DNA from: Acholeplasma laidlawii
Lineage (GTDB): Bacteria > Bacillota_I > Bacilli_A > Acholeplasmatales > Acholeplasmataceae
NCBI RefSeq assembly: GCF_015709225.1
Contig: NZ_JADNRS010000042.1
Span: 1 to 60,588, forward strand
Direction: 5' to 3'
DNA length: 60,588 bases
Position numbers and translations under genes: made by a program. Below are positions 1-60,588 of the stretch, one piece after another. How positions within the stretch are numbered: position 1 is the first letter of the stretch; each line of letters opens with the position of its first letter. The notes under the pieces were generated by a model. The model searched no databases, had not been told where the DNA came from, and saw only the letters and a program-made list of their open reading frames with translations.

Positions 1-1
1 T

Positions 2-1096
2 ATATTCATTGATGAAATCGATGCTGTAGGTCGTCAACGTGGTGCTGGTATGGGTGGCGGTAATGATGAAAGAGAACAAACATTAAACCAACTACTTGTT
101 GAAATGGACGGTTTTGGTGCAAACTTAGGTATCATCATTATGGCTGCAACAAACAGACCAGACGTATTAGATCCTGCATTATTAAGACCAGGTCGTTTTG
201 ATAGACAAATTACAATGCAAGTACCTGATCAAAAATCTCGTGAAGAAATATTAAAAGTTCATGCACGTAGTAAAAAATTAGATCCAACTATTAAATTTAG
301 TGAAGTTGCAATGCGTATTCCAGGATTTACGGGTGCTGATATTGAAAACTTATTAAATGAGGCGGCATTATTAGCTGCTAGAGAATCTAGAACAGTAATT
401 TCAATGCAAGACATTGATGAAGCGGCTTACCGTGTAACTATGGGACCTGCTAAGAAATCTAGAAAATACTCACCAAATGAAAAGAAAATGGTTGCCTACC
501 ATGAAGCCGGTCATGCGGTTATTGGATTAAAGGTGAACTTAGCTTCTACTGTTCAAAAAGTAACTATTGTCCCACGTGGACGTGCTGGTGGTTATGCACT
601 ATATACACCAGTTGAAGAAAAATTCAACTATGCTAAAAGTGAGTTACTAGCAATGATTACTTCTGCTTTAGGTGGACGTGTTGCTGAAGAAATTATGTTT
701 GATGATGTTACAACCGGAGCATATGATGACTTTAAACGTGCAACCAAGTTAGCACGTAGTATGGTTACAGAATATGGTATGTCTGATCTTGGACCTATCC
801 AATATGAATCAGATAGCGGAAACGTCTTCTTAGGTAGAGATTACTTAAAAGATAAAAACTTCTCTGATGCAGTTGCATTAGAAATTGATAGAGAAGTTCG
901 TGCGATTATAACAGAGTGTTACGAACATGCTAGAAAAGTAATTAACGAAAATAAAACTTTACTAGATAATATTGCTAAATACTTAATTGCCGTAGAAACA
1001 CTTACTAAAACTGATATTGATGAAATAGCGTCTACTGGACAACTACAATGGTGGGATAACCGTGAAGTTGAAGAAGACTTAAAGAAAAGCGAATAA
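2..1096 (+). CDS. ftsH: ATP-dependent zinc metalloprotease FtsH (C-terminal part, cut by window edge)
   Basis: This is the last 364 residues of FtsH, the membrane-anchored AAA+ protease that degrades misfolded membrane proteins and short-lived regulators. The gene enters from the left edge, so the N-terminal membrane segments and Walker A motif are not visible. The first visible residues form Walker B ([10 protein letters not shown]). Next comes the second region of homology, with the arginine fingers in LLRPGRFDR, and then the M41 protease domain with the zinc-binding HEAGH motif at bases 500-514. Only 5 nt separate its stop from the next gene, so the two are probably cotranscribed. Identity is certain; only the N-terminus is missing. 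Confidence 0.98.
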
Positions 1097-1101
1097 ATAT
1101 T

Positions 1102-1350
1102 TTGAGAATTGATAAATTTTTAAAAGTTTCACGCTTAATTAAACGTCGTAGCGTGGCTAAAGATGTTGCAGATGCACAACGTATTTATGTCAATGGCCAA
1201 CTAGCAAAACCCGGTAAAACAGTAAAAGTAGGCGACCAAGTTCAATTGCATCTTGGCCTTAAAATTATTACTATTGAAATAACTTCACTCACTTTACTCA
1301 AAGACCAAGACATGTATACACTCATTTCCGAAGAAAAACGGTCTTTATGA
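1102..1350 (+). CDS. rqcP: S4-domain RNA-binding protein, RqcP/Hsp15 family
   Basis: This 82-residue protein is almost wholly an S4 RNA-binding domain (MRIDKFLKVSRLIKRRSVA, then the turn YVNGQLAKPGKTVKVGD). It matches the small RqcP (YabO)/Hsp15 family. In Bacillus, RqcP binds the large ribosomal subunit carrying a stalled peptidyl-tRNA and supports alanine tailing in ribosome quality control. The start is TTG at 1102; no ATG fits the family N-terminus. Its position between ftsH and lysS fits a protein quality control setting. A hairpin with a T tract overlaps its 3' end. The family is certain; the exact RqcP role is inferred from homology. Confidence 0.88.
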   Translation: MRIDKFLKVSRLIKRRSVAKDVADAQRIYVNGQLAKPGKTVKVGDQVQLHLGLKIITIEITSLTLLKDQDMYTLISEEKRSL

Positions 1351-1359
1351 TCGTTTTTT
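1334..1359 (+). terminator. Probable intrinsic terminator after ftsH-rqcP
   Basis: An AAAAACG arm (from 1334) pairs with CGTTTTT across a five-base loop, followed by a run of T. The hairpin includes the rqcP stop codon. It lies just upstream of the lysS -10 box (TATAAT at 1369-1374), separating the two transcripts. Confidence 0.6.
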
Positions 1360-1368
1360 AATGGAAAT

Positions 1369-1374
1369 TATAAT
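1369..1374 (+). promoter_or_regulatory. lysS promoter -10 box
   Basis: A perfect TATAAT lies 31 nt before the lysS start, followed by the ribosome binding site AAGGAG at 1390-1395. No good -35 hexamer is present at the standard spacing, so strength is uncertain. Confidence 0.5.
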
Positions 1375-1405
1375 ATAATAAGTAAGAATAAGGAGAAAAT
1401 CAAAT

Positions 1406-2893
1406 ATGTTTCCTGATGATTTAAATGAACAACAAAAAATAAGACTTCAAAAAGTTGAAGACTTAAGAAAATTAGGTGTCGATCCTTTTGGACATCGCTT
1501 TGATCGCACACATTTATCAAATGAAATTCATGCTTCTTATGGTAATTTAACTCGTGAAGAATTAGATGCTAAAGAAGTACATGTTATTATTGCAGGTCGT
1601 ATTGTATTAAGACGTACCCAAGGTAAAGCAGGCTTTATCCAACTACAAGATAAAGAAGGCCGTATTCAAGTATATGTTCGTCTAGATGCAGTAGGGGAAT
1701 TCCAATTTGAATTATTTAAACACTCTGATTTAGGTGATATCGTTGGTATTAAGGGTGTATTATTTAGAACTAAAACAGATGAACTTACTGTTAAAGCAAG
1801 TGAATTTGTTCACTTAACTAAAGCTATTACACCACTTCCTGATAAATTCCATGGTCTACAAGACAAGGAAGAAGCAAGACGTCGCAGATATGTAGATTTA
1901 ATTGTTAACGAAGATTCTATGCGTGTTGCAAGAACTAGTCCAAGAATTATTCGTGCATTCCAACACTATTTTGACTCTAACGGTTTTATTGAAGTTGAAA
2001 CACCTGTACTACATCCAATTTTAGGTGGTGCAGCTGCTAGACCATTTGTTACACATCATAACACACTGGATATGGACTTCTACCTACGTATTGCTACAGA
2101 GTTACCATTAAAAAGATTAATTGTTGGTGGTATGGAACGCGTTTACGAAATTGGCCGTCTATTTAGAAACGAAGGGATTAGTGCTAAACATAACCCTGAG
2201 TTTACAACCGTTGAAGCTTACCAAGCATTTGGTGATGTTACAGACATGATGAAACTCGTTGAAGACTGTTTATCTAGTGTAGCTTTTGAAGTAAATGGTT
2301 CATATGATGTTGTATTTAATGATCAAACAATTCATTTAAAAGACTTTAAGCGTGCACATATGGTTGATTTAATTAAAGAACAAACTGGTGAAGACTTCTT
2401 TAACCACTATAGCCTAGATGAAGCTAAACAAATTGCTAAAAAGCATAACGTACAAGTGGAACCTCACTTTACAGTAGGCCATATCATTGAAGCATTCTTT
2501 AATGACTATGTTGAAAAAACAATCATCCAACCTACAATCGTATTTGGTCACCCAATAGAAATCTCACCACTTGCAAAATCAAATGATAAAGATCCTAGAT
2601 TTACAGATCGTTTTGAATTGTTTATCATGGGTTCTGAATATGCAAATGCATTTTCAGAGTTAAATGATCCAGTAGATCAAAAAAATAGATTCTTAGATCA
2701 ATTAAAACAAAAAGAAAAAGGCGATGACGAAGCATCCGAAATGGATATTGACTTTGTTGAGGCACTTGAATATGGTATGCCTCCAACTGGTGGTATTGGT
2801 ATTGGTATTGATAGATTCATTATGCTACTTACAAATACACTAAATATTCGTGATGTTATCTTATTTCCTCACGCTAGAATTAAAACTAAATAA
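1406..2893 (+). CDS. lysS: Lysyl-tRNA synthetase, class II
   Basis: This 495-residue cytosolic enzyme charges tRNA-Lys. The N-terminal OB-fold anticodon-binding domain covers about residues 55-150 (VIIAGRIVLRRTQGKAGF). The class II catalytic core follows, with motif 1 near FIEVETPVLHPILGGAAARP, motif 2 at RNEGISAKHNPEFTTVE and motif 3 at GIGIGIDRFIMLLTN. Length matches bacterial LysS. It has its own TATAAT and a strong AAGGAG ribosome binding site, and ends at a bidirectional terminator. It is transcribed toward the origin (head-on), unusual for a housekeeping gene here. Confidence 0.98.
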   Translation: MFPDDLNEQQKIRLQKVEDLRKLGVDPFGHRFDRTHLSNEIHASYGNLTREELDAKEVHVIIAGRIVLRRTQGKAGFIQLQDKEGRIQVYVRLDAVGEFQFELFKHSDLGDIVGIKGVLFRTKTDELTVKASEFVHLTKAITPLPDKFHGLQDKEEARRRRYVDLIVNEDSMRVARTSPRIIRAFQHYFDSNGFIEVETPVLHPILGGAAARPFVTHHNTLDMDFYLRIATELPLKRLIVGGMERVYEIGRLFRNEGISAKHNPEFTTVEAYQAFGDVTDMMKLVEDCLSSVAFEVNGSYDVVFNDQTIHLKDFKRAHMVDLIKEQTGEDFFNHYSLDEAKQIAKKHNVQVEPHFTVGHIIEAFFNDYVEKTIIQPTIVFGHPIEISPLAKSNDKDPRFTDRFELFIMGSEYANAFSELNDPVDQKNRFLDQLKQKEKGDDEASEMDIDFVEALEYGMPPTGGIGIGIDRFIMLLTNTLNIRDVILFPHARIKTK

Positions 2894-2900
2894 TATATCA

Positions 2901-2929
2901 AAAAACCTCCAAAATATTGGAGGTTTTTG
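2901..2929. terminator. Bidirectional intrinsic terminator
   Basis: AAAAACCTCC and GGAGGTTTTT form a ten-base-pair stem around an AAAATATT loop. A runs on one side and T runs on the other let it work in both directions. It separates lysS from the convergent gene at 2948. Confidence 0.85.
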
Positions 2930-2947
2930 TTTATACTACATAATAAA

Positions 2948-3262
2948 CTAAGATATCTGACCAATAGTTTCCGCAATCATATAAACAAACATAACTGTAT
3001 AAGAAAGCGAGACTATGGATAAGGTAAATGTTATACCACTTCTTTTACTTCTTCTAATAATAAATACAATGAGAGAAATTAAAAACATAATAATCGGTAT
3101 TCTAAAGTCATAAGTAAAAATAAAGCGAGACATAAAATTCATATGTATAGGATCATTATTCCCAATAGACTTATTCATGAATATAAATAATACCCCAATC
3201 ATTGATAAAAAAAGTACTAATATGGTTAATGCTATATGTATCTTACCTAGTGTTTTCTTCAT
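2948..3262 (-). CDS. Small membrane protein of unknown function
   Basis: This protein has 104 residues and I do not recognise the family. Three hydrophobic segments are visible: about residues 9-29, 53-68 and 77-98. A polar loop (KSIGNNDPIHMNFMSR) lies between the first two, and a basic patch (RRSKRSG) at about residue 70 suggests a cytoplasmic turn. The start is supported by a GGGGGT ribosome binding site. It stands alone between a terminator and a TA-rich spacer. A real gene is likely from its clear start and membrane profile. Confidence 0.6.
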   Translation of the reverse strand: MKKTLGKIHIALTILVLFLSMIGVLFIFMNKSIGNNDPIHMNFMSRFIFTYDFRIPIIMFLISLIVFIIRRSKRSGITFTLSIVSLSYTVMFVYMIAETIGQIS

Positions 3263-3287
3263 CTTTAAACCCCCGTTTAATAACTTA

Positions 3288-3305
3288 TTTTATATATATA
3301 TATAT
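3288..3305. repeat. Short TA dinucleotide run
   Basis: About eight TA units lie in the spacer upstream of the gene at 2948. The run probably forms part of an AT-rich promoter. Such runs can change length by slippage. Confidence 0.7.
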
Positions 3306-3345
3306 GATTTGTCAAATGATTGCGTTTATTAATGTGTGACTTACC

Positions 3346-3861
3346 TTATATTTCGATATAACTTCTATAGCCCCTTGATTGATAATAGCTATCTGCACCA
3401 TTATGAAATATAAATGCACGGCCATATCTTTTTTCAGCATTTAAAGCACCACCTAAATCTCTTATAGATTTTGGTGTTGCAATCCATGATGAGGTCTTAA
3501 GATCAAAATCTTCTAGTGTTTGCATATATAGATACATTGTTTCTGTAACTAATTTTGAACCAAGATTACTTATATCTTTTTCAACACTTGATTCTGGTTT
3601 AAATTTCTTTCTGTCATGCCATGCTTTTTCGTCATAACAAAAACTTCTTCTGTTTGGAGATTCCTTAGAGAAATCTACATAATATAGTTTTCCTTCAAAG
3701 GCAATAACATCAACTTCTCCGCCACTATCTTCCATCTTTTGTAGAATTGTTAATATCTTTGGATCTTGTTTTATCTTTTGATAAACACTGTCCCAAGAGA
3801 CACCCTCATGTCTATGTGGGTGTTTCTTAAATCTCTGTTCTAATATATCTAATAACTTCAT
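3346..3861 (-). CDS. DUF4256 family protein
   Basis: This 171-residue soluble protein matches the DUF4256 family from end to end. Recognisable blocks are RHEGVSWDSV near the start, GGEVDVIAFEGKLYYVDFS, SPNRRSFCYDEKAW, TKTSSW-like LKTSSWIATP, and GGALNAEKRYGRAFIFHNGA near the end. The family is widespread in bacteria and has no established activity; the conserved Ser-Arg-Arg and Cys-Tyr-Asp patches look like a binding surface. It lies 12 nt downstream of a small membrane protein gene with which it is probably cotranscribed. Family assignment is firm and function unknown. Confidence 0.85.
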   Translation of the reverse strand: MKLLDILEQRFKKHPHRHEGVSWDSVYQKIKQDPKILTILQKMEDSGGEVDVIAFEGKLYYVDFSKESPNRRSFCYDEKAWHDRKKFKPESSVEKDISNLGSKLVTETMYLYMQTLEDFDLKTSSWIATPKSIRDLGGALNAEKRYGRAFIFHNGADSYYQSRGYRSYIEI

Positions 3862-3873
3862 AAAGTTACCTCC

Positions 3874-4329
3874 TTAGAGTTTTAGAAGTACAACGCCTAT
3901 ATTTGTATGTCTACCATACATGATCTTATACTTTTTATTAATTTCAACATTTGTTACAATAATCATTTTTTCTTCATTTGTATCTAAATCTAAGAATACT
4001 TGTCCAGTATATACGATTTCTTTATTATCTTTAGGTGAAATACCGCGCTTGTTATATTTAGTGAATAAAGCATTGATAACTGGTAGTTTATCTTTTTTAA
4101 GTGCACTTATATCTAGTGTTGCACCAATGGTAATATAAACACCAAATAATGCGAGTAACCCAGTAACACCTATAATGATCCAGTTAAATACCACCATCGA
4201 CTGATCATTAGCATTGACATTCATATCAAATATAGTAAATCCACATACAACACATGCCGCTAAAAAGATAAAAAGTGCGTAACGTCTTCTTGAACTAAAT
4301 TTAATTTTTAATATATCTTTTACTATCAT
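3874..4329 (-). CDS. Membrane protein of unknown function with two N-terminal helices
   Basis: The 151 residues have a basic N-terminus (KIKFSSRRRYA), two hydrophobic segments (about residues 18-36 and 47-69) and a soluble C-terminal part of about 80 residues rich in beta-type sequence (EIVYTGQVFLDLD, KKYKIMYGRHTNIGVVLL). I do not recognise the family. The start codon overlaps the stop of the upstream oxidoreductase gene (TAATG), indicating translational coupling. Confidence 0.65.
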   Translation of the reverse strand: MIVKDILKIKFSSRRRYALFIFLAACVVCGFTIFDMNVNANDQSMVVFNWIIIGVTGLLALFGVYITIGATLDISALKKDKLPVINALFTKYNKRGISPKDNKEIVYTGQVFLDLDTNEEKMIIVTNVEINKKYKIMYGRHTNIGVVLLKL

Positions 4330-5396
4330 TATTTTTTCTCCTTAGATACTTTTACCCATTGATTCAAACTTTGAGATTGATAGATAGCTTCTATGAGTTG
4401 CATAGAGTGTAGTCCATCTTCAAAGTTTGCATAATCCGATACAAAGTTTATATTTTCTATTTCATGATAAAACTGTCTAAAACTTTCTGTAAATGATTCT
4501 ACAAACGTCACCGCTTGGTGTAGTTTGCCATTTTTAAGTGTATCTATATGTGTTGTTTCAATACCTTTAAATCGCTCATTTAAGGCGGCATATAGTATAC
4601 TTGATGTCTTATCGCTATCTAGCTTAAAAGAGCCATTTAACCCTGATAGCGTGTAGCTAAGTAGGTTATCATTACCAATTAGTGATTGACTAATAGTTGC
4701 AGATCCAATCGCGTTTTTATCTGTCTTATAAATGACAACACCAATGTCTTCAGTATCTACAAGTTTTCCGCCTCTGATTGGGTATACTTGTTTAAATAAT
4801 GCAGATACTTCTGTAATTTTATGTCCGGTTAAAAATTCTATTAAATCAAAATAGTGTGTACCAATATCGGCAATTACTCTTGTTAAACCACCATACTTTT
4901 GGTTGTCTCGCCAGTTATAAATATTAGGACTTGCTGCCCAACCTTGCGTGTATTCACCGTGTATTGATATGATAGGTCCAATATCCTCTATATGTGTTTT
5001 AACAAATTGGTTGTTTGCATAAAACCTATTATGGAAGTGTATTTTAGCAACCAAACCTTTAAATTTAGCTAAATGATATAACTTTATTGCTTCATCTACA
5101 TTCATGGTCATAGGTTTCTCAAGTATGACATGTAAATTATGATTCAAAGCGTAAGATGCAATCTCGTAGTGTACATCGTTTGATGTACATATGTGAACAG
5201 CATCTAGCGCTTCTTTATCTATCATTTCTTTATAGTCTGTATAATATGCATGGATGCCTAGACTTTTGGCCTTTTCTTCTATTTGGTGTCTAGAACTGAT
5301 TGAAACTACTTTAACATGATCTAATTTTCTTAATGCTTCTATATGTACTAATGAAATTCTTCCAATACCGATGATACCTACTTTATATGTTTTCAT
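4329..5396 (-). CDS. Gfo/Idh/MocA family NAD(P)-dependent oxidoreductase
   Basis: This 355-residue cytosolic dehydrogenase belongs to the glucose-fructose oxidoreductase/inositol dehydrogenase family. The N-terminal Rossmann fold begins with VGIIGIGRIS (dinucleotide-binding glycines), and the family signature HVILEKPMTMNVDEA lies near residue 95. The C-terminal half is the mixed alpha/beta substrate domain, with the GGLTRVIADIGTHYFDL block containing the usual catalytic histidine. The substrate cannot be read from sequence; sugars, inositols or amino sugars are typical. It sits 8 nt after queG and overlaps the next gene by one base, so it belongs to a short operon. Confidence 0.92.
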   Translation of the reverse strand: MKTYKVGIIGIGRISLVHIEALRKLDHVKVVSISSRHQIEEKAKSLGIHAYYTDYKEMIDKEALDAVHICTSNDVHYEIASYALNHNLHVILEKPMTMNVDEAIKLYHLAKFKGLVAKIHFHNRFYANNQFVKTHIEDIGPIISIHGEYTQGWAASPNIYNWRDNQKYGGLTRVIADIGTHYFDLIEFLTGHKITEVSALFKQVYPIRGGKLVDTEDIGVVIYKTDKNAIGSATISQSLIGNDNLLSYTLSGLNGSFKLDSDKTSSILYAALNERFKGIETTHIDTLKNGKLHQAVTFVESFTESFRQFYHEIENINFVSDYANFEDGLHSMQLIEAIYQSQSLNQWVKVSKEKK

Positions 5397-5404
5397 TTTA
5401 ACAC

Positions 5405-6313
5405 CTATATGTCAAACTTTTCTAATTTATTTAAAATATTTTGAGCATCTTCTTTATACCAATCAGGGTATTTTGGATCAAGAATAGTTTCTCTAATCAT
5501 GTCGTTATATGCCACATTTTTTTGTCTAAGTAATATCGTAAGGGCGTTTCTTAAAAGCAATGTTTTACCACGCCATGTATAGGCATGTTTTCCGTATTTA
5601 TCCATAAACTCTTTGTTTGTCAAATCAAACAAATCTTTGATGATAACATAGGATGTTGGCTTTTCTCTAAATGCTTCTACTTTATTTGAGTTCACACCTT
5701 TATTATACCGACACACACGTTGACATATATCACACCCCATTAAAAGCGTGTTCTTACTGATTTCATAATCAGTTAGAGCACGTTTTTCTTGGTTATACCC
5801 ACTAATACAGGTTGGCCAATCAAAACCATTATCTAAAGCTTTTACAGGGCACGCTTTAATACATATCGTACAATCCCCACAAGATAGTTTATTTTCTTCA
5901 ATTATTTCTGGATGTTTTTCTTTAGTAAGAACTAGTCCAATAAAGAAAAAACTACCTAAGTCTTTCTGAATCATTAAATTGTTTTTACCATGAAAGGCTA
6001 AACCTGTCATTTCTAAACACTTACGCTCATTAATTGTATGATTATCCACTAATGCCTTGTATTCAATATTTAGATCTCTTAGTGCTTCATGCATCATAGA
6101 ACGCATGACATCATGATAATCATAACCATAAGTATACATCGATGCAGTTAGCTTATCCTTTTCATGTTTTAGGTATGTATTTGGATAACCTAAGCCTACA
6201 ACAAAAATGGATTCATATCCTACGAGGTTATAATCAAATTTAATTGATTGGTATCTATCTGCATCAATAGTACCAACAAAATCAAATGCTTCTTTTAATT
6301 TTTCATACACCAT
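5405..6313 (-). CDS. queG: Epoxyqueuosine reductase QueG
   Basis: This 302-residue iron-sulfur protein is expected to reduce epoxyqueuosine in tRNA to queuosine, the last step of that modification. The first 4Fe-4S motif is CGDCTICIKACP (about residues 145-156). The second is CISGYN together with MGCDICQRVCRYN, the usual QueG split. It is shorter than the roughly 380 residues of E. coli QueG, lacking much of the C-terminal repeat region, as in some Firmicute homologues. Known QueG enzymes also need cobalamin, which this organism would have to import. Ribosome binding site AGGTGA precedes the start. Confidence 0.88.
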   Translation of the reverse strand: MVYEKLKEAFDFVGTIDADRYQSIKFDYNLVGYESIFVVGLGYPNTYLKHEKDKLTASMYTYGYDYHDVMRSMMHEALRDLNIEYKALVDNHTINERKCLEMTGLAFHGKNNLMIQKDLGSFFFIGLVLTKEKHPEIIEENKLSCGDCTICIKACPVKALDNGFDWPTCISGYNQEKRALTDYEISKNTLLMGCDICQRVCRYNKGVNSNKVEAFREKPTSYVIIKDLFDLTNKEFMDKYGKHAYTWRGKTLLLRNALTILLRQKNVAYNDMIRETILDPKYPDWYKEDAQNILNKLEKFDI

Positions 6314-6391
6314 TTAAAATCACCTAAAAGTTTATATATATGATTATAACATTATATGAGGTACCAGGTTTCAATTTAAGTCCTTTTTAAG

Positions 6392-6423
6392 GTAAGAAAA
6401 AGGAATGATTTCTCATTCCTTTA
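6392..6423 (-). terminator. Intrinsic terminator after the gene at 6413
   Basis: Read on the minus strand, AAAGGAATGA pairs with TCATTCCTTT and is followed by TTTTTCTT. The stop codon of the upstream gene lies inside the stem, an economical arrangement seen several times in this window. Confidence 0.8.
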
Positions 6424-6976
6424 TAATTCCTAATTCATCTGCAATTTCTAAGAAGATGCTGTCAATTGGATAATACTCAATATTGAGTCTCTTAAATATT
6501 TGTAAACTCATATCATCTAGTTTTTTATAGAGTGTTTCATCTATTTTTTCTTTGTTGGTAAGTTTTGATATGATTAATGTCTCAAAATTCAATAATTGTT
6601 CCATACTTTGTGCATCATAATTTTCTAAATCCAGAAGTTCATGTTGGAAATCTATTGTGTTTAACAATAAATTAACTTTTTTAGCGTCTACATTCATTGC
6701 TAAGTAGTCATTGTTATATACGTTAACCAATATTTTCTCGATTTCTTCCACTTGAGTATGAATATAATGAAATCCAAATGAAAAGTTGTCATGATCATCT
6801 TCATTATATGTAGGATCATCAATTAACTTGTTATATAGATGATCTACTACATTGAATACATTCTCAAATCTAAATAGTAATAATGAATCTAACTGTTTTA
6901 ATTTCGAGAGTAGTTCTTCATGTTCAAGTAGCCATCCAGCATATTCATTGTAGATTAATTCATGTTCCATGTTCAT
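6413..6976 (-). CDS. Hypothetical acidic helical protein
   Basis: The 187 residues are soluble, acidic and mostly predicted helical, with leucine-rich stretches (ELLSKLKQLDSLLLFRFENV) and no membrane segment. I recognise no family. Aromatic and acidic residues cluster in the middle (DEDDHDNFSFGFHYIH, similar to a metal-binding patch, though this is only an impression). It lies 37 nt downstream of fba and ends in an intrinsic terminator, so it is probably read through from the fba promoter. It replaces tal or other genes found after fba in related Firmicutes. Confidence 0.6.
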   Translation of the reverse strand: MNMEHELIYNEYAGWLLEHEELLSKLKQLDSLLLFRFENVFNVVDHLYNKLIDDPTYNEDDHDNFSFGFHYIHTQVEEIEKILVNVYNNDYLAMNVDAKKVNLLLNTIDFQHELLDLENYDAQSMEQLLNFETLIISKLTNKEKIDETLYKKLDDMSLQIFKRLNIEYYPIDSIFLEIADELGIIKE

Positions 6977-7013
6977 ACCTCACTAAATAATTTATTGAGT
7001 TATAAGAATAAAA

Positions 7014-7877
7014 TTAAGCTTTATTTACTGAACCAAACATTGTTAATTTATCTTTAATAACTTGTTTCATAGCTACATAACCAGGATTTAATAATTTTCT
7101 TGGGTCAAATCCTTTAGATTCTAGGTCTTTACCTTCTTCAATGTATTTTCTAGTTGCAGCGGCAAATGCTAATTGTAACTCAGTGTTTACGTTAATTTTT
7201 GCAATACCTAATGAAATAGCTTTAGTAATTTGGTCTGCAGGAATACCTGTACCACCGTGTAATACTAAAGGTACACCATTTGTAACTTCACTTACAGTTT
7301 TTAATACACCAAAGTCTAAACCTTTCCAGTTTGCAGGGTATTTACCATGGATATTACCAATACCAGCAGCGAATAGATCTACACCAGTAGCTGCAATAAT
7401 ACGGCATTCTTCTGGATCAGCTAATTCACCAGTACCAACAACACCGTCTTCTTCTCCACCAATTGAACCCACTTCAGCTTCTACAGATACACCTACAGCG
7501 TGTGCAACTGCTACAACTTCTTGAGTTTTCTTTAAGTTTTCTTCAAATGGATAGTGTGAACCATCAAACATAACTGAAGTAAAACCAGCGCGGATTGCTT
7601 TAAAAGCACCTTCATAAGTACCATGGTCTAGATGGACTGCAACAGGAACACTAATGTTCATTGCTTTGTCTAATGTAGACACCATAGCCATTACGTTTTC
7701 ATAACCACCCATGTATTTAGCTGCACCTTCTGATACACCTAAAATTACTGGTGATTTTAATTCTTCAACAGTAGATAATACTGCTTTAATCCATTCAAGG
7801 TTGTTGATGTTGATTTGTGCAACAGCATAACCTTCAGCCTTAGCTTTTTGTAACATTTCTTTTGCGGAAACTAACAT
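7014..7877 (-). CDS. fba: Class II fructose-bisphosphate aldolase
   Basis: This 287-residue cytosolic zinc enzyme splits fructose-1,6-bisphosphate into dihydroxyacetone phosphate and glyceraldehyde-3-phosphate. The zinc and catalytic signature VAVHLDHGTYEGAFKAI lies around residue 80, followed by EAEVGSIGGEEDGV and the phosphate-binding LVLHGGTGIP and KINVNTELQ. Length matches the FbaA type of Bacillus. It has a clear promoter (TTGTAA, 17 bp, TATAAT) and ribosome binding site AAGGAGG. It lies downstream of pyrG as in Bacillus. Confidence 0.98.
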   Translation of the reverse strand: MLVSAKEMLQKAKAEGYAVAQININNLEWIKAVLSTVEELKSPVILGVSEGAAKYMGGYENVMAMVSTLDKAMNISVPVAVHLDHGTYEGAFKAIRAGFTSVMFDGSHYPFEENLKKTQEVVAVAHAVGVSVEAEVGSIGGEEDGVVGTGELADPEECRIIAATGVDLFAAGIGNIHGKYPANWKGLDFGVLKTVSEVTNGVPLVLHGGTGIPADQITKAISLGIAKINVNTELQLAFAAATRKYIEEGKDLESKGFDPRKLLNPGYVAMKQVIKDKLTMFGSVNKA

Positions 7878-7911
7878 TTTTTGAATCCTCCTTATCGTTT
7901 TGCCAATAGAT

Positions 7912-7940
7912 ATTATATATCTAATTGTATTTTTTTACAA
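7912..7940 (-). promoter_or_regulatory. fba promoter
   Basis: On the minus strand, -35 TTGTAA (7935-7940) and -10 TATAAT (7912-7917) are separated by exactly 17 bp, ending about 35 nt before the fba start. The -10 is perfect and the -35 matches four of six consensus bases. Confidence 0.75.
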
Positions 7941-7953
7941 ACATTTAGGGTGA

Positions 7954-9564
7954 TTATCGATTAATTTTGTTATTTTTAAGAGACATTTCTATAAAATCTC
8001 TAAATAACGGGTGAGGACGTAGTGGTCTTGATAAAAACTCTGGGTGATATTGTACACCAACAAACCAAACATGGTTTTTTAGCTCAACAATTTCTACTAA
8101 ATTTTGGTTAGGATGTATGCCACTAAAGATAAAGTTATTATCTTTAAATAACGACTCATATTGATTGTTAAATTCATAACGATGTCTATGACGTTCTTTA
8201 ATTAAATCTTGTCCATAAGACTTATATGCAACCGTGTTTTGTTCAATCTTACAATCATATAATCCTAATCTTAATGTCCCACCTAAATCAGTGCCTGGTG
8301 TTTCTAATGTATGGATAAGTGGCATCTTTGTATTCGAATCAATTTCTGTTGTTTCTGCATCTTTATAGCCTAATACATTTCTAGCATATTCAATGATTGC
8401 TAATTGCATACCATAACATATACCAAAGAAAGGTACGTTATGTTCTCTGGCATATTTGATAGCTAATAGCTTACCGTTAGTTGCCCTTTTACCAAATCCA
8501 CCCGGCACTAAAATACCGTTACAAGACTTCAAGGTTTCTTCATAGTTATCACTCGTTAATTTTTCAGCATTTAACCATTTAATTTTAACTTCACAGCGGT
8601 GATGGAAACCTGCATGTTTTAGTGATTCTGATACCGATAAATATGCATCTTGTAGCGTCACATACTTACCTACAAGTCCAATAGTAATACGATGTTGTGG
8701 GGTTTTAATACGTTCAATTAAATCTATCCAAGAAGACATATCCGGTATCACATGATTATCTATTTGGAAATGTTTTAAGATATAGTCATCTATTTTTTGT
8801 TTTCTAAAGTTTAGAATAGATTCATAAATAACATTCACATCTAAAGATTCAAATACTGCTTCTTTATCCACATCACAAAATAAAGCAATCTTTTCCTTCA
8901 CATCACTACTAATATTGACTTCACTTCTTAAAATAATAATATCTGGTTGAATACCGAGTGATCTTAACTCTTTTACGGAGTGTTGTGTTGGTTTAGTTTT
9001 AATTTCATTAGAAGCTTTTAAAAATGGAACTAATGTATTGTGTATGTAAAGCGTGTTTTTATACCCGAAATCACGTCTTGCCTGACGTATTGCTTCAAGA
9101 TATGGTAACGATTCAATATCACCCACTGTACCACCAATTTCAGTGATAATAACGTCTGCACCAGATATTTGAGCTGCTTCTTTTAGTTTTAATTTGATTT
9201 CATCTGTCACGTGAGGAATAACTTGTACCGTTGCACCTAAATACTCACCTCTACGTTCCTTATTAATAACATTTTGATATATTTTACCTGTAGTAATAGA
9301 AGATTCTTTTGTTAGATTAATGTCGATAAAACGTTCATAATGCCCTAAATCTAAATCTGTTTCAGCACCATCATCTGTAACAAAAACTTCTCCGTGCTGA
9401 AAAGGACTCATTGTGCCTGGATCCACGTTAATATAAGGATCGAACTTTTGGGTAAACACCTTTAACCCTCTAGATTTTAAAATCTGACCGATTGCAGATG
9501 CTGATATACCCTTACCTAAAGATGAAACAACTCCGCCTGTAACAAATATAAATTTTGTAGCCAT
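7954..9564 (-). CDS. pyrG: CTP synthase
   Basis: This 536-residue enzyme makes CTP from UTP, ATP and glutamine. The N-terminal synthetase domain starts with [19 protein letters not shown], with further signatures [15 protein letters not shown] and [17 protein letters not shown]. The C-terminal class I glutamine amidotransferase domain has its nucleophile in [10 protein letters not shown] and the His-Glu pair in QYHPEF. I place the start at 9564: it begins the conserved N-terminus and follows AAGGTAAGG. An in-frame ATG 33 codons upstream lies inside the promoter and leader terminator and cannot be the start. Leader structure indicates CTP-sensitive attenuation. Confidence 0.98.
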
Positions 9565-9590
9565 AATAGATTCCTTACCTTTCTTTAAAT

Positions 9591-9619
9591 AAATAAAAAG
9601 TCTCCTAAAAAGGAGACTT
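9591..9619 (-). terminator. pyrG leader attenuator terminator
   Basis: Minus-strand AAGTCTCC (9612-9619) pairs with GGAGACTT (9598-9605) across a six-base T-rich loop, followed by a T tract. The hairpin lies between the transcription start and the pyrG ribosome binding site, so it can only act as an attenuator. Its upstream arm is pyrimidine-rich and could pair with added G residues at the transcript 5' end. Confidence 0.85.
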
Positions 9620-9643
9620 CTTTGAATTGTCGAATTATGGTGT

Positions 9644-9682
9644 GCCCTTATTAATTGTATCAAAGACGCCTTAAAGTTTCAA
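9644..9682 (-). promoter_or_regulatory. pyrG promoter with GGGC transcript start
   Basis: The -35 TTGAAA (9677-9682) and -10 TACAAT (9654-9659) are 17 bp apart. Six bases after the -10 the sequence reads GGGC (9647-9644), the expected start site. In Bacillus subtilis pyrG the same GGGC start permits addition of extra G residues when CTP is low, and the poly-G prevents the leader terminator. Confidence 0.85.
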
Positions 9683-9722
9683 CACTTATATGAAAATATA
9701 ATTACCAAAATTTTTAATTGAC

Positions 9723-10224
9723 TTAAGGTTTCATTGCTCCAAATAAAACGAACCAAGGCACTTGATCGAGTGCTGGATTACCTGTCATATATACAATAAT
9801 CACTATCCATGGTGCAATCCCTGCAATAGAACCCCAAATAAATGGACCCCAGTTAATTTTACTTTTAGCTTCGTTAAGTTGTTCCATAACAAGGCCAAAA
9901 AGGTTCATCGCAGCGTTCACAATAAAGATTAATATTAATGACCCAATATCGGTAATACCAAACAAGGTAGATATTAAAACGATCATAATAGAACTGCTTA
10001 ATGCATATTCAAACCATCTAAATCTATTACTACCTTTTTCTAAATCTTTAGCATAGACATCAAATAAGTTATTTGGAATATCAGATTAATGCATGTGCCA
10101 GTGCCGAAATAATTAGAAAACTAGCAACTAATATACCAAATGGTAAGACAAATAGGTCTTTACTTGCTACAACTAGACCATTAATAGGTCCGTCATAAGT
10201 GATATAAAACTGTACAATTTGAGG
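9723..10224 (-). pseudogene. Heliorhodopsin remnant, frameshifted and truncated at both ends
   Basis: Two adjacent reading frames together give about 165 residues that resemble heliorhodopsin from the end of helix 1 to helix 5. The first frame (10224-10081) reads QFYITYDG, then ASKDLFVLPFG and SFLIISALAHALI, and stops at TGA. The second continues, after a one-base shift near 10081, with DIPNNLFDVYAKDLEKGSN, RFRWFEYALSSSIMIVLIS, GITDIGSLILIFIVNAAMNL and INWGPFIWGSIAGIAPWIVI. The Glu in RWFEY is the counterion position. Helices 6 and 7, including the retinal-binding lysine, are absent, as is the N-terminus. It therefore cannot make a photoreceptor. It lies between rpoE and pyrG, neighbours in other Firmicutes. 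Family recognised from memory. Confidence 0.8.
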
Positions 10225-10306
10225 TTACAGATTTAAAATACCATCCTTCAAAGTAATTCGTCTTTTGTAAGCCTTGATACTTATCGTCTCTAAACACATT
10301 TCTCAT
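10193..10306 (-). pseudogene. 5' remnant of a tocopherol cyclase-like gene, fused out of frame to the heliorhodopsin remnant
   Basis: A 37-codon frame starts at ATG 10304-10306 behind a plausible ribosome binding site (AAAGGG). It reads MRNVFRDDKYQGL, then QKTNYFEGWYFKSV, before degenerating and stopping. NYFEGWYFK is the characteristic N-terminal motif of bacterial tocopherol cyclase family proteins, normally about 300 residues or more. About 30 residues of that gene remain; the sequence then passes into heliorhodopsin-like sequence in another frame, so a deletion has probably joined the two genes. Expression of a short peptide is possible but probably meaningless. Confidence 0.65.
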
Positions 10307-10392
10307 GTAATTTACCCTTTGTATATAGTTTAATTTGTTGTATCATTATTTACTTTTTTTACATATAAATGCACTTACTGATGGCATAAATA

Positions 10393-10416
10393 AACAAAAA
10401 AGAGGTTGCCCTCTTA
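10393..10416 (-). terminator. Terminator of rpoE
   Basis: Minus-strand AAGAGG (10410-10415) and CCTCTT (10400-10405) form a six-base stem around the stable tetraloop GCAA, followed by TTTTTGTTT. The rpoE stop codon overlaps the stem. Confidence 0.8.
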
Positions 10417-10986
10417 TTTGTCATACATATCTTCATAGTCATCCATGATGTCGTTGTAGTCATCTTCATCGTAGTCATCATCTAAGTCTAAATCAACGTC
10501 ATCCAAGCCATCATCTTCGTCGGTTGAGACTAAATCTAGTCCAACATCAACATAAGCTTTTTCTTCTTTAATTTCTTCATCTAGTTCTTCATCGTCTTCC
10601 TCATCAAGTTCATCTTCGTTGTCTTCATCGACCAAGTCTACTTCTAAGTCTTCAATATCTGCTAAATTAAAATCTGAAAAGTCAATTTCATCATCAGAAA
10701 TGTCTTCAATTTCTTCTGGAGAAATGAATGCGTAACCATCTTTATCCCAATATTCTAAATGTCCATCTTTTAGTGTCCATTTATCATCCCCTACAAAAAC
10801 AAATTTACCTGATAAAGTAATATCCATGTATAGTTGTGTCATTGCATCTACATCTTCAATATCCATACCACTATGTTTAGCAGTAGCTTCAATTAGATCG
10901 TAAATTGACATAGGTTCTTTGTTTTCTTTAAGAATATATGTGATGGTCTCTAATAAAGATAATTCATTTAATTTTTTGTCAGCCAT
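10414..10986 (-). CDS. rpoE: RNA polymerase delta subunit
   Basis: This 190-residue protein is the delta subunit of Gram-positive RNA polymerase, which speeds recycling and sharpens promoter selectivity. The N-terminal HARE-HTH domain (LNELSLLETITYILKENKE to WTLKDGHLEYWDKDGY) occupies about residues 5-90. The remaining 100 residues are almost only Asp and Glu, the disordered acidic tail typical of delta. I choose the ATG at 10986 because it follows AGGAGG with good spacing and begins the conserved MADKKLNELS; an in-frame ATG 14 codons upstream lacks these. It lies near pyrG as in Bacillus. Confidence 0.95.
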   Translation of the reverse strand: MADKKLNELSLLETITYILKENKEPMSIYDLIEATAKHSGMDIEDVDAMTQLYMDITLSGKFVFVGDDKWTLKDGHLEYWDKDGYAFISPEEIEDISDDEIDFSDFNLADIEDLEVDLVDEDNEDELDEEDDEELDEEIKEEKAYVDVGLDLVSTDEDDGLDDVDLDLDDDYDEDDYNDIMDDYEDMYDK

Positions 10987-11066
10987 TTTGTGCCCTCCTA
11001 AAAACCGCTTATATTGTATATTAAACACTTCAATATTGCAACAACTTTTTGCAATTAAGATAAATT

Positions 11067-11654
11067 TTAATACTTTTGTCGGTTTTCTACAGCTTTAGTT
11101 AGTGTTAATTGGTCTGCGTATTTTAAATCAGCGCCTACCGGTAAGCCATATCCTAATCTAGATATTGTAAGATCTAGGTCTTTATATAATGATTTAATGT
11201 ATTGAGCGGTGAGTTCACCCTCAACGTTGGAGTTCGTCGCAATGATGATTTCTTTGATTTCTTTAACTCTTTTAGTTAACTTATCAAAGTTTAAATCTTT
11301 AGGTTCTATACCTTTTGAAAAATCGATGAGTCCATTTAATACATGGTAGTTACCATGGAATGTTTTAGTTTTTTCAATAGCAAAAACATCTTTAGAATCC
11401 GCTACCACCATAATTTGGGTTTTATCTTTTGTTTCATCTTTACAGATTGAACATATATGGTCATCTGTTAGAAGACCACATATATCACAAAAAGATATTT
11501 TGGTTTTTAATTCTATAAGATGTGTTCCAAAATGCTTTAAGTCTTCACTATCCCAATTGGTTAAGTGTAGCGCTAAGCGTTCTGCAGTTTTTTCGCCAAT
11601 GCCTGGTAACTTTTTTAAGTCATCAATAAGTTCTAGTATAATTGTTGGGTACAT
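11067..11654 (-). CDS. recR: Recombination mediator protein RecR
   Basis: This 195-residue DNA repair protein works with RecF and RecO to load RecA on gapped DNA. The helix-hairpin-helix motif is LKKLPGIGEKTAERLALHL, the four-cysteine zinc finger is CDICGLLTDDHICSIC, and the Toprim domain begins at TQIMVVADSKDVFAIE. The C-terminal Walker B-like part is present (TLTKAVENRQKY). The start codon overlaps the stop of ybaB (TAATG), giving the conserved dnaX-ybaB-recR operon. Confidence 0.98.
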   Translation of the reverse strand: MYPTIILELIDDLKKLPGIGEKTAERLALHLTNWDSEDLKHFGTHLIELKTKISFCDICGLLTDDHICSICKDETKDKTQIMVVADSKDVFAIEKTKTFHGNYHVLNGLIDFSKGIEPKDLNFDKLTKRVKEIKEIIIATNSNVEGELTAQYIKSLYKDLDLTISRLGYGLPVGADLKYADQLTLTKAVENRQKY

Positions 11655-11944
11655 TAAAATCCTAATCCACCCATGCCACCTGAGAATTGTCCCATGGTTT
11701 CTTCTTGAGTTTTATCAATTTGTGCAAGTGCATCATTTACAGCAAGTAAAATAGCATCTTGTAGTAACTCTACTTCTTCTAGTAAAGCTTCATCAATTTT
11801 TACATCGATAACTTGTCTAGTGCCTTGCATAATGACTGTAACACCACTTGCTTTACCTGTGAATTCAGATGATTCAATTTGTTCTTGAGCATCTTGAATT
11901 TGTTTTTGCATTTTCTTTAATTTATTTAACATATTCGGATTCAT
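11654..11944 (-). CDS. ybaB: YbaB/EbfC nucleoid-associated protein
   Basis: This small DNA-binding protein of 96 residues is found between dnaX and recR in most bacteria. The N-terminal coiled region is NMLNKLKKMQKQIQDAQEQI, followed by the beta-strand core with GKASGVTVIMQGTRQVIDVKID, and a glycine-rich tail (GGMGGLGF). It forms a dimer that binds and shapes DNA. It starts 2 nt after the dnaX stop and overlaps recR by one base. Confidence 0.95.
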   Translation of the reverse strand: MNPNMLNKLKKMQKQIQDAQEQIESSEFTGKASGVTVIMQGTRQVIDVKIDEALLEEVELLQDAILLAVNDALAQIDKTQEETMGQFSGGMGGLGF

Positions 11945-11946
11945 AT

Positions 11947-13641
11947 TTATTCCTCTACTTTCACTTTTTCTTTTCCAAAATATTCTACAGCAAACTCAAC
12001 GATTTCAGGTACTTTTTGTTCTGATTTAGTTTCATTTATTGGAGTTTCATATAAATGGAGATCTATTTCTTTAAGTTTAGGTTTTGAAGTACCTGCATTG
12101 TACTGTGCTGCATAATCAGCTTTTAAAATCATCCAGTCCGGTTTAAATAGTACTGTGTAATCTCTGACTAATTTTTGCTTTTGATTTAATATATCTAAAA
12201 CCTTTTGTTTAATTTCTGGCTTTAACATTGTCTTAGCCGTATATAAATCATCATATACTAGCAGCATGACATCCTCATTACCTACAGCTTCTAATGTGCC
12301 TTCACTTAAGAGTTCAGCAACAGGTTTAAGGCTTGGGTTATCATAATCTTTAAGTACTGGCCAACCTCTATTTAATAAACTACGCTTTTGTCTATCTGCA
12401 TGGTTTAATATATCTTCTATTTCTTTAACAGTAACTAGCGCTTTAAGATTGGTTGGTCTAGAAGCTGGTGTGTTTTGTACATGTATTTTGACTGCTTCTT
12501 GGCTAACTTGAGTCTTATTTACCATGTCTTTTAATTTTAAGATGTCACTTTCTAGATGTGTGATTTTTTCTTCTAGTGAAACCATTTCAATAGATTCATG
12601 GTTAATCATCTTAATTAAAGCAAGTTCTAAGTATGCACGTTTAGAGGTTGTGAACTTCAGTTCTTGTTGTAAGTCATTTAGAATATCTAAATATGCATAG
12701 ATTAAGTTTGGTTTGATATCTTTAAGATCCGGATATTTCTTATCTGGTCTTATTTTATCTAATAACACATCACGTAAAGCTAAGATAATATCAGATACCA
12801 TACGTGCAATGTCTTTACCATCTTTAATAATTTGATTTAATAGATCTAGTGCCTTTTGAGGTTGTTTTAGATATATAACTTTTAAGAGTTCATTAATATA
12901 TCTTCTAGATAAACCACCTGATACGGTATAGATATCTTCTTCAGTGATTTCATCATTTGTAAATGAGACCACTTGGTCAAGTAAACTTAATGCGTCTCGC
13001 ATACCACCTTCTGCAGTACGTGCAATTGCAGTTAAAGCTTCTGGTGTGATTTTTAAATTTTCTTTGCTAATAATTTGTTTTAAATTTTCCTCTATTTGAT
13101 CCATTTCAATGTTCTTGAAATCAAATCGTTGACAGCGACTTAAAATAGTTGCAGGTACTTTATGAGGTTCTGTTGTTGCTAAAATAAATACTACATACTT
13201 TGGTGGTTCTTCAAGTGTTTTTAAGAGTGCATTAAAGGCTGCTGTTGTAAGCATATGGACCTCATCGATAATATAGACTTTATATTTACCGATACTTGGT
13301 GTATATTTCACTTTATCTCTTAAATCTCTAATCTCATCTACACCATTATTCGATGCAGCGTCAATCTCAATAATATCTGGTACATCACCACGCTCAACAC
13401 CTAAACAAACGTCACATTTACCACAAGGCTCTTTTGCTGGTGCTTCTAAACAGTTTAGAGCTTTAGCAACGATTTTAGCAACCGAGGTTTTCCCGGTTCC
13501 ACGAGGACCAGAGAAAATGTAGGCATGTCCAAATTTTTCATTCAAGAGTGCATTTTGAAGGGTTTGAACAATTACTTTTTGTCCAAAAACATCTTTAAAA
13601 AACTTAGGTCTATAGGTACGATAAAGTGCTACATAACTCAT
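11947..13641 (-). CDS. dnaX: DNA polymerase III subunits gamma/tau
   Basis: This 564-residue clamp-loader ATPase has Walker A at GPRGTGKTSVAK (about residue 45), a four-cysteine zinc module in NCLEAPAKEPCGKCDVC, Walker B at YKVYIIDEVHML, and sensor motif TTEPHKVPATILSRCQRFDF, followed by the C-terminal tau region. It loads the DnaN clamp and couples polymerase to helicase. No slippery frameshift site is evident, so only the full-length form is predicted. It leads the dnaX-ybaB-recR operon with ribosome binding site AAGGGG. Confidence 0.97.
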   Translation of the reverse strand: MSYVALYRTYRPKFFKDVFGQKVIVQTLQNALLNEKFGHAYIFSGPRGTGKTSVAKIVAKALNCLEAPAKEPCGKCDVCLGVERGDVPDIIEIDAASNNGVDEIRDLRDKVKYTPSIGKYKVYIIDEVHMLTTAAFNALLKTLEEPPKYVVFILATTEPHKVPATILSRCQRFDFKNIEMDQIEENLKQIISKENLKITPEALTAIARTAEGGMRDALSLLDQVVSFTNDEITEEDIYTVSGGLSRRYINELLKVIYLKQPQKALDLLNQIIKDGKDIARMVSDIILALRDVLLDKIRPDKKYPDLKDIKPNLIYAYLDILNDLQQELKFTTSKRAYLELALIKMINHESIEMVSLEEKITHLESDILKLKDMVNKTQVSQEAVKIHVQNTPASRPTNLKALVTVKEIEDILNHADRQKRSLLNRGWPVLKDYDNPSLKPVAELLSEGTLEAVGNEDVMLLVYDDLYTAKTMLKPEIKQKVLDILNQKQKLVRDYTVLFKPDWMILKADYAAQYNAGTSKPKLKEIDLHLYETPINETKSEQKVPEIVEFAVEYFGKEKVKVEE

Positions 13642-13683
13642 TTTTTAAACACCCCTTCTAATGATAGTTCTTTTAGTCGCCTA

Positions 13684-13689
13684 ATTATA
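13684..13689 (-). promoter_or_regulatory. -10 box for the dnaX operon
   Basis: A perfect TATAAT on the minus strand lies in the short spacer between mnmE and dnaX. No convincing -35 hexamer is seen at 16-18 bp. It is the likely start of the dnaX-ybaB-recR transcript. Confidence 0.5.
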
Positions 13690-13712
13690 TCATATATAAG
13701 TTTGAAACTTAA

Positions 13713-15059
13713 CTATTTGCCAAGACAGAATTTAGAAAATAATTCTGTCAATAAATCACCATATTGGTGATTTCCTAGAATTTCACCTAAGCGGTTCCAA
13801 GCAGTTGTAAGATCAACCGCATAGATATCAACAGGCATGTCATGGTGGATAGCGTTTATAACGCTTTCCAGTGATGTTTTAGCCTCTTTTAGTTTTTGTA
13901 TATGACGGACATTAGATAAGTAATTAAAGTCCTTATCTACAAGGTTATCGAGTTTTAAAGTTTTAAGAATTTCTGATTCTAAAATACTTAATCCTTCTTT
14001 TTCTAATGTAGATATTTGAACATTTGTATCTATTTCTAAATATGATGGTAAATCTTTTTTATTTCCAATAATAATTCTATTCTTGTGTTCAGTTAACGAA
14101 AGAAGCATCTCATCTTCTTTTGTTAGTTTTTGACTTAAGTCTAAAATAAGTAAGACAAGTTCTGCTTCATGAATTGCTTTTCTACTTCGGTCTACACCAA
14201 TCTTTTCGATTAAATCTAATGCATCTCTAATACCTGCAGTATCAATTAACTGTAAGGTTACACCGTCTAAGTTTACAAATGCATCAATAGTGTCTCTTGT
14301 AGTACCAGCAATATCAGAAACAATGGCACGCTCTTCATTAAGAAGTGCGTTTAATAAACTTGATTTACCTACATTTGGACGTCCAACAATGACTGTTTTA
14401 ACACCTTCTCTAATGTACTGAGTACGTTTAGATTTGGTTAGAATATCATTGATTTCATCTAATAAATCATTGACTCTAGGATAAATAAGTTCTTTACTCA
14501 TGATGATGGCATCATCATACTCTGGGTAATCAATATTCACTTCAATTTGTGCAATTAAAGTTAAAACTTTGGATTTTAAATTTTCAATCATGGATGAAGT
14601 ATTTTTATTTAAAGCTTTATTAGCAACCTTAATTGCGTTTTCGTTTGTAGCGTGAATAATATCCATAATCGCTTCCGCTTGAACAAGATCAATTCGACCA
14701 TTTAAAAATGCTCTTTTTGAAAACTCTCCGGGTTGTGCAAGTTCAATACCTGTTTCTAAAATACGCTCTAATACTTTTTGAGTAATCAGTATACCACCAT
14801 GTGTAGATATTTCTACAACGTCTTCTTTTGTAAAAGACTTCGGTGCGATAAAAACAGAAATCATAACTTCATCTAAAATAGACCCATCTTCATTTAAGAT
14901 GTGTCCATAATGAATGGTATGACTCTTAACCTTGTTTAAGTTTTTACCCTTAAATATTTGATTTACTTTTGAAATTGCTTCATCGCCTGATACTCTAATT
15001 ACAGAAATACCTGCAGTCCCTAATGGGGTTGCGATTGCAGCAATGGTTTGAAATTGCAT
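13713..15059 (-). CDS. mnmE: tRNA modification GTPase MnmE
   Basis: This 448-residue GTPase acts with MnmG to add carboxymethylaminomethyl groups to the wobble uridine of tRNAs, using a folate one-carbon unit. The N-terminal folate-binding domain is QTIAAIATPLGTAGISVIRVSG. The central G domain has GRPNVGKSSLLNALL (G1), the K-loop region DIAGTTRDTIDAFV, DTAG (G3) and NKKD (G4). The C-terminus ends in FCLGK, the conserved Cys-(Ile/Leu)-Gly-Lys motif needed for catalysis. Complete and normal in length. Confidence 0.98.
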   Translation of the reverse strand: MQFQTIAAIATPLGTAGISVIRVSGDEAISKVNQIFKGKNLNKVKSHTIHYGHILNEDGSILDEVMISVFIAPKSFTKEDVVEISTHGGILITQKVLERILETGIELAQPGEFSKRAFLNGRIDLVQAEAIMDIIHATNENAIKVANKALNKNTSSMIENLKSKVLTLIAQIEVNIDYPEYDDAIIMSKELIYPRVNDLLDEINDILTKSKRTQYIREGVKTVIVGRPNVGKSSLLNALLNEERAIVSDIAGTTRDTIDAFVNLDGVTLQLIDTAGIRDALDLIEKIGVDRSRKAIHEAELVLLILDLSQKLTKEDEMLLSLTEHKNRIIIGNKKDLPSYLEIDTNVQISTLEKEGLSILESEILKTLKLDNLVDKDFNYLSNVRHIQKLKEAKTSLESVINAIHHDMPVDIYAVDLTTAWNRLGEILGNHQYGDLLTELFSKFCLGK

Positions 15060-15075
15060 ACTTCACCTGTTATTT

Positions 15076-15633
15076 TTATTTATTTATTTCATCATTTATA
15101 GCTTTGGGTGAATGCTTCATATCTTCAATGACTGGTACAAACGGGTTTACACCGCGTCTAAAGTCTCTTAGAATAATAAAGCCAGCAACAAACACACCAA
15201 ATGCTATACCTTCATATAAAAAGCCCATACCTAAAACGATACCTAGTAATGCACTAAACCAAATGGTTGATGCAGTTGTAATACCATGGATAATATTATT
15301 AGAGTCCTTCATAATAACACCAGCTCCAATAAAACCGATCCCTGTAACAACTTGTGCAATCACTCTTTGTGATTGCGGTGATTCAATACCATTGGTAATT
15401 TCTTGGAAGAATATCATACGTTGCATAATCGCAATCATAAGTGCCGATATACCCACTAACACATGACTTGAAATACCTGCAGCTTTTCCTACGTTTTGTC
15501 TTTCTAGACCGATTAAAAATGTGATTGTTATAACTACTAATGCTGGGATAAGGATCATGAACATCCACTGCTCCCATGTCAGAAACGATTCAATCAAGTT
15601 GAATCCTTCCGGTAACTCGAAAAATGCATTCAT
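15076..15633 (-). CDS. MgtC/SapB family membrane protein
   Basis: The 185 residues match the MgtC family: ITFLIGLERQNVGKAAGISSH carries the conserved GxxRQ-like motif, and GIGFIGAGVIMKDSNNIIHG the second signature, followed by TTASTIWFSALLGI. Four to five transmembrane segments cover most of the length. In pathogens MgtC affects the membrane ATP synthase and magnesium homeostasis; in others its role is unclear. The long cytoplasmic C-terminal ACT-like domain of some MgtC proteins is absent. Ribosome binding site AAAGGGGGGAT. Confidence 0.88.
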   Translation of the reverse strand: MNAFFELPEGFNLIESFLTWEQWMFMILIPALVVITITFLIGLERQNVGKAAGISSHVLVGISALMIAIMQRMIFFQEITNGIESPQSQRVIAQVVTGIGFIGAGVIMKDSNNIIHGITTASTIWFSALLGIVLGMGFLYEGIAFGVFVAGFIILRDFRRGVNPFVPVIEDMKHSPKAINDEINK

Positions 15634-15659
15634 TTGTTAAAATCCCCCCTTTAGAAATT

Positions 15660-16601
15660 TTATAATATTGCGTGTACTGCCTTGATGAAATCATCAAGTT
15701 CATCCCAACTATTTAATGCTGCACCACTTGCTTTTGCATGTCCGCCACCATTAAATAAGTTAGCAACTTTATCAATGTCCGGTCCACTTGAACGTAATCT
15801 AACACGTACTAAGTCACCATCTTCTATAAATATAGCCCAGACATCAAAACCTTTAATCCCTGATAACATATTCACTACTGAACTTGCTTCTTCGTATGTA
15901 AGATTAAATTCTTGTCTAATTTTATCTGTGATCTTTAAGTAAATAAAACCTTTGTCTGTAGTCACAAAGTTTTGGTAAACAAAACCTTTAAAACGTAACA
16001 TGTCTAAAGTTTCATTAGACATTGCACGGTCTATTTCTTCAACATCTGCACCTTTTGTTAATAGCATACCAGCCATTTGATGTGTTAATTCAGATACGCC
16101 ACGATATTTAAATCTACCAGTATCCGTTAAGATACCTGTATACATTGCAACCGCACCTGGTTTCGTCACTTCAAATTCTTTAACTTGTGTAGACATATAT
16201 GCAATCATTTGTGCACATGATGGGAAGTTTGTATCTACCCATTCTACATCACCAAAACTATCTACAGGGATGTGGTGATCAATTTTAATAATTTCTTGAC
16301 CTAACATATATTTTTGATTAGAAATTCTTAATTTGTTTGCTGTATCTACTACAATTGATAGGCTATCTTGATAAAAACTATCTTCTAAATTAGATTCACC
16401 AACAATAATATCTGGTGTACCTACAAAACTTACAAAATCAGAAGTTTCACCTGTTACAAATACATCTTTTTCAGGAAATGCATTTTTAATGATGTTTTGT
16501 AACCCAAATTGTGCACCATAACAGTCACCATCCGGTCTTACATGACCATAAATTATGATTCTTTGGTATTTCTTTATTTTCTTTAATATTTCCTTAAACA
16601 T
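15660..16601 (-). CDS. DHH/DHHA1 phosphoesterase (NrnA-like), copy 1
   Basis: This 313-residue phosphoesterase of the oligoribonuclease/pAp-phosphatase NrnA family has DHH motifs GHVRPDGDCYGAQ, IVVDTA and KIDHH, and the DHHA1 substrate motif GGGHAKASGA at the C-terminus. NrnA enzymes remove nucleotides from very short RNAs and hydrolyse 3',5'-pAp; some relatives cleave cyclic dinucleotides. It overlaps the neighbouring paralogue by 8 bp, so the two are one transcription unit. First-motif residues differ between copies (RPDGD here, QPDLD in copy 2), which may reflect different substrates. Confidence 0.9.
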   Translation of the reverse strand: MFKEILKKIKKYQRIIIYGHVRPDGDCYGAQFGLQNIIKNAFPEKDVFVTGETSDFVSFVGTPDIIVGESNLEDSFYQDSLSIVVDTANKLRISNQKYMLGQEIIKIDHHIPVDSFGDVEWVDTNFPSCAQMIAYMSTQVKEFEVTKPGAVAMYTGILTDTGRFKYRGVSELTHQMAGMLLTKGADVEEIDRAMSNETLDMLRFKGFVYQNFVTTDKGFIYLKITDKIRQEFNLTYEEASSVVNMLSGIKGFDVWAIFIEDGDLVRVRLRSSGPDIDKVANLFNGGGHAKASGAALNSWDELDDFIKAVHAIL

Positions 16602-17538
16602 TACTTTCTACCATCCTTTCGTCAAAACTTTGTACGACCTCTAATGCTTGTTCCCAACTATAGAGTGTTGCGCCACATGCATTAGCGTGTCCACCACCAC
16701 CAAATTTTTTAGCAATATCGACAATTGAGACATCTTTGCTTCTAAATTCACCAATGATTTCGCCTTTTTCATTTTCACTGAAATTCGCCCAAATACGTAC
16801 TTCTTTAATACCCGCCATAATGTTTACCGTACCACGGGAAACATCTTGGAAGGTTAAACCCGATTCACTAATTGATTTAAAATCATTAAACCTATATGCT
16901 ACATTATGATCTGACAAACTAAAACTTCTAAACTTTTCTTTAGCCATGCGTTTTGCAAGTGTTTCAAGCTGTTGGAAATCACTTAAACTTTGTAAATCAA
17001 CATCAAATTCCATTAAACGAGCTACAACATCAAATGTGTTTTTTGCATTTTGTTTGCTGATGTATTGAAAACGACCACTATCACCAACAATACCTGCATA
17101 AATATGAGATGCGGCCATATCGTTAAATTTCAAATTACCCTTAATCGCAATCTCACCAATCATTTGACTACATGAAATTAAATCCGGTCTGTGATAAAAC
17201 AGATCGGGACTGATGTTTGAGTCATTTCTATGATGATCTATATTAATAAGTGTTTTACCTAATTTATAACGTGTATCTGATACTAAGGCTTCTGCAGCAG
17301 TATCTAAAACAAAAACAAGTGCGCCTTCATAGACTGAATCATCAATGACATCCATTGTATGTTCATAAGGATATTGTTGCGTATCACCTACAGCATAAAC
17401 CGTTTTATGTTTAAAGTTTTCTTTGATAATTTCTTTTAAACCGAGTTGTGATCCATAAGCATCAAGGTCTGGTTGTTTATGCCTGTGAATAATGATTGTT
17501 GAATGTTTCTGTATTTCATTTATAATTTGATTTTCCAT
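16594..17538 (-). CDS. DHH/DHHA1 phosphoesterase (NrnA-like), copy 2
   Basis: The 314-residue paralogue of the next gene has motifs HRHKQPDLDAYGSQ, VLDTAAEAL, INIDHHRNDSN, the mid-domain GDSGRFQY, and GGGHANACGATLYSW at the end. All metal-binding Asp and His residues expected for a two-manganese centre are present. It is expected to degrade short oligonucleotides or pAp in the cytosol. It is first in the two-gene unit; TATACT boxes lie just upstream. Which copy is the true NrnA cannot be told from sequence alone. Confidence 0.9.
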   Translation of the reverse strand: MENQIINEIQKHSTIIIHRHKQPDLDAYGSQLGLKEIIKENFKHKTVYAVGDTQQYPYEHTMDVIDDSVYEGALVFVLDTAAEALVSDTRYKLGKTLINIDHHRNDSNISPDLFYHRPDLISCSQMIGEIAIKGNLKFNDMAASHIYAGIVGDSGRFQYISKQNAKNTFDVVARLMEFDVDLQSLSDFQQLETLAKRMAKEKFRSFSLSDHNVAYRFNDFKSISESGLTFQDVSRGTVNIMAGIKEVRIWANFSENEKGEIIGEFRSKDVSIVDIAKKFGGGGHANACGATLYSWEQALEVVQSFDERMVESNV

Positions 17539-17611
17539 ATATTCCTACCTAAAATTAGAATAGTATAGTATAACATAAATTTAGTATTTTTACGATATGC
17601 AAGCTCAATTT

Positions 17612-17660
17612 TTATAATAAAAACCACTTAAAATGAAATTATCGAATTAAGTGGTTTTAA
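17612..17660. terminator. Terminator of the nuclease lipoprotein gene
   Basis: AAAACCACTTAA (from 17619) pairs with TTAAGTGGTTTT (to 17658) across a loop of about 15 nt, flanked by A and T runs. On the minus strand it ends the transcript from 17682. Confidence 0.8.
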
Positions 17661-17681
17661 TATGTTAAAATAATGTTATTT

Positions 17682-18896
17682 TTACCAAGGTAATGGGTTA
17701 TGTGGTTCCCATGTTGGATTTGTTGTTGCTAATCCACCAGTACCATTGTTTGCTTGATAATTCCAGTCTGGAGATTTTTCTCCATCTGGATTTCCTGGAT
17801 AACCATGCATTCCCCATCCTTGAGATCTTGCATATTCTTCAGCAAACTTTAAGAATGTTAAGTATGGAACGTCTTTGTATGTTAAAAGGGTATCATAATT
17901 GCTGAATGTAAGAGAAACATCGTCTGATAAACCTTCTTTAACAATTAAGAATTGTGATAAGTGACCATTAATCCATACTAAACCTAGATTACGTCCATTA
18001 CCTTCTTGTAGTGCATAACCAGGAATAGATTGAATAATGATTTCTTTGCTTGTTGCATTATTTAATAGATACTCTTTATTGAATTTACTTGCAACATAAC
18101 CCCATGGTGCAGCTATTACATAAGCACCATTGACCTCAGGTGTATCAATATAGAAATATCTCATAGAACCACCAGGATAGCCATTTCCGGCACGGAATGT
18201 TGCTGTATCTCCATCTGCAATACTTTGAAGTGTTACTAAAGCAGTACCACCACCACCTACAGTAGAATTTGTAGCATCTACAAATGGTAGGTCATGATAC
18301 CTTTCTTCTAGACTTGGACCTTCAAGTAATTGTTCTAGTGTTTTGATTTGATATAACTCATTTTTCAGATAATTAAATGCTTCTGGTTTATAGCTAATAA
18401 ATTTATAAGCTGTGTAGTTTGTATCTGGTTTAAATTCCGCTGGATTTCCAAGTCTGATCATTGTTTGATTTCTTGAAAAATCTAGGTCCATTCCAATTGA
18501 ACCTACCAAGTCATGTGCTTTCCCAGATACTCTTAGTTCAATGGCGTCATTACCATTAAACGGTAATGGACCATCTTCATAAGTAAAATCAATCAGTGGT
18601 TTAACGGATGTTACTGTTTGTTGATTACTACCAATAACGAAATATCCTTTGGCTGCAATTTCACCAGTTAATTTGATTTTTACAGATACTTCTTCAGAAC
18701 CATTTGAATAAAAATATAGTTCATGATTGCTTAACTTAGCTACTTCATCACTTGGATTATATAACTCAATTAAATTATCACTTTGATAAGCAGTTGTATA
18801 TACTTTTGAAATTACTACATTAGATGCTACATTATCACATGATACAAGTATGAATGCTGCAAATACTAATATAAATATACTTAATTTTTTTAACAT
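17682..18896 (-). CDS. Lipoprotein with lamin-tail and staphylococcal-nuclease domains
   Basis: This 404-residue surface nuclease has a signal peptide with lipobox ILVSC at residues 16-20. A lamin-tail domain follows (NVVISKVYTTAYQSDNLIEL to LVGSIG, about residues 25-140), then a thermonuclease domain from about residue 215 with TLQSIADGDTATFRAG, RYFYIDTPEVNG and GRNLGLVWINGHL. Asp and Glu of the calcium site and both catalytic arginines can be matched. The C-terminal tail ends in an aromatic, glycine-rich stretch typical of SNase lipoproteins. It probably cuts nucleic acids outside the cell. Genes just upstream include an ABC transporter, as in mycoplasma nuclease operons. Confidence 0.88.
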   Translation of the reverse strand: MLKKLSIFILVFAAFILVSCDNVASNVVISKVYTTAYQSDNLIELYNPSDEVAKLSNHELYFYSNGSEEVSVKIKLTGEIAAKGYFVIGSNQQTVTSVKPLIDFTYEDGPLPFNGNDAIELRVSGKAHDLVGSIGMDLDFSRNQTMIRLGNPAEFKPDTNYTAYKFISYKPEAFNYLKNELYQIKTLEQLLEGPSLEERYHDLPFVDATNSTVGGGGTALVTLQSIADGDTATFRAGNGYPGGSMRYFYIDTPEVNGAYVIAAPWGYVASKFNKEYLLNNATSKEIIIQSIPGYALQEGNGRNLGLVWINGHLSQFLIVKEGLSDDVSLTFSNYDTLLTYKDVPYLTFLKFAEEYARSQGWGMHGYPGNPDGEKSPDWNYQANNGTGGLATTNPTWEPHNPLPW

Positions 18897-18910
18897 TTTT
18901 TTGCTTCCCC

Positions 18911-19843
18911 CTACATTTCTTTCTTATGTTTTATTGCTTCTATTTCTTGTCTTTTTTGTGCTTTTTTTGCGCTTCGCTTCATTTTATATCTAGTATATAC
19001 TTCTTTATGGAAAAAGATAAAGTAAGTAAGTGGAATTACTACAAGCAGTAGTAATGAAATGTTTTTTAGATATAAATTGTTATACTTATTTAGTTGACTG
19101 ATTAAATTAGCATCATAATATAATTCTATATTTTCTTGAATATCGCTAAGAGATTCATCTGATAAAAATTTAATATCATCTGATGTGATATGTTCGATAT
19201 CTCTTGGATACGTATTACTAAATTTATCAGGAATTTGATTTACTAAATCTGAGTTATATAAAGTGACTAACTCTCTACTAAAATAATTTATATCATCATA
19301 CGCGATATGAATTGATTCAAATGAAATAGTTGATTCAGACTTTAGTCTATCAAAATTAATCAAGAGTAATTTTGAAGTATCATCATATAGTGTAATGAAT
19401 GTTTCTTCAAATGTTTGTTTATTTGTTTGTCCAATAGTTATCGCTTGATTAAATTTGATGGTTGCACGAATCGTACTATACGCATCTTCATCTTTTAATA
19501 GCGTTGGATCTGTAATATTTAAATCCCTTATTAAAATCGCTAGTGAATGTTCATAGGAACTTAAATTTTCAGCAACTTTATATATGTAAACTTTGAGTTC
19601 ATCTTCACCATCAATGAAATGTTGTTCATAAAGCGGTTCTTTAAAAATAATCGCATTTGTTCCATCACCTCTATTAGCAACCAATGTTGCAGCAAGTAAC
19701 TTTACATTATCTTCTTCTACTTCACTTTGTAAATCCTTTAGAAAGTCTACGCGTTTTTGAGCCTCAGTGTATAAAGAAACCATGAATGTTGCCATTCCAA
19801 TAAAAATGATATATAAAATTATAAAAAACCAGTTTTTTGTCAT
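18911..19843 (-). CDS. Membrane protein of unknown function with two terminal helices
   Basis: The 310 residues have a hydrophobic helix at each end (about 5-26 and 262-283). An extracytoplasmic domain of about 235 residues lies between them, with acidic, mixed alpha/beta sequence, and a short basic cytoplasmic tail (RYKMKRSAKKAQKRQE). I do not recognise a family. It lies 14 nt upstream of the nuclease lipoprotein, so the two are very likely one operon, perhaps forming a membrane complex; this is inference. Confidence 0.65.
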   Translation of the reverse strand: MTKNWFFIILYIIFIGMATFMVSLYTEAQKRVDFLKDLQSEVEEDNVKLLAATLVANRGDGTNAIIFKEPLYEQHFIDGEDELKVYIYKVAENLSSYEHSLAILIRDLNITDPTLLKDEDAYSTIRATIKFNQAITIGQTNKQTFEETFITLYDDTSKLLLINFDRLKSESTISFESIHIAYDDINYFSRELVTLYNSDLVNQIPDKFSNTYPRDIEHITSDDIKFLSDESLSDIQENIELYYDANLISQLNKYNNLYLKNISLLLLVVIPLTYFIFFHKEVYTRYKMKRSAKKAQKRQEIEAIKHKKEM

Positions 19844-19957
19844 AGATTTATCCTTAAATGCAACCTAAATAATGTCTTTTAATTATACAATAAATAGCAT
19901 GTTTTTTCAATTTATTATGTGTTTTATTACTAATATGTTTGAATTTATATATTTTAG

Positions 19958-19999
19958 AAAAGAAAAGCCTATGCTTCATTCTTAAAGAAGCATAGGCTC
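19958..19999 (-). terminator. Terminator of the ABC transporter operon
   Basis: Perfect 12-bp arms AGCCTATGCTTC (19966-19977) and GAAGCATAGGCT (19988-19999) flank a 10-nt loop. On the minus strand the stem is followed by TTTCTTTTCT. It ends the transcript carrying the 917-residue lipoprotein. Confidence 0.85.
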
Positions 20000-20052
20000 T
20001 AATTTTTTATCACATTATACTTGCTATATTGCTATGAAATATAAATAATTAA

Positions 20053-22806
20053 TTAATTAATTACGTAAATCTTTAGGTTATCTACACCAATAGCATAAGC
20101 TGTGTTTGTAGTTGATGTAGCAGCTGGTGCTTCATAGACTAATCTATATGTTCCAGCACCAGTGAGGTTAATTGAAACAGTGGTTAATGCATCTTTAGTT
20201 AATTGACTAAATACATCATCACCAACTGTAACCCAATTTTCACCTTCAAGTTTTTCAACTCTTACTGATGAACCTGCTAACGCTACTGTTTGATCATGAT
20301 TATTTTGATTAGATACTGCGAAGTCAAATTCGATTTTTGATGCGTTTGCATAAGCAGCAGCAGTTAAATCAAATTGAATGTAAGAATGAGTAGCTCCTGA
20401 AATAGGTGCCATTACTAGATATGCAGCACTGTCAATCCATGGTGCAAAAGTATTTGTATAAATCTGTACTCTATTTTTGTCTAATGTAAATGAATCCCCA
20501 TTTGTATTTGAGAAAACTAAATTTCCTGCACCATAACCTGTCTTTTGAACAATCCCAAAATCAAATGTGTAAGCTACAGTTTCAACTGCTGCTTCAGCTT
20601 TTACAGTGATTTCAAACACTTTAGTGTCTGTTGCTTCACCATTTGTTAAAGCTGCTGTTAATGTAACTACAGTATCAGCTGCTGGTTTAGTGTATGTACC
20701 ATCGTTGCCTAAAACTTCTGGATGTGATGATGTCCATACTACTGTTGTACCGTTTGCTAATGTCGCAGGTAATTCTAATGATTCTAGTGTTGATGCTGGT
20801 AATTCTAATAATTGTTTGTCTAATGCTAATTCATCTGCATCAGTTAACACTGGTGATTCACCTACAGCAACTTGTGTTGCAGCGTGAATACCAATTGCGC
20901 CATTATTTGATCTCCAAGTTAATAATGCATCTGTAAATGACACATAATCACCAACTTTTAAGCCCTTAATGAAGTCAGATGAACCAACTAGTGGTTGTCT
21001 TGAATCCCAGTAGAATCTAATAGTCTTTAATGTAACTTCATCTTCTAAGATTAATTCAACGTTACCGTAATCATTAGCGATAACTTCTTTAACCTTTAAG
21101 TTAGAAACTGAAACTAAATTTGATTGGAATGGTAATAGACTTTCTGCATCCCATAAAGTGATTGTTCTAAGGTCTGTAGCTACCGGCAGTGTACCATCTA
21201 ATTCTAAATCAGTAACTTCTGGACTACCTAATTGGATTAATCCGCTAAATACTGTTCTAGTACCAATAACTTCTACTTGTTTACCAACTAATAATGCTAA
21301 GTCAGCTGCATCATCTACTGAAGCATATACAGTGATTGCACCAGTTTCGTCAGCAACAGAAATTTGTCTATGTGCATTGTACCCTAATACAGTACCTGTA
21401 ATCATAAATTTATAGGTATTGTTAGTAGCTGCTAAAACTTCAGCAATTGTTGATGGAGCAACTTCGCCCACTCTAATTGTAAATTCTTTAGTAGTTGAAA
21501 CTTCACCTAATGTCAATGTAGCAACTAATTTAACATCTTTTTGACCAGATGCTGGAAGTGTTACTTTACCATCAGCTAATTTAATTAATGCGTTGTTTGC
21601 ATCTTCTGAATCTTTGAATGACCAAGCGATATTTACTTCATCAGATTTATTAGCTAATGTTAATGTTTGATTTTCTTTGTAAACTTCAACTGGTAATTTA
21701 AGTGCGCTTTTAGCAACGTCAACTTTTTGTTCTTCATTTAAGTTTGCAGTAATGCCTTCTTCTCCACCAACATAGTAAACAGCAAATGCTAAGTTATTTG
21801 ATCTGTATGTATAAATAACTACATCCATTTCAACTTCAAAGCCTGCAAAACTACGTACGTAAGGGAAATCAGCTGTTCCGTAATAGAACATAAAGCCGCT
21901 TGCAGGTGTATCTGGTTCACCTAATACTAATGCATCTTTAGCTGCATCAATAATGTAAGTATTATAGTTACCTGAATCGCCTTCAATCATGAAGATATTA
22001 CCTTTAACAGTTGCATAAATTGGTTCAAAGTTTCCGTCTGCAACAGCTGGATAATTATGTTCACCTGCTGTTGTTAATTCACTGATCTTAGAATCAACAC
22101 TGTTAACAGTTTCTTTATTTGGGTATTGTGGTGTTGCAGATGTTTTTTCAACACCTGTAGATTTCACTAATTCCCAAATACCGAAGTACCATTCTAAAGC
22201 ACCAGTAACATCGTATACTTTACCAACTTCAAAAGTTGTTTGGCTGTTGAATAATTGAATAATAGCTGTTCCATCATAACCAAAGAATACATCACCTTTT
22301 GCAAAGATTGTTACGTTTGGAATCGTTACTGTATATTCGCCACCATCATAAGTTTCATCTCTGATAGCTAGAATGTCAGCAATTGTGTTGATTTCAATTT
22401 CTTCTACTGTATTTTCTTTAACAGTTAATGTTTTTTCCCATTTCTTCTCTAAGATTTCATCAGATAATTCTGATTTTAATTTTAAAGTAGCTGTAATTTT
22501 AACAGTAGCATCGCCTTGACCTTTAGCTGGACGGTTTACAGTTGCTGTAACTTCATTGTTAACAGCATCTCCAAATGAAATAACACCTGGATTATCTGAT
22601 GTCCATACAGCTTCAATTCCACCAGCAAGCATGCTTGGTACAACGAAGTTTGCTGTAATATTTGATGGATCACTAATTAAAATGTCCATACCTGCATGAG
22701 CCGTATCTAATTTAGCTTGAGCCCCATCTTCCTTAACTGTAGGTTCACAAGCCACTAGGACTAAACCAACAAGCAGGATTGCAATAAAACTTAATATTTT
22801 TTTCAT
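20053..22806 (-). CDS. Large surface lipoprotein with atypical Ig-like repeats and an OB-fold
   Basis: This 917-residue lipoprotein has lipobox LVLVAC at residues 15-20. Three atypical bacterial Ig-like domains begin at about residues 30, 365 and 660, with shared pattern WTSDNPGV / WTSSHPEV in two. Between them are OB-fold-like segments: TIPNVTIFAKGDVFFGYDGT, and MITGTVLGYNAHRQISVADE with VGKQVEVIGTR. The last 150 residues form a beta-rich, probably ligand-binding domain (YTFDFGIVQKTGYG). OB-folds of this kind accompany secreted nucleases. No catalytic site is evident, so a binding role for nucleic acid or carbohydrate is more likely. It is last in the ABC operon, 43 nt from the binding protein. 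Confidence 0.8.
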   Translation of the reverse strand: MKKILSFIAILLVGLVLVACEPTVKEDGAQAKLDTAHAGMDILISDPSNITANFVVPSMLAGGIEAVWTSDNPGVISFGDAVNNEVTATVNRPAKGQGDATVKITATLKLKSELSDEILEKKWEKTLTVKENTVEEIEINTIADILAIRDETYDGGEYTVTIPNVTIFAKGDVFFGYDGTAIIQLFNSQTTFEVGKVYDVTGALEWYFGIWELVKSTGVEKTSATPQYPNKETVNSVDSKISELTTAGEHNYPAVADGNFEPIYATVKGNIFMIEGDSGNYNTYIIDAAKDALVLGEPDTPASGFMFYYGTADFPYVRSFAGFEVEMDVVIYTYRSNNLAFAVYYVGGEEGITANLNEEQKVDVAKSALKLPVEVYKENQTLTLANKSDEVNIAWSFKDSEDANNALIKLADGKVTLPASGQKDVKLVATLTLGEVSTTKEFTIRVGEVAPSTIAEVLAATNNTYKFMITGTVLGYNAHRQISVADETGAITVYASVDDAADLALLVGKQVEVIGTRTVFSGLIQLGSPEVTDLELDGTLPVATDLRTITLWDAESLLPFQSNLVSVSNLKVKEVIANDYGNVELILEDEVTLKTIRFYWDSRQPLVGSSDFIKGLKVGDYVSFTDALLTWRSNNGAIGIHAATQVAVGESPVLTDADELALDKQLLELPASTLESLELPATLANGTTVVWTSSHPEVLGNDGTYTKPAADTVVTLTAALTNGEATDTKVFEITVKAEAAVETVAYTFDFGIVQKTGYGAGNLVFSNTNGDSFTLDKNRVQIYTNTFAPWIDSAAYLVMAPISGATHSYIQFDLTAAAYANASKIEFDFAVSNQNNHDQTVALAGSSVRVEKLEGENWVTVGDDVFSQLTKDALTTVSINLTGAGTYRLVYEAPAATSTTNTAYAIGVDNLKIYVIN

Positions 22807-22849
22807 GTATTTTCTCTCCTTTTAGATTTTTGTAAATAGCATGAATAAA

Positions 22850-24325
22850 TCAATTGGTAATAAAATTATAAGTGTTTTGGTATTCTCTATCAATGTATGT
22901 ATTTAAATCTTCATCACTTGTTGCTTTATATGAGAATATTTTAACTAATAATGGTCCAACTTCAGTTCTTGTTTTAGAACTTAAATTAAATACTGCTGAA
23001 GTAAAGAAGATATCACCATTATTTCTAAACATATCAATCGCTTCTTTAACAAGTTTATTTTGTGCTTCTGCTAATGTAGTTGGATTTTCTTTAATACCAG
23101 CTACATAATTTGTCCATGTTTCTGTTTCATATGCAGAATAACGGATTGGTGCATATCCTGAAGGAATTGCATACTCTGCTGTTTTTTCTGCTGAAATCAT
23201 GTATTTAGCAAATAACCAAGCAGCGATCATACGTTGCTCATTGTCTTGTTTGAATAAGTTAATGTTTGGTCCTTGTTGAATTTGAGCACGTTCTTTACCT
23301 TCGAAGTGAGGAAGTGGTGCAACACCAACTCGAACACCTTTATTAAATGATGATGCATCATAAGCATATCTTGTACCACCGGTTGAACCTACATACATGT
23401 ATAGTTTTTCGCCAGTTTTGAAGATGTCAGATGTGAATGCTTCAGCATTTAGTGTTCTAGTTAACATTAAGTTTTTATCTACTTTATCTTTAAAGTATTT
23501 GATCATTTCTTTAGATTGAGCATTGTTAAATAATACTTCACCACGTCCAGTTTCAGCATTATAACCTGTATAAGGAGCACCCCATTGTTCTGATCCAGTG
23601 ATAAACATGTTATCTTCTGAGTCATAACCAAATGGAATTGCTTGTGGTTCACGAGATTTAATATCTTGTGCAATCTCAAATAGAGTTTCCCATGTTAGGC
23701 CAGCTTCTACGTGTTCTGTATATGTTTTACCATTTAATGAATGTTGGTCAAAGTATGTCTTGTTATAGAAGAAACCTTCACTTGATTTTGTAAATGGTAA
23801 AGATAATACTGTACCTTCGTTATCATATGAAGTACCTTCAGCCCATAGAGATGGTAAGAAGTCTGCTAATTCTTCTTCAGAGTATCCTAGTGTTGGATGG
23901 CTAATAAAGTTGTTTAATGCCAGAGGTGCTTTTGCAATCGCATAACGTGAAATATGGTCTGGATAACTCTCTGCGATATCTGGTGTATTACCAGCAGGAA
24001 TAGATAAACTCACTTTCTCAGCTAGTTGATTATAGTCTGCACCAGCTTTTGTTAGTACAACAGTAATATTTGGATACATTTCTTTAAATTCTGTAACCCA
24101 CTTGGTCACCATTTCTTCATTTGCTGCACCCATTCTGTGCCAGAAATGAATTGTTACTGGTGTTTCGGTATCAAACTCTGTATCTGGTGATAATTCATAC
24201 CACTCAACAAGTTTTCCACTACCACCCGGTACACGATCACCACCACCCGGTACACGATCACCATCACATGCTACTAAGGTGAATGTGAAAGCAACCATGA
24301 TAATGCTTAGTAATATTTTTTTCAT
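22850..24325 (-). CDS. ABC transporter solute-binding lipoprotein (family 1)
   Basis: This 491-residue extracellular binding protein has a signal peptide and lipobox TLVAC at residues 16-20. A short flexible linker carries a sevenfold-residue repeat GDRVPGG twice. The family 1 solute-binding fold starts at VTIHFWHRMGAANEEMVTKW, typical of sugar and sugar-phosphate binding proteins. The rest follows the two-lobe pattern with hinge aromatic residues. The gene sits between the permeases and the large lipoprotein. A carbohydrate, glycerophosphodiester or nucleoside substrate are all possible; the nuclease context favours a nucleic acid product. Confidence 0.92.
   Translation of the reverse strand: MKKILLSIIMVAFTFTLVACDGDRVPGGGDRVPGGSGKLVEWYELSPDTEFDTETPVTIHFWHRMGAANEEMVTKWVTEFKEMYPNITVVLTKAGADYNQLAEKVSLSIPAGNTPDIAESYPDHISRYAIAKAPLALNNFISHPTLGYSEEELADFLPSLWAEGTSYDNEGTVLSLPFTKSSEGFFYNKTYFDQHSLNGKTYTEHVEAGLTWETLFEIAQDIKSREPQAIPFGYDSEDNMFITGSEQWGAPYTGYNAETGRGEVLFNNAQSKEMIKYFKDKVDKNLMLTRTLNAEAFTSDIFKTGEKLYMYVGSTGGTRYAYDASSFNKGVRVGVAPLPHFEGKERAQIQQGPNINLFKQDNEQRMIAAWLFAKYMISAEKTAEYAIPSGYAPIRYSAYETETWTNYVAGIKENPTTLAEAQNKLVKEAIDMFRNNGDIFFTSAVFNLSSKTRTEVGPLLVKIFSYKATSDEDLNTYIDREYQNTYNFITN
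24221..24262. repeat. Two exact 21-bp tandem repeats inside the solute-binding protein gene
   Basis: The 21-bp unit occurs twice without mismatch (24221-24241 and 24242-24262) and encodes GDRVPGG twice in the linker just after the lipid-modified cysteine. In-frame tandem units of this kind can gain or lose copies and would change only the tether length. Confidence 0.9.
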
Positions 24326-24357
24326 GTCTTTCTCCTTTTAAAAATTGAATTTGGCTA

Positions 24358-25293
24358 TTAACCTTTAACTCCCGATCTAGAAACACCACTCATAATGTAC
24401 TTTCTAAAGAAAATAAATAAGAGTAATAATGGAACTGTAACAATCACTGTTGCAGCCATTTGATAGTTTAATAATGGACGACCAACGCCTGATTCTGCTT
24501 GGTCAATAAATGAACCTCTTAACCATGTAGTTACTAAACGATATTCCTCGTGAGCAACTAAGTTTGGCCAAATATAAGCGTTCCATGTTCCCATTAGCTT
24601 TAAGATAACAATTGTAATGATAGATGATTTTGCCATAGGTACCATAACACGTACTAAGTATTTGAAATCGCCACAACCATCAACTTTTGCTGCATAATAT
24701 AATTCGTTAGGAATTTGTTTAAATGTCTGTCTTAATAAGTAAATATGGAAGATTGAGACCATAAATGGCACAATCATCGCTAAATAAGATCCAACACCTT
24801 GGGCATCTACCCACCCAAATTTGGCTACTGTAACAAAGTTAGAAATAACCATCATTTCACCAGGAATCATCATTGTTGCAAGTAAGATAGTGAAAATTAA
24901 ATCTTTACCTTTAAAGTTTAATCTTGCTAGTGCAAAAGCCACAATAATCGAAAATATTGTTCCACCTACAGTAGAGAATACTGCTACTACAAGTGTGTTT
25001 GTTAAATATCTAGGAAAATTAATGTTTGTTGTACTTGATGTATATAAGAATACATTAATGTAGTTTTTGGGAGAAAACTCTTTAGGGAATAAACTTACAT
25101 TAAGAGAGTTTAGCACTTCATCGGTACTTTGTAGTGATACGTTTAACATCCAATAAAATGGAATGATTACTATAATCGACATAATAGCCAAGAAAAAGTA
25201 TATACCAAACTTACCTAAGAAGGCTGCTGATTTTTGAGCTTTTAGTTTCTGGTTGACTTTATAATCAACTTTAAAATTCGCATTTGCTGTCAT
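24358..25293 (-). CDS. ABC transporter permease, MalG/UgpE type
   Basis: This 311-residue inner-membrane permease has six predicted transmembrane helices. The cytoplasmic EAA loop, which docks to the ATPase, reads ELYYAAKVDGCGDFKYLVRVMVP without the classic EAA but with the conserved D-G spacing. The C-terminal helix and FFRKYIMSGVSRSGVKG tail are typical of the MalG group. It lies 11 nt after the other permease and pairs with it to form the transport channel. Confidence 0.93.
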   Translation of the reverse strand: MTANANFKVDYKVNQKLKAQKSAAFLGKFGIYFFLAIMSIIVIIPFYWMLNVSLQSTDEVLNSLNVSLFPKEFSPKNYINVFLYTSSTTNINFPRYLTNTLVVAVFSTVGGTIFSIIVAFALARLNFKGKDLIFTILLATMMIPGEMMVISNFVTVAKFGWVDAQGVGSYLAMIVPFMVSIFHIYLLRQTFKQIPNELYYAAKVDGCGDFKYLVRVMVPMAKSSIITIVILKLMGTWNAYIWPNLVAHEEYRLVTTWLRGSFIDQAESGVGRPLLNYQMAATVIVTVPLLLLFIFFRKYIMSGVSRSGVKG

Positions 25294-25304
25294 TTTTTTC
25301 CTCC

Positions 25305-26228
25305 TTAGTAATGAACACGTTTTTTACTTACGTATAAGTTCACAATTGTAAATACTAATATGATTAAGAATAGTATTACCGCACCTGCTGCACCTCTAGA
25401 ATAGTAAGAAATGCCATTTCCATCTAGACCATATTGGTTGATTTTGTCATAAACATAAGCAACTGAGGTCCATCTGTCGGGTGATAATCTAGCGCCTGTG
25501 CCTGCAACCGCAAGTACAGATTCATACGCTTTAAATGCACCAATGAATGAAGTAATCAAAATGTAACTAATTAATGGTGATAATAAAGGTATTGTAATTT
25601 TTGTTAATACTCTACGTTTTGGTGTACCATCAATTTTAGCTGCATCATAGTATTGTTTAGAGATGTTTTGTAATCCACCTATAAATACTAAAATCTTAAA
25701 TGGAAGTGCACTCCATATAGTATATATTAATACTACAAACATCCAGTTATTATATGTAGCTGTAGGTCCAATCCAGTCAGTTGTCATTTCAAATAATGTA
25801 TTGATAAGACCTTCTGCAACCACACCTTGAGTTAATGGGTGTGAAAACATTACGGCAAATACCATACCAATAGCAAGTGTATTGGTTACATATGGAATGA
25901 AGAATATTGTTTGGAATATTCTTTGTAGCGGCTTAATTGAATTTAGTGCTACAGCAATAAGTATTGCTAATATGGTTGAAATTGGAACAGATACAAAGAC
26001 GAGTAACATTGTATTCTTTAAAGCACCAATATAATATGGGTCTTTAAATAATGCCATGTATGCTGCAGCGTCAAAGTAAGTGCCAAAATCATCAGCAATG
26101 GAGTTATAGCCGGAGAAAAATGATATTAAGACTGTCTTGATCAAAGGATAGAACGTAAACAGTGATAATAAGATCAACGGCAAGGCTATATACAACCACG
26201 CTTTATAATCTTTTTTATTTTCTAACAT
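25305..26228 (-). CDS. ABC transporter permease, MalF/UgpA type
   Basis: The 307-residue partner permease has six transmembrane helices and the coupling loop KQYYDAAKIDGTPKRRVLTKI, with the conserved AA-x-x-DG core. Its start codon overlaps the stop of the ATPase gene (TAATG), indicating coupled translation and equal production. The fold is that of carbohydrate-uptake (CUT1) permeases. Confidence 0.93.
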   Translation of the reverse strand: MLENKKDYKAWLYIALPLILLSLFTFYPLIKTVLISFFSGYNSIADDFGTYFDAAAYMALFKDPYYIGALKNTMLLVFVSVPISTILAILIAVALNSIKPLQRIFQTIFFIPYVTNTLAIGMVFAVMFSHPLTQGVVAEGLINTLFEMTTDWIGPTATYNNWMFVVLIYTIWSALPFKILVFIGGLQNISKQYYDAAKIDGTPKRRVLTKITIPLLSPLISYILITSFIGAFKAYESVLAVAGTGARLSPDRWTSVAYVYDKINQYGLDGNGISYYSRGAAGAVILFLIILVFTIVNLYVSKKRVHY

Positions 26229-27841
26229 TACGCTAATCTCCTACCACTAACCTTATCAAAAATATAAGTTTTATTTGGTTTAAGATTGAACTTAATTTCT
26301 TTCTTATTTTTCAAGTCTAAATTTTCATTTGTTAAAATAATTCTCATAGAATCAGATTGTAAATTTTTATGTTTAGAAACTAGTGCTAAGTCTCTACCGA
26401 TTGTTTCTACAAAAAGCGGCTCAACTAGTAATGAACCATTATCAGATAGTTCATAACCTTCAGGTCTTACCCCTAGAACTACTTCACCTTTAAGGTCTTT
26501 ATCTAATTTCTTAGATTCAAAGACAACTTTCCCATCAATTGAAACTTTTTGGTTTTCAATTGTTGCGCTATAAACACTAATAGGCGGTGTTCCTAAGAAT
26601 TTAGCAGAAAACAGGTTTTCTGGTTCGTTGTAAACTTCTTGAGGAACACCAGTTTGTTGTTCTTCACCAAAGTTCATTAACATAATTTCATCAGAAATTG
26701 ACATTGCCTCTTCTTGGTCGTGGGTAACGAATACTGTTGTAATACCAGTTTCTCTTTGGATACGTTTGATTTCTTCTCTAGTTTGAAGTCTTAATCTAGC
26801 ATCTAGGTTTGAAAGTGGTTCGTCAAGTAGTAAAACTCTAGGTTTTTTAACTAACGCTCTGGCAATCGCAACACGTTGTTGTTGACCACCTGATAATTGA
26901 GCAGGTGTTTTATCTAGTTGATCTTCAATACCAACTAATTTAGCCATTGCAACAGCATCATCATTCATTTGTTTCTTGTAGTTGATTGCTTTTGCTTTTT
27001 TAACAATACTTACAGACTCAGGCATAATTTTTTCAATTTCAATTTCATATTTTGCTTGAAGTTCATTCTTGTTTGCATGAGCTCCACTTAATTCTTTTTT
27101 AATTGCTTTTGCTTTAGTTTCAAATGCTTTTTCAACTTCAGCATAAGTTGTATTAATTATGTCTTTTAATTCTTTCAAGTTTGCTGGTGTAATCTTAGCT
27201 TTTTCTTCTAAGTATTTGTTTTCGAATACTTTAACTTTATTGTTTAAGTCTAGTTTAAGACTTGCTAAGTTATCCTTAAGCGCTTGCTTTAATTCCGGAG
27301 TTTTAACCTGTGCTTCTTTAAATTCTTTTTCAAATGCTAGTTTGGCACTTTGGTATTGTGCTTTTAACTCGGATTCATGTCTTCGATATTTATTTTTTAA
27401 AGACTCTGATCTATCTTCATACTCATATAAGGTTTTAGCTTCATTTGGTGTTTCAATCAAATGCGCTTTCTTATATGCTTCTTCAATTGATCTTTTACGA
27501 ATGTTCATATTTTCTAAAGGAAATAGTATGTTCTTTCGTACAGTCATATGAGGATATAATGCATAGTTTTGGAAAACTAATCCAATACCTCTTTTTTCTG
27601 GTGATAATTCAGTTACGTCTTCATCACCAAAAAAGATTCTACCTTCAGTTGGGTAAAGTAATCCGGAAATCATATATAATGTTGTTGATTTTCCACATCC
27701 TGATGGTCCTAGAAGACCAACTAGTTTGCCTGACGGAATCACAATATCTAAATTAGATACAGCTCTAGTTTCAGTCTTTGCTTTTAAATCTGTAAATACC
27801 TTGGTTAAACCCTCGAGTTTAATTTCCATTGTGTTGTACAC
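26228..27841 (-). CDS. ABC transporter ATPase, MalK/UgpC/MsmX type with a long coiled-coil insertion
   Basis: This 537-residue ATPase powers the adjacent permeases. Walker A is [12 protein letters not shown], the signature [15 protein letters not shown], Walker B VLLLDEP, with a switch histidine in [11 protein letters not shown]. The C-terminal regulatory TOBE-like domain follows ([11 protein letters not shown]). Usual relatives have about 360-380 residues. The extra 170 or so residues lie between the Q-loop helical region and the signature motif (about residues 115-285) and are rich in Lys, Glu and Ala ([20 protein letters not shown]), so probably a coiled coil. The mycoplasma counterpart beside the MG186-type nuclease is also abnormally long. 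No motif is missing. Confidence 0.93.
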
Positions 27842-27864
27842 TCCTTTTGATTTATAACAATATT

Positions 27865-27897
27865 AAAAAAACGCAAAACTACACACCCGTGTGTTTT
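27865..27897 (-). terminator. Hairpin with T tract in the ABC operon leader
   Basis: Minus-strand AAAACACACGGGTGTGTAG folds into a stem (27875-27897, two-base bulge, ACACA paired with TGTGT) followed after three bases by seven T. It lies 24 nt before the ATPase start and contains the stop codon of a 36-codon ORF, so it looks like an attenuator rather than an end-of-operon terminator. Confidence 0.6.
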
Positions 27898-27989
27898 ACG
27901 CTATAAATAGGTTTAGATAAAAAAATGAAGTCTGTTCGTGTTGTCTCATATATATTAGCATTCTTTGAAGCAGCACAATAAAATATCAT
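27879..27989 (-). CDS. 36-residue leader peptide or small protein upstream of the ABC operon
   Basis: A 36-codon frame starts at ATG 27987-27989, seven bases after a strong GGAGG (27997-28001). It reads MIFYCAASKNANIYETTR, then TDFIFLSKPIYSV, and ends KHTGV with TAG. A consensus promoter (TTGAAA, 17 bp, TATAAT) lies just upstream. The stop codon lies inside the following hairpin, 37 nt before the ATPase gene, so ribosomes finishing here would open it. I recognise no family. A regulatory leader peptide is the simplest reading; a conserved micro-protein is the alternative. Confidence 0.55.
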   Translation of the reverse strand: MIFYCAASKNANIYETTRTDFIFLSKPIYSVKHTGV

Positions 27990-28011
27990 TTTAATACCTC
28001 CGACATTTGTT

Positions 28012-28040
28012 ATTATACTTCATACGCTAAATAATTTCAA
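28012..28040 (-). promoter_or_regulatory. Proximal promoter of the leader ORF and ABC operon
   Basis: -35 TTGAAA (28035-28040) and -10 TATAAT (28012-28017) are separated by exactly 17 bp on the minus strand, with transcription expected to start about 15 nt before the leader ribosome binding site. Confidence 0.8.
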
Positions 28041-28079
28041 GAATTCGAGTTCTATTTGTGCATACATTAAGTATATTTT

Positions 28080-28149
28080 CTAGTCGCATTTTCCGGATTT
28101 TCGGGTAAACGCTTACATCTATGATGTAATGATATACCCGATTGACTAG
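28080..28149. promoter_or_regulatory. Nested inverted repeat (three concentric stems) with a cre-like site
   Basis: Three pairs of arms share one centre: CTAGTC/GACTAG (28080-28085, 28144-28149), TCGGGTA/TACCCGA (28101-28107, 28135-28141), and TTACATC/GATGTAA (28113-28119, 28123-28129). The sequence at 28104-28117, read on the minus strand as TGTAAGCGTTTACC, matches the CcpA/LacI-type cre consensus at 13 of 14 positions. The element lies upstream of the proximal promoter and would be transcribed only from the distal one. Confidence 0.5.
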
Positions 28150-28249
28150 GTATTTATACTTAAGTTTGATCACTTAAAGATCTAACAATCTATCCTTTAT
28201 TCGGTTGAAGTGCCATAGATATTTATAATGGTATTGTCCATGACTATTC

Positions 28250-28278
28250 ATTGTATCATATTTTATATTTGTTGTATA
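28250..28278 (-). promoter_or_regulatory. Possible distal promoter of the ABC operon
   Basis: On the minus strand, TATACA (28273-28278) and TACAAT (28250-28255) are 17 bp apart. The -35 is weak (four of six). A palindromic operator-like site lies directly upstream. Confidence 0.4.
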
Positions 28279-28284
28279 GTATAA

Positions 28285-28303
28285 AATGTAAAACGTTTAC
28301 ATT
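28285..28303. promoter_or_regulatory. Palindromic LacI-type operator candidate
   Basis: A 19-bp inverted repeat, AATGTAAA and TTTACATT around ACG, resembles LacI-family operators. It lies between the DUF92 gene end and the ABC operon, just above the possible distal promoter. No LacI-family gene is in the window. Confidence 0.5.
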
Positions 28304-28324
28304 CTTGTCCGTCAGACGAAATTT

Positions 28325-29107
28325 TTAGATGACTAATAATAGATACGTGACTAGTGAAATAGTCAAAACCATAATGAAATTTACAGTACTGTTATTAACA
28401 AATTTTTTGCCCGATATAAGTATAAAATGCTCGGTATTTGATATCATTTCCGCTATTTTTCCACTTTTTATGTCTTTATATTTCGCTTGTAAAAATACAC
28501 CTAAGTAGCTATCTAAAATACTACCAAAAAATCCAGCTATTGTAATAACTACACTAAATTCTATAAGCACGTCAAGACTAAATCCTTCACTTAAAAAGTA
28601 GAGTGCTGAAAACGTCAAACTAATGATTGATGCGCCTAAAAATGAAGCTACTACACCAAGCATACTCACAGCTCCAGATAAACCTTTTTCCATAGCTTTA
28701 AATGTAACTATGGAGTAGGTTTTACCTTTACTTAAACTACCTATTTCAGAAGCCCAAGTGTCAGCTGTGGATGCTGCTATAGCAACCACAGCGACAATAA
28801 GATATGTTAAATCATGTAAAAAATAATATAGTGTTAAGAAAAATAAGGATACTACCGAGTTAGAAATCACTTGAATGTAGTCTCTTCCAAATTTCTCTTT
28901 TTCGTTTTTATTGAACTTAGAAATAATACTTGAACTAATAAAGAAGAAAATAAGTATACTCCAAGCAATATAGGATCCAAAAGCATAAAATAGCATACCA
29001 ATAATACTGGCAGTGACAAAACCACTGAGTGTCAGTGATCTTTTCTTATATGCAACAAATGCTACCGATAAACTTAATAATAGACCGATGATATATGGTG
29101 CAAACAT
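28325..29107 (-). CDS. DUF92 family membrane protein, VTE6-like (phytyl-phosphate kinase homologue)
   Basis: This 260-residue protein with about seven transmembrane segments has the DUF92 signatures AASTADTWASEIGSLSK (about residue 112) and LSGAVSMLGVVASFLGA, followed by GFFGSILDSYLGVFLQ. Plant VTE6 of this family phosphorylates phytyl phosphate to phytyl diphosphate, using CTP or similar. Here the gene ends a carotenoid operon, 27 nt after the phytoene synthase gene. A role in phosphorylating a polyprenyl phosphate is therefore plausible, but bacterial members are untested as far as I know. No terminator is obvious downstream. Confidence 0.8.
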   Translation of the reverse strand: MFAPYIIGLLLSLSVAFVAYKKRSLTLSGFVTASIIGMLFYAFGSYIAWSILIFFFISSSIISKFNKNEKEKFGRDYIQVISNSVVSLFFLTLYYFLHDLTYLIVAVVAIAASTADTWASEIGSLSKGKTYSIVTFKAMEKGLSGAVSMLGVVASFLGASIISLTFSALYFLSEGFSLDVLIEFSVVITIAGFFGSILDSYLGVFLQAKYKDIKSGKIAEMISNTEHFILISGKKFVNNSTVNFIMVLTISLVTYLLLVI

Positions 29108-29134
29108 ATGCTAGTTCATGCTCCTTAATGTATA

Positions 29135-29995
29135 TTACTTATAAATACTTGAAACAATTTCCCTTTTTCTTTCATCAGATACAACACTTCTAATGTTATA
29201 TACATCATAGTTATTCAATCTAATGGTATGAATAATTTCTTCATACATCTTGGATGCTAGTAAGAGCGGCTTTCTAGCATCTGGTTTAAATAGGTGTAGT
29301 TTTTCTAATGCAATTTCATATTTTTTATGCGCATAATTTGCAAGGTATTCAAACATTTCTATGAACCCGTGATTGACTACACCTAATTCTAAATCTTTTT
29401 GTGTGTAATTAAATTGATGCATGACATCTAAAGGGATATAGATGCGTTTTCTTTTACGATCCTCACCAATATCTCTTAAAATATTTGTAATTTGCATCGC
29501 TTCACCTAAGTTTCTTGCTACAAGCTTTAATTCGCCAATTACACTTTTTGGTGCTAGTACATAACTTAACATCTCGCCTACAACACCCGCTACATGATAA
29601 CAATACTTTAATAAATCATCAAGTGTTTTGGGTTGTGTAAACAAGAAGTCCTGTCGTTGCCCTTCAATTAAGTCAAAATATGGTTTAAAATCATACGCTT
29701 TAGGGTAATAATGCTTAATTACTTCATTTAAACTTCTAAAGATAAAATCCGTTGGTACGTCCCCTTTAATCATATCCATTAATTTTGATTCATAACTATT
29801 TAGTAAATCAATATCTTTATATTCATCAATGGCATCATCTACAACTCTACAATAAGCATATATTGCATAGATCGCTTGGCGATCTTGCTTGGCTTTTAGC
29901 ATACTAAAAGCCTTATAAAAGGTTTTAGAGTTTTCTTTTATAATTAATTCACACTTATTAAAATCACTTTTGAGTTGTTTAGATAATTTCATCAT
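29135..29995 (-). CDS. Phytoene/squalene synthase family (CrtB/CrtM type)
   Basis: This 286-residue enzyme joins two prenyl diphosphates head to head, the first committed carotenoid step. Both aspartate-rich motifs are present: YAYCRVVDDAIDEY (about residue 50) and NILRDIGEDRKRKRIYIP (about residue 165), together with YCYHVAGVVGEML. The sequence does not settle whether it uses C15 farnesyl diphosphate (CrtM, dehydrosqualene) or C20 geranylgeranyl diphosphate (CrtB, phytoene). Start overlaps the stop of the desaturase (TAATG), showing tight coupling. It likely acts at the membrane surface. Confidence 0.92.
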   Translation of the reverse strand: MMKLSKQLKSDFNKCELIIKENSKTFYKAFSMLKAKQDRQAIYAIYAYCRVVDDAIDEYKDIDLLNSYESKLMDMIKGDVPTDFIFRSLNEVIKHYYPKAYDFKPYFDLIEGQRQDFLFTQPKTLDDLLKYCYHVAGVVGEMLSYVLAPKSVIGELKLVARNLGEAMQITNILRDIGEDRKRKRIYIPLDVMHQFNYTQKDLELGVVNHGFIEMFEYLANYAHKKYEIALEKLHLFKPDARKPLLLASKMYEEIIHTIRLNNYDVYNIRSVVSDERKREIVSSIYK

Positions 29996-31482
29996 TATTT
30001 AAGATCCTTATGCAGTTCATTTACTGCTAATTTTGCACTATTTAAAACAATCGGAACACCTGCACCTGGGTGATTACTACTACCAGCTGAATATAAATTC
30101 TTTAAATATCTAAATTTATTTTGTGGTCTATAGTAGTTTGATTGAAGTAACGTTGGACGAAGACCGAAGGTTGCACCAAATTGTAGATTGAATTTAGATT
30201 CAAAATCATTTGGACTATATACGTTAAGATAATCTATATTATCTTTGATGTCTTTAAATACTTCATGCTCAGACATCATATTTAATATTTTATTCTTATA
30301 TGTTTCTACTGCTTTATCATCCCATTTTTCAGGGCTATCTGATTTATTAGGTACCGGAACTAGAACATACATTGATTCTTTACCTTCTGGTGCCATGGAA
30401 CTATCTATACGACTTGGTGTGTATACATAGTATGATGGATCTTTAGGTGTATTACCTACAAATATGTCATTAATGTTACCATTGAAGTCATTGGTAAAGA
30501 AGAATGTATGAGTTTTTAAGTCATAACGTTTTTTAGTACCGATGTATAGTATAAATGATGAGGAAGAATATAGCATTTTATTGACTTTCTTTTCAGTATA
30601 TTTTCCTTTATTTTTCTTTTCTTTGATTAAGTTGTTCATAACCCATGGAAAATCCGCATTGGTTAAAACAGCATCATAGTTCTGGGTCACTTTACCATCA
30701 ACTTTTAATGCTTTGATTTCTTTTTTCTCAATAAGTAATTCTTCTACATTTTGGTTAAGTAAGATTTTACCACCCATCTCTAAAAATCTTTTCTCCATAG
30801 CTTTGGCCATACTATACATACCACCTTTAATATAGTGAACACCATATAGTAATTCAATCATTGGAATAATTGTGTATATTGATGGTCCATTATATGGTGA
30901 TATACCAATATATAGTGTCTGGAATGCTAAAGATTGTCTTAATTTTTCATTTTTAACAAACTTAGCAATTGATTTATAAGCAGAATTAAATGTTTTTAAT
31001 TTCATACCTTGATATAGCATTTTAGGATTATAAAAATCTGTTGGTTTTCTAAAACTACGATCAATAAAGTGATTTTTAGCAACTAAATAACGTTTATAGA
31101 CATCTGCTAAATATGCTAGATAACCTTGAGCATCTTCTTCGCTAATCTTTTCGTTTTCAATCGTCATTTCAACTAAATCGTTAGTAGCGATTAAGTTGGT
31201 CTTGTCACGATATTTGATTTCAAACATTGGATCAACGCGTACCATGTCAATATAATCTTTATAGTCTACACCACTAACTTTAAATACTTCTTTATATATA
31301 TCTGGCATCATAACAATCGTTGGTCCTACATCAAATGTAAACCCATCTTCCTTAATTTGATACATTCTGCCACCTACTTTTTCATTCTTTTCATAGATGG
31401 TCACATCATATCCAAGTGCCTTAAGACGAATAGCTGAGGCTAAACCTGCTGTTCCTGCACCAATAATCGCTATTTTTTTCAA
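29995..31482 (-). CDS. Phytoene/dehydrosqualene desaturase (CrtI/CrtN type)
   Basis: This 495-residue FAD enzyme introduces conjugated double bonds into the carotenoid backbone. The N-terminal dinucleotide motif reads KKIAIIGAGTAGLASAIRL, followed by YEKNEKVGGRMYQI, and the C-terminal FAD signature is YSAGSSNHPGAGVPIVL. I choose the TTG start at 31482 because it directly precedes KKIAIIGAG and follows an AGAGGA ribosome binding site; an upstream ATG would add 18 residues that overlap the previous gene. Product chain length (C30 or C40) cannot be read from sequence. Confidence 0.93.
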   Translation of the reverse strand: MKKIAIIGAGTAGLASAIRLKALGYDVTIYEKNEKVGGRMYQIKEDGFTFDVGPTIVMMPDIYKEVFKVSGVDYKDYIDMVRVDPMFEIKYRDKTNLIATNDLVEMTIENEKISEEDAQGYLAYLADVYKRYLVAKNHFIDRSFRKPTDFYNPKMLYQGMKLKTFNSAYKSIAKFVKNEKLRQSLAFQTLYIGISPYNGPSIYTIIPMIELLYGVHYIKGGMYSMAKAMEKRFLEMGGKILLNQNVEELLIEKKEIKALKVDGKVTQNYDAVLTNADFPWVMNNLIKEKKNKGKYTEKKVNKMLYSSSSFILYIGTKKRYDLKTHTFFFTNDFNGNINDIFVGNTPKDPSYYVYTPSRIDSSMAPEGKESMYVLVPVPNKSDSPEKWDDKAVETYKNKILNMMSEHEVFKDIKDNIDYLNVYSPNDFESKFNLQFGATFGLRPTLLQSNYYRPQNKFRYLKNLYSAGSSNHPGAGVPIVLNSAKLAVNELHKDLK

Positions 31483-31498
31483 TTTAAAATCCTCTTTC

Positions 31499-32164
31499 TT
31501 AAATAAGTAATAGTAAATAATACATAAATGAGGCACCTAATGGTACGGATAGGTTATCCAGTCCTTTAGGTGTTAAATATTCTGTTAAAGTTGCAAATAC
31601 TGCAACTGCTAATGCAATCCAAAGACGCATTAAACTGTTTGAATAGATAATAATTAGACTTCCAGCAATTAAAGATACGATAAACATTGTAACTACACCT
31701 ACAACCGTTTTACCGTGTCCAATATCTTTTGTGCCATATTTTTTACCAAATACAGCGGCTAATCCATCACCATAACCCATAATCATAACACCCAATAAAC
31801 CAATATAAGCATTATTTAAGACATAAAATGAGAAGAATATGAGTATTGTAAGGGAGATTGGGTAATATACTGTACCCAAATTTCCCTTACCATTACGCTC
31901 CATTGACTTAATTAGATTTGTCTTATAAGAAATATAGTTTAATACAATAAATGATACCGGTGGAATTAAGGTAATAAGTATATCGCTTGGATCTTGCATA
32001 AAGATCAGTGCAATAAAATACCAATTCGATACACCTATATGAATAAATTTTCTACTACCTTCTTCACCAATAATACCTTTTTTACTTAAGATGGTTGATA
32101 AACCTATCATTAAACCTATAAACCCATATGATGATAATAAGTAATAAAGAATATGCATAGACAC
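31499..32164 (-). CDS. Phytol/dolichol kinase-like membrane protein (VTE5/SEC59 family)
   Basis: This 221-residue membrane protein has about six helices. It carries the family signatures EEGSRKFIHIGVSNWY near the start, GKGNLGTVYYPISL, MGYGDGLAAVFGKKYGTKDIGHGK (nucleotide-binding Gly-Asp-Gly) and TEYLTPKGLDNLSVPLG at the end. Known relatives use CTP to phosphorylate phytol, farnesol, geranylgeraniol or dolichol. It is 16 nt upstream of the carotenoid desaturase. With the DUF92 protein it could supply prenyl diphosphate from free prenyl alcohols; this is inference. Confidence 0.83.
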   Translation of the reverse strand: MSMHILYYLLSSYGFIGLMIGLSTILSKKGIIGEEGSRKFIHIGVSNWYFIALIFMQDPSDILITLIPPVSFIVLNYISYKTNLIKSMERNGKGNLGTVYYPISLTILIFFSFYVLNNAYIGLLGVMIMGYGDGLAAVFGKKYGTKDIGHGKTVVGVVTMFIVSLIAGSLIIIYSNSLMRLWIALAVAVFATLTEYLTPKGLDNLSVPLGASFMYYLLLLI

Positions 32165-32167
32165 CTC

Positions 32168-32848
32168 TTATGATTTTTGTCTTAAGGTTAATACACCATC
32201 AACAATGACATATACCTTATCACAATACTCTAATAAGCGCTCATCATGGGTCACCATGATGGTAGCTTTCTTTTGTGCTTTAGTCTCTCTTGCCAGTAAC
32301 TTAATTACTTCAAATGCCTTGGTAGTATCTAAACTCGCAGTTGGTTCATCAGCAAAGATAACATTTGGTTGGTGATACAACGCTTTAGCAATTGCTGCAC
32401 GTTGGCGTTCCCCTCCAGATAATGCACTTGGGTATTTATTTCTTAACTTATCTACACCCAACTTTTCAAATAACTCGTTCATCCATTCATTATTTACTTT
32501 AGTTTTAGTGATTTTGTTATATAAAACCATTTGTTCTTTAACAGTTAAAAATGGAATTAAGTTTGAAGCTTGTAAGATAAACCCAATTTGGTCTAGTCTT
32601 ATTTTTGATTTTTGGTCATTCGTGAGTTCACTAAACGGTTTTCCATTAATTAATACTTTACCAGTAGTTGGCTTTTGTAGACCACCGAGAATGGTTAAAA
32701 ATGTAGATTTACCAGATCCTGAAGGTCCAATAATACCAATCAGTTCACCTTCATATGCTATAAAATTTGTTGGTTTTAGTGCCGAAATTACATTATCACC
32801 TTGTAAAAAATCTTTGGATACATTGATCATTTCAATAAGTGCTTTCAT
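32168..32848 (-). CDS. ABC transporter ATPase (HrtA/LolD/MacB type)
   Basis: This 226-residue cytosolic ATPase has Walker A GIIGPSGSGKST, signature LSGGERQRAAIAKAL, Walker B VIFADEPTASLD and the H-loop in MVTHDERLLEYC. The ADEPT and signature variants place it with the exporters that pair with FtsX-type permeases. It starts 1 nt after the permease gene, so they work together. Confidence 0.92.
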   Translation of the reverse strand: MKALIEMINVSKDFLQGDNVISALKPTNFIAYEGELIGIIGPSGSGKSTFLTILGGLQKPTTGKVLINGKPFSELTNDQKSKIRLDQIGFILQASNLIPFLTVKEQMVLYNKITKTKVNNEWMNELFEKLGVDKLRNKYPSALSGGERQRAAIAKALYHQPNVIFADEPTASLDTTKAFEVIKLLARETKAQKKATIMVTHDERLLEYCDKVYVIVDGVLTLRQKS

Positions 32849-32849
32849 A

Positions 32850-33926
32850 TTATCCCCCTATAGCTTTTAATGGATCTATCTTAAGTACAGCGCGTACTGA
32901 GAAAAGCGCACCTAAGAAACCAAATAAGAAAAATGCAACTGTTATCACACCATAAAATAAGGTGTTGATCGCAAACGGTATAATATCACCTAAGAAGATG
33001 CCGGATACAATCGTTAAGATTAAACCAATAAATATACCAATGAATACAAGTAAGAATGTCTGAGTAACCACCGAATTTGCAATATAAAAATTAGAAATGC
33101 CTTGTGCTTTCATGACACCAAACATTGGTGTTTTTTGAATGGTTAGTACATATATGAAAATTCCTAATACAAACGCTACAATGATAATTAAGAAAATAAT
33201 CATTGTACCAAAAGTTAAGACTTGTGCAGTATAACCTGGTAGTGTTGCAATATAGTTAGCTGTAGTATATGTAGCTAACTTTATATCTAAATTGCCAGTT
33301 GAACCTCGTACAATAATGCCACTATATAAATCCGGTGGTGTTTCTGTACTGTATCTATATTTTTGCCATGTCTCCATTGCCATATAGATTACAGGTGCTG
33401 TTTGATACGTACTTTTTGTAGAAAAACCAATGATTGTAAATACCGTATCTGTTCCTGATACAGCAATTGTACTTCCAATCTCATAACCTTCTTTTTTAAG
33501 TGAATCATCTACAACAACTTCATTATCTTGAAGCGTTAAATTACGAACCTCTGTAGGTTTTAAGAAAGAATCATTATCAATACCGAAAAAATATACATTT
33601 ATTCTTGAATCCACATTCACTTCTGCATTTGGATTATTAATAACTGCCGGAAACAAACCTATTCTAGCTTTAATGCCATCTACTTCTAATGAATCAAAAT
33701 CGTTATTGGTCATAAATGACATCATAATAGAGTCATTAGAGTCCACCGTAATAACAACCTCATCTGAACCCCATTTATTCACTGCATTGGTATAAGATGA
33801 AGCCAAACCATATGCGAGTGAGGTTAAAAAGTATACTAAATAACTAATTAATACTATCACAGAGATAATTAATGCAAATTTACCCTTGGTGTACTTTAAT
33901 TCTTTTATTGCTAAAAACATATACAT
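32850..33926 (-). CDS. FtsX-family ABC permease (HrtB/DevC-like)
   Basis: The 358-residue permease has an N-terminal helix (FALIISVIVLISYLVYFLTSL), an extracytoplasmic domain of about 190 residues, then three C-terminal helices, the MacB/FtsX plan. The start MFLAIKELKYTKGKFAL resembles HrtB, the heme-exporting permease, and cyanobacterial DevC. Substrate is unknown: heme or another hydrophobic compound is typical. It lies 7 nt downstream of the glutathione peroxidase gene and 1 nt before its ATPase. Confidence 0.88.
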   Translation of the reverse strand: MYMFLAIKELKYTKGKFALIISVIVLISYLVYFLTSLAYGLASSYTNAVNKWGSDEVVITVDSNDSIMMSFMTNNDFDSLEVDGIKARIGLFPAVINNPNAEVNVDSRINVYFFGIDNDSFLKPTEVRNLTLQDNEVVVDDSLKKEGYEIGSTIAVSGTDTVFTIIGFSTKSTYQTAPVIYMAMETWQKYRYSTETPPDLYSGIIVRGSTGNLDIKLATYTTANYIATLPGYTAQVLTFGTMIIFLIIIVAFVLGIFIYVLTIQKTPMFGVMKAQGISNFYIANSVVTQTFLLVFIGIFIGLILTIVSGIFLGDIIPFAINTLFYGVITVAFFLFGFLGALFSVRAVLKIDPLKAIGG

Positions 33927-33933
33927 TACCTCC

Positions 33934-34416
33934 TTATTTATCTTTATTTAATAGTTTTTCAATGTCTTTTGCTATTTTTTCGGGTTTTACAAGTGGTGCA
34001 TAACGTTTAATAACGCGGCCATTTTGGTCTACTAAAAACTTAGTGAAATTCCACTTGATATTTTTATTAAATAACCCTTTTTGATGTCTTTTTAAATAGG
34101 TATATAAAATAGACTCATCTGGTCCATTCACCTCTATTTTAGTAAATCTTTTGAAATCTGTTTTATAGTTGTTCACACAAAACTCATCAATTGTTTCAAC
34201 ACTATCTTTAGCATCTTTAAATTGATTACTTGGAAAATCTAAGATTTCAAACCCTTTATCTTTGTATGTTGCATACAATTTTTGTAGTCCGTCATACTGT
34301 GGTGTGAAAAAACATGTTGTAGCTGTGTTAACGATTAACAGAACCTTACCTTTATATGAATCTAAGGTAACAATATTATTGTGCATATCTTCAACACGTA
34401 TTTGATAGATACTCAT
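33934..34416 (-). CDS. Glutathione peroxidase family thiol peroxidase
   Basis: This 160-residue peroxidase carries the catalytic Cys in VNTATTCFFTPQYDGLQ, the Gln of the active site in FPSNQF, and the Trp-Asn pair in IKWNFTKFLVD. The more common NVASKCG context is altered to NTATTCF, but the Cys is retained. Such bacterial enzymes usually reduce lipid or other hydroperoxides with thioredoxin rather than glutathione. It leads the carotenoid operon (next start 7 nt on) and is divergent from the two-component system. Ribosome binding site AAGGAAGG. Confidence 0.93.
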   Translation of the reverse strand: MSIYQIRVEDMHNNIVTLDSYKGKVLLIVNTATTCFFTPQYDGLQKLYATYKDKGFEILDFPSNQFKDAKDSVETIDEFCVNNYKTDFKRFTKIEVNGPDESILYTYLKRHQKGLFNKNIKWNFTKFLVDQNGRVIKRYAPLVKPEKIAKDIEKLLNKDK

Positions 34417-34461
34417 TTTTTGATTCCTTCCTTTTTATAATTTTTTATTCTTTTAATTATA

Positions 34462-34476
34462 GTATAATTATTATAC
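34462..34476. promoter_or_regulatory. Divergent promoter palindrome between gpx and the AgrA-like gene
   Basis: The 15-bp perfect palindrome GTATAATTATTATAC contains TATAAT on both strands, one for each direction. It can be two overlapping -10 boxes, or an operator shared by both transcripts. No good -35 is seen on either side, suggesting an activator. Confidence 0.6.
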
Positions 34477-34499
34477 GAACCACATCTATGGGGGATGCC

Positions 34500-35231
34500 A
34501 TGATTTCTATAGCTATATGTGATAATGAGCAAATATTTTTAGATCATTATCAATCAAAACTTGAATCTATTGCAAGAAAACTTCCAATCGATTTAGATAT
34601 TCACCGCTTTCATAGCGGTGAAGCTTTACTGTTTCACTTAGAGGATCGCCCTAACCAATTTCAAATTATCTATTTAGATATTGTTATGGGCGGTATCAAC
34701 GGTATTGAAACAGCTTTGAGGATTCGTAAATTAAACAGTGCCGTTAAAATTATTTTCTTAACTTCTTCTACAGATTATGTATTTAATGCATTTGATGCAA
34801 ATGCATCTCATTACTTAATTAAAGATTTACATGATGATAAATTTGATGATGTATTTATAAATGTTTATAATCAAGTTAAATCACATAACAGTGAACCTTT
34901 ATTTTCCATTACAACCAAACAAGAAAATTATTTAATACCTTTTAGTGAGATTGCTTATTTTGAAAGTTATAAGCGATTCGTTATTTGTCATAAATCAAAC
35001 AAAGAACGCATAGAGTATTATTATAAGATTAGTGACTTAGTAACAGAACTTGAAGATAAACCTTTCATTCTGATTCACCGTTCATTTTTAGTGAATATGC
35101 AATATATTTTAAAACTTTCTAAGACAGATGTTTATTTAAAAAATGGTGTTGTGCTTCCTGTTTCTAGGAACAATTATGAAGTAGTCAAAGATAAACTGTT
35201 TAACTATAACAACCAAAATCGTTTGAAATGA
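34500..35231 (+). CDS. LytTR response regulator, AgrA/ComE type
   Basis: This 243-residue response regulator has a receiver domain with acidic pocket CDNEQIF and phosphoacceptor Asp in YLDIVMGGINGIE, followed by a LytTR DNA-binding domain (ETKQENYLIPFSEIAYFES to SRNNYEVVKDKL). AgrA-type regulators bind direct repeats in promoters. I prefer ATG 34500, preceded by GGGGGAT, over the ATG four codons earlier. It lies 12 nt before its kinase gene. Both genes face the origin, against the trend here. Confidence 0.92.
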   Translation: MISIAICDNEQIFLDHYQSKLESIARKLPIDLDIHRFHSGEALLFHLEDRPNQFQIIYLDIVMGGINGIETALRIRKLNSAVKIIFLTSSTDYVFNAFDANASHYLIKDLHDDKFDDVFINVYNQVKSHNSEPLFSITTKQENYLIPFSEIAYFESYKRFVICHKSNKERIEYYYKISDLVTELEDKPFILIHRSFLVNMQYILKLSKTDVYLKNGVVLPVSRNNYEVVKDKLFNYNNQNRLK

Positions 35232-35243
35232 AGGTAGACTATC

Positions 35244-36578
35244 ATGGATATACTTAATATTAGTTTTGCTATTTTAATATCCAGCGTTTTTTCATATTTT
35301 TATATCAGAATATATTCAAAATATTTTGTTTTGAGAGCGCACTATTATATCGGTTTTATTATATTCTTACTTACGATACTTATTCAATTCGTCACCGTCT
35401 TACCATTTGGATTAAGTGTCGGCTATTTAGGTTTATTATCTTTCATAACTTACCCACTCGCCTTATCACTGGTCTATAAAACAAACATCTTTAATATAAC
35501 TTTTTTATCCTTAAATGCAATCCTTAAAATCTATGTAGACTTTATATTCTTTTCAAGTTTATTTGCTCTTATTGAGCAAAATCAGTTAACACTTACCTGG
35601 ATATATAGTTCTAATTATTATCATTTAAGCCAAGCACTTGCATATACTGTTTCCTTAATTTTGCTACTTCTTTTTGATGCTAAACTTTTATCTGATAAAC
35701 TTAAAGACTTCTTTTCTCAACGTAGTAACTTATTACTCATTATATCTATTCAAGTAATTTTAATAATCAATCTAATTTGGATGAGTGCAACCACCGAAGT
35801 GCTTCCATTTAGATGGTATAACATTATCTTATTATTACTTGCATTTAGTGTAGAGGGTATCTATCTACTACTTAGATTGTTTACCGCTAACTCTACTTAC
35901 TTTAGTGTGTTTAAGACACATACGGATACTTTAAGGAAACAACTAAGCTATCAACTAGATCACTATAAAGTCTTTGAAACCCAAACTCAAGAACTACTAC
36001 GCTTTAAGCATGACTATAATAAAGTCTTAAACTCTATTGCCACTCTAGCTGATAGAGGCGACCTGGATTCCATTAAACATATTGTAAGTGACTCTAATAT
36101 GGAACTTGATAGTCTTCAAATTAACTATAATAAATATTCAAATAATCTCGTATATGATGCACTCTTAAATGACTATAGAAAGCGATTTGTAGCTATTGGA
36201 GCAAATTTTGAATCGATTTTCTATATTAACTTTAATTTAGACATTTCGGAAATAAATATGATTAAGCTATTTTATAATGTTTTAGAAAATGCTTATGAAG
36301 CCTTACTACACGTGGAAGATGCATCCAAGCGTTTAATCAAGATAGATAGTGAACGCATGGATGCATACATTAAAGTATCTTTTGTTAATACTATGAACGC
36401 TAAATTTTCTAGTCTTAACCTAAAATCGACAAAAGCTGATAAACTCCAACATGGCTTTGGTGCTTCTATCATTGATAAGATTTTGATTCAATATAACGGT
36501 TTTTCAAATCGCTACACTACAAGTGATAATGGTGTAGATTATTATCACTTAGAGATATTCTTACCAGTTATGAACTAA
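35244..36578 (+). CDS. AgrC-like sensor histidine kinase (GHKL type)
   Basis: The 444-residue sensor has six or seven transmembrane helices in the first 215 residues, a linker, then a dimerisation/phosphorylation region with the histidine in LRFKHDYNKVLNSIATL. An ATP-binding domain follows: NVLENAYEALLHVED is the N box and HGFGASIIDKI the G box. This is the AgrC/ComD layout, whose known members sense secreted peptides. No AgrB peptidase or AgrD precursor gene is seen nearby, so the signal is unknown. The gene ends 2 nt before the convergent DUF1295 gene. Confidence 0.9.
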   Translation: MDILNISFAILISSVFSYFYIRIYSKYFVLRAHYYIGFIIFLLTILIQFVTVLPFGLSVGYLGLLSFITYPLALSLVYKTNIFNITFLSLNAILKIYVDFIFFSSLFALIEQNQLTLTWIYSSNYYHLSQALAYTVSLILLLLFDAKLLSDKLKDFFSQRSNLLLIISIQVILIINLIWMSATTEVLPFRWYNIILLLLAFSVEGIYLLLRLFTANSTYFSVFKTHTDTLRKQLSYQLDHYKVFETQTQELLRFKHDYNKVLNSIATLADRGDLDSIKHIVSDSNMELDSLQINYNKYSNNLVYDALLNDYRKRFVAIGANFESIFYINFNLDISEINMIKLFYNVLENAYEALLHVEDASKRLIKIDSERMDAYIKVSFVNTMNAKFSSLNLKSTKADKLQHGFGASIIDKILIQYNGFSNRYTTSDNGVDYYHLEIFLPVMN

Positions 36579-36580
36579 GC

Positions 36581-37363
36581 TCATTTTTTAGGTGGTAGTG
36601 GGAAGAAGATTGATGTTTTACTTGCGTATGCTTGATATGCCAAATTCGTTTTATATTTCTTTTCAAGTAATGGAACACCTGTTACATAAAGTAATAAATA
36701 TGTAATAATTAACGGACTTATAAGTCCTATAAAACTTATAATATTCATTGTTCCTAATGTAGCAATACCAATTCCCCACCATAGGGTAGCTTCCCCAAAA
36801 TAATTAGGGTGTCTGGAAAACTTCCAGACATTATTTTGCATAATTTTCCCTTTATTTGAAGGATCTTTTTTAAATTTTTGTAGTGAGTGATCTGCAAGAA
36901 CTTCAAAGATAAAGCCAATAAAGAATATCATAGAACCAAGGGATATAAGTATAATACTTACTATATCAAATGTCTTATTGGATATTAAATTTGTCAAGAT
37001 GATTGGTAATGCTATGATATAACTAAATATGGACTGTGTCAAGAAAACATATAATAAGGCTTTTAACTTTACATGTGTTTTCCATCTTTTTCTAAAGTTT
37101 TGATATCTAAAATCTTCTTCTTTGTTAAAGTTTCTTTTAAATAGATATAAAGATAACCTTAAGCCCCAAATAATTGTTAGTCCTGTAACAATTAAGCCTG
37201 TGATCGTATATTGATCACCAAGTATGAGTGAAGATACTGCACTTACTACGATTCCCATTCCCCAAGCTACATCTACTAAGCCGTTATTCTTTTTAATTTG
37301 GGCAATGACATACCAAATTAGAAAGTATGCTAGTAAGATAAGATAAATATATAAATAATTCAT
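36581..37363 (-). CDS. DUF1295 family membrane protein (steroid 5-alpha-reductase-like)
   Basis: The 260-residue protein has about seven helices. It has the DUF1295 signature KNNGLVDVAWGMGIVVSAV near residue 25, LRLSLYLFKRN, and the methyltransferase/reductase-like C-terminal block WKFSRHPNYFGEATLWWGIG, followed by GVPLLEKKY. The family shares its fold with steroid 5-alpha-reductases and isoprenylcysteine methyltransferases and probably reduces or methylates membrane lipids; no specific reaction is established that I know of. Its start overlaps the stop of the FakA-FakB fusion. Confidence 0.88.
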   Translation of the reverse strand: MNYLYIYLILLAYFLIWYVIAQIKKNNGLVDVAWGMGIVVSAVSSLILGDQYTITGLIVTGLTIIWGLRLSLYLFKRNFNKEEDFRYQNFRKRWKTHVKLKALLYVFLTQSIFSYIIALPIILTNLISNKTFDIVSIILISLGSMIFFIGFIFEVLADHSLQKFKKDPSNKGKIMQNNVWKFSRHPNYFGEATLWWGIGIATLGTMNIISFIGLISPLIITYLLLYVTGVPLLEKKYKTNLAYQAYASKTSIFFPLPPKK

Positions 37364-39135
37364 TATAAATCCTTTCTAATAAATCCAATTGCTATAGAGT
37401 TTAACCCTGAGTTCATAGCAATAATAGATGATATTTCCCCTACATATACCGGTGCTTTACCGATCTTTTTAATAATTTGTGTCTTTATCTTTTCTGCTAG
37501 TTTTAAATTAGATACATGAACAATTGCGTAATTTTCAATACCTGATGTCTTGTGTATGCGATCTACCATGTTAACAAGTTTATTAATATTACGTTTTTGA
37601 CCAATCGTTTTTGATAATACAACACCTTCACCCGCATCATTAATAGATACAATAGGTTTTAGTTTTAATAACTTACCTAAAGTCCCCAGGCTCTTTTTGA
37701 TTCTACCACTTCGTACCATGTTATCTAAGGTATCTACGTGAACCAATATTTTAGTATTTTTAACTAATTTATTTACTTTTAATTTGATGTCTTCAAAAGG
37801 CATTTTTTGTTCAATCATTTTAGCAACTTCATAAACAATCAAACCTTCTGAGACGCTATTTTGTTTGGTATCGATGAGTAATACATCTTTATCTTTATAA
37901 CCTTCAAGAGCTTTGGTAAATAAGTTATGTATACCACTCATTTTTGAAGATACGGTTAAGATGATTAATTTTTTATAGTGTTTTAATAAAAAATTAATCT
38001 GCGCATCGATTGCTTTAAAACTCGGTGTAAATGATGTAGGAAACTTTTCATGCTTACTGATGTAGTGGAAGAGTTGGTGGTTATTAATTGTTAATTTATC
38101 GTAATAGACTATATCATTAAAGTTGATACCAATTGGATAGACATGTATAGGGTGACTATCAACAAATATTTTAGGTAGATCAGCAATTGAATCAGTTAGT
38201 ATACAAATCTCATTATCCTTTGCCTGCGTAGCTTGGTATTGTTTTCTCATATCATCTACTTTTGATTCTAAGATTTGTCCAAGATGACTTAATTTTTCTA
38301 CGATGATCTCAGGGTGATTGGTGTGTAAGTGTACACGTTTAAGTCGCTTAGTTTCTCCAATTACTAATGAATCCCCTAATTGATCAAGTAGTTCTTTTAA
38401 TGTGTGCTTATCCGTTGTTGTTTGAAGTAGTACCTCTGTACAATAACGATAAGTAATATCCATATGATCATGTTCAATGGTTTCAGGTTCTTCAAAACTT
38501 ATTGATGGTTCTATAACATCCTGTGTAACTCTATTAGTAATGCTTTGTAGAAAGCCTTCTACAAAGAGAGTAAACCCAAGTGCCCCTGCATCTACTACAC
38601 CAAATGTTTTTAGAACTTCAAGTTCTAACTTTGTTTGTTCAAGTGCCATGTTAAGTTCTTGGATGATATAGTCTACATATGCTTCTATATTATCAATTGG
38701 TTGTTTAGTGTTTTTTAGTGTTTCACTTAGCTTACGCATCAACGTTACCATAGTGCCCTCAACTGGTTCATTTATGGCCTTGTATGCATGTATCACACCG
38801 GATTCAATTCTTCTAATAAATTCAGGATAATCTATAGTTTGATGAGCCTTTGTAAGACCATATAGAAATTGAGAAAAGATTAAACCTGAGTTTCCACGTG
38901 ACCCGATTAGTGCAGCATCTGCTAAGGATTCCAGTGTTTCATCAATGGTGTTACCCAATTTAGTCTGTTCAATGATTGATTTCATTAAAGCACTTAAATT
39001 ATTTCCTGTATCTTGATCTTGGACGGGAAATACATTTAATTGATTTAATGTATCCTTTTTTTCTATTACTCTTTTAGCACCCTGAATTAAAGCATCATAC
39101 ATACTTTTATTTTCAATCATTTGAAATTCATTCAT
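37363..39135 (-). CDS. FakA-FakB fusion: DAK2 fatty acid kinase domain plus DegV fatty acid binding domain
   Basis: This 590-residue protein combines two normally separate partners. Residues 1-200 form the DAK2 kinase domain, with metal-binding NVFPVQDQDTGNNL and GSRGNSGLIFSQFL. Residues 220-310 match the FakA middle domain (ITYRYCTEVLLQT). Residues 315-590 form a DegV/FakB domain (ICILTDSIADLP, FPTSFTPS, ILTVSSKMSGIHN, NMVRSGRIKKSLG). FakB presents exogenous fatty acids to FakA for phosphorylation to acyl phosphate, which feeds phospholipid synthesis. Fusion would let one protein do both. It overlaps DUF2177 by 4 bp and DUF1295 by 1 bp. Confidence 0.85.
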   Translation of the reverse strand: MNEFQMIENKSMYDALIQGAKRVIEKKDTLNQLNVFPVQDQDTGNNLSALMKSIIEQTKLGNTIDETLESLADAALIGSRGNSGLIFSQFLYGLTKAHQTIDYPEFIRRIESGVIHAYKAINEPVEGTMVTLMRKLSETLKNTKQPIDNIEAYVDYIIQELNMALEQTKLELEVLKTFGVVDAGALGFTLFVEGFLQSITNRVTQDVIEPSISFEEPETIEHDHMDITYRYCTEVLLQTTTDKHTLKELLDQLGDSLVIGETKRLKRVHLHTNHPEIIVEKLSHLGQILESKVDDMRKQYQATQAKDNEICILTDSIADLPKIFVDSHPIHVYPIGINFNDIVYYDKLTINNHQLFHYISKHEKFPTSFTPSFKAIDAQINFLLKHYKKLIILTVSSKMSGIHNLFTKALEGYKDKDVLLIDTKQNSVSEGLIVYEVAKMIEQKMPFEDIKLKVNKLVKNTKILVHVDTLDNMVRSGRIKKSLGTLGKLLKLKPIVSINDAGEGVVLSKTIGQKRNINKLVNMVDRIHKTSGIENYAIVHVSNLKLAEKIKTQIIKKIGKAPVYVGEISSIIAMNSGLNSIAIGFIRKDL

Positions 39136-39539
39136 TTTTCGAAGAACCTCCTATATACAACATAGGTTATTATACTTGTTACTAAAGTTAGGGATGTCCC
39201 CCAAATTAAGTCAATGACAACAATAAGTAGTGGGAAGTCTTTCATAGTGGCATAGTTAGTTAAATCGTATGCTCCGTATGTAGCAAACCCATAAATGAGT
39301 GCGTAAATTATAGTTTTTTTAATTGATTTTTCTTTAATTCCAGGTTTTAATACGAGTACGAGTAGCCCTATAACAAATGCTATATAGAATATAACTGCAG
39401 GAACTAGTTTAAACTCATTACTAATTAAATGACCTAACTCTTCTTTGTATAGGTCTTTTGAAAGTACACCTAACCAGAGTAAATCAATTAATAAAAAGAC
39501 GATAGTTGCAATAATAAATAAAATAACATTCTTTTTCAT
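39132..39539 (-). CDS. DUF2177 family membrane protein
   Basis: This 135-residue protein has four helices and matches the DUF2177 family: LIDLLWLGVLSKDLYKEELG in the first helix, FYIAFVIGLLVLVLKPGI, GFATYGAYDLTNYATMKDFP and LIWGTSLTL. In many proteobacteria this family lies near DUF1295, cyclopropane fatty acid synthase and photolyase genes that respond to light or singlet oxygen (from memory). Its activity is unknown. It is first in the DUF2177-FakAB-DUF1295 operon, with ribosome binding site AAAGGAGT. Confidence 0.87.
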   Translation of the reverse strand: MKKNVILFIIATIVFLLIDLLWLGVLSKDLYKEELGHLISNEFKLVPAVIFYIAFVIGLLVLVLKPGIKEKSIKKTIIYALIYGFATYGAYDLTNYATMKDFPLLIVVIDLIWGTSLTLVTSIITYVVYRRFFEK

Positions 39540-39568
39540 TTAGACACTCCTTTTCATTACTTGACTAA

Positions 39569-39574
39569 AGTATA
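39569..39574 (-). promoter_or_regulatory. -10 box of the DUF2177 operon
   Basis: TATACT on the minus strand lies 29 nt before the DUF2177 start. There is no -35 resembling TTGACA at any normal spacing. Together with the inverted repeat just upstream this suggests an activator-dependent promoter. Confidence 0.5.
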
Positions 39575-39603
39575 CGCCTTTTGATTAAATAAATTTTCTT
39601 GAT

Positions 39604-39629
39604 GTTACAAAATGTCGTTTTTTTGTAAC
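39604..39629. promoter_or_regulatory. Inverted repeat upstream of the DUF2177 operon, operator candidate
   Basis: Nine-base arms GTTACAAAA (39604-39612) and TTTTGTAAC (39621-39629) are separated by 8 nt. It lies about 30 bp upstream of the -10, an activator-binding position. It has no T tract in the useful place, so it is not a terminator. Confidence 0.5.
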
Positions 39630-39634
39630 CAAAT

Positions 39635-39667
39635 GTAAAAAAAGACCACTTCATGAAGTGATCTTTA
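39635..39667 (-). terminator. Terminator of the asnS-photolyase transcript
   Basis: Minus-strand AAGATCACTTC pairs with GAAGTGGTCTT (one G-U pair) and is followed by seven T. The photolyase stop lies at its upstream edge. Confidence 0.8.
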
Positions 39668-41041
39668 TAGTTTATTAACATATTCTAGGTAAGATTTCAT
39701 ATCGAATTTTCGAATTAAACCCTGTTCATTCATGTATCTTAATTTACCAAATATAGCACGTTCTTGCCAAGCTCTATCATGTTTACCAAAATTCCATGCA
39801 ATATTACCATAAGAGTTTGGATTTCTTCCATCGATAAAATATTTATTATTTAAGTGGACAATGATTTGGTAGGCATCTTTCATAGATCCTGACCATTCCA
39901 TAATTTTTTTTGCCCAATACATTCTTAAGTAGTTAGCCATAAAGCCTGTAATACGTGCTTCTTTCATAGCTGCATTAAAATAAATATCATGAGTTTTACT
40001 AAATTCTATCTCATCTAAACTATAGATATGATTTCTTATGTCTTTATCATGCTCATGCATCGTTTCATATGCCCAAGCTTCTGTCATATATTCAAATCTA
40101 TCATAATCTTTAATATAAGTAACAAAGTTATATGCAAGAGATCTTCTAACCACTAATTGTTCGATAAAGCCTTCTGACATTTCAGGGTAGAGTTTATAGT
40201 ATGGATGATCGTAAAGCATACGTAATATTTCTTGATCAGATACTTGTCCGAATTGTAGATACATCGACATATAAGGTTGTATATGTAGTGCAGGATCAGA
40301 TCTTTTATCATAATCTTTAAGCAGTTGGTTAAAGAAGTATTCTAAATGTTTATAGGCTTCTTTTCTACCACCTTTAAATTTATGATAGGGTTTAACACTT
40401 ATATCAATTGGTAGTTTATTCACTATATCCGCTATATTTGAAAGATTTAGTGGTTCGTGAATTTGGATTTTTGATAAATTATCTAATCTAGATAATTCTT
40501 TATAATCCATATATTGATGTAATTTTTCCATCACTTTGGATCTAATTACATAGGCACCATAAGCAGCTTTTGGATATAATGCTTCAACTGGGATAATAAG
40601 ATCAGACTCTACTTGAATAATGTCTATGACATATGTATCCTTTATGATTTTATAGACTTCATTTCTCATATGTCTTTGGGGTTTTAAATATCCTCTATCC
40701 ATAATGATGGTATCCACATCTTCTAAATAAGGTTTGATATTATCTGTTAGTTTCCCAATACTAAGCTCAAAGTGAATGTTTTCTTTACAACAATCTTCCT
40801 GAATTTCTTTTAGTCCTTCTAGCATAAATGTATAGTGTCTAAGGTTTGCTTCTGGGTAGTTTGGTAGTATATTAAACCATACAATTAATGGTAGTCTCTT
40901 CTTATTAGCAAGTTCTATGGCATAATTTAAGGCATGGTTATACTGGATGCGCATCGATTGCTGCATCCAGTATAAAATGAACTTACCCTTATTTTTTGTG
41001 TTATGTTCTAAAATCTGTTTAACTCTATCATTGTGTATCAT
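39665..41041 (-). CDS. Class II CPD photolyase
   Basis: This 458-residue FAD enzyme uses blue light to split cyclobutane pyrimidine dimers. The N-terminal Rossmann-like domain begins FILYWMQQSMRIQYNHALNY, the class II pattern. The FAD-binding C-terminal region holds RSLAYNFVTYI, LRMYWAKKIMEWS, and the very typical DGRNPNSYGNIAWNFGKHD followed by WQERAIFGKLRYM. Class II enzymes are less common in bacteria than class I. The gene starts 8 nt after asnS, with no good ribosome binding site, so expression may depend on coupling. Confidence 0.93.
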   Translation of the reverse strand: MIHNDRVKQILEHNTKNKGKFILYWMQQSMRIQYNHALNYAIELANKKRLPLIVWFNILPNYPEANLRHYTFMLEGLKEIQEDCCKENIHFELSIGKLTDNIKPYLEDVDTIIMDRGYLKPQRHMRNEVYKIIKDTYVIDIIQVESDLIIPVEALYPKAAYGAYVIRSKVMEKLHQYMDYKELSRLDNLSKIQIHEPLNLSNIADIVNKLPIDISVKPYHKFKGGRKEAYKHLEYFFNQLLKDYDKRSDPALHIQPYMSMYLQFGQVSDQEILRMLYDHPYYKLYPEMSEGFIEQLVVRRSLAYNFVTYIKDYDRFEYMTEAWAYETMHEHDKDIRNHIYSLDEIEFSKTHDIYFNAAMKEARITGFMANYLRMYWAKKIMEWSGSMKDAYQIIVHLNNKYFIDGRNPNSYGNIAWNFGKHDRAWQERAIFGKLRYMNEQGLIRKFDMKSYLEYVNKL

Positions 41042-41049
41042 AGTTTTAA

Positions 41050-42441
41050 TTAAAATAATATATTTTTAGGTGTTCTAGGGAATGGTATAACATCTCTAAT
41101 ATTTTCTACACCAGTTACATAGATTAAGTATCTTTCAAAGCCTAATCCAAAACCAGATGTTTGAACACCGCCATAACGTCTAAGGTCTAAATACCAATCA
41201 AGATCTTTAATGGGTACATGCATCTCTTCCATACGTTTAAGTAAAACATCTAATCTTTCTTCTCTTTGAGATCCGCCCACTAATTCACCTGAACCAGGTA
41301 CTAATAGGTCTACTGCAGCAACCGTTTTTTGATCATCATTTAATCTCATATAAAATGCTTTAATATCTTTTGGCCAGTCTGTTACAAACACCGGACCATG
41401 AAATGCTTTTTCTGTTAGATATCTTTCATGTTCTTTGGCTAAGTCTTCACCATGTTTTGGTTGATTTTCAAATTTATGGTTTGACTTTATTAAGATATTA
41501 ATAGCTTCTTCATGTGTAATACGTTTAAATGATGAGTTTAGAAGATCATCTAGTTTCTTTAATAAGCCCTTTTCTACAAATTTATCAAAGAATTGCATTT
41601 CTTCTTTTGCATGTTCTAGGACATAAGATGTAACATATTTCACCATACGTTCAATAAGTTCCATATTGTCATTTAAGTCTGCAAAAGCAATCTCTGGTTC
41701 AATCATCCAAAACTCTGATGCATGGGTTGTAGTATTAGAGTTTTCCGCTCTAAATGTTGGACCAAAGGTATAGATATTTCTAAATGCGTGAGCATAAGCT
41801 TCACCTTCTAATTGTCCTGTAACGGTTAGGTTAGCTTCTCTGCCAAAAAAATCTTTACTATAATCAATTGTTGAGTCTTCATTTCTAGGCGGTTTATTTA
41901 TGTCTAGTGTAGTTACTTTAAACATGGCTCCTGCACCTTCACCATCGTTTGCAGTTAAAATCGGTGTATGTACATAGACAAAATCTTGTTCTTGGAAGAA
42001 TTTATGAATGGCGTAAGCCGCAATACTCCTAACTCTAAAAACTGCAGAGAATAAATTTGTTCTTGGGCGAAGATGTGCAACTTCTCTTAAAAATTCTCTT
42101 GTATGGCGTTTTGGTTGGATTGGATAGTTTTCACCTGCATCCCCTAATAGTTTCACTTCTAGTGCTTTAATTTCAAATGGCTGGCTTCTATCTGGTGTTA
42201 AAACAAGTGTACCTACAACTTCAATAGAAGCGCCCACAGATAAACGTGTCACTGCATCAAAATCTTTAGTTGTCGCTCTTTCATATACCACTTGAATGTT
42301 TTCAAAAAAACTACCGTCATTTAAGTTAATAAACCCAAATTCTTTTTGATCGCGGTGGTTTCTAATCCACCCATTTAATATAACTTCTTGATCTGCATAT
42401 TGTGCAGGATTTTTATATATTGTTCTAATTGTTAAATCCAT
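41050..42441 (-). CDS. asnS: Asparaginyl-tRNA synthetase
   Basis: This 463-residue class IIb synthetase has an N-terminal OB-fold ([20 protein letters not shown]), motif 2 in [20 protein letters not shown] (residue-specific for Asn rather than Asp) and motif 3 [15 protein letters not shown]. The sequence is of the AsnS rather than AspS group. A T-box leader with an AAC specifier codon precedes it. Ribosome binding site AAAGGAG. Confidence 0.97.
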
Positions 42442-42453
42442 AAGTTTTCTCCT

Positions 42454-42722
42454 TTTATAATAATAAAGTCCTTAGACTAAAATTTAGTCTAAGGACGATT
42501 AATCGCGGTACCACCTTAGTTCTAGATCAAGAAACTTAATCTAGCGCTCATTTTGCTTATATAACGGATAAGCAATCCGTACAGTTCTACTAACATTTAC
42601 ATGTGTTCTTCTGTCTCTAAAAAGTGTTATTTCAAATCAGCATATGTGTTAATTTTCACCAACCATTAACTCTCTTAAACATATCGTCTGTTTTACTCTT
42701 CTTTTTTATGATGTATATGAAG
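42454..42722 (-). promoter_or_regulatory. T-box riboswitch controlling asnS (specifier AAC)
   Basis: On the minus strand the leader has the conserved T-box TGGTACCGCG (42504-42513), whose UGGN pairs with the tRNA acceptor end. A Stem I shows the AGAGAGT and GGTGAAA elements and the specifier codon AAC at 42626-42628, for tRNA-Asn. A terminator follows the T-box. Uncharged tRNA-Asn would stabilise the antiterminator and allow asnS-photolyase transcription. Confidence 0.93.
42460..42496 (-). terminator. T-box terminator hairpin
   Basis: Arms GTCCTTAGACTAA (42468-42480) and TTAGTCTAAGGAC (42484-42496) form a 13-bp stem. The following T tract is interrupted by A (TTTATTATT). Its upstream arm can also pair in the antiterminator. 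Confidence 0.85.
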
Positions 42723-42733
42723 TTTATATTACT

Positions 42734-42739
42734 ATTGTA
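42734..42739 (-). promoter_or_regulatory. -10 box of the asnS T-box transcript
   Basis: TACAAT on the minus strand precedes the T-box leader by about ten bases. The -35 is not clear. Confidence 0.5.
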
Positions 42740-42755
42740 TCACTAATTTATAAAA

Positions 42756-43883
42756 TTAGTCATCACTATTTATATTATTAAAGTCGGAATGTTCAATTTT
42801 GTAGACATTCTTATTTAAACGGTTCATCGGTATCATCAAAGTCTTAATACTTTCTGATAACCTTTTAATATCTTTTTCCAAAGTACTAAAACGCTCAAAT
42901 ACTAGTCTAAAATCGTTATATAGTTTGTTGATTTCATCAAGCATTTTTTCAGCATTCTTTTCTTTTTCTAGATCTTGATTGATGACTAGTATCATTGTAA
43001 GCATATAGACCAAAGTAGTAGGTGATGTGATCCACACTTTCTTTTTAGATGCATACTCTACTAAATGAATATAGTTTGCTTGAATCTCTGAGAATACTGC
43101 CTCACTTGGAATAAACATTAAAGCGTAGTCTGTTGTTTCATTTTTGATGATATATCTACTAGCAATATCATCAATATGTTTTTTAATATTTTGTTCAAAG
43201 AGTTTAGATGCATTTTTTCTTTCACTATCCGTTGAGTTTGAATCATACATTCTAATATAATTTTCTAGTGAAAACTTTGAGTCAATTGGTATATTTAGTG
43301 CATCACCACTACCATAGACTATGGCATCTACAACTGTTTGATTAGAGAGTTTATGCTGTTTGGTAAAGAGCTTTTTATTGTTTTCACCAAAGACATTTTC
43401 AAGTATTTGGTATAGCTGTAACTCACCATACATACCTCTTAATTTCTTATCTGATAAATATGTTTTTAAATCATTTACATGCACGGATAGGTTTTCAATA
43501 TTCTTTTGTGTAGTATCTATAATAGTGAGTTTTTCAAGCATAGAACTAAATAGTTTATCGCTTGATTGAAAACCTTCTTTAAGTCTTGTTTCTACTTTAT
43601 CATTCATGGATTGTAAATCCACATTGATTTTGGTCGAAATGGCTTCTTTAAAGTAATTAATAGTTCTTTCTAATTCCAGTTGGCTTTGCATATTTTGTTT
43701 ATCTAGTGCTGATTTGAAATCAGTTTTCAAATACTCTATTTTAGATAAAATTTCTTGTTGTTGTCTAGCTTTTATTTCATTACTAGGATACTTTTTACCC
43801 TTAATAAGTATGATTATTAGAATCATTAAAAATAATATAATAACAATCATACTGATGAGTAAAATAATTTCTGTATTAGTCAC
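42756..43883 (-). CDS. rmuC: RmuC family DNA recombination protein
   Basis: This 375-residue protein has an N-terminal membrane helix (TEIILLISMIVIILFLMILI), a coiled-coil of about 120 residues, then the RmuC nuclease-fold domain: LRGMYGELQLYQILE, VVDAIVYGSGDALNIPIDSKFSLENY, and YALMFIPSEAVFSEI. RmuC limits DNA inversions in E. coli; its fold is PD-(D/E)XK-like. The start is GTG at 43883 with GGAGG six bases upstream. It follows the preceding gene by 1 nt. Confidence 0.92.
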   Translation of the reverse strand: MTNTEIILLISMIVIILFLMILIIILIKGKKYPSNEIKARQQQEILSKIEYLKTDFKSALDKQNMQSQLELERTINYFKEAISTKINVDLQSMNDKVETRLKEGFQSSDKLFSSMLEKLTIIDTTQKNIENLSVHVNDLKTYLSDKKLRGMYGELQLYQILENVFGENNKKLFTKQHKLSNQTVVDAIVYGSGDALNIPIDSKFSLENYIRMYDSNSTDSERKNASKLFEQNIKKHIDDIASRYIIKNETTDYALMFIPSEAVFSEIQANYIHLVEYASKKKVWITSPTTLVYMLTMILVINQDLEKEKNAEKMLDEINKLYNDFRLVFERFSTLEKDIKRLSESIKTLMIPMNRLNKNVYKIEHSDFNNINSDD

Positions 43884-43884
43884 T

Positions 43885-44811
43885 TTATACCTCCATATCT
43901 TCTAAGTAATAAACATGTATACCATCAGGCTTGGTTTCTTTATAAATCGTCATATACGTATCACTTGATAGTAAGATATCATACATGCTAGGAAATATGC
44001 CATCACGGTCTAGTGTATAATTTGTACCTAGATCTTTATTTATTTGACCAAAGGCACGTGTGACTAAATCTGTACAATAATATTTATATTTGGTATCAAA
44101 TATAAATAAGTAATTGTATAGACCTCTGTTTGTTTTATCTTTTGCATAATTAACTGCAACATCTAGTTCTAAATCAAACGTTTCTATGTTTCTACTCTTT
44201 AACCTAAGTGACATAATTTCATCTCTATAAAATCTACCGTAATAAGGAAATTCTGAGTGTGTTTCATTTCTGAATGGAGTCATCCAGTAATTTGAAACAG
44301 ATTGAACACTTAAGCCATACTTATCAGTCTCATCATATCCACGGTGCATGATTACATTAAATATGGTAGTAAAATCTAAGGTACCATTATCACCAATTCC
44401 GGTGGACTGATAAATTTGATTATTGTCCCCTACTAATGCAGCATGTCCACCTAGCCAGTAGCCATAAATTTGATCTACAACAGGTATATATGGGAATGGT
44501 GACTCAAAAGTTAAGAGAATATCGCCTTTTTGTCCAGGATTAACTTTTTTTGCATCATAAAATACAGAACGTGTGTCAGACAACTCATAATCATAGGTTC
44601 TTTTTATTTTATGATAAAAGTAGGTTGTGTCATGCTGACTTACCTCTACCGTTTCATATGCTCTACTTTTAAACTCATTAATGATCTGATTTTTCTTAAT
44701 ATTTTCATAGGTTGATTCTCCTATAAAGTAAGCTATCAGTAAGATAAATGCTAAAGCAATGTATTTAATTATTTTTTTAAGTACTTTAGTTATTTTCTTT
44801 TTATTTTTCAT
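43885..44811 (-). CDS. Membrane-anchored permuted papain-fold protein (YiiX/NlpC-like)
   Basis: The 308 residues begin with a basic N-terminus and a membrane helix (YIALAFILLIAYFIGES). The extracytoplasmic domain has the pattern of circularly permuted NlpC/P60 (YiiX) proteins: PGQKGDILLTFESPF, histidine in GGHAALVGDNNQIY, and later a cysteine in YYCTDLVTRAFGQI. His first and Cys second is the permuted order. Substrate is unknown; a wall-less cell has no peptidoglycan, so lipid or peptide amide hydrolysis is more likely. No ribosome binding site is seen and a TATAAT lies only 6 nt before the ATG, so the mRNA may be leaderless. Confidence 0.72.
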   Translation of the reverse strand: MKNKKKITKVLKKIIKYIALAFILLIAYFIGESTYENIKKNQIINEFKSRAYETVEVSQHDTTYFYHKIKRTYDYELSDTRSVFYDAKKVNPGQKGDILLTFESPFPYIPVVDQIYGYWLGGHAALVGDNNQIYQSTGIGDNGTLDFTTIFNVIMHRGYDETDKYGLSVQSVSNYWMTPFRNETHSEFPYYGRFYRDEIMSLRLKSRNIETFDLELDVAVNYAKDKTNRGLYNYLFIFDTKYKYYCTDLVTRAFGQINKDLGTNYTLDRDGIFPSMYDILLSSDTYMTIYKETKPDGIHVYYLEDMEV

Positions 44812-44817
44812 AAGTAA

Positions 44818-44823
44818 ATTATA
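44818..44823 (-). promoter_or_regulatory. -10 box placed 6 nt before the papain-fold gene
   Basis: TATAAT on the minus strand ends six bases before the start codon, so transcription would begin at or near the ATG. The alternative is that the box is fortuitous in AT-rich DNA. Confidence 0.4.
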
Positions 44824-44861
44824 ACATTAAATCATTATTTTAATATGCTTTGATTTAGGTG

Positions 44862-44895
44862 AAAAAAAATATCTCAAATAATGGGAGATATTTTA
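44862..44895 (-). terminator. Terminator of the rpmH-rnpA-yidC-jag cluster
   Basis: Minus-strand AAAATATCTC (44885-44894) pairs with GAGATATTTT (44866-44875) and is followed by TTTT. It lies 13 nt after the jag stop. Confidence 0.8.
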
Positions 44896-44907
44896 TAATT
44901 TAAGTAT

Positions 44908-45525
44908 TTATTTTTTTGGTCTGATGATGATTGCGCGTTCTTCGCCTTCACCTTCAGAATATGTCTCAACATCACGCCACTCTGTAAGTTTTGAGTGTAC
45001 GATGCGGCGATCAAATGCATTCATTGGGTCAAGTTTTACTGCAATCCCGCTTCTTGCTACATCTTTAGCGGTTTTAGTTGCCATAATTTCTAATTGACGT
45101 TTTCTTGATGCATGATAGTTTCCAATATCTAGCGTAACTAGTATTGGTTCTTCAACAAACGTTGATAAATGATTTCTTAGTAATGTTTGAAAAGCTAATA
45201 AAGTTTTACCTTCTTTACCTATTAATAAAGCATTTTCTGAAGTTTGAAGGCGGTAAGTGATTGTAGATTCATCTGGTGATTGAACTTCCATTTTAACATC
45301 AATACCTAATGCAGTTACCATACTTTCTAAGTATTGTTTACCTTCAATAGCTAAATCAATATTAGGGCTTGCTTTATAAAGTGTGCTTCCACCAACACCA
45401 AGAAAGCCTTTTTTCTCTTTTAAAACTTCTAATTTTATTTTATTTTCCGATATTTTTAGTATATCTGAAGCTTTTTTTGTTGCTTCTTGAAGCGTTTTAG
45501 CTTCGATTTCAATTACTTTTAGCAT
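44908..45525 (-). CDS. jag: SpoIIIJ-associated RNA-binding protein Jag/KhpB
   Basis: This 205-residue protein has the Jag N-terminal domain (LKVIEIEAKTLQEATKKASD, with KKGFLGVGG), a KH domain with LLIGKEGKTLLAFQTLL, and a C-terminal R3H domain (DPMNAFDRRIVHSKL). Jag/KhpB binds RNA and pairs with KhpA in Gram-positive bacteria; in walled cells it affects division and wall growth, so its role here must lie elsewhere. It lies 14 nt after yidC, the standard arrangement. Confidence 0.95.
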   Translation of the reverse strand: MLKVIEIEAKTLQEATKKASDILKISENKIKLEVLKEKKGFLGVGGSTLYKASPNIDLAIEGKQYLESMVTALGIDVKMEVQSPDESTITYRLQTSENALLIGKEGKTLLAFQTLLRNHLSTFVEEPILVTLDIGNYHASRKRQLEIMATKTAKDVARSGIAVKLDPMNAFDRRIVHSKLTEWRDVETYSEGEGEERAIIIRPKK

Positions 45526-45539
45526 GTCTAACCCCTTTC

Positions 45540-47015
45540 TTAGATAATGCTTTGTGAAGCTCTAGATTTTTCGTATTTCTTTTCAGATAATTTTCTATTA
45601 ATGAATGATTGTCCAATAGAGAATAAGTTACCAATCACCCAGTAAAATCCTAGCGCATTTACTGATGTGATTGTAGTTAATACCATCATACCAATCATTA
45701 CGTTTGATACAGTCTTCATTGTTTTTGCTTGTTGTTCTGCTTGTTCAGTCTTTACTTGAGTTCCTGTGTTTTTAGCATAACTTGGTTTCTTTTGAGATAG
45801 GCGTTGTAATAACCACATAGTCACACCAACGATTGCAGCTAAGATATAACTTGTTACGTCATTAAATCCACCCGCTGATAGATCAATTAATCCAAATAAG
45901 ATTTTATGATTATTTACATTTGCAGCATACATACCACCAGGTACTGTAATACGGTAAACAGTTTGGAACATTGCTAAGAATATTGGCATTTGAAGAATTG
46001 GTGTAAAACATCCTAATACTGAAATACCATGTTTCTTATATAGTTGCATCATTTCCATTTGCATTTTTTGTTGTGAAGCAGGGTCTTTTTTCAGTGCATA
46101 TTTATTTTGTAATTTAGTTAACTCAGGTTGTGCAACAGCCATTTTAATTGACATATCATTTGCTTTGGCATAAATTGGCCATGCAATTGTACGAACAATA
46201 ATGGTTGCAAATAAGATACCTAAACCAAAGCTATTTAAACCAAATAAGGATGCAAAGAATTGCATTATAAACGAAATTGGGATAATGAAAACCCAGTCCC
46301 ATACATAGCCTAACCATGAGTTTTCCATTTTAGTGTTAATTGGTAGTTGGTTATCTGCTGGTTTGTAAGATAAATTCTTAATGACTTGAACTGTATCGTT
46401 TAGATCGTGGAATTTAAATGATAAAACGTTATTTGAATTGATCTTAAACACATTATCTTCATAGTTTTCAGGTGTTACCAAATACTTTTGAGCATTAGCT
46501 CCAGTTTCTTTAATAACTTCTGTGTTTGATTTTGTTTTAAACTGTGCAGAGATTACTTGTACATTATCTAGATCAATTTGATTAGTAATAACTGTGAAGA
46601 ATAGTGCATTAACATTTTTAATTTTGTCTGCAGCGTTTTCAACTCCATAAGTTGGACTTAAGGCAGATACGACAATTTCATTCGGGTCACTTACTGTACC
46701 CTCATAACCTGTTTGGTATGCATATACATTATATTTGTGACCACGAACTGTGATTTCATAGATATTATTACCTAAGGAAACACTTGTTACTTCAGTAGAT
46801 GCAACATCTACTCTAGTTGATGTCTTATTTTTTTGAATGGAATAAAATTCAAAATCCCCTGTTTCAATGATTGGACCATTCGCATTGGTTTCATCCATCG
46901 TATATACTATTTTATTAGGTGATAGGAACGTATCAATTTCAGATGTATCGGGTGAACATGCAACCAATACTAATCCAAACACTAACACCGTAAGTACTGC
47001 TAATATTTTACGCAT
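45540..47015 (-). CDS. yidC: Membrane protein insertase YidC (lipoprotein type)
   Basis: This 491-residue insertase folds membrane proteins alone or with SecYEG. It has a signal peptide with lipobox LVLVAC at residues 15-20, then an extracytoplasmic region of about 200 residues, much longer than in Bacillus SpoIIIJ (about 260 residues total). The Oxa1 core begins near FGLGILFATIIVRTIAWPIY, with its conserved Arg, followed by PELTKLQNKY and GCFTPILQMPIFLAMFQTVY. Start overlaps the rnpA stop (TAATG). Confidence 0.96.
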   Translation of the reverse strand: MRKILAVLTVLVFGLVLVACSPDTSEIDTFLSPNKIVYTMDETNANGPIIETGDFEFYSIQKNKTSTRVDVASTEVTSVSLGNNIYEITVRGHKYNVYAYQTGYEGTVSDPNEIVVSALSPTYGVENAADKIKNVNALFFTVITNQIDLDNVQVISAQFKTKSNTEVIKETGANAQKYLVTPENYEDNVFKINSNNVLSFKFHDLNDTVQVIKNLSYKPADNQLPINTKMENSWLGYVWDWVFIIPISFIMQFFASLFGLNSFGLGILFATIIVRTIAWPIYAKANDMSIKMAVAQPELTKLQNKYALKKDPASQQKMQMEMMQLYKKHGISVLGCFTPILQMPIFLAMFQTVYRITVPGGMYAANVNNHKILFGLIDLSAGGFNDVTSYILAAIVGVTMWLLQRLSQKKPSYAKNTGTQVKTEQAEQQAKTMKTVSNVMIGMMVLTTITSVNALGFYWVIGNLFSIGQSFINRKLSEKKYEKSRASQSII

Positions 47016-47365
47016 TAATTTTGAACCTCTTTTTCTATGATTTTTGCTTTAATAAGCAATTTAGTTATATTTTCTTTTATTAAATCAAACGGTAAGAGAT
47101 TTGATTGTGGTCGTACCACTATAACAAATCTATACTTAGGATTTATATATTTTGAATAATTTGAAACAATATATCGAAGTCGACGTTTAGCTTGGTTTCT
47201 TTCTACTGCGTTTCCGAATTTCTTGCCGATCGATATCGCATACTTAAAGTGAGGTGTTTCATGGGGTATAAAGTATATAACAAAATATCCGTTACCAACG
47301 GATTTTTTTTCCTTAAAAACTAAATCCAATTCGTTTTTACTTTTTATAGAATATACTCTCTTCAC
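47015..47365 (-). CDS. rnpA: Ribonuclease P protein component
   Basis: This 116-residue basic protein binds RNase P RNA and helps to mature tRNA 5' ends. The family signature is KFGNAVERNQAKRRLRYIV (RNR motif in a central helix), with the N-terminal KKSVGNGYFVIYF. It lies after rpmH and before yidC as in most bacteria. Confidence 0.97.
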   Translation of the reverse strand: MKRVYSIKSKNELDLVFKEKKSVGNGYFVIYFIPHETPHFKYAISIGKKFGNAVERNQAKRRLRYIVSNYSKYINPKYRFVIVVRPQSNLLPFDLIKENITKLLIKAKIIEKEVQN

Positions 47366-47377
47366 TACTTACCTCAA

Positions 47378-47437
47378 ATTAAAAAATAAAGGACTACCTA
47401 AAACAAATAAACAAAATTTGTTAATGATCTGGTAGTC
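47378..47437 (-). terminator. Terminator-like hairpin between rpmH and rnpA
   Basis: Nine-base arms AGGACTACC and GGTAGTCCT (47390-47437) enclose an inner ACAAA/TTTGT pairing. On the minus strand the stem is followed by TTATTTTTT. It would allow excess rpmH mRNA with partial readthrough to rnpA. Confidence 0.7.
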
Positions 47438-47467
47438 CTGGTATTTATTAACTTTAATATAATTTTA

Positions 47468-47602
47468 TTAAACAGTTAAAGATTGGCGACCCTTAGCTCT
47501 TCTTCTTGCTAATACTTTACGTCCATTAGCAGTAGCCATACGAGCTCTAAATCCGTGCCTTCTTTGATGTTTGATTTTACTTGGTTGATATGTTCTTTTC
47601 AT
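47468..47602 (-). CDS. rpmH: Ribosomal protein L34
   Basis: The 44-residue basic protein of the large ribosomal subunit starts [20 protein letters not shown] and includes [13 protein letters not shown], complete and typical. I choose ATG 47602, behind AAAGGTGG; an in-frame ATG 23 codons upstream overlaps the -35 box of the promoter and is excluded. Confidence 0.98.
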
Positions 47603-47642
47603 AATCAAAAAACCACCTTTCTTATGAAACCTTGCTTTTCTT

Positions 47643-47671
47643 ATTATAAATAAAGTGTACTTAAAAGTCAA
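47643..47671 (-). promoter_or_regulatory. rpmH promoter
   Basis: -35 TTGACT (47666-47671) and -10 TATAAT (47643-47648) are 17 bp apart on the minus strand, a near-consensus promoter for the rpmH-rnpA-yidC-jag cluster. Confidence 0.88.
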
Positions 47672-47699
47672 ACATAAAATGGTCTTTCTTTTATTTATT

Positions 47700-47920
47700 T
47701 TTTATTTGATTTTTCCCACAATTTTTAATATGAATGTTCCCCACATTTATTGTCCACACATTGTGGATAAAGTTTCCACATTTTATTCACAATGTTGATA
47801 AGTAGCGTAAGTATATTTAACAGCCTTACAAAGCAAATGACACACTGAAAGTTATCCACAATTCAATATTTAAAGAGCACTGAAATCAAAAAGTTATCCA
47901 CAAATAATGTGGAAAACTTT
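47700..47920. other. Chromosome replication origin (oriC) with DnaA box cluster
   Basis: Perfect DnaA boxes TTATCCACA occur at 47852-47860 and 47894-47902 on the plus strand and 47762-47770 on the minus strand. Near matches lie at 47712-47720, 47737-47745, 47750-47758, 47783-47791 and 47908-47916. The DNA is very AT-rich and lies between rpmH and dnaA, the usual site. Gene direction switches here, which fits bidirectional replication. Confidence 0.9.
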
Positions 47921-47986
47921 TTATTAAATTTGTCGTTTCTTATGCTATCATAGTTTTACATAAATTATTAATTCAGGGAGGCAGTC

Positions 47987-49345
47987 ATGAGTCCAAACAG
48001 CACACTATGGCAGACAATATTACAGGATTTAGAAAAACTATACAACGAGGAGACTTACAACGAGCTATTTCTACCAGTGACTTCTACTTTTAAAGATCAA
48101 AACGGATTACTTACAATGGTTGTAGCAAATGAGTTCTTAAAGAATCGTATCAATAAACTATACATCGCAAAAATTAACGAACTTGCTACTAAGTATTCAA
48201 GTACTCCAGTTAGATTGAAATTCATATCACAAGAGGAAGTTATTGAAGAACCAGTAGCGGATCGTAAATTAACCATTGATTATCGTCAAGGTAACTTAAA
48301 CTCTACATATACCTTTGACTCTTTTGTTGTTGGAAAATCTAACATGTTTGCTTTTCGTATGGCGATGAAGGTTGCTGATCAACCTGGAGCAGTAGCAAAC
48401 CCCTTCTACATATTTGGTGATGTAGGTTTAGGTAAAACCCATCTTATGCAAGCAATAGGTAACTATATATTAGATAATGATGTTGAAAAACGTATATTAT
48501 ATGTTAAAGCTGATAATTTTATTGAAGACTTTGTATCACTTTTATCAAGAAATAAAAATAAGACTGAAGAATTCAATGCTAAATATAAAGATATAGATGT
48601 TATATTAGTGGATGATATTCAAATTATGGCCAACGCTAGTAAAACTCAAATGGAATTCTTTAAACTCTTTGACTATCTATATTTAAATAATAAGCAAATT
48701 GTCATTACATCTGATAAACCAGCTTCACAATTAACAAATATTATGCCGCGATTAACAACACGTTTTGAAGCTGGTCTATCTGTAGACATACAAATACCTG
48801 AATTAGAACATAGAATAAGCATTTTAAAGAGAAAAACAGCTACATTAGATGCAAACTTAGAGGTAGGAGAGGATATCTTAACCTTTATTGCATCTCAATT
48901 TGCAGCAAATATTAGAGAAATGGAAGGTGCACTCATTCGTTTAATTAGTTATGCACAAACCTTTAATCTAGAAATAACAATGGATGTTGTTGAAGAAGCA
49001 CTTGGTGCTGTCTTAAAAACAAAGAAGAAAACAAATCAATTAAACGAAAATAACTACGATAAGATCCAAAGTATCGTTGCAGATTACTTCCAAGTGTCAT
49101 TACCAGACTTAATTGGTAAAAAAAGACATGCTAAATTCACATTACCTAGACATATCGCAATGTATCTTATCAAACTCAAATTCAATATACCTTATAAAAC
49201 GATTGGTTCTTTGTTTAATGATAGAGACCACTCTACTGTATTGGCTGCTTGTGAGAAAGTAGAACGCGATATGAGGATGGATTCGAACTTAAAGTTTGCT
49301 GTTGACTCAATTGTCAAAAAAATAGATTCACCATCATTAAAGTGA
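47987..49345 (+). CDS. dnaA: Chromosomal replication initiator DnaA
   Basis: This 452-residue AAA+ protein binds DnaA boxes and opens the origin. Domain I covers about residues 1-80; domain III begins at STYTFDSFVVGKSNMFAFR with Walker A GDVGLGKTHLMQAIGNY and Walker B VDVILVDDIQIM-like DVILVDDIQ. Domain IV has the DNA-binding signature FNDRDHSTVLAACEKVE. The start has a strong GGGAGG 5 nt upstream. The DnaA boxes immediately before it also allow autoregulation. Confidence 0.98.
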   Translation: MSPNSTLWQTILQDLEKLYNEETYNELFLPVTSTFKDQNGLLTMVVANEFLKNRINKLYIAKINELATKYSSTPVRLKFISQEEVIEEPVADRKLTIDYRQGNLNSTYTFDSFVVGKSNMFAFRMAMKVADQPGAVANPFYIFGDVGLGKTHLMQAIGNYILDNDVEKRILYVKADNFIEDFVSLLSRNKNKTEEFNAKYKDIDVILVDDIQIMANASKTQMEFFKLFDYLYLNNKQIVITSDKPASQLTNIMPRLTTRFEAGLSVDIQIPELEHRISILKRKTATLDANLEVGEDILTFIASQFAANIREMEGALIRLISYAQTFNLEITMDVVEEALGAVLKTKKKTNQLNENNYDKIQSIVADYFQVSLPDLIGKKRHAKFTLPRHIAMYLIKLKFNIPYKTIGSLFNDRDHSTVLAACEKVERDMRMDSNLKFAVDSIVKKIDSPSLK

Positions 49346-49409
49346 TAAATGTTTATAAAAATGATTAAATGTGGTAAAATAAATGGTAGATGAAGCGATT
49401 ATTGCTAGT

Positions 49410-49426
49410 TTCCCACTTTCCCACAG
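49410..49426 (+). other. Possible DnaA-like box in the dnaA-dnaN spacer
   Basis: TTTCCCACTTTCCCACA contains a weak match to a DnaA box (TTTCCCACA, 49417-49425). ATTGCTAGT and ACTAACAAT flank it as imperfect inverted arms. In some Firmicutes a second box cluster lies in this spacer; here it is minimal. Confidence 0.35.
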
Positions 49427-49475
49427 ACACTAACAATAACAAAGAAGAAATAATAATTAATAAAAGGGGTAAAAT

Positions 49476-50606
49476 ATGAATTTTACAATTGAAAGAGATA
49501 TCTTACTAAACCATCTAATCCATGTTCAAAAAGGATTACCAAATAAAACACCTCTACCTATTTTATATGCAATTAAATTTGAAGTGTTTTCAGATTATAT
49601 TCAATTAACTGCTTCTAATTCAGATATAGCTATTCAAGTATTAATAGATGATCCATCATTAGTTGTTCATAAGACAGGAAAAATTGCGTTACCTGGACGT
49701 TATTTTATTGATATTATTAGAAAAGTAGCTGCTAAGCGTATTGAAGTTGCACTACAAGAAGAAAGACTTTTAGTTATTAAAGCAGATCGCTCAGAATTTA
49801 AATTAAAACTTATGGATATTGATGACTATCCAGATGTTGATTTTTTAGACTTAGCAGAACCAGTGATTCTCTCATCTGATATGGTTAAAGAAATTATTAA
49901 AGAAACTAATTTTGCTACAGCTGATAATGAGAAGCGTCCAATTCTAACTGGTGTGAACTTTAAATATCAAGATAACCACTTATTTGCAGTCGCAACAGAC
50001 TCTTACCGTTTATCTCAAAAGAATTTAAAACTAAGAACACATTCTAAAACATTTAATATTGTTATTCCAAATAAATCATTAGATGATCTATCAAAAATAT
50101 TAGATCATGTGAATGAAGAAATTGAAGTATTTATTAATCCAAATAAAATACTATTTAAAATGAATAAGATTTGGTTCCAAACTAGATTATTAGAAGGCAC
50201 ATACCCAGATACAGCGAAAATCATACCTGTTAATTTTCCTACTGTCATTACATTTAATAAAGAAGAATTATTAAACGCAGTGGACCGTGTCTCTTTATTA
50301 TCTCCAAGAGATAGAGAATCAAACTATAATATTATTAAATTAACATTAAGACCAGATCAAGTTGTTGAAATATCTTCAACAAACACTGAAGTCGGTGATG
50401 CAAAAGAAGAAATTATTCCATCAGATGATGTAGTCGGTGAACTAATTTCAATCGCATTTAGTTCTAAATACTTAAATGAAGCACTTAAAGCATTTAATTC
50501 GACTGAAGTTACACTAAACTTTGCAGGTGAAATTAAACCGTTTGTAGTAAAAGGAAACCAAGATCCTGATCTACTACATTTAATCTTACCAGTACGTATT
50601 GACTAA
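49476..50606 (+). CDS. dnaN: DNA polymerase III beta sliding clamp
   Basis: This 376-residue ring-forming clamp tethers polymerase III to DNA. It starts MNFTIERDILLNHLIHVQKG, contains NFATADNEKRPILTGVNF at the second domain and ends LLHLILPVRID, with the terminal hydrophobic-cleft residues that bind polymerase. Length is normal. A strong AGGGGT precedes the start. An intrinsic terminator follows. Confidence 0.98.
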   Translation: MNFTIERDILLNHLIHVQKGLPNKTPLPILYAIKFEVFSDYIQLTASNSDIAIQVLIDDPSLVVHKTGKIALPGRYFIDIIRKVAAKRIEVALQEERLLVIKADRSEFKLKLMDIDDYPDVDFLDLAEPVILSSDMVKEIIKETNFATADNEKRPILTGVNFKYQDNHLFAVATDSYRLSQKNLKLRTHSKTFNIVIPNKSLDDLSKILDHVNEEIEVFINPNKILFKMNKIWFQTRLLEGTYPDTAKIIPVNFPTVITFNKEELLNAVDRVSLLSPRDRESNYNIIKLTLRPDQVVEISSTNTEVGDAKEEIIPSDDVVGELISIAFSSKYLNEALKAFNSTEVTLNFAGEIKPFVVKGNQDPDLLHLILPVRID

Positions 50607-50627
50607 TAAATATAGATAAAAAATAAA

Positions 50628-50668
50628 TGTCTTAAGAACCCATAAAACCGGTCTTAAGGCATTTTTTA
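50628..50668 (+). terminator. Terminator after dnaN
   Basis: ATGTCTTAAGA pairs with TCTTAAGGCAT (one G-U) across a 15-nt loop, followed by six T at 50663-50668. Confidence 0.8.
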
Positions 50669-50776
50669 TAGAAATTTTAAAAATCGGATTAAAAAGTACA
50701 TTAAAATCTAAATGCTTCAAAAACAGCCGAAATCACCATTTTTCATATATAGGCCATAGTAAACATTAATATAGAT

Positions 50777-50803
50777 AAAAAGCGTTAAAAAGTGCGCTTT
50801 TTT
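50777..50803 (+). terminator. Hairpin with T run in the dnaN-S4 spacer
   Basis: AAAAAGCG and CGCTTTTT form a stem across about 11 nt, followed by T. It lies just above the next promoter and may be a second terminator; the rest of the 230-nt spacer shows nothing else. Confidence 0.5.
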
Positions 50804-50814
50804 ACTTATATTAT

Positions 50815-50820
50815 GTTATA
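50815..50820 (+). promoter_or_regulatory. -10 box of the S4-recF-gyrB-gyrA operon
   Basis: TATAAT lies 17 nt before the start of the S4 gene. No strong -35 is visible. It is the only promoter-like sequence before the tightly linked recF and gyrase genes. Confidence 0.5.
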
Positions 50821-50837
50821 ATATAATAGGTAGGTGA

Positions 50838-51049
50838 ATGAAGCGTATGAATCATTTTGAGCTAGAAGGCGAGTTTATAACCATCGCACAATTATTAAAA
50901 GCTTTAGACTACATCGGTTCCGGAGGGGAAACGAAGTATTTTTTATATGAGCATGTAGTATTACTAAATGATGCAGAAGTTTACGAGAAGAAAAAGAAGA
51001 TTAAAAAAGGTGATGTTGTTACGATTAACGGCAACAAGATTTTAATTAA

Positions 51050-51053
<4 letters not shown>
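50838..51053 (+). CDS. yaaA: S4-like RNA-binding protein YaaA/RlbA
   Basis: The 71-residue protein found between dnaN and recF in Firmicutes has the S4-like core [22 protein letters not shown] and ends [16 protein letters not shown]. In Bacillus it is linked to 50S ribosome assembly. Its stop is TGA, overlapping the recF start by 4 nt (ATGA), which supports standard code usage and coupled translation. Confidence 0.93.
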
Positions 51054-53996
<2,943 letters not shown>

Positions 53997-54014
53997 GAAA
54001 GGATGTAAATAATA

Positions 54015-56618
54015 ATGAGTGAAAATACAGATAAACTACATGATAAGATTAAAGAAGTAAACATTACTTCAGAGATGAAAACATCCTTCTTAAACTATGC
54101 GATGAGTGTTATTGTATCTCGTGCACTTCCAAATGCTAAAGATGGATTAAAACCAGTTCAAAGACGTATTCTTTACGGTATGCATGAAAATAACATGTAT
54201 GCAAATACTGCACATAAAAAATCAGCGAGAATCGTTGGGGATGTTATGGGGAAATATCACCCTCATGGTGACTCTTCAATTTATGATGCAATGGTGCGTA
54301 TGGCACAACCATTTAGTTACAGAAAACCATTAGTTGACGGTCACGGTAACTTTGGTTCTGTTGACGGTGATGGTGCTGCTGCGATGCGTTATACCGAAGC
54401 TAGACTATCTAAAATAGCTGGTGAAATGGTTAGGGATATTGACAAAAACACAGTAAATTTTGTAGATAACTATGATGGTTCAGAACGTGAACCACAAGTA
54501 TTACCATCTAGATATCCAAACTTATTAGTAAACGGTTCAACCGGTATTGCTGTTGGTATGGCTACAAATATTCCACCACATAATTTAGGTGAAGTCATTG
54601 ATGCAATCTTTGCATATATAGATAATCCTGATATTACAATACTAGAATTAATGCAATACATTAAGGGACCAGACTTCCCAACAGGTGGTCAAATTCTTGG
54701 TATTACAGGTCTTCGTCAAGCATATGAAACAGGTAAAGGTATTATTGCTGTTCGTGCTCAACACGAGATTGTTGAAACTAAAAATAGAACAGAATTAATT
54801 ATTACTGAAATACCTTATCAAGTAAATAAAACGACATTAATTGAAAGAATTGCTGAAGTTGTTAAAAATAAGATCATTGAAGGTATTTCAGACTTAAGAG
54901 ATGAATCTAATAGAAAAGGTATGCGTATCGTTATTGAACTTAGAAAAGATACTAATCCATCTGTTACGTTAAATAACTTATATAAACATACTCAACTTCA
55001 AACATCCTTTGGTATTAATATGATTGCTTTAGTCGATGGACAACCAAGACTACTAAGCTTAAAAGATGCATTAACACATTATATTGCTCACCAAATTGAA
55101 ATTATTACACGTCGTACACAATATGATTTAGAAAAAGCTGAAGCTAGAATGCATATTTTAGAAGCACTTGTTAAAGCTTTAAATGATGTAGATAATGTCA
55201 TTAAAATCATTAAAGAAGCAAAAAATCCAGAAGATGCTAGAAATAACTTAATAGCTACCTATGATTTCACAGAAATCCAAGCACGCTCTATTTTAACCAT
55301 GCAACTTCAAAGATTAACAGGGCTTGAAATCGATAAAATTCATGAAGAAGCAGATAATTTAGCACACAAAATCACTGAATACAAAAATATCTTAGGTGAT
55401 GAAGATCTAAAAATTGAAATTATAAAGTCTGAACTTCAAGAAATTAAAGATAAATATGATGATCCTCGTATGTCAGAAGTGAATTTATATGAAGACCTTG
55501 ATATTGATAATGAAGATTTAATCCCTGTTGAAGATATCGTTGTAACCGTAACAAATAATGGTTACATCAAACGTATGAATTTAGATGAGTATAAACTACA
55601 AAACAGAGGTGGCGTCGGCATGAGTGGTGTTAAACTACATGACGATGACTTTGTTGAGCATATTGCGATGACATCAACACATGACTTCCACTTATTCTTT
55701 ACCAACCTAGGTCGAGTATTTAAACTTAAAGGGTATACCTTACCATCTGGATCACGTCAATCTAAAGGGGTACCAATTGTAAACTACCTAAACTTCCAAC
55801 CAGGAGAAAAATTAGCAAGCTTTACAACCATTAAAGACTTTGATGCTGAAGATCACTATTTATTCTTTGTTACTAAGAAAGGTATCGTAAAACGTACACA
55901 TATTAATAACTACAAGAATATTAGACAAAACGGTATTATAGCAATCAGTTTAAGAGAAGATGATGAACTCTTGGTGACGAAATCAACCAATGGTCATAAA
56001 CATATCTTACTAGGTGCATCAAACGGTAAAGCTATCCACTTCCTTGAAACAGATATTAGAGAAATTGGACGTACAGCAACCGGTGTCCGCGGTATGGACA
56101 TACCAGATGATGAAGAAATTGTTGGTTTTGCAGTAGTAGACGGTATTGAAGACGATATCTTAGTCATTACCGAAAACGGCTATGGAAAGCGTACATCGAT
56201 TACTGAATATAGACTTCAAAACAGAGGTGGTAAAGGTGTTAAGACATTAAATGTAACAGATAAAAACGGTAAGTTAAAAACTTTACGTAAGGTTACAAAT
56301 GATGAAGACATCATTGTAGTAAGTGATAGAGGTATTACAATCCGTATGCCAATTGATCAAATCTCACAAACAAAACGTGCAACTCAAGGTGTAAGAATTA
56401 TTACACTTAAAGGTGATCAAAAAGTATCAACAATAGCAATTGTAGATCATCAAGAACCTGAAGAAGAAGTTGTATCTAATGAAGCTGTAGTAACTCAAGA
56501 ACAAATGGCTCTAAGTAATCAAAAAAAGGTCTTAGAAGTTGTTGAACTTGAAGCACTAGAAGAATCAGTAGATGAAGAAGATACAAAAAACGCTAAACAA
56601 ACTAAATTAGATTTATAA
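54015..56618 (+). CDS. gyrA: DNA gyrase subunit A
   Basis: This 867-residue subunit breaks and rejoins DNA. The winged-helix region has [20 protein letters not shown] and the active tyrosine in [11 protein letters not shown]. The C-terminal beta-pinwheel has the GyrA box [10 protein letters not shown], which distinguishes gyrase from ParC. The quinolone-determining region reads [14 protein letters not shown], with Ser-Ser at 83/84-equivalent positions. An acidic tail follows. Ends at a strong terminator. Confidence 0.98.
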
Positions 56619-56628
56619 TCATATAAGA

Positions 56629-56679
56629 CAAAAACCACAGACCAATAAAATTACTTTATTTTATCTGTGGTTTTTTTAT
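56629..56679. terminator. Terminator after gyrA
   Basis: AAAAACCACAGA (from 56630) pairs with TCTGTGGTTTTT (to 56675) across a loop of about 22 nt, followed by T. It ends the dnaA-side operon. Confidence 0.85.
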
Positions 56680-56701
56680 ATATTAAGAAATAACACTTAT
56701 A

Positions 56702-56757
56702 CTTACAACTAATAAATTATAACTATGATTGACATGTATTAATGATTGTTGTAAGAT
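56702..56757 (+). promoter_or_regulatory. Promoter of the GntR-ABC operon with flanking inverted repeat
   Basis: -35 TTGACA (56729-56734) is consensus, followed after 17 bp by -10 TAAGAT (56752-56757). Arms CTTACAAC (56702-56709) and GTTGTAAG (56748-56755) are exact inverted repeats, the second overlapping the -10. They are a likely operator, perhaps for the GntR regulator. A 9-bp unit AATACAGAT is repeated in tandem at 56769-56786, just downstream. Confidence 0.7.
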
Positions 56758-56808
56758 ATGAGTGAAGTAATACAGATAATACAGATTGAAAAAACATTGA
56801 GGGATAAA

Positions 56809-57005
56809 ATGAAAAAAATACTGGGTATATAGATAAGTTAACTGACATATTTAGTGATATAGATGAAAGCATTTTTGAAGTAAAGTTTTTAATGGATAGA
56901 CATTTAAATACAAATATTATTATCGAACCATTTCATATCGAAATAGAAAGCCAGGATTACGAAAGTCTTTCAACATACTTACTAACCATTATTGATAACA
57001 TATAA
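56809..57005 (+). pseudogene. Frameshifted small gene at the head of the GntR-ABC operon
   Basis: An ATG at 56809, behind GAGGG, opens a frame that stops after only seven codons. One base lost from the run of seven A (56812-56818) would explain it: with eight A the frame reads MKKNTGYIDKLTDIFSD, IDESIFEVKFLMDRHL, NTNIIIEPFHIEIESQDY, ESLSTYLLTIIDNI and stops at 57003-57005, 65 residues. I do not recognise it. It could be a pseudogene, a sequencing error, or a gene decoded by slippage on the A run. Confidence 0.5.
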
Positions 57006-57043
57006 CATTTAATTAAGACAACATACAAAGGAGATCATTATAA

Positions 57044-57382
57044 GTGAAACTTGATCTTTATATGCAAATTAAAAATCATTATGAAACACTTATTAAAACA
57101 GGTGTATTTAAAACAGGAGATATGTTACCTTCCTTAAGAACAGTCGCTGGGGAATTAGGTGTTAATCCTAATACTGTAGAAAAAGCCTACCAAGAGTTAA
57201 TGAAAGATGGTCTTATTGAGATAATCCCTAAAAAGGGTGCATTTGTTAAAGGGTTTATTCATAATCCGAGTGAGAAGTTAGAGGCTCAATTAAAAGTGCT
57301 TTTATCAGAATTAAAAAACTTTAAGACAAAAAAAGAGATTATAAAACGTATTAATGAGTTATTGGAGGATTCACATGATTAA
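57044..57382 (+). CDS. GntR-family regulator, YtrA subfamily
   Basis: This 112-residue repressor has the GntR winged-helix domain LYMQIKNHYETLIKTG, FKTGDMLPSLRTVAGELGV and NPNTVEKAYQELMKDGLIE, and only a short C-terminal helix, the YtrA type. These normally repress adjacent ABC transporter genes. The start is GTG at 57044, behind AAAGGAG. It overlaps the ATPase gene by 8 nt. Confidence 0.93.
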   Translation: MKLDLYMQIKNHYETLIKTGVFKTGDMLPSLRTVAGELGVNPNTVEKAYQELMKDGLIEIIPKKGAFVKGFIHNPSEKLEAQLKVLLSELKNFKTKKEIIKRINELLEDSHD

Positions 57383-58241
57383 AATAAATAACCTAAGAAA
57401 ATCATATGATCAAAATGTTGTATTAAATTCTATGAATATCGAAATAAGACAGGGTACAATATTTGGTTTAATAGGTATCAATGGAAGTGGAAAATCTACA
57501 TTATTAAGATTAATTTCCGGTGTTATCCAACCAGATGAAGGATGTATAGAAATTAATGGACAATTGTTAACTGATAGTTTAGAAGAAAGAAATAATATAT
57601 TCTACTTACCAGATAATCCTGCTCATGGGCAGTTTACAACGTTTGAACATCTTTTTGAATTGTATAATGTTTTTTATTCAATGAATAGAACAGTTTTTAA
57701 TGAAGTACTTGAGTTATTTAATTTAGAGTCAAATTTAGAATTATCTAAATGCTCCAAAGGTATGAAACGTCAAGGATATATTGCACTAGCATTTGCTACA
57801 GAAGCTAAATACCTACTACTAGATGAAGCATTTGATGGACTAGACCCAGTATCAAGACTAAAATTCAGCAAATATTTGATGAAGTCATTTAATGAGGAAA
57901 AAATTATTATCATCTCCAGTCATTCCTTAAGAGAACTTGAAGATATATGTGATAGTTTTGGAATAATTGATCGCGGTCATTTCAAGACATATGGAAATAT
58001 AACAGATGCTGTATCTAAGGTTATTAAGTACAGGATTATCGCCTCTGATATTGAAAAACCTGTATTGAAAAATAAAGATGATTTTATTCATTCTAAGCGT
58101 GATGGTAGAGTTGTTACTGCATATTTAAATAACCAAAAGGATATTAAAGGGTTAATTTTAGAAGAAAACATCTTAGCTTTAGACCAACTAGATATGACAT
58201 TTGAGGAGTATTTTATGATTCAGGAGGCAACTAAGCTATGA
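57375..58241 (+). CDS. ABC transporter ATPase (YtrB-like)
   Basis: This 288-residue ATPase has Walker A GLIGINGSGKSTLLRLI, a degenerate signature in LSKCSKGMKRQGYIALAFA (SKGMKR in place of SGG), Walker B YLLLDEAFDGLDP and H-loop ISSHSLRELE. I take ATG 57375, after TTGGAGG, rather than one 7 codons earlier inside the regulator. It overlaps the permease gene by 4 nt. The partner is the only membrane subunit here, so it may dimerise. Confidence 0.93.
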   Translation: MIKINNLRKSYDQNVVLNSMNIEIRQGTIFGLIGINGSGKSTLLRLISGVIQPDEGCIEINGQLLTDSLEERNNIFYLPDNPAHGQFTTFEHLFELYNVFYSMNRTVFNEVLELFNLESNLELSKCSKGMKRQGYIALAFATEAKYLLLDEAFDGLDPVSRLKFSKYLMKSFNEEKIIIISSHSLRELEDICDSFGIIDRGHFKTYGNITDAVSKVIKYRIIASDIEKPVLKNKDDFIHSKRDGRVVTAYLNNQKDIKGLILEENILALDQLDMTFEEYFMIQEATKL

Positions 58242-59317
58242 AAAAATACATTCAGTATTTATTTAAAAATGCTTTCTTAGAAACAGTGATCATTTCAAGT
58301 GTTACATTACTTGCTAATATATTCATTGTATATTTGGATAGAAATAGTTATGCTAGGTTTAACTTGTATAATGGAGTCTGGAGATATAGTGTACCAAGTT
58401 CATTTGCCATTATGTTGATGATTACACTAACTATTAGTCTAATTGTTATTCTACTTCTTAGGGTTTATAAATTAAAATCTAAAGATTATAAAGATGTTAT
58501 TTATGCGCTACCTATAGCTAGAAACAAATTAGTTTTATCACACTTAATTGTTGGATTTATTCAAGTATTGATAGTTATGACCATAACGTTTATTGGAACC
58601 ACTGTAGTGTTTTATTTCTTATCAAATAAGGCGTTTAATATGGGATTAATATGGCTTACTTATGCGGCTTTGTTGTTACTATTGATTATATTATTTGGTT
58701 TAATGCAACTTATTATTTTTAGATCAAACAATATCATTGATGCTGCAGGATTGGTCTTTGCATATTTTATTTTAAGTTTCCTTATTATGTATACAATACC
58801 AGCATTTAAATATGGTTATAATATTTCAAACCTAGGATTCAATGAGATGGTGATTTACCCGTATTATAGTGCAGTTGAATGGATGATGTATCTACTTAAT
58901 CAAGCAACACCACCATATACAGGTGAATATATACTGATGATGACAGAAAATGATGTATTAGTAGTTGTAGTTCATGCAATTATTTATGTAGTATTAAGTA
59001 CATTTTGTGTGTGGTATGTAGTAAATAAATCAAAAACTGATAAGGTAGAAAATATTGGAGGCGTAACGACATCAGGTATTGGATATAAGGTAATAAATCC
59101 CTTGATAATATTATTTTCAAGTATGTTACTATTTATTCTAAATTATGAAAGTTTAACCAGTCTCATATTCTTATTGCCTATGTTATTGTCAGTGTATTAT
59201 GTTATGTACATCATTTATAGAAGAAAGTTTAGAATATCAAAATATGATTATTTGGTGGTTGGTGTGACTATACTCATATCTTCTCTAATAGTTTATATAA
59301 CATATGCTTTGATTTAA
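58238..59317 (+). CDS. ABC transporter membrane subunit of the GntR operon
   Basis: The 359-residue membrane protein has about eight hydrophobic segments, two of them near FAIMLMITLTISLIVILLL and LIVGFIQVLIVMTITFIG. It resembles ABC-2/YtrC-type permeases of unknown substrate. The 4-nt overlap with the ATPase gene indicates coupling. A strong terminator follows. Confidence 0.8.
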   Translation: MKKYIQYLFKNAFLETVIISSVTLLANIFIVYLDRNSYARFNLYNGVWRYSVPSSFAIMLMITLTISLIVILLLRVYKLKSKDYKDVIYALPIARNKLVLSHLIVGFIQVLIVMTITFIGTTVVFYFLSNKAFNMGLIWLTYAALLLLLIILFGLMQLIIFRSNNIIDAAGLVFAYFILSFLIMYTIPAFKYGYNISNLGFNEMVIYPYYSAVEWMMYLLNQATPPYTGEYILMMTENDVLVVVVHAIIYVVLSTFCVWYVVNKSKTDKVENIGGVTTSGIGYKVINPLIILFSSMLLFILNYESLTSLIFLLPMLLSVYYVMYIIYRRKFRISKYDYLVVGVTILISSLIVYITYALI

Positions 59318-59333
59318 TATCATAATAACCCAA

Positions 59334-59374
59334 ATAGGGCATAAACAAATATATTGTTTGTGCCCTATGTTTTT
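59334..59374 (+). terminator. Terminator of the GntR-ABC operon
   Basis: ATAGGGCATAAACAA pairs with TTGTTTGTGCCCTAT (one mismatch) and is followed by GTTTTT. Stem positions are about 59334-59348 and 59354-59368. Confidence 0.85.
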
Positions 59375-59387
59375 ACATAATGTAAAA
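59371..59387. promoter_or_regulatory. Palindrome TTTTACAT-A-ATGTAAAA upstream of the last gene
   Basis: A perfect 17-bp palindrome lies about 65 bp above the next -10 box. Related ATGTAA half-sites recur at 59414-59419 and 59440-59444. They may be regulator binding sites. Confidence 0.45.
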
Positions 59388-59450
59388 TCTTTCACATATA
59401 TTAGTAATTCACAAATGTAATAGTGTAAAAATGATAAAATGTAAATAGTT

Positions 59451-59465
59451 TATAATGTATACATT
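59451..59465 (+). promoter_or_regulatory. -10 box and operator-like palindrome of the ABC fusion gene
   Basis: TATAAT (59451-59456) is overlapped by the 12-bp palindrome AATGTATACATT (59454-59465). A second GTATAC core lies 25 bp downstream at 59482-59487. The -35 is poor. Confidence 0.45.
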
Positions 59466-59506
59466 CATTTATCTTAATGTTGTATACCGGGAAGGTAAGT
59501 ATAAAT

Positions 59507-60588
59507 ATGTTAGAAGTAAGAAAATTAACTAAGTACTATGAAATAGGTGAACAAAGATTTGATGCTGTTAAGGGTATCAATTTAACCTTTAGACAAGATG
59601 AATTTGTCTCTATTTTGGGTGAATCAGGATCAGGAAAAACAACTTTATTAAATTTAATTGGTGGTTTAGATAGATACAATAGTGGAGATATTATCATTGA
59701 TAATGTATCTACTAAAAATTATAAAGATAAAGACTGGGATGCATATAGAAACCATAGAGTAGGTTTTGTATTCCAAAACTATAATTTAATTACACACTTA
59801 GATGTGTTATCTAACGTTGAGTTAGCTCAAACTTTATCTGGTGTTTCAAGAGAAGTTAGAAGAAAAAGAGCACTTGATGTTTTAACCAGAGTGGGATTAA
59901 AAGATCATGTCAATAAGAAACCTAATCAATTGTCTGGTGGTCAACAACAGCGTGTTTCTATCGCAAGAGCACTTGTTAATAACCCAACAATTATTCTGGC
60001 TGATGAACCAACTGGTGCATTAGATAGTGAAACATCTGAAGACATTATGAATCTACTAAAAGAAATATCTAAAGACAAACTCATCATTATGGTAACCCAT
60101 AATGCCGATTTAGCAAAGAGATTTTCAAATAGAATTGTAAGATTAAAAGATGGTGAAGTTATAGGGGACACCAATCCATATGATAAGAAGGATAATAAAG
60201 TATTAAAAAATGAAACAAGTAAGTCAAGTATGAGTTACTTTACTGCATTAAGACTATCCTTTAAAAACATGCTTACTAAAAAGACAAGAACGCTTATTAC
60301 AGCACTTGCCGGATCTATCGGTATTATTGGGGTAGCACTTGTAATGTCTTTACAATATGGATTTACAGAGTACTTAAATGATATGGAGCGCGGTACATTT
60401 GCAGGACTACCACTTGAGGTGAGTCGTTCTTATACCGACTTTAGTGCAATCATCAATGCTAACCGTGACCGTGTCGAACTTGAACCTGTTGAAGGTGGGG
60501 TCGTTGGTTATGAACCAGAAATTAGTTTTGCTTTTGCAACCAATGATATTACACAAGATTATATTGATTACATAGAAAATAGTGAGTT
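59507..60588 (+). CDS. ABC transporter ATPase fused to an FtsX-type permease (cut by window edge)
   Basis: The first 360 residues are visible. An ATPase domain of LolD/MacB type comes first: MLEVRKLTKYYEIGEQRF, Walker A GESGSGKTTLLNLI, signature [15 protein letters not shown], Walker B ILADEPTGALDSE, H-loop MVTHNADLAKR. A linker leads to a membrane helix (TRTLITALAGSIGIIGVALV) and the start of an extracytoplasmic domain. The fused plan is known from Gram-positive exporters of peptides. The start ATG at 59507 follows GGGAAGG with a slightly long gap. The C-terminal permease is outside the window. Confidence 0.9.
   Translation, partial: MLEVRKLTKYYEIGEQRFDAVKGINLTFRQDEFVSILGESGSGKTTLLNLIGGLDRYNSGDIIIDNVSTKNYKDKDWDAYRNHRVGFVFQNYNLITHLDVLSNVELAQTLSGVSREVRRKRALDVLTRVGLKDHVNKKPNQLSGGQQQRVSIARALVNNPTIILADEPTGALDSETSEDIMNLLKEISKDKLIIMVTHNADLAKRFSNRIVRLKDGEVIGDTNPYDKKDNKVLKNETSKSSMSYFTALRLSFKNMLTKKTRTLITALAGSIGIIGVALVMSLQYGFTEYLNDMERGTFAGLPLEVSRSYTDFSAIINANRDRVELEPVEGGVVGYEPEISFAFATNDITQDYIDYIENSE

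Follow-up and report, generated by a model that had tools for sequence, protein, structure and literature searches.

The locus between rpoE and pyrG in the window (the whole 60,588-nucleotide stretch of Acholeplasma laidlawii DNA analysed here) is with high probability a heliorhodopsin (HeR) gene that died recently, which taken as a whole is the best explanation of what lies there. The window copy is an authentic pseudogene of a known family and is not new in kind. The broken heliorhodopsin gene that a preliminary description had placed between rpoE and pyrG is borne out by the matches of both minus-strand frames to the PF18761 Heliorhodopsin profile (E 6.6e-6 over profile positions 29-74 for the first frame and E 3.2e-45 over positions 78-186 for the second; Table 1) and by an intact gene at the same site in G002, the closest genome searched (CTP synthase 94% identical; chromosome of 1,496,992 bp). 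A chance match is excluded, because the relic aligns at the DNA level with the intact G002 heliorhodopsin. That description had also proposed a profile search of both frames, a comparison of related rpoE-pyrG junctions and a whole-genome search for a second copy; the first two, when run, gave the matches and the intact gene just described, and the third, a profile search, returned no second heliorhodopsin copy above the family cut-off in the window genome (1.33 Mb in 55 contigs, 99.67% complete). One extra match in that genome, of 19.7 bits, was rejected as a second copy, being sub-threshold and lying in an unrelated 377-residue membrane protein. RNA elements were also searched for around the relic, and none were found there.

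Table 1. Coordinates of the heliorhodopsin relic, its lesions, its flanking genes and presumed partner genes in the window
Feature	Position	Strand	Remarks
pyrG (CTP synthase), downstream flank	7954..9564	-	orthologue in 36/37 genomes; G002 94% identical
HeR relic frame 2	9723..10082	-	residues ~98-208 (helices 3-5), then VLFGAMKP and stop; 96% identical to G002 over 112 aa
Second deletion junction	9751..9757	-	CTTGGTT direct repeat; 159 bp, in frame, lysine lost
TGA from one-base shift	10081..10083	-	relative to G002
HeR relic frame 1	10084..10224	-	residues ~51-97, helix 2 region; 96% identical to G002 over 47 aa
Cyclase-like gene stump	10208..10306	-	first ~30-33 codons, motif YFEGWYFK; 85% identical to G002 over 33 aa, E 1.8e-13
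First deletion junction	10217..10222	-	TCAAAT, at both ends of G002's 1,134 bp
rpoE (RNA polymerase delta subunit), upstream flank	10414..10986	-	HARE-HTH E 1.4e-5, just under cut-off
Carotenoid/prenyl cluster (DUF92, CrtB, CrtI, polyprenol-kinase-like)	28328..32131	-	tblastn with G028 proteins, 49-56% identity
Class II CPD photolyase, intact	39665..41041	-	61% identical to G004 photolyase, no stops

In G002, rpoE is followed by a tocopherol-cyclase-like gene of 324 codons and by a heliorhodopsin gene of 269 codons directly upstream of pyrG, both of them whole. The window copy occupies the same site, has the same upstream neighbour and is identical to the G002 protein at 150 of 155 comparable residues, but where the G002 protein is full length and carries the SxxxK motif, the window copy is frameshifted and is without residues ~1-50 and ~209-261. 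The first of its three lesions is a deletion after which codon ~30 of the cyclase-like gene abuts heliorhodopsin codon ~51; it took the heliorhodopsin start codon and helix 1 with it, and the cyclase-like frame ends within a few codons past the join. The relic had been described as running from the end of helix 1 to helix 5; the helix 1 part does not hold, as the relic starts at residue ~51 of 269, and the rest does. To that account can be added that 10306-10208 is a piece of the other gene, fused by the deletion to the relic. The second lesion is a one-base frameshift leading to an in-frame TGA, and the single-base shift between the two frames, as first noted, is seen in comparison with G002. 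Reading this TGA as a sense codon under an alternative genetic code does not rescue the frame, because a TAA comes three codons later. The third lesion, the in-frame deletion of residues ~209-261, removed helix 6, most of helix 7, Ser251 and Lys255. Helices 6-7 and the retinal lysine had been reported as lost, and they are, but through an internal deletion and not by simple 3' truncation, since the native C-terminus VLFGAM(K/Q)P-stop survives beyond it. Short direct repeats mark both deletions, which would have arisen there by slippage or illegitimate recombination, late on the window branch.

The relic does retain the RWFEY and IAGIAPWIVI motifs that had been read in it, the former in helix 3 with the counterion Glu122. 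Set against a functional heliorhodopsin, which has seven helices, an open frame with a start codon and an SxxxK motif containing the helix-7 retinal-binding lysine, the relic has lost helices 1 and 6 and most of helix 7, its native start is deleted and its frame is interrupted by the TGA, and both residues of the motif (Ser251 and Lys255) are gone. A working photoreceptor would not be possible from such a gene, because the start and helix 1 have been lost, the frame is broken and the retinal lysine is absent. In the 14 intact relatives, by comparison, SxxxK and Glu122 are invariant.

The gene appears to have died recently, because its divergence from G002 is almost purely synonymous: the 155 codons that can be compared show 36.5 synonymous against 7.5 non-synonymous differences, giving a dN/dS of 0.043, and pairs of intact heliorhodopsins give 0.032-0.051. 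Neutrality along the whole branch would predict ~85-90 further amino-acid changes, and under different baseline assumptions the gene has been dead for no more than ~6-16% of the branch, a rough figure that takes branch lengths as equal. Synonymous divergence from G002 is mosaic along window positions 7014-13641, being ~0.1 for fba, recR and a ybaB-like gene, 0.26-0.30 for rpoE, dnaX and mnmE, and 0.49 for pyrG and heliorhodopsin; recombination between lineages is suspected, and codon bias may account for part of the pattern.

The near absence of excess amino-acid changes would also be expected if the gene were intact in the organism and broken only by sequencing or assembly error, and the assembly is indeed a draft, and a one-base shift taken by itself is typical of such errors. 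This is nevertheless improbable, as there are three separate lesions, two of which are clean deletions at direct repeats that remove most of a neighbouring gene, and elsewhere the contig keeps synteny with G002 and carries open genes. The point that weighs against recent death is that a very low dN/dS would also fit a sequence under selection, for example if the remnant still yielded a useful shortened membrane protein, since an internal ATG at 9986 still opens a frame of 87 residues that covers helices 3-5 and is conserved in sequence. We consider this less probable still, given that the chromophore site is absent, the original start region is lost, every intact relative is full length, and the conservation is accounted for by recent death. 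That the match belongs to some other multi-helix family has negligible probability: the other Pfam matches are weak, the best (0.044) falling below cut-off, whereas the second relic frame exceeds the cut-off of the NCBIfam equivalog NF038020 HeR (E 1.9e-41, 142 bits against 100), and the solved heliorhodopsins 6is6, 7clj, 6su3/48C12 and 6uh3 align with nearly the whole intact orthologue (residues ~13-269, including the Glu122 and Lys255 positions), differing from the relic in having the lysine segment that it lacks.

As regards the history of the recently dead gene, rpoE and pyrG are separated by 843 bp in the window and by 2,155 bp in G002, whereas six further species of the genus have 124-212 bp there and no trace of either gene. 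Because those six species lack any trace, the pair is read as an insertion shared by sister species, and by parsimony the cyclase-like and heliorhodopsin genes most likely entered the site in the common ancestor of the window species and G002. The earlier statement that the relic sits in conserved rpoE-pyrG synteny is therefore right as to the adjacency of the flanking genes, orthologues of the window rpoE (which has an acidic tail) adjoining pyrG in the genus, but the ancestral arrangement did not include heliorhodopsin. A tree groups the relic firmly with G002 (support 98/98); several of its rows are long and its deeper branches lack resolution, so that for the genus it is compatible with vertical descent as well as with transfer.

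Heliorhodopsin is a fairly common gene in the Acholeplasmataceae that has recently been lost several times, the window being one such case. Broken copies stand in at least three other relatives, one in the genus (G004), one in the family (G033) and one in the order (G050); like the window copy these have decayed, but their lesions differ, and the broken copies look independent of each other. The G004 relic retains both ends of the gene with the middle deleted and lies beside a jag-like gene (L052 8291-8658), the cyclase-like gene of that genome being intact on another contig; at the homologous spot in the window (44812-44907) only 96 bp separate the two flanking genes. The G033 gene has one frameshift, which may be an assembly error, and the G050 gene is missing its N-terminus and has three stops. 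In G033 (L064 6926-13820), potassium-transport-like and response-regulator-like genes, so named by reading their sequences, stand between heliorhodopsin and the cyclase-like gene.

The stump upstream of the relic is too short by itself for a family call and was assigned through its identity with the intact G002 gene, which belongs by profile to PF14249 (E 3.4e-22), the tocopherol cyclase family, of putative AttH/CrtC-type lipocalin fold; of its own copy of the gene the window keeps only ~33 codons. A PDB sequence search with the cyclase-like protein gave no match. The protein of a relative is predicted to be all-beta and of the AttH/CrtC/hydratase type (pLDDT 76.6, with four sequences in the alignment), and the predicted fold matches 2ich (AttH), kievitone hydratase and pericyclases with E values down to 2.6e-10. 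The name tocopherol cyclase reflects family homology, and an AttH/CrtC-like predicted fold does not settle the reaction; the protein may take part in chromophore handling.

The 88 family genomes include 35 with heliorhodopsin, 38 with class II CPD photolyase and 35 with the cyclase-like gene; none of the three occurs in genus g8, whose 29 genomes are 0.3-0.9 Mb in size. Leaving out genus g8, heliorhodopsin and photolyase occur together in 32 genomes, heliorhodopsin only in 3, photolyase only in 6 and neither in 18 (Fisher 1.7e-7), and the corresponding counts for heliorhodopsin and the cyclase-like gene are 32, 3, 3 and 21 (Fisher 6.2e-10), where the counts include relics and the Fisher values ignore shared ancestry. 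Heliorhodopsin and the cyclase-like gene lie less than 300 bp apart in 24 of the 30 compared genomes that have both, and the PF14249 gene at L051 8628-9602 is an example of this family-wide pairing. In the literature searched we found no description of this pairing and no paper treating heliorhodopsin together with tocopherol or with Acholeplasma. Several of the family clusters hold photolyase, CrtB and CrtI as well. In G005 (L189 11225-12445), the cyclase-like gene is closely followed by an ORF whose start resembles that of a lipoprotein and which contains a long stretch of DDDDDAVVE repeats.

The window retains an intact photolyase, the presumed former partner of heliorhodopsin, whose G004 homologue matches TIGR00591 phr2 with an E value of 2.4e-128 while falling below that model's strict cut-off. 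The two genes are not adjacent in the genus and are ~30 kb apart in G002. The carotenoid/prenyl cluster is also retained, with CrtB/CrtI at 29153-31482; its families are taken from the profiles of the G028 proteins, the polyprenol-kinase-like one having no profile match. Both at L062 5165-9080 and in the window cluster (28328-32131), CrtB and CrtI are accompanied by the DUF92 and polyprenol-kinase-like genes. Plant homologues of these two genes, VTE6 and VTE5, phosphorylate phytol for tocopherol synthesis, and it is curious to see VTE6/VTE5-type homologues beside a VTE1-like (cyclase-like) gene. A small membrane gene, DUF2177-like as read from its sequence, lies at window positions 39132-39539.

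Heliorhodopsin near photolyase and carotenoid genes has already been described (PMC8612252; PMC11109279), and the heliorhodopsin of Trichococcus binds class 2 photolyase, raises repair approximately threefold and is active under green light (PMC9769723). The Trichococcus proteins are 74-77% identical to the G002 protein (~74% for that of T. flocculiformis), and Trichococcus has a class II photolyase in the same genome, as do many of the relatives alongside heliorhodopsin. Photolyase binding is a feature of the Trichococcus protein, whereas the Acholeplasma proteins are known here from sequence and the window copy cannot work. Because of the described gene context, the boost to photolyase in Trichococcus and this level of identity, the ancestral heliorhodopsin was, by analogy, most likely a retinal-based helper of photorepair or photoprotection. 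It would have been a retinal-binding photoreceptor aiding the class II photolyase and photoprotection, as in Trichococcus, and once it was gone the photolyase and the carotenoid genes would carry on alone. The earlier suggestion of a light-responsive ancestor is plausible, given that the counterion Glu and the SxxxK lysine are retained in intact copies. Against it count the separate positions of heliorhodopsin and photolyase in this genus and the result that the retinal-forming enzymes BCD/Blh and RPE65 were not found above cut-off in any of the 88 family genomes, so that retinal would need uptake or another route of synthesis. Since none of these known enzymes was found, a chromophore role for the cyclase-like protein can be entertained: we put forward, as a tentative and rather unlikely proposal, that heliorhodopsin and the AttH/CrtC-fold protein form a two-gene light-response unit in the Acholeplasmataceae, in which the latter would make, modify or carry the chromophore (retinal or carotenoid). 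If this were true, the two genes would usually arrive and disappear as a pair, as when one deletion in the window ended both.

What the locus offers is the death of a rhodopsin-family gene in wall-less bacteria visible at base-pair resolution, with a working sister copy for comparison. Worth following are the repeated loss of heliorhodopsin, how firmly it is paired with the cyclase-like gene, and the fact that its presumed partners are retained. The gene is found in 35 of the 88 family genomes and in none of the 29 of genus g8, and several copies are broken; this pattern makes the family a natural test of the purpose of heliorhodopsin, in which one can observe that photolyase and the carotenoid genes stay while the cyclase-like gene goes along with it.
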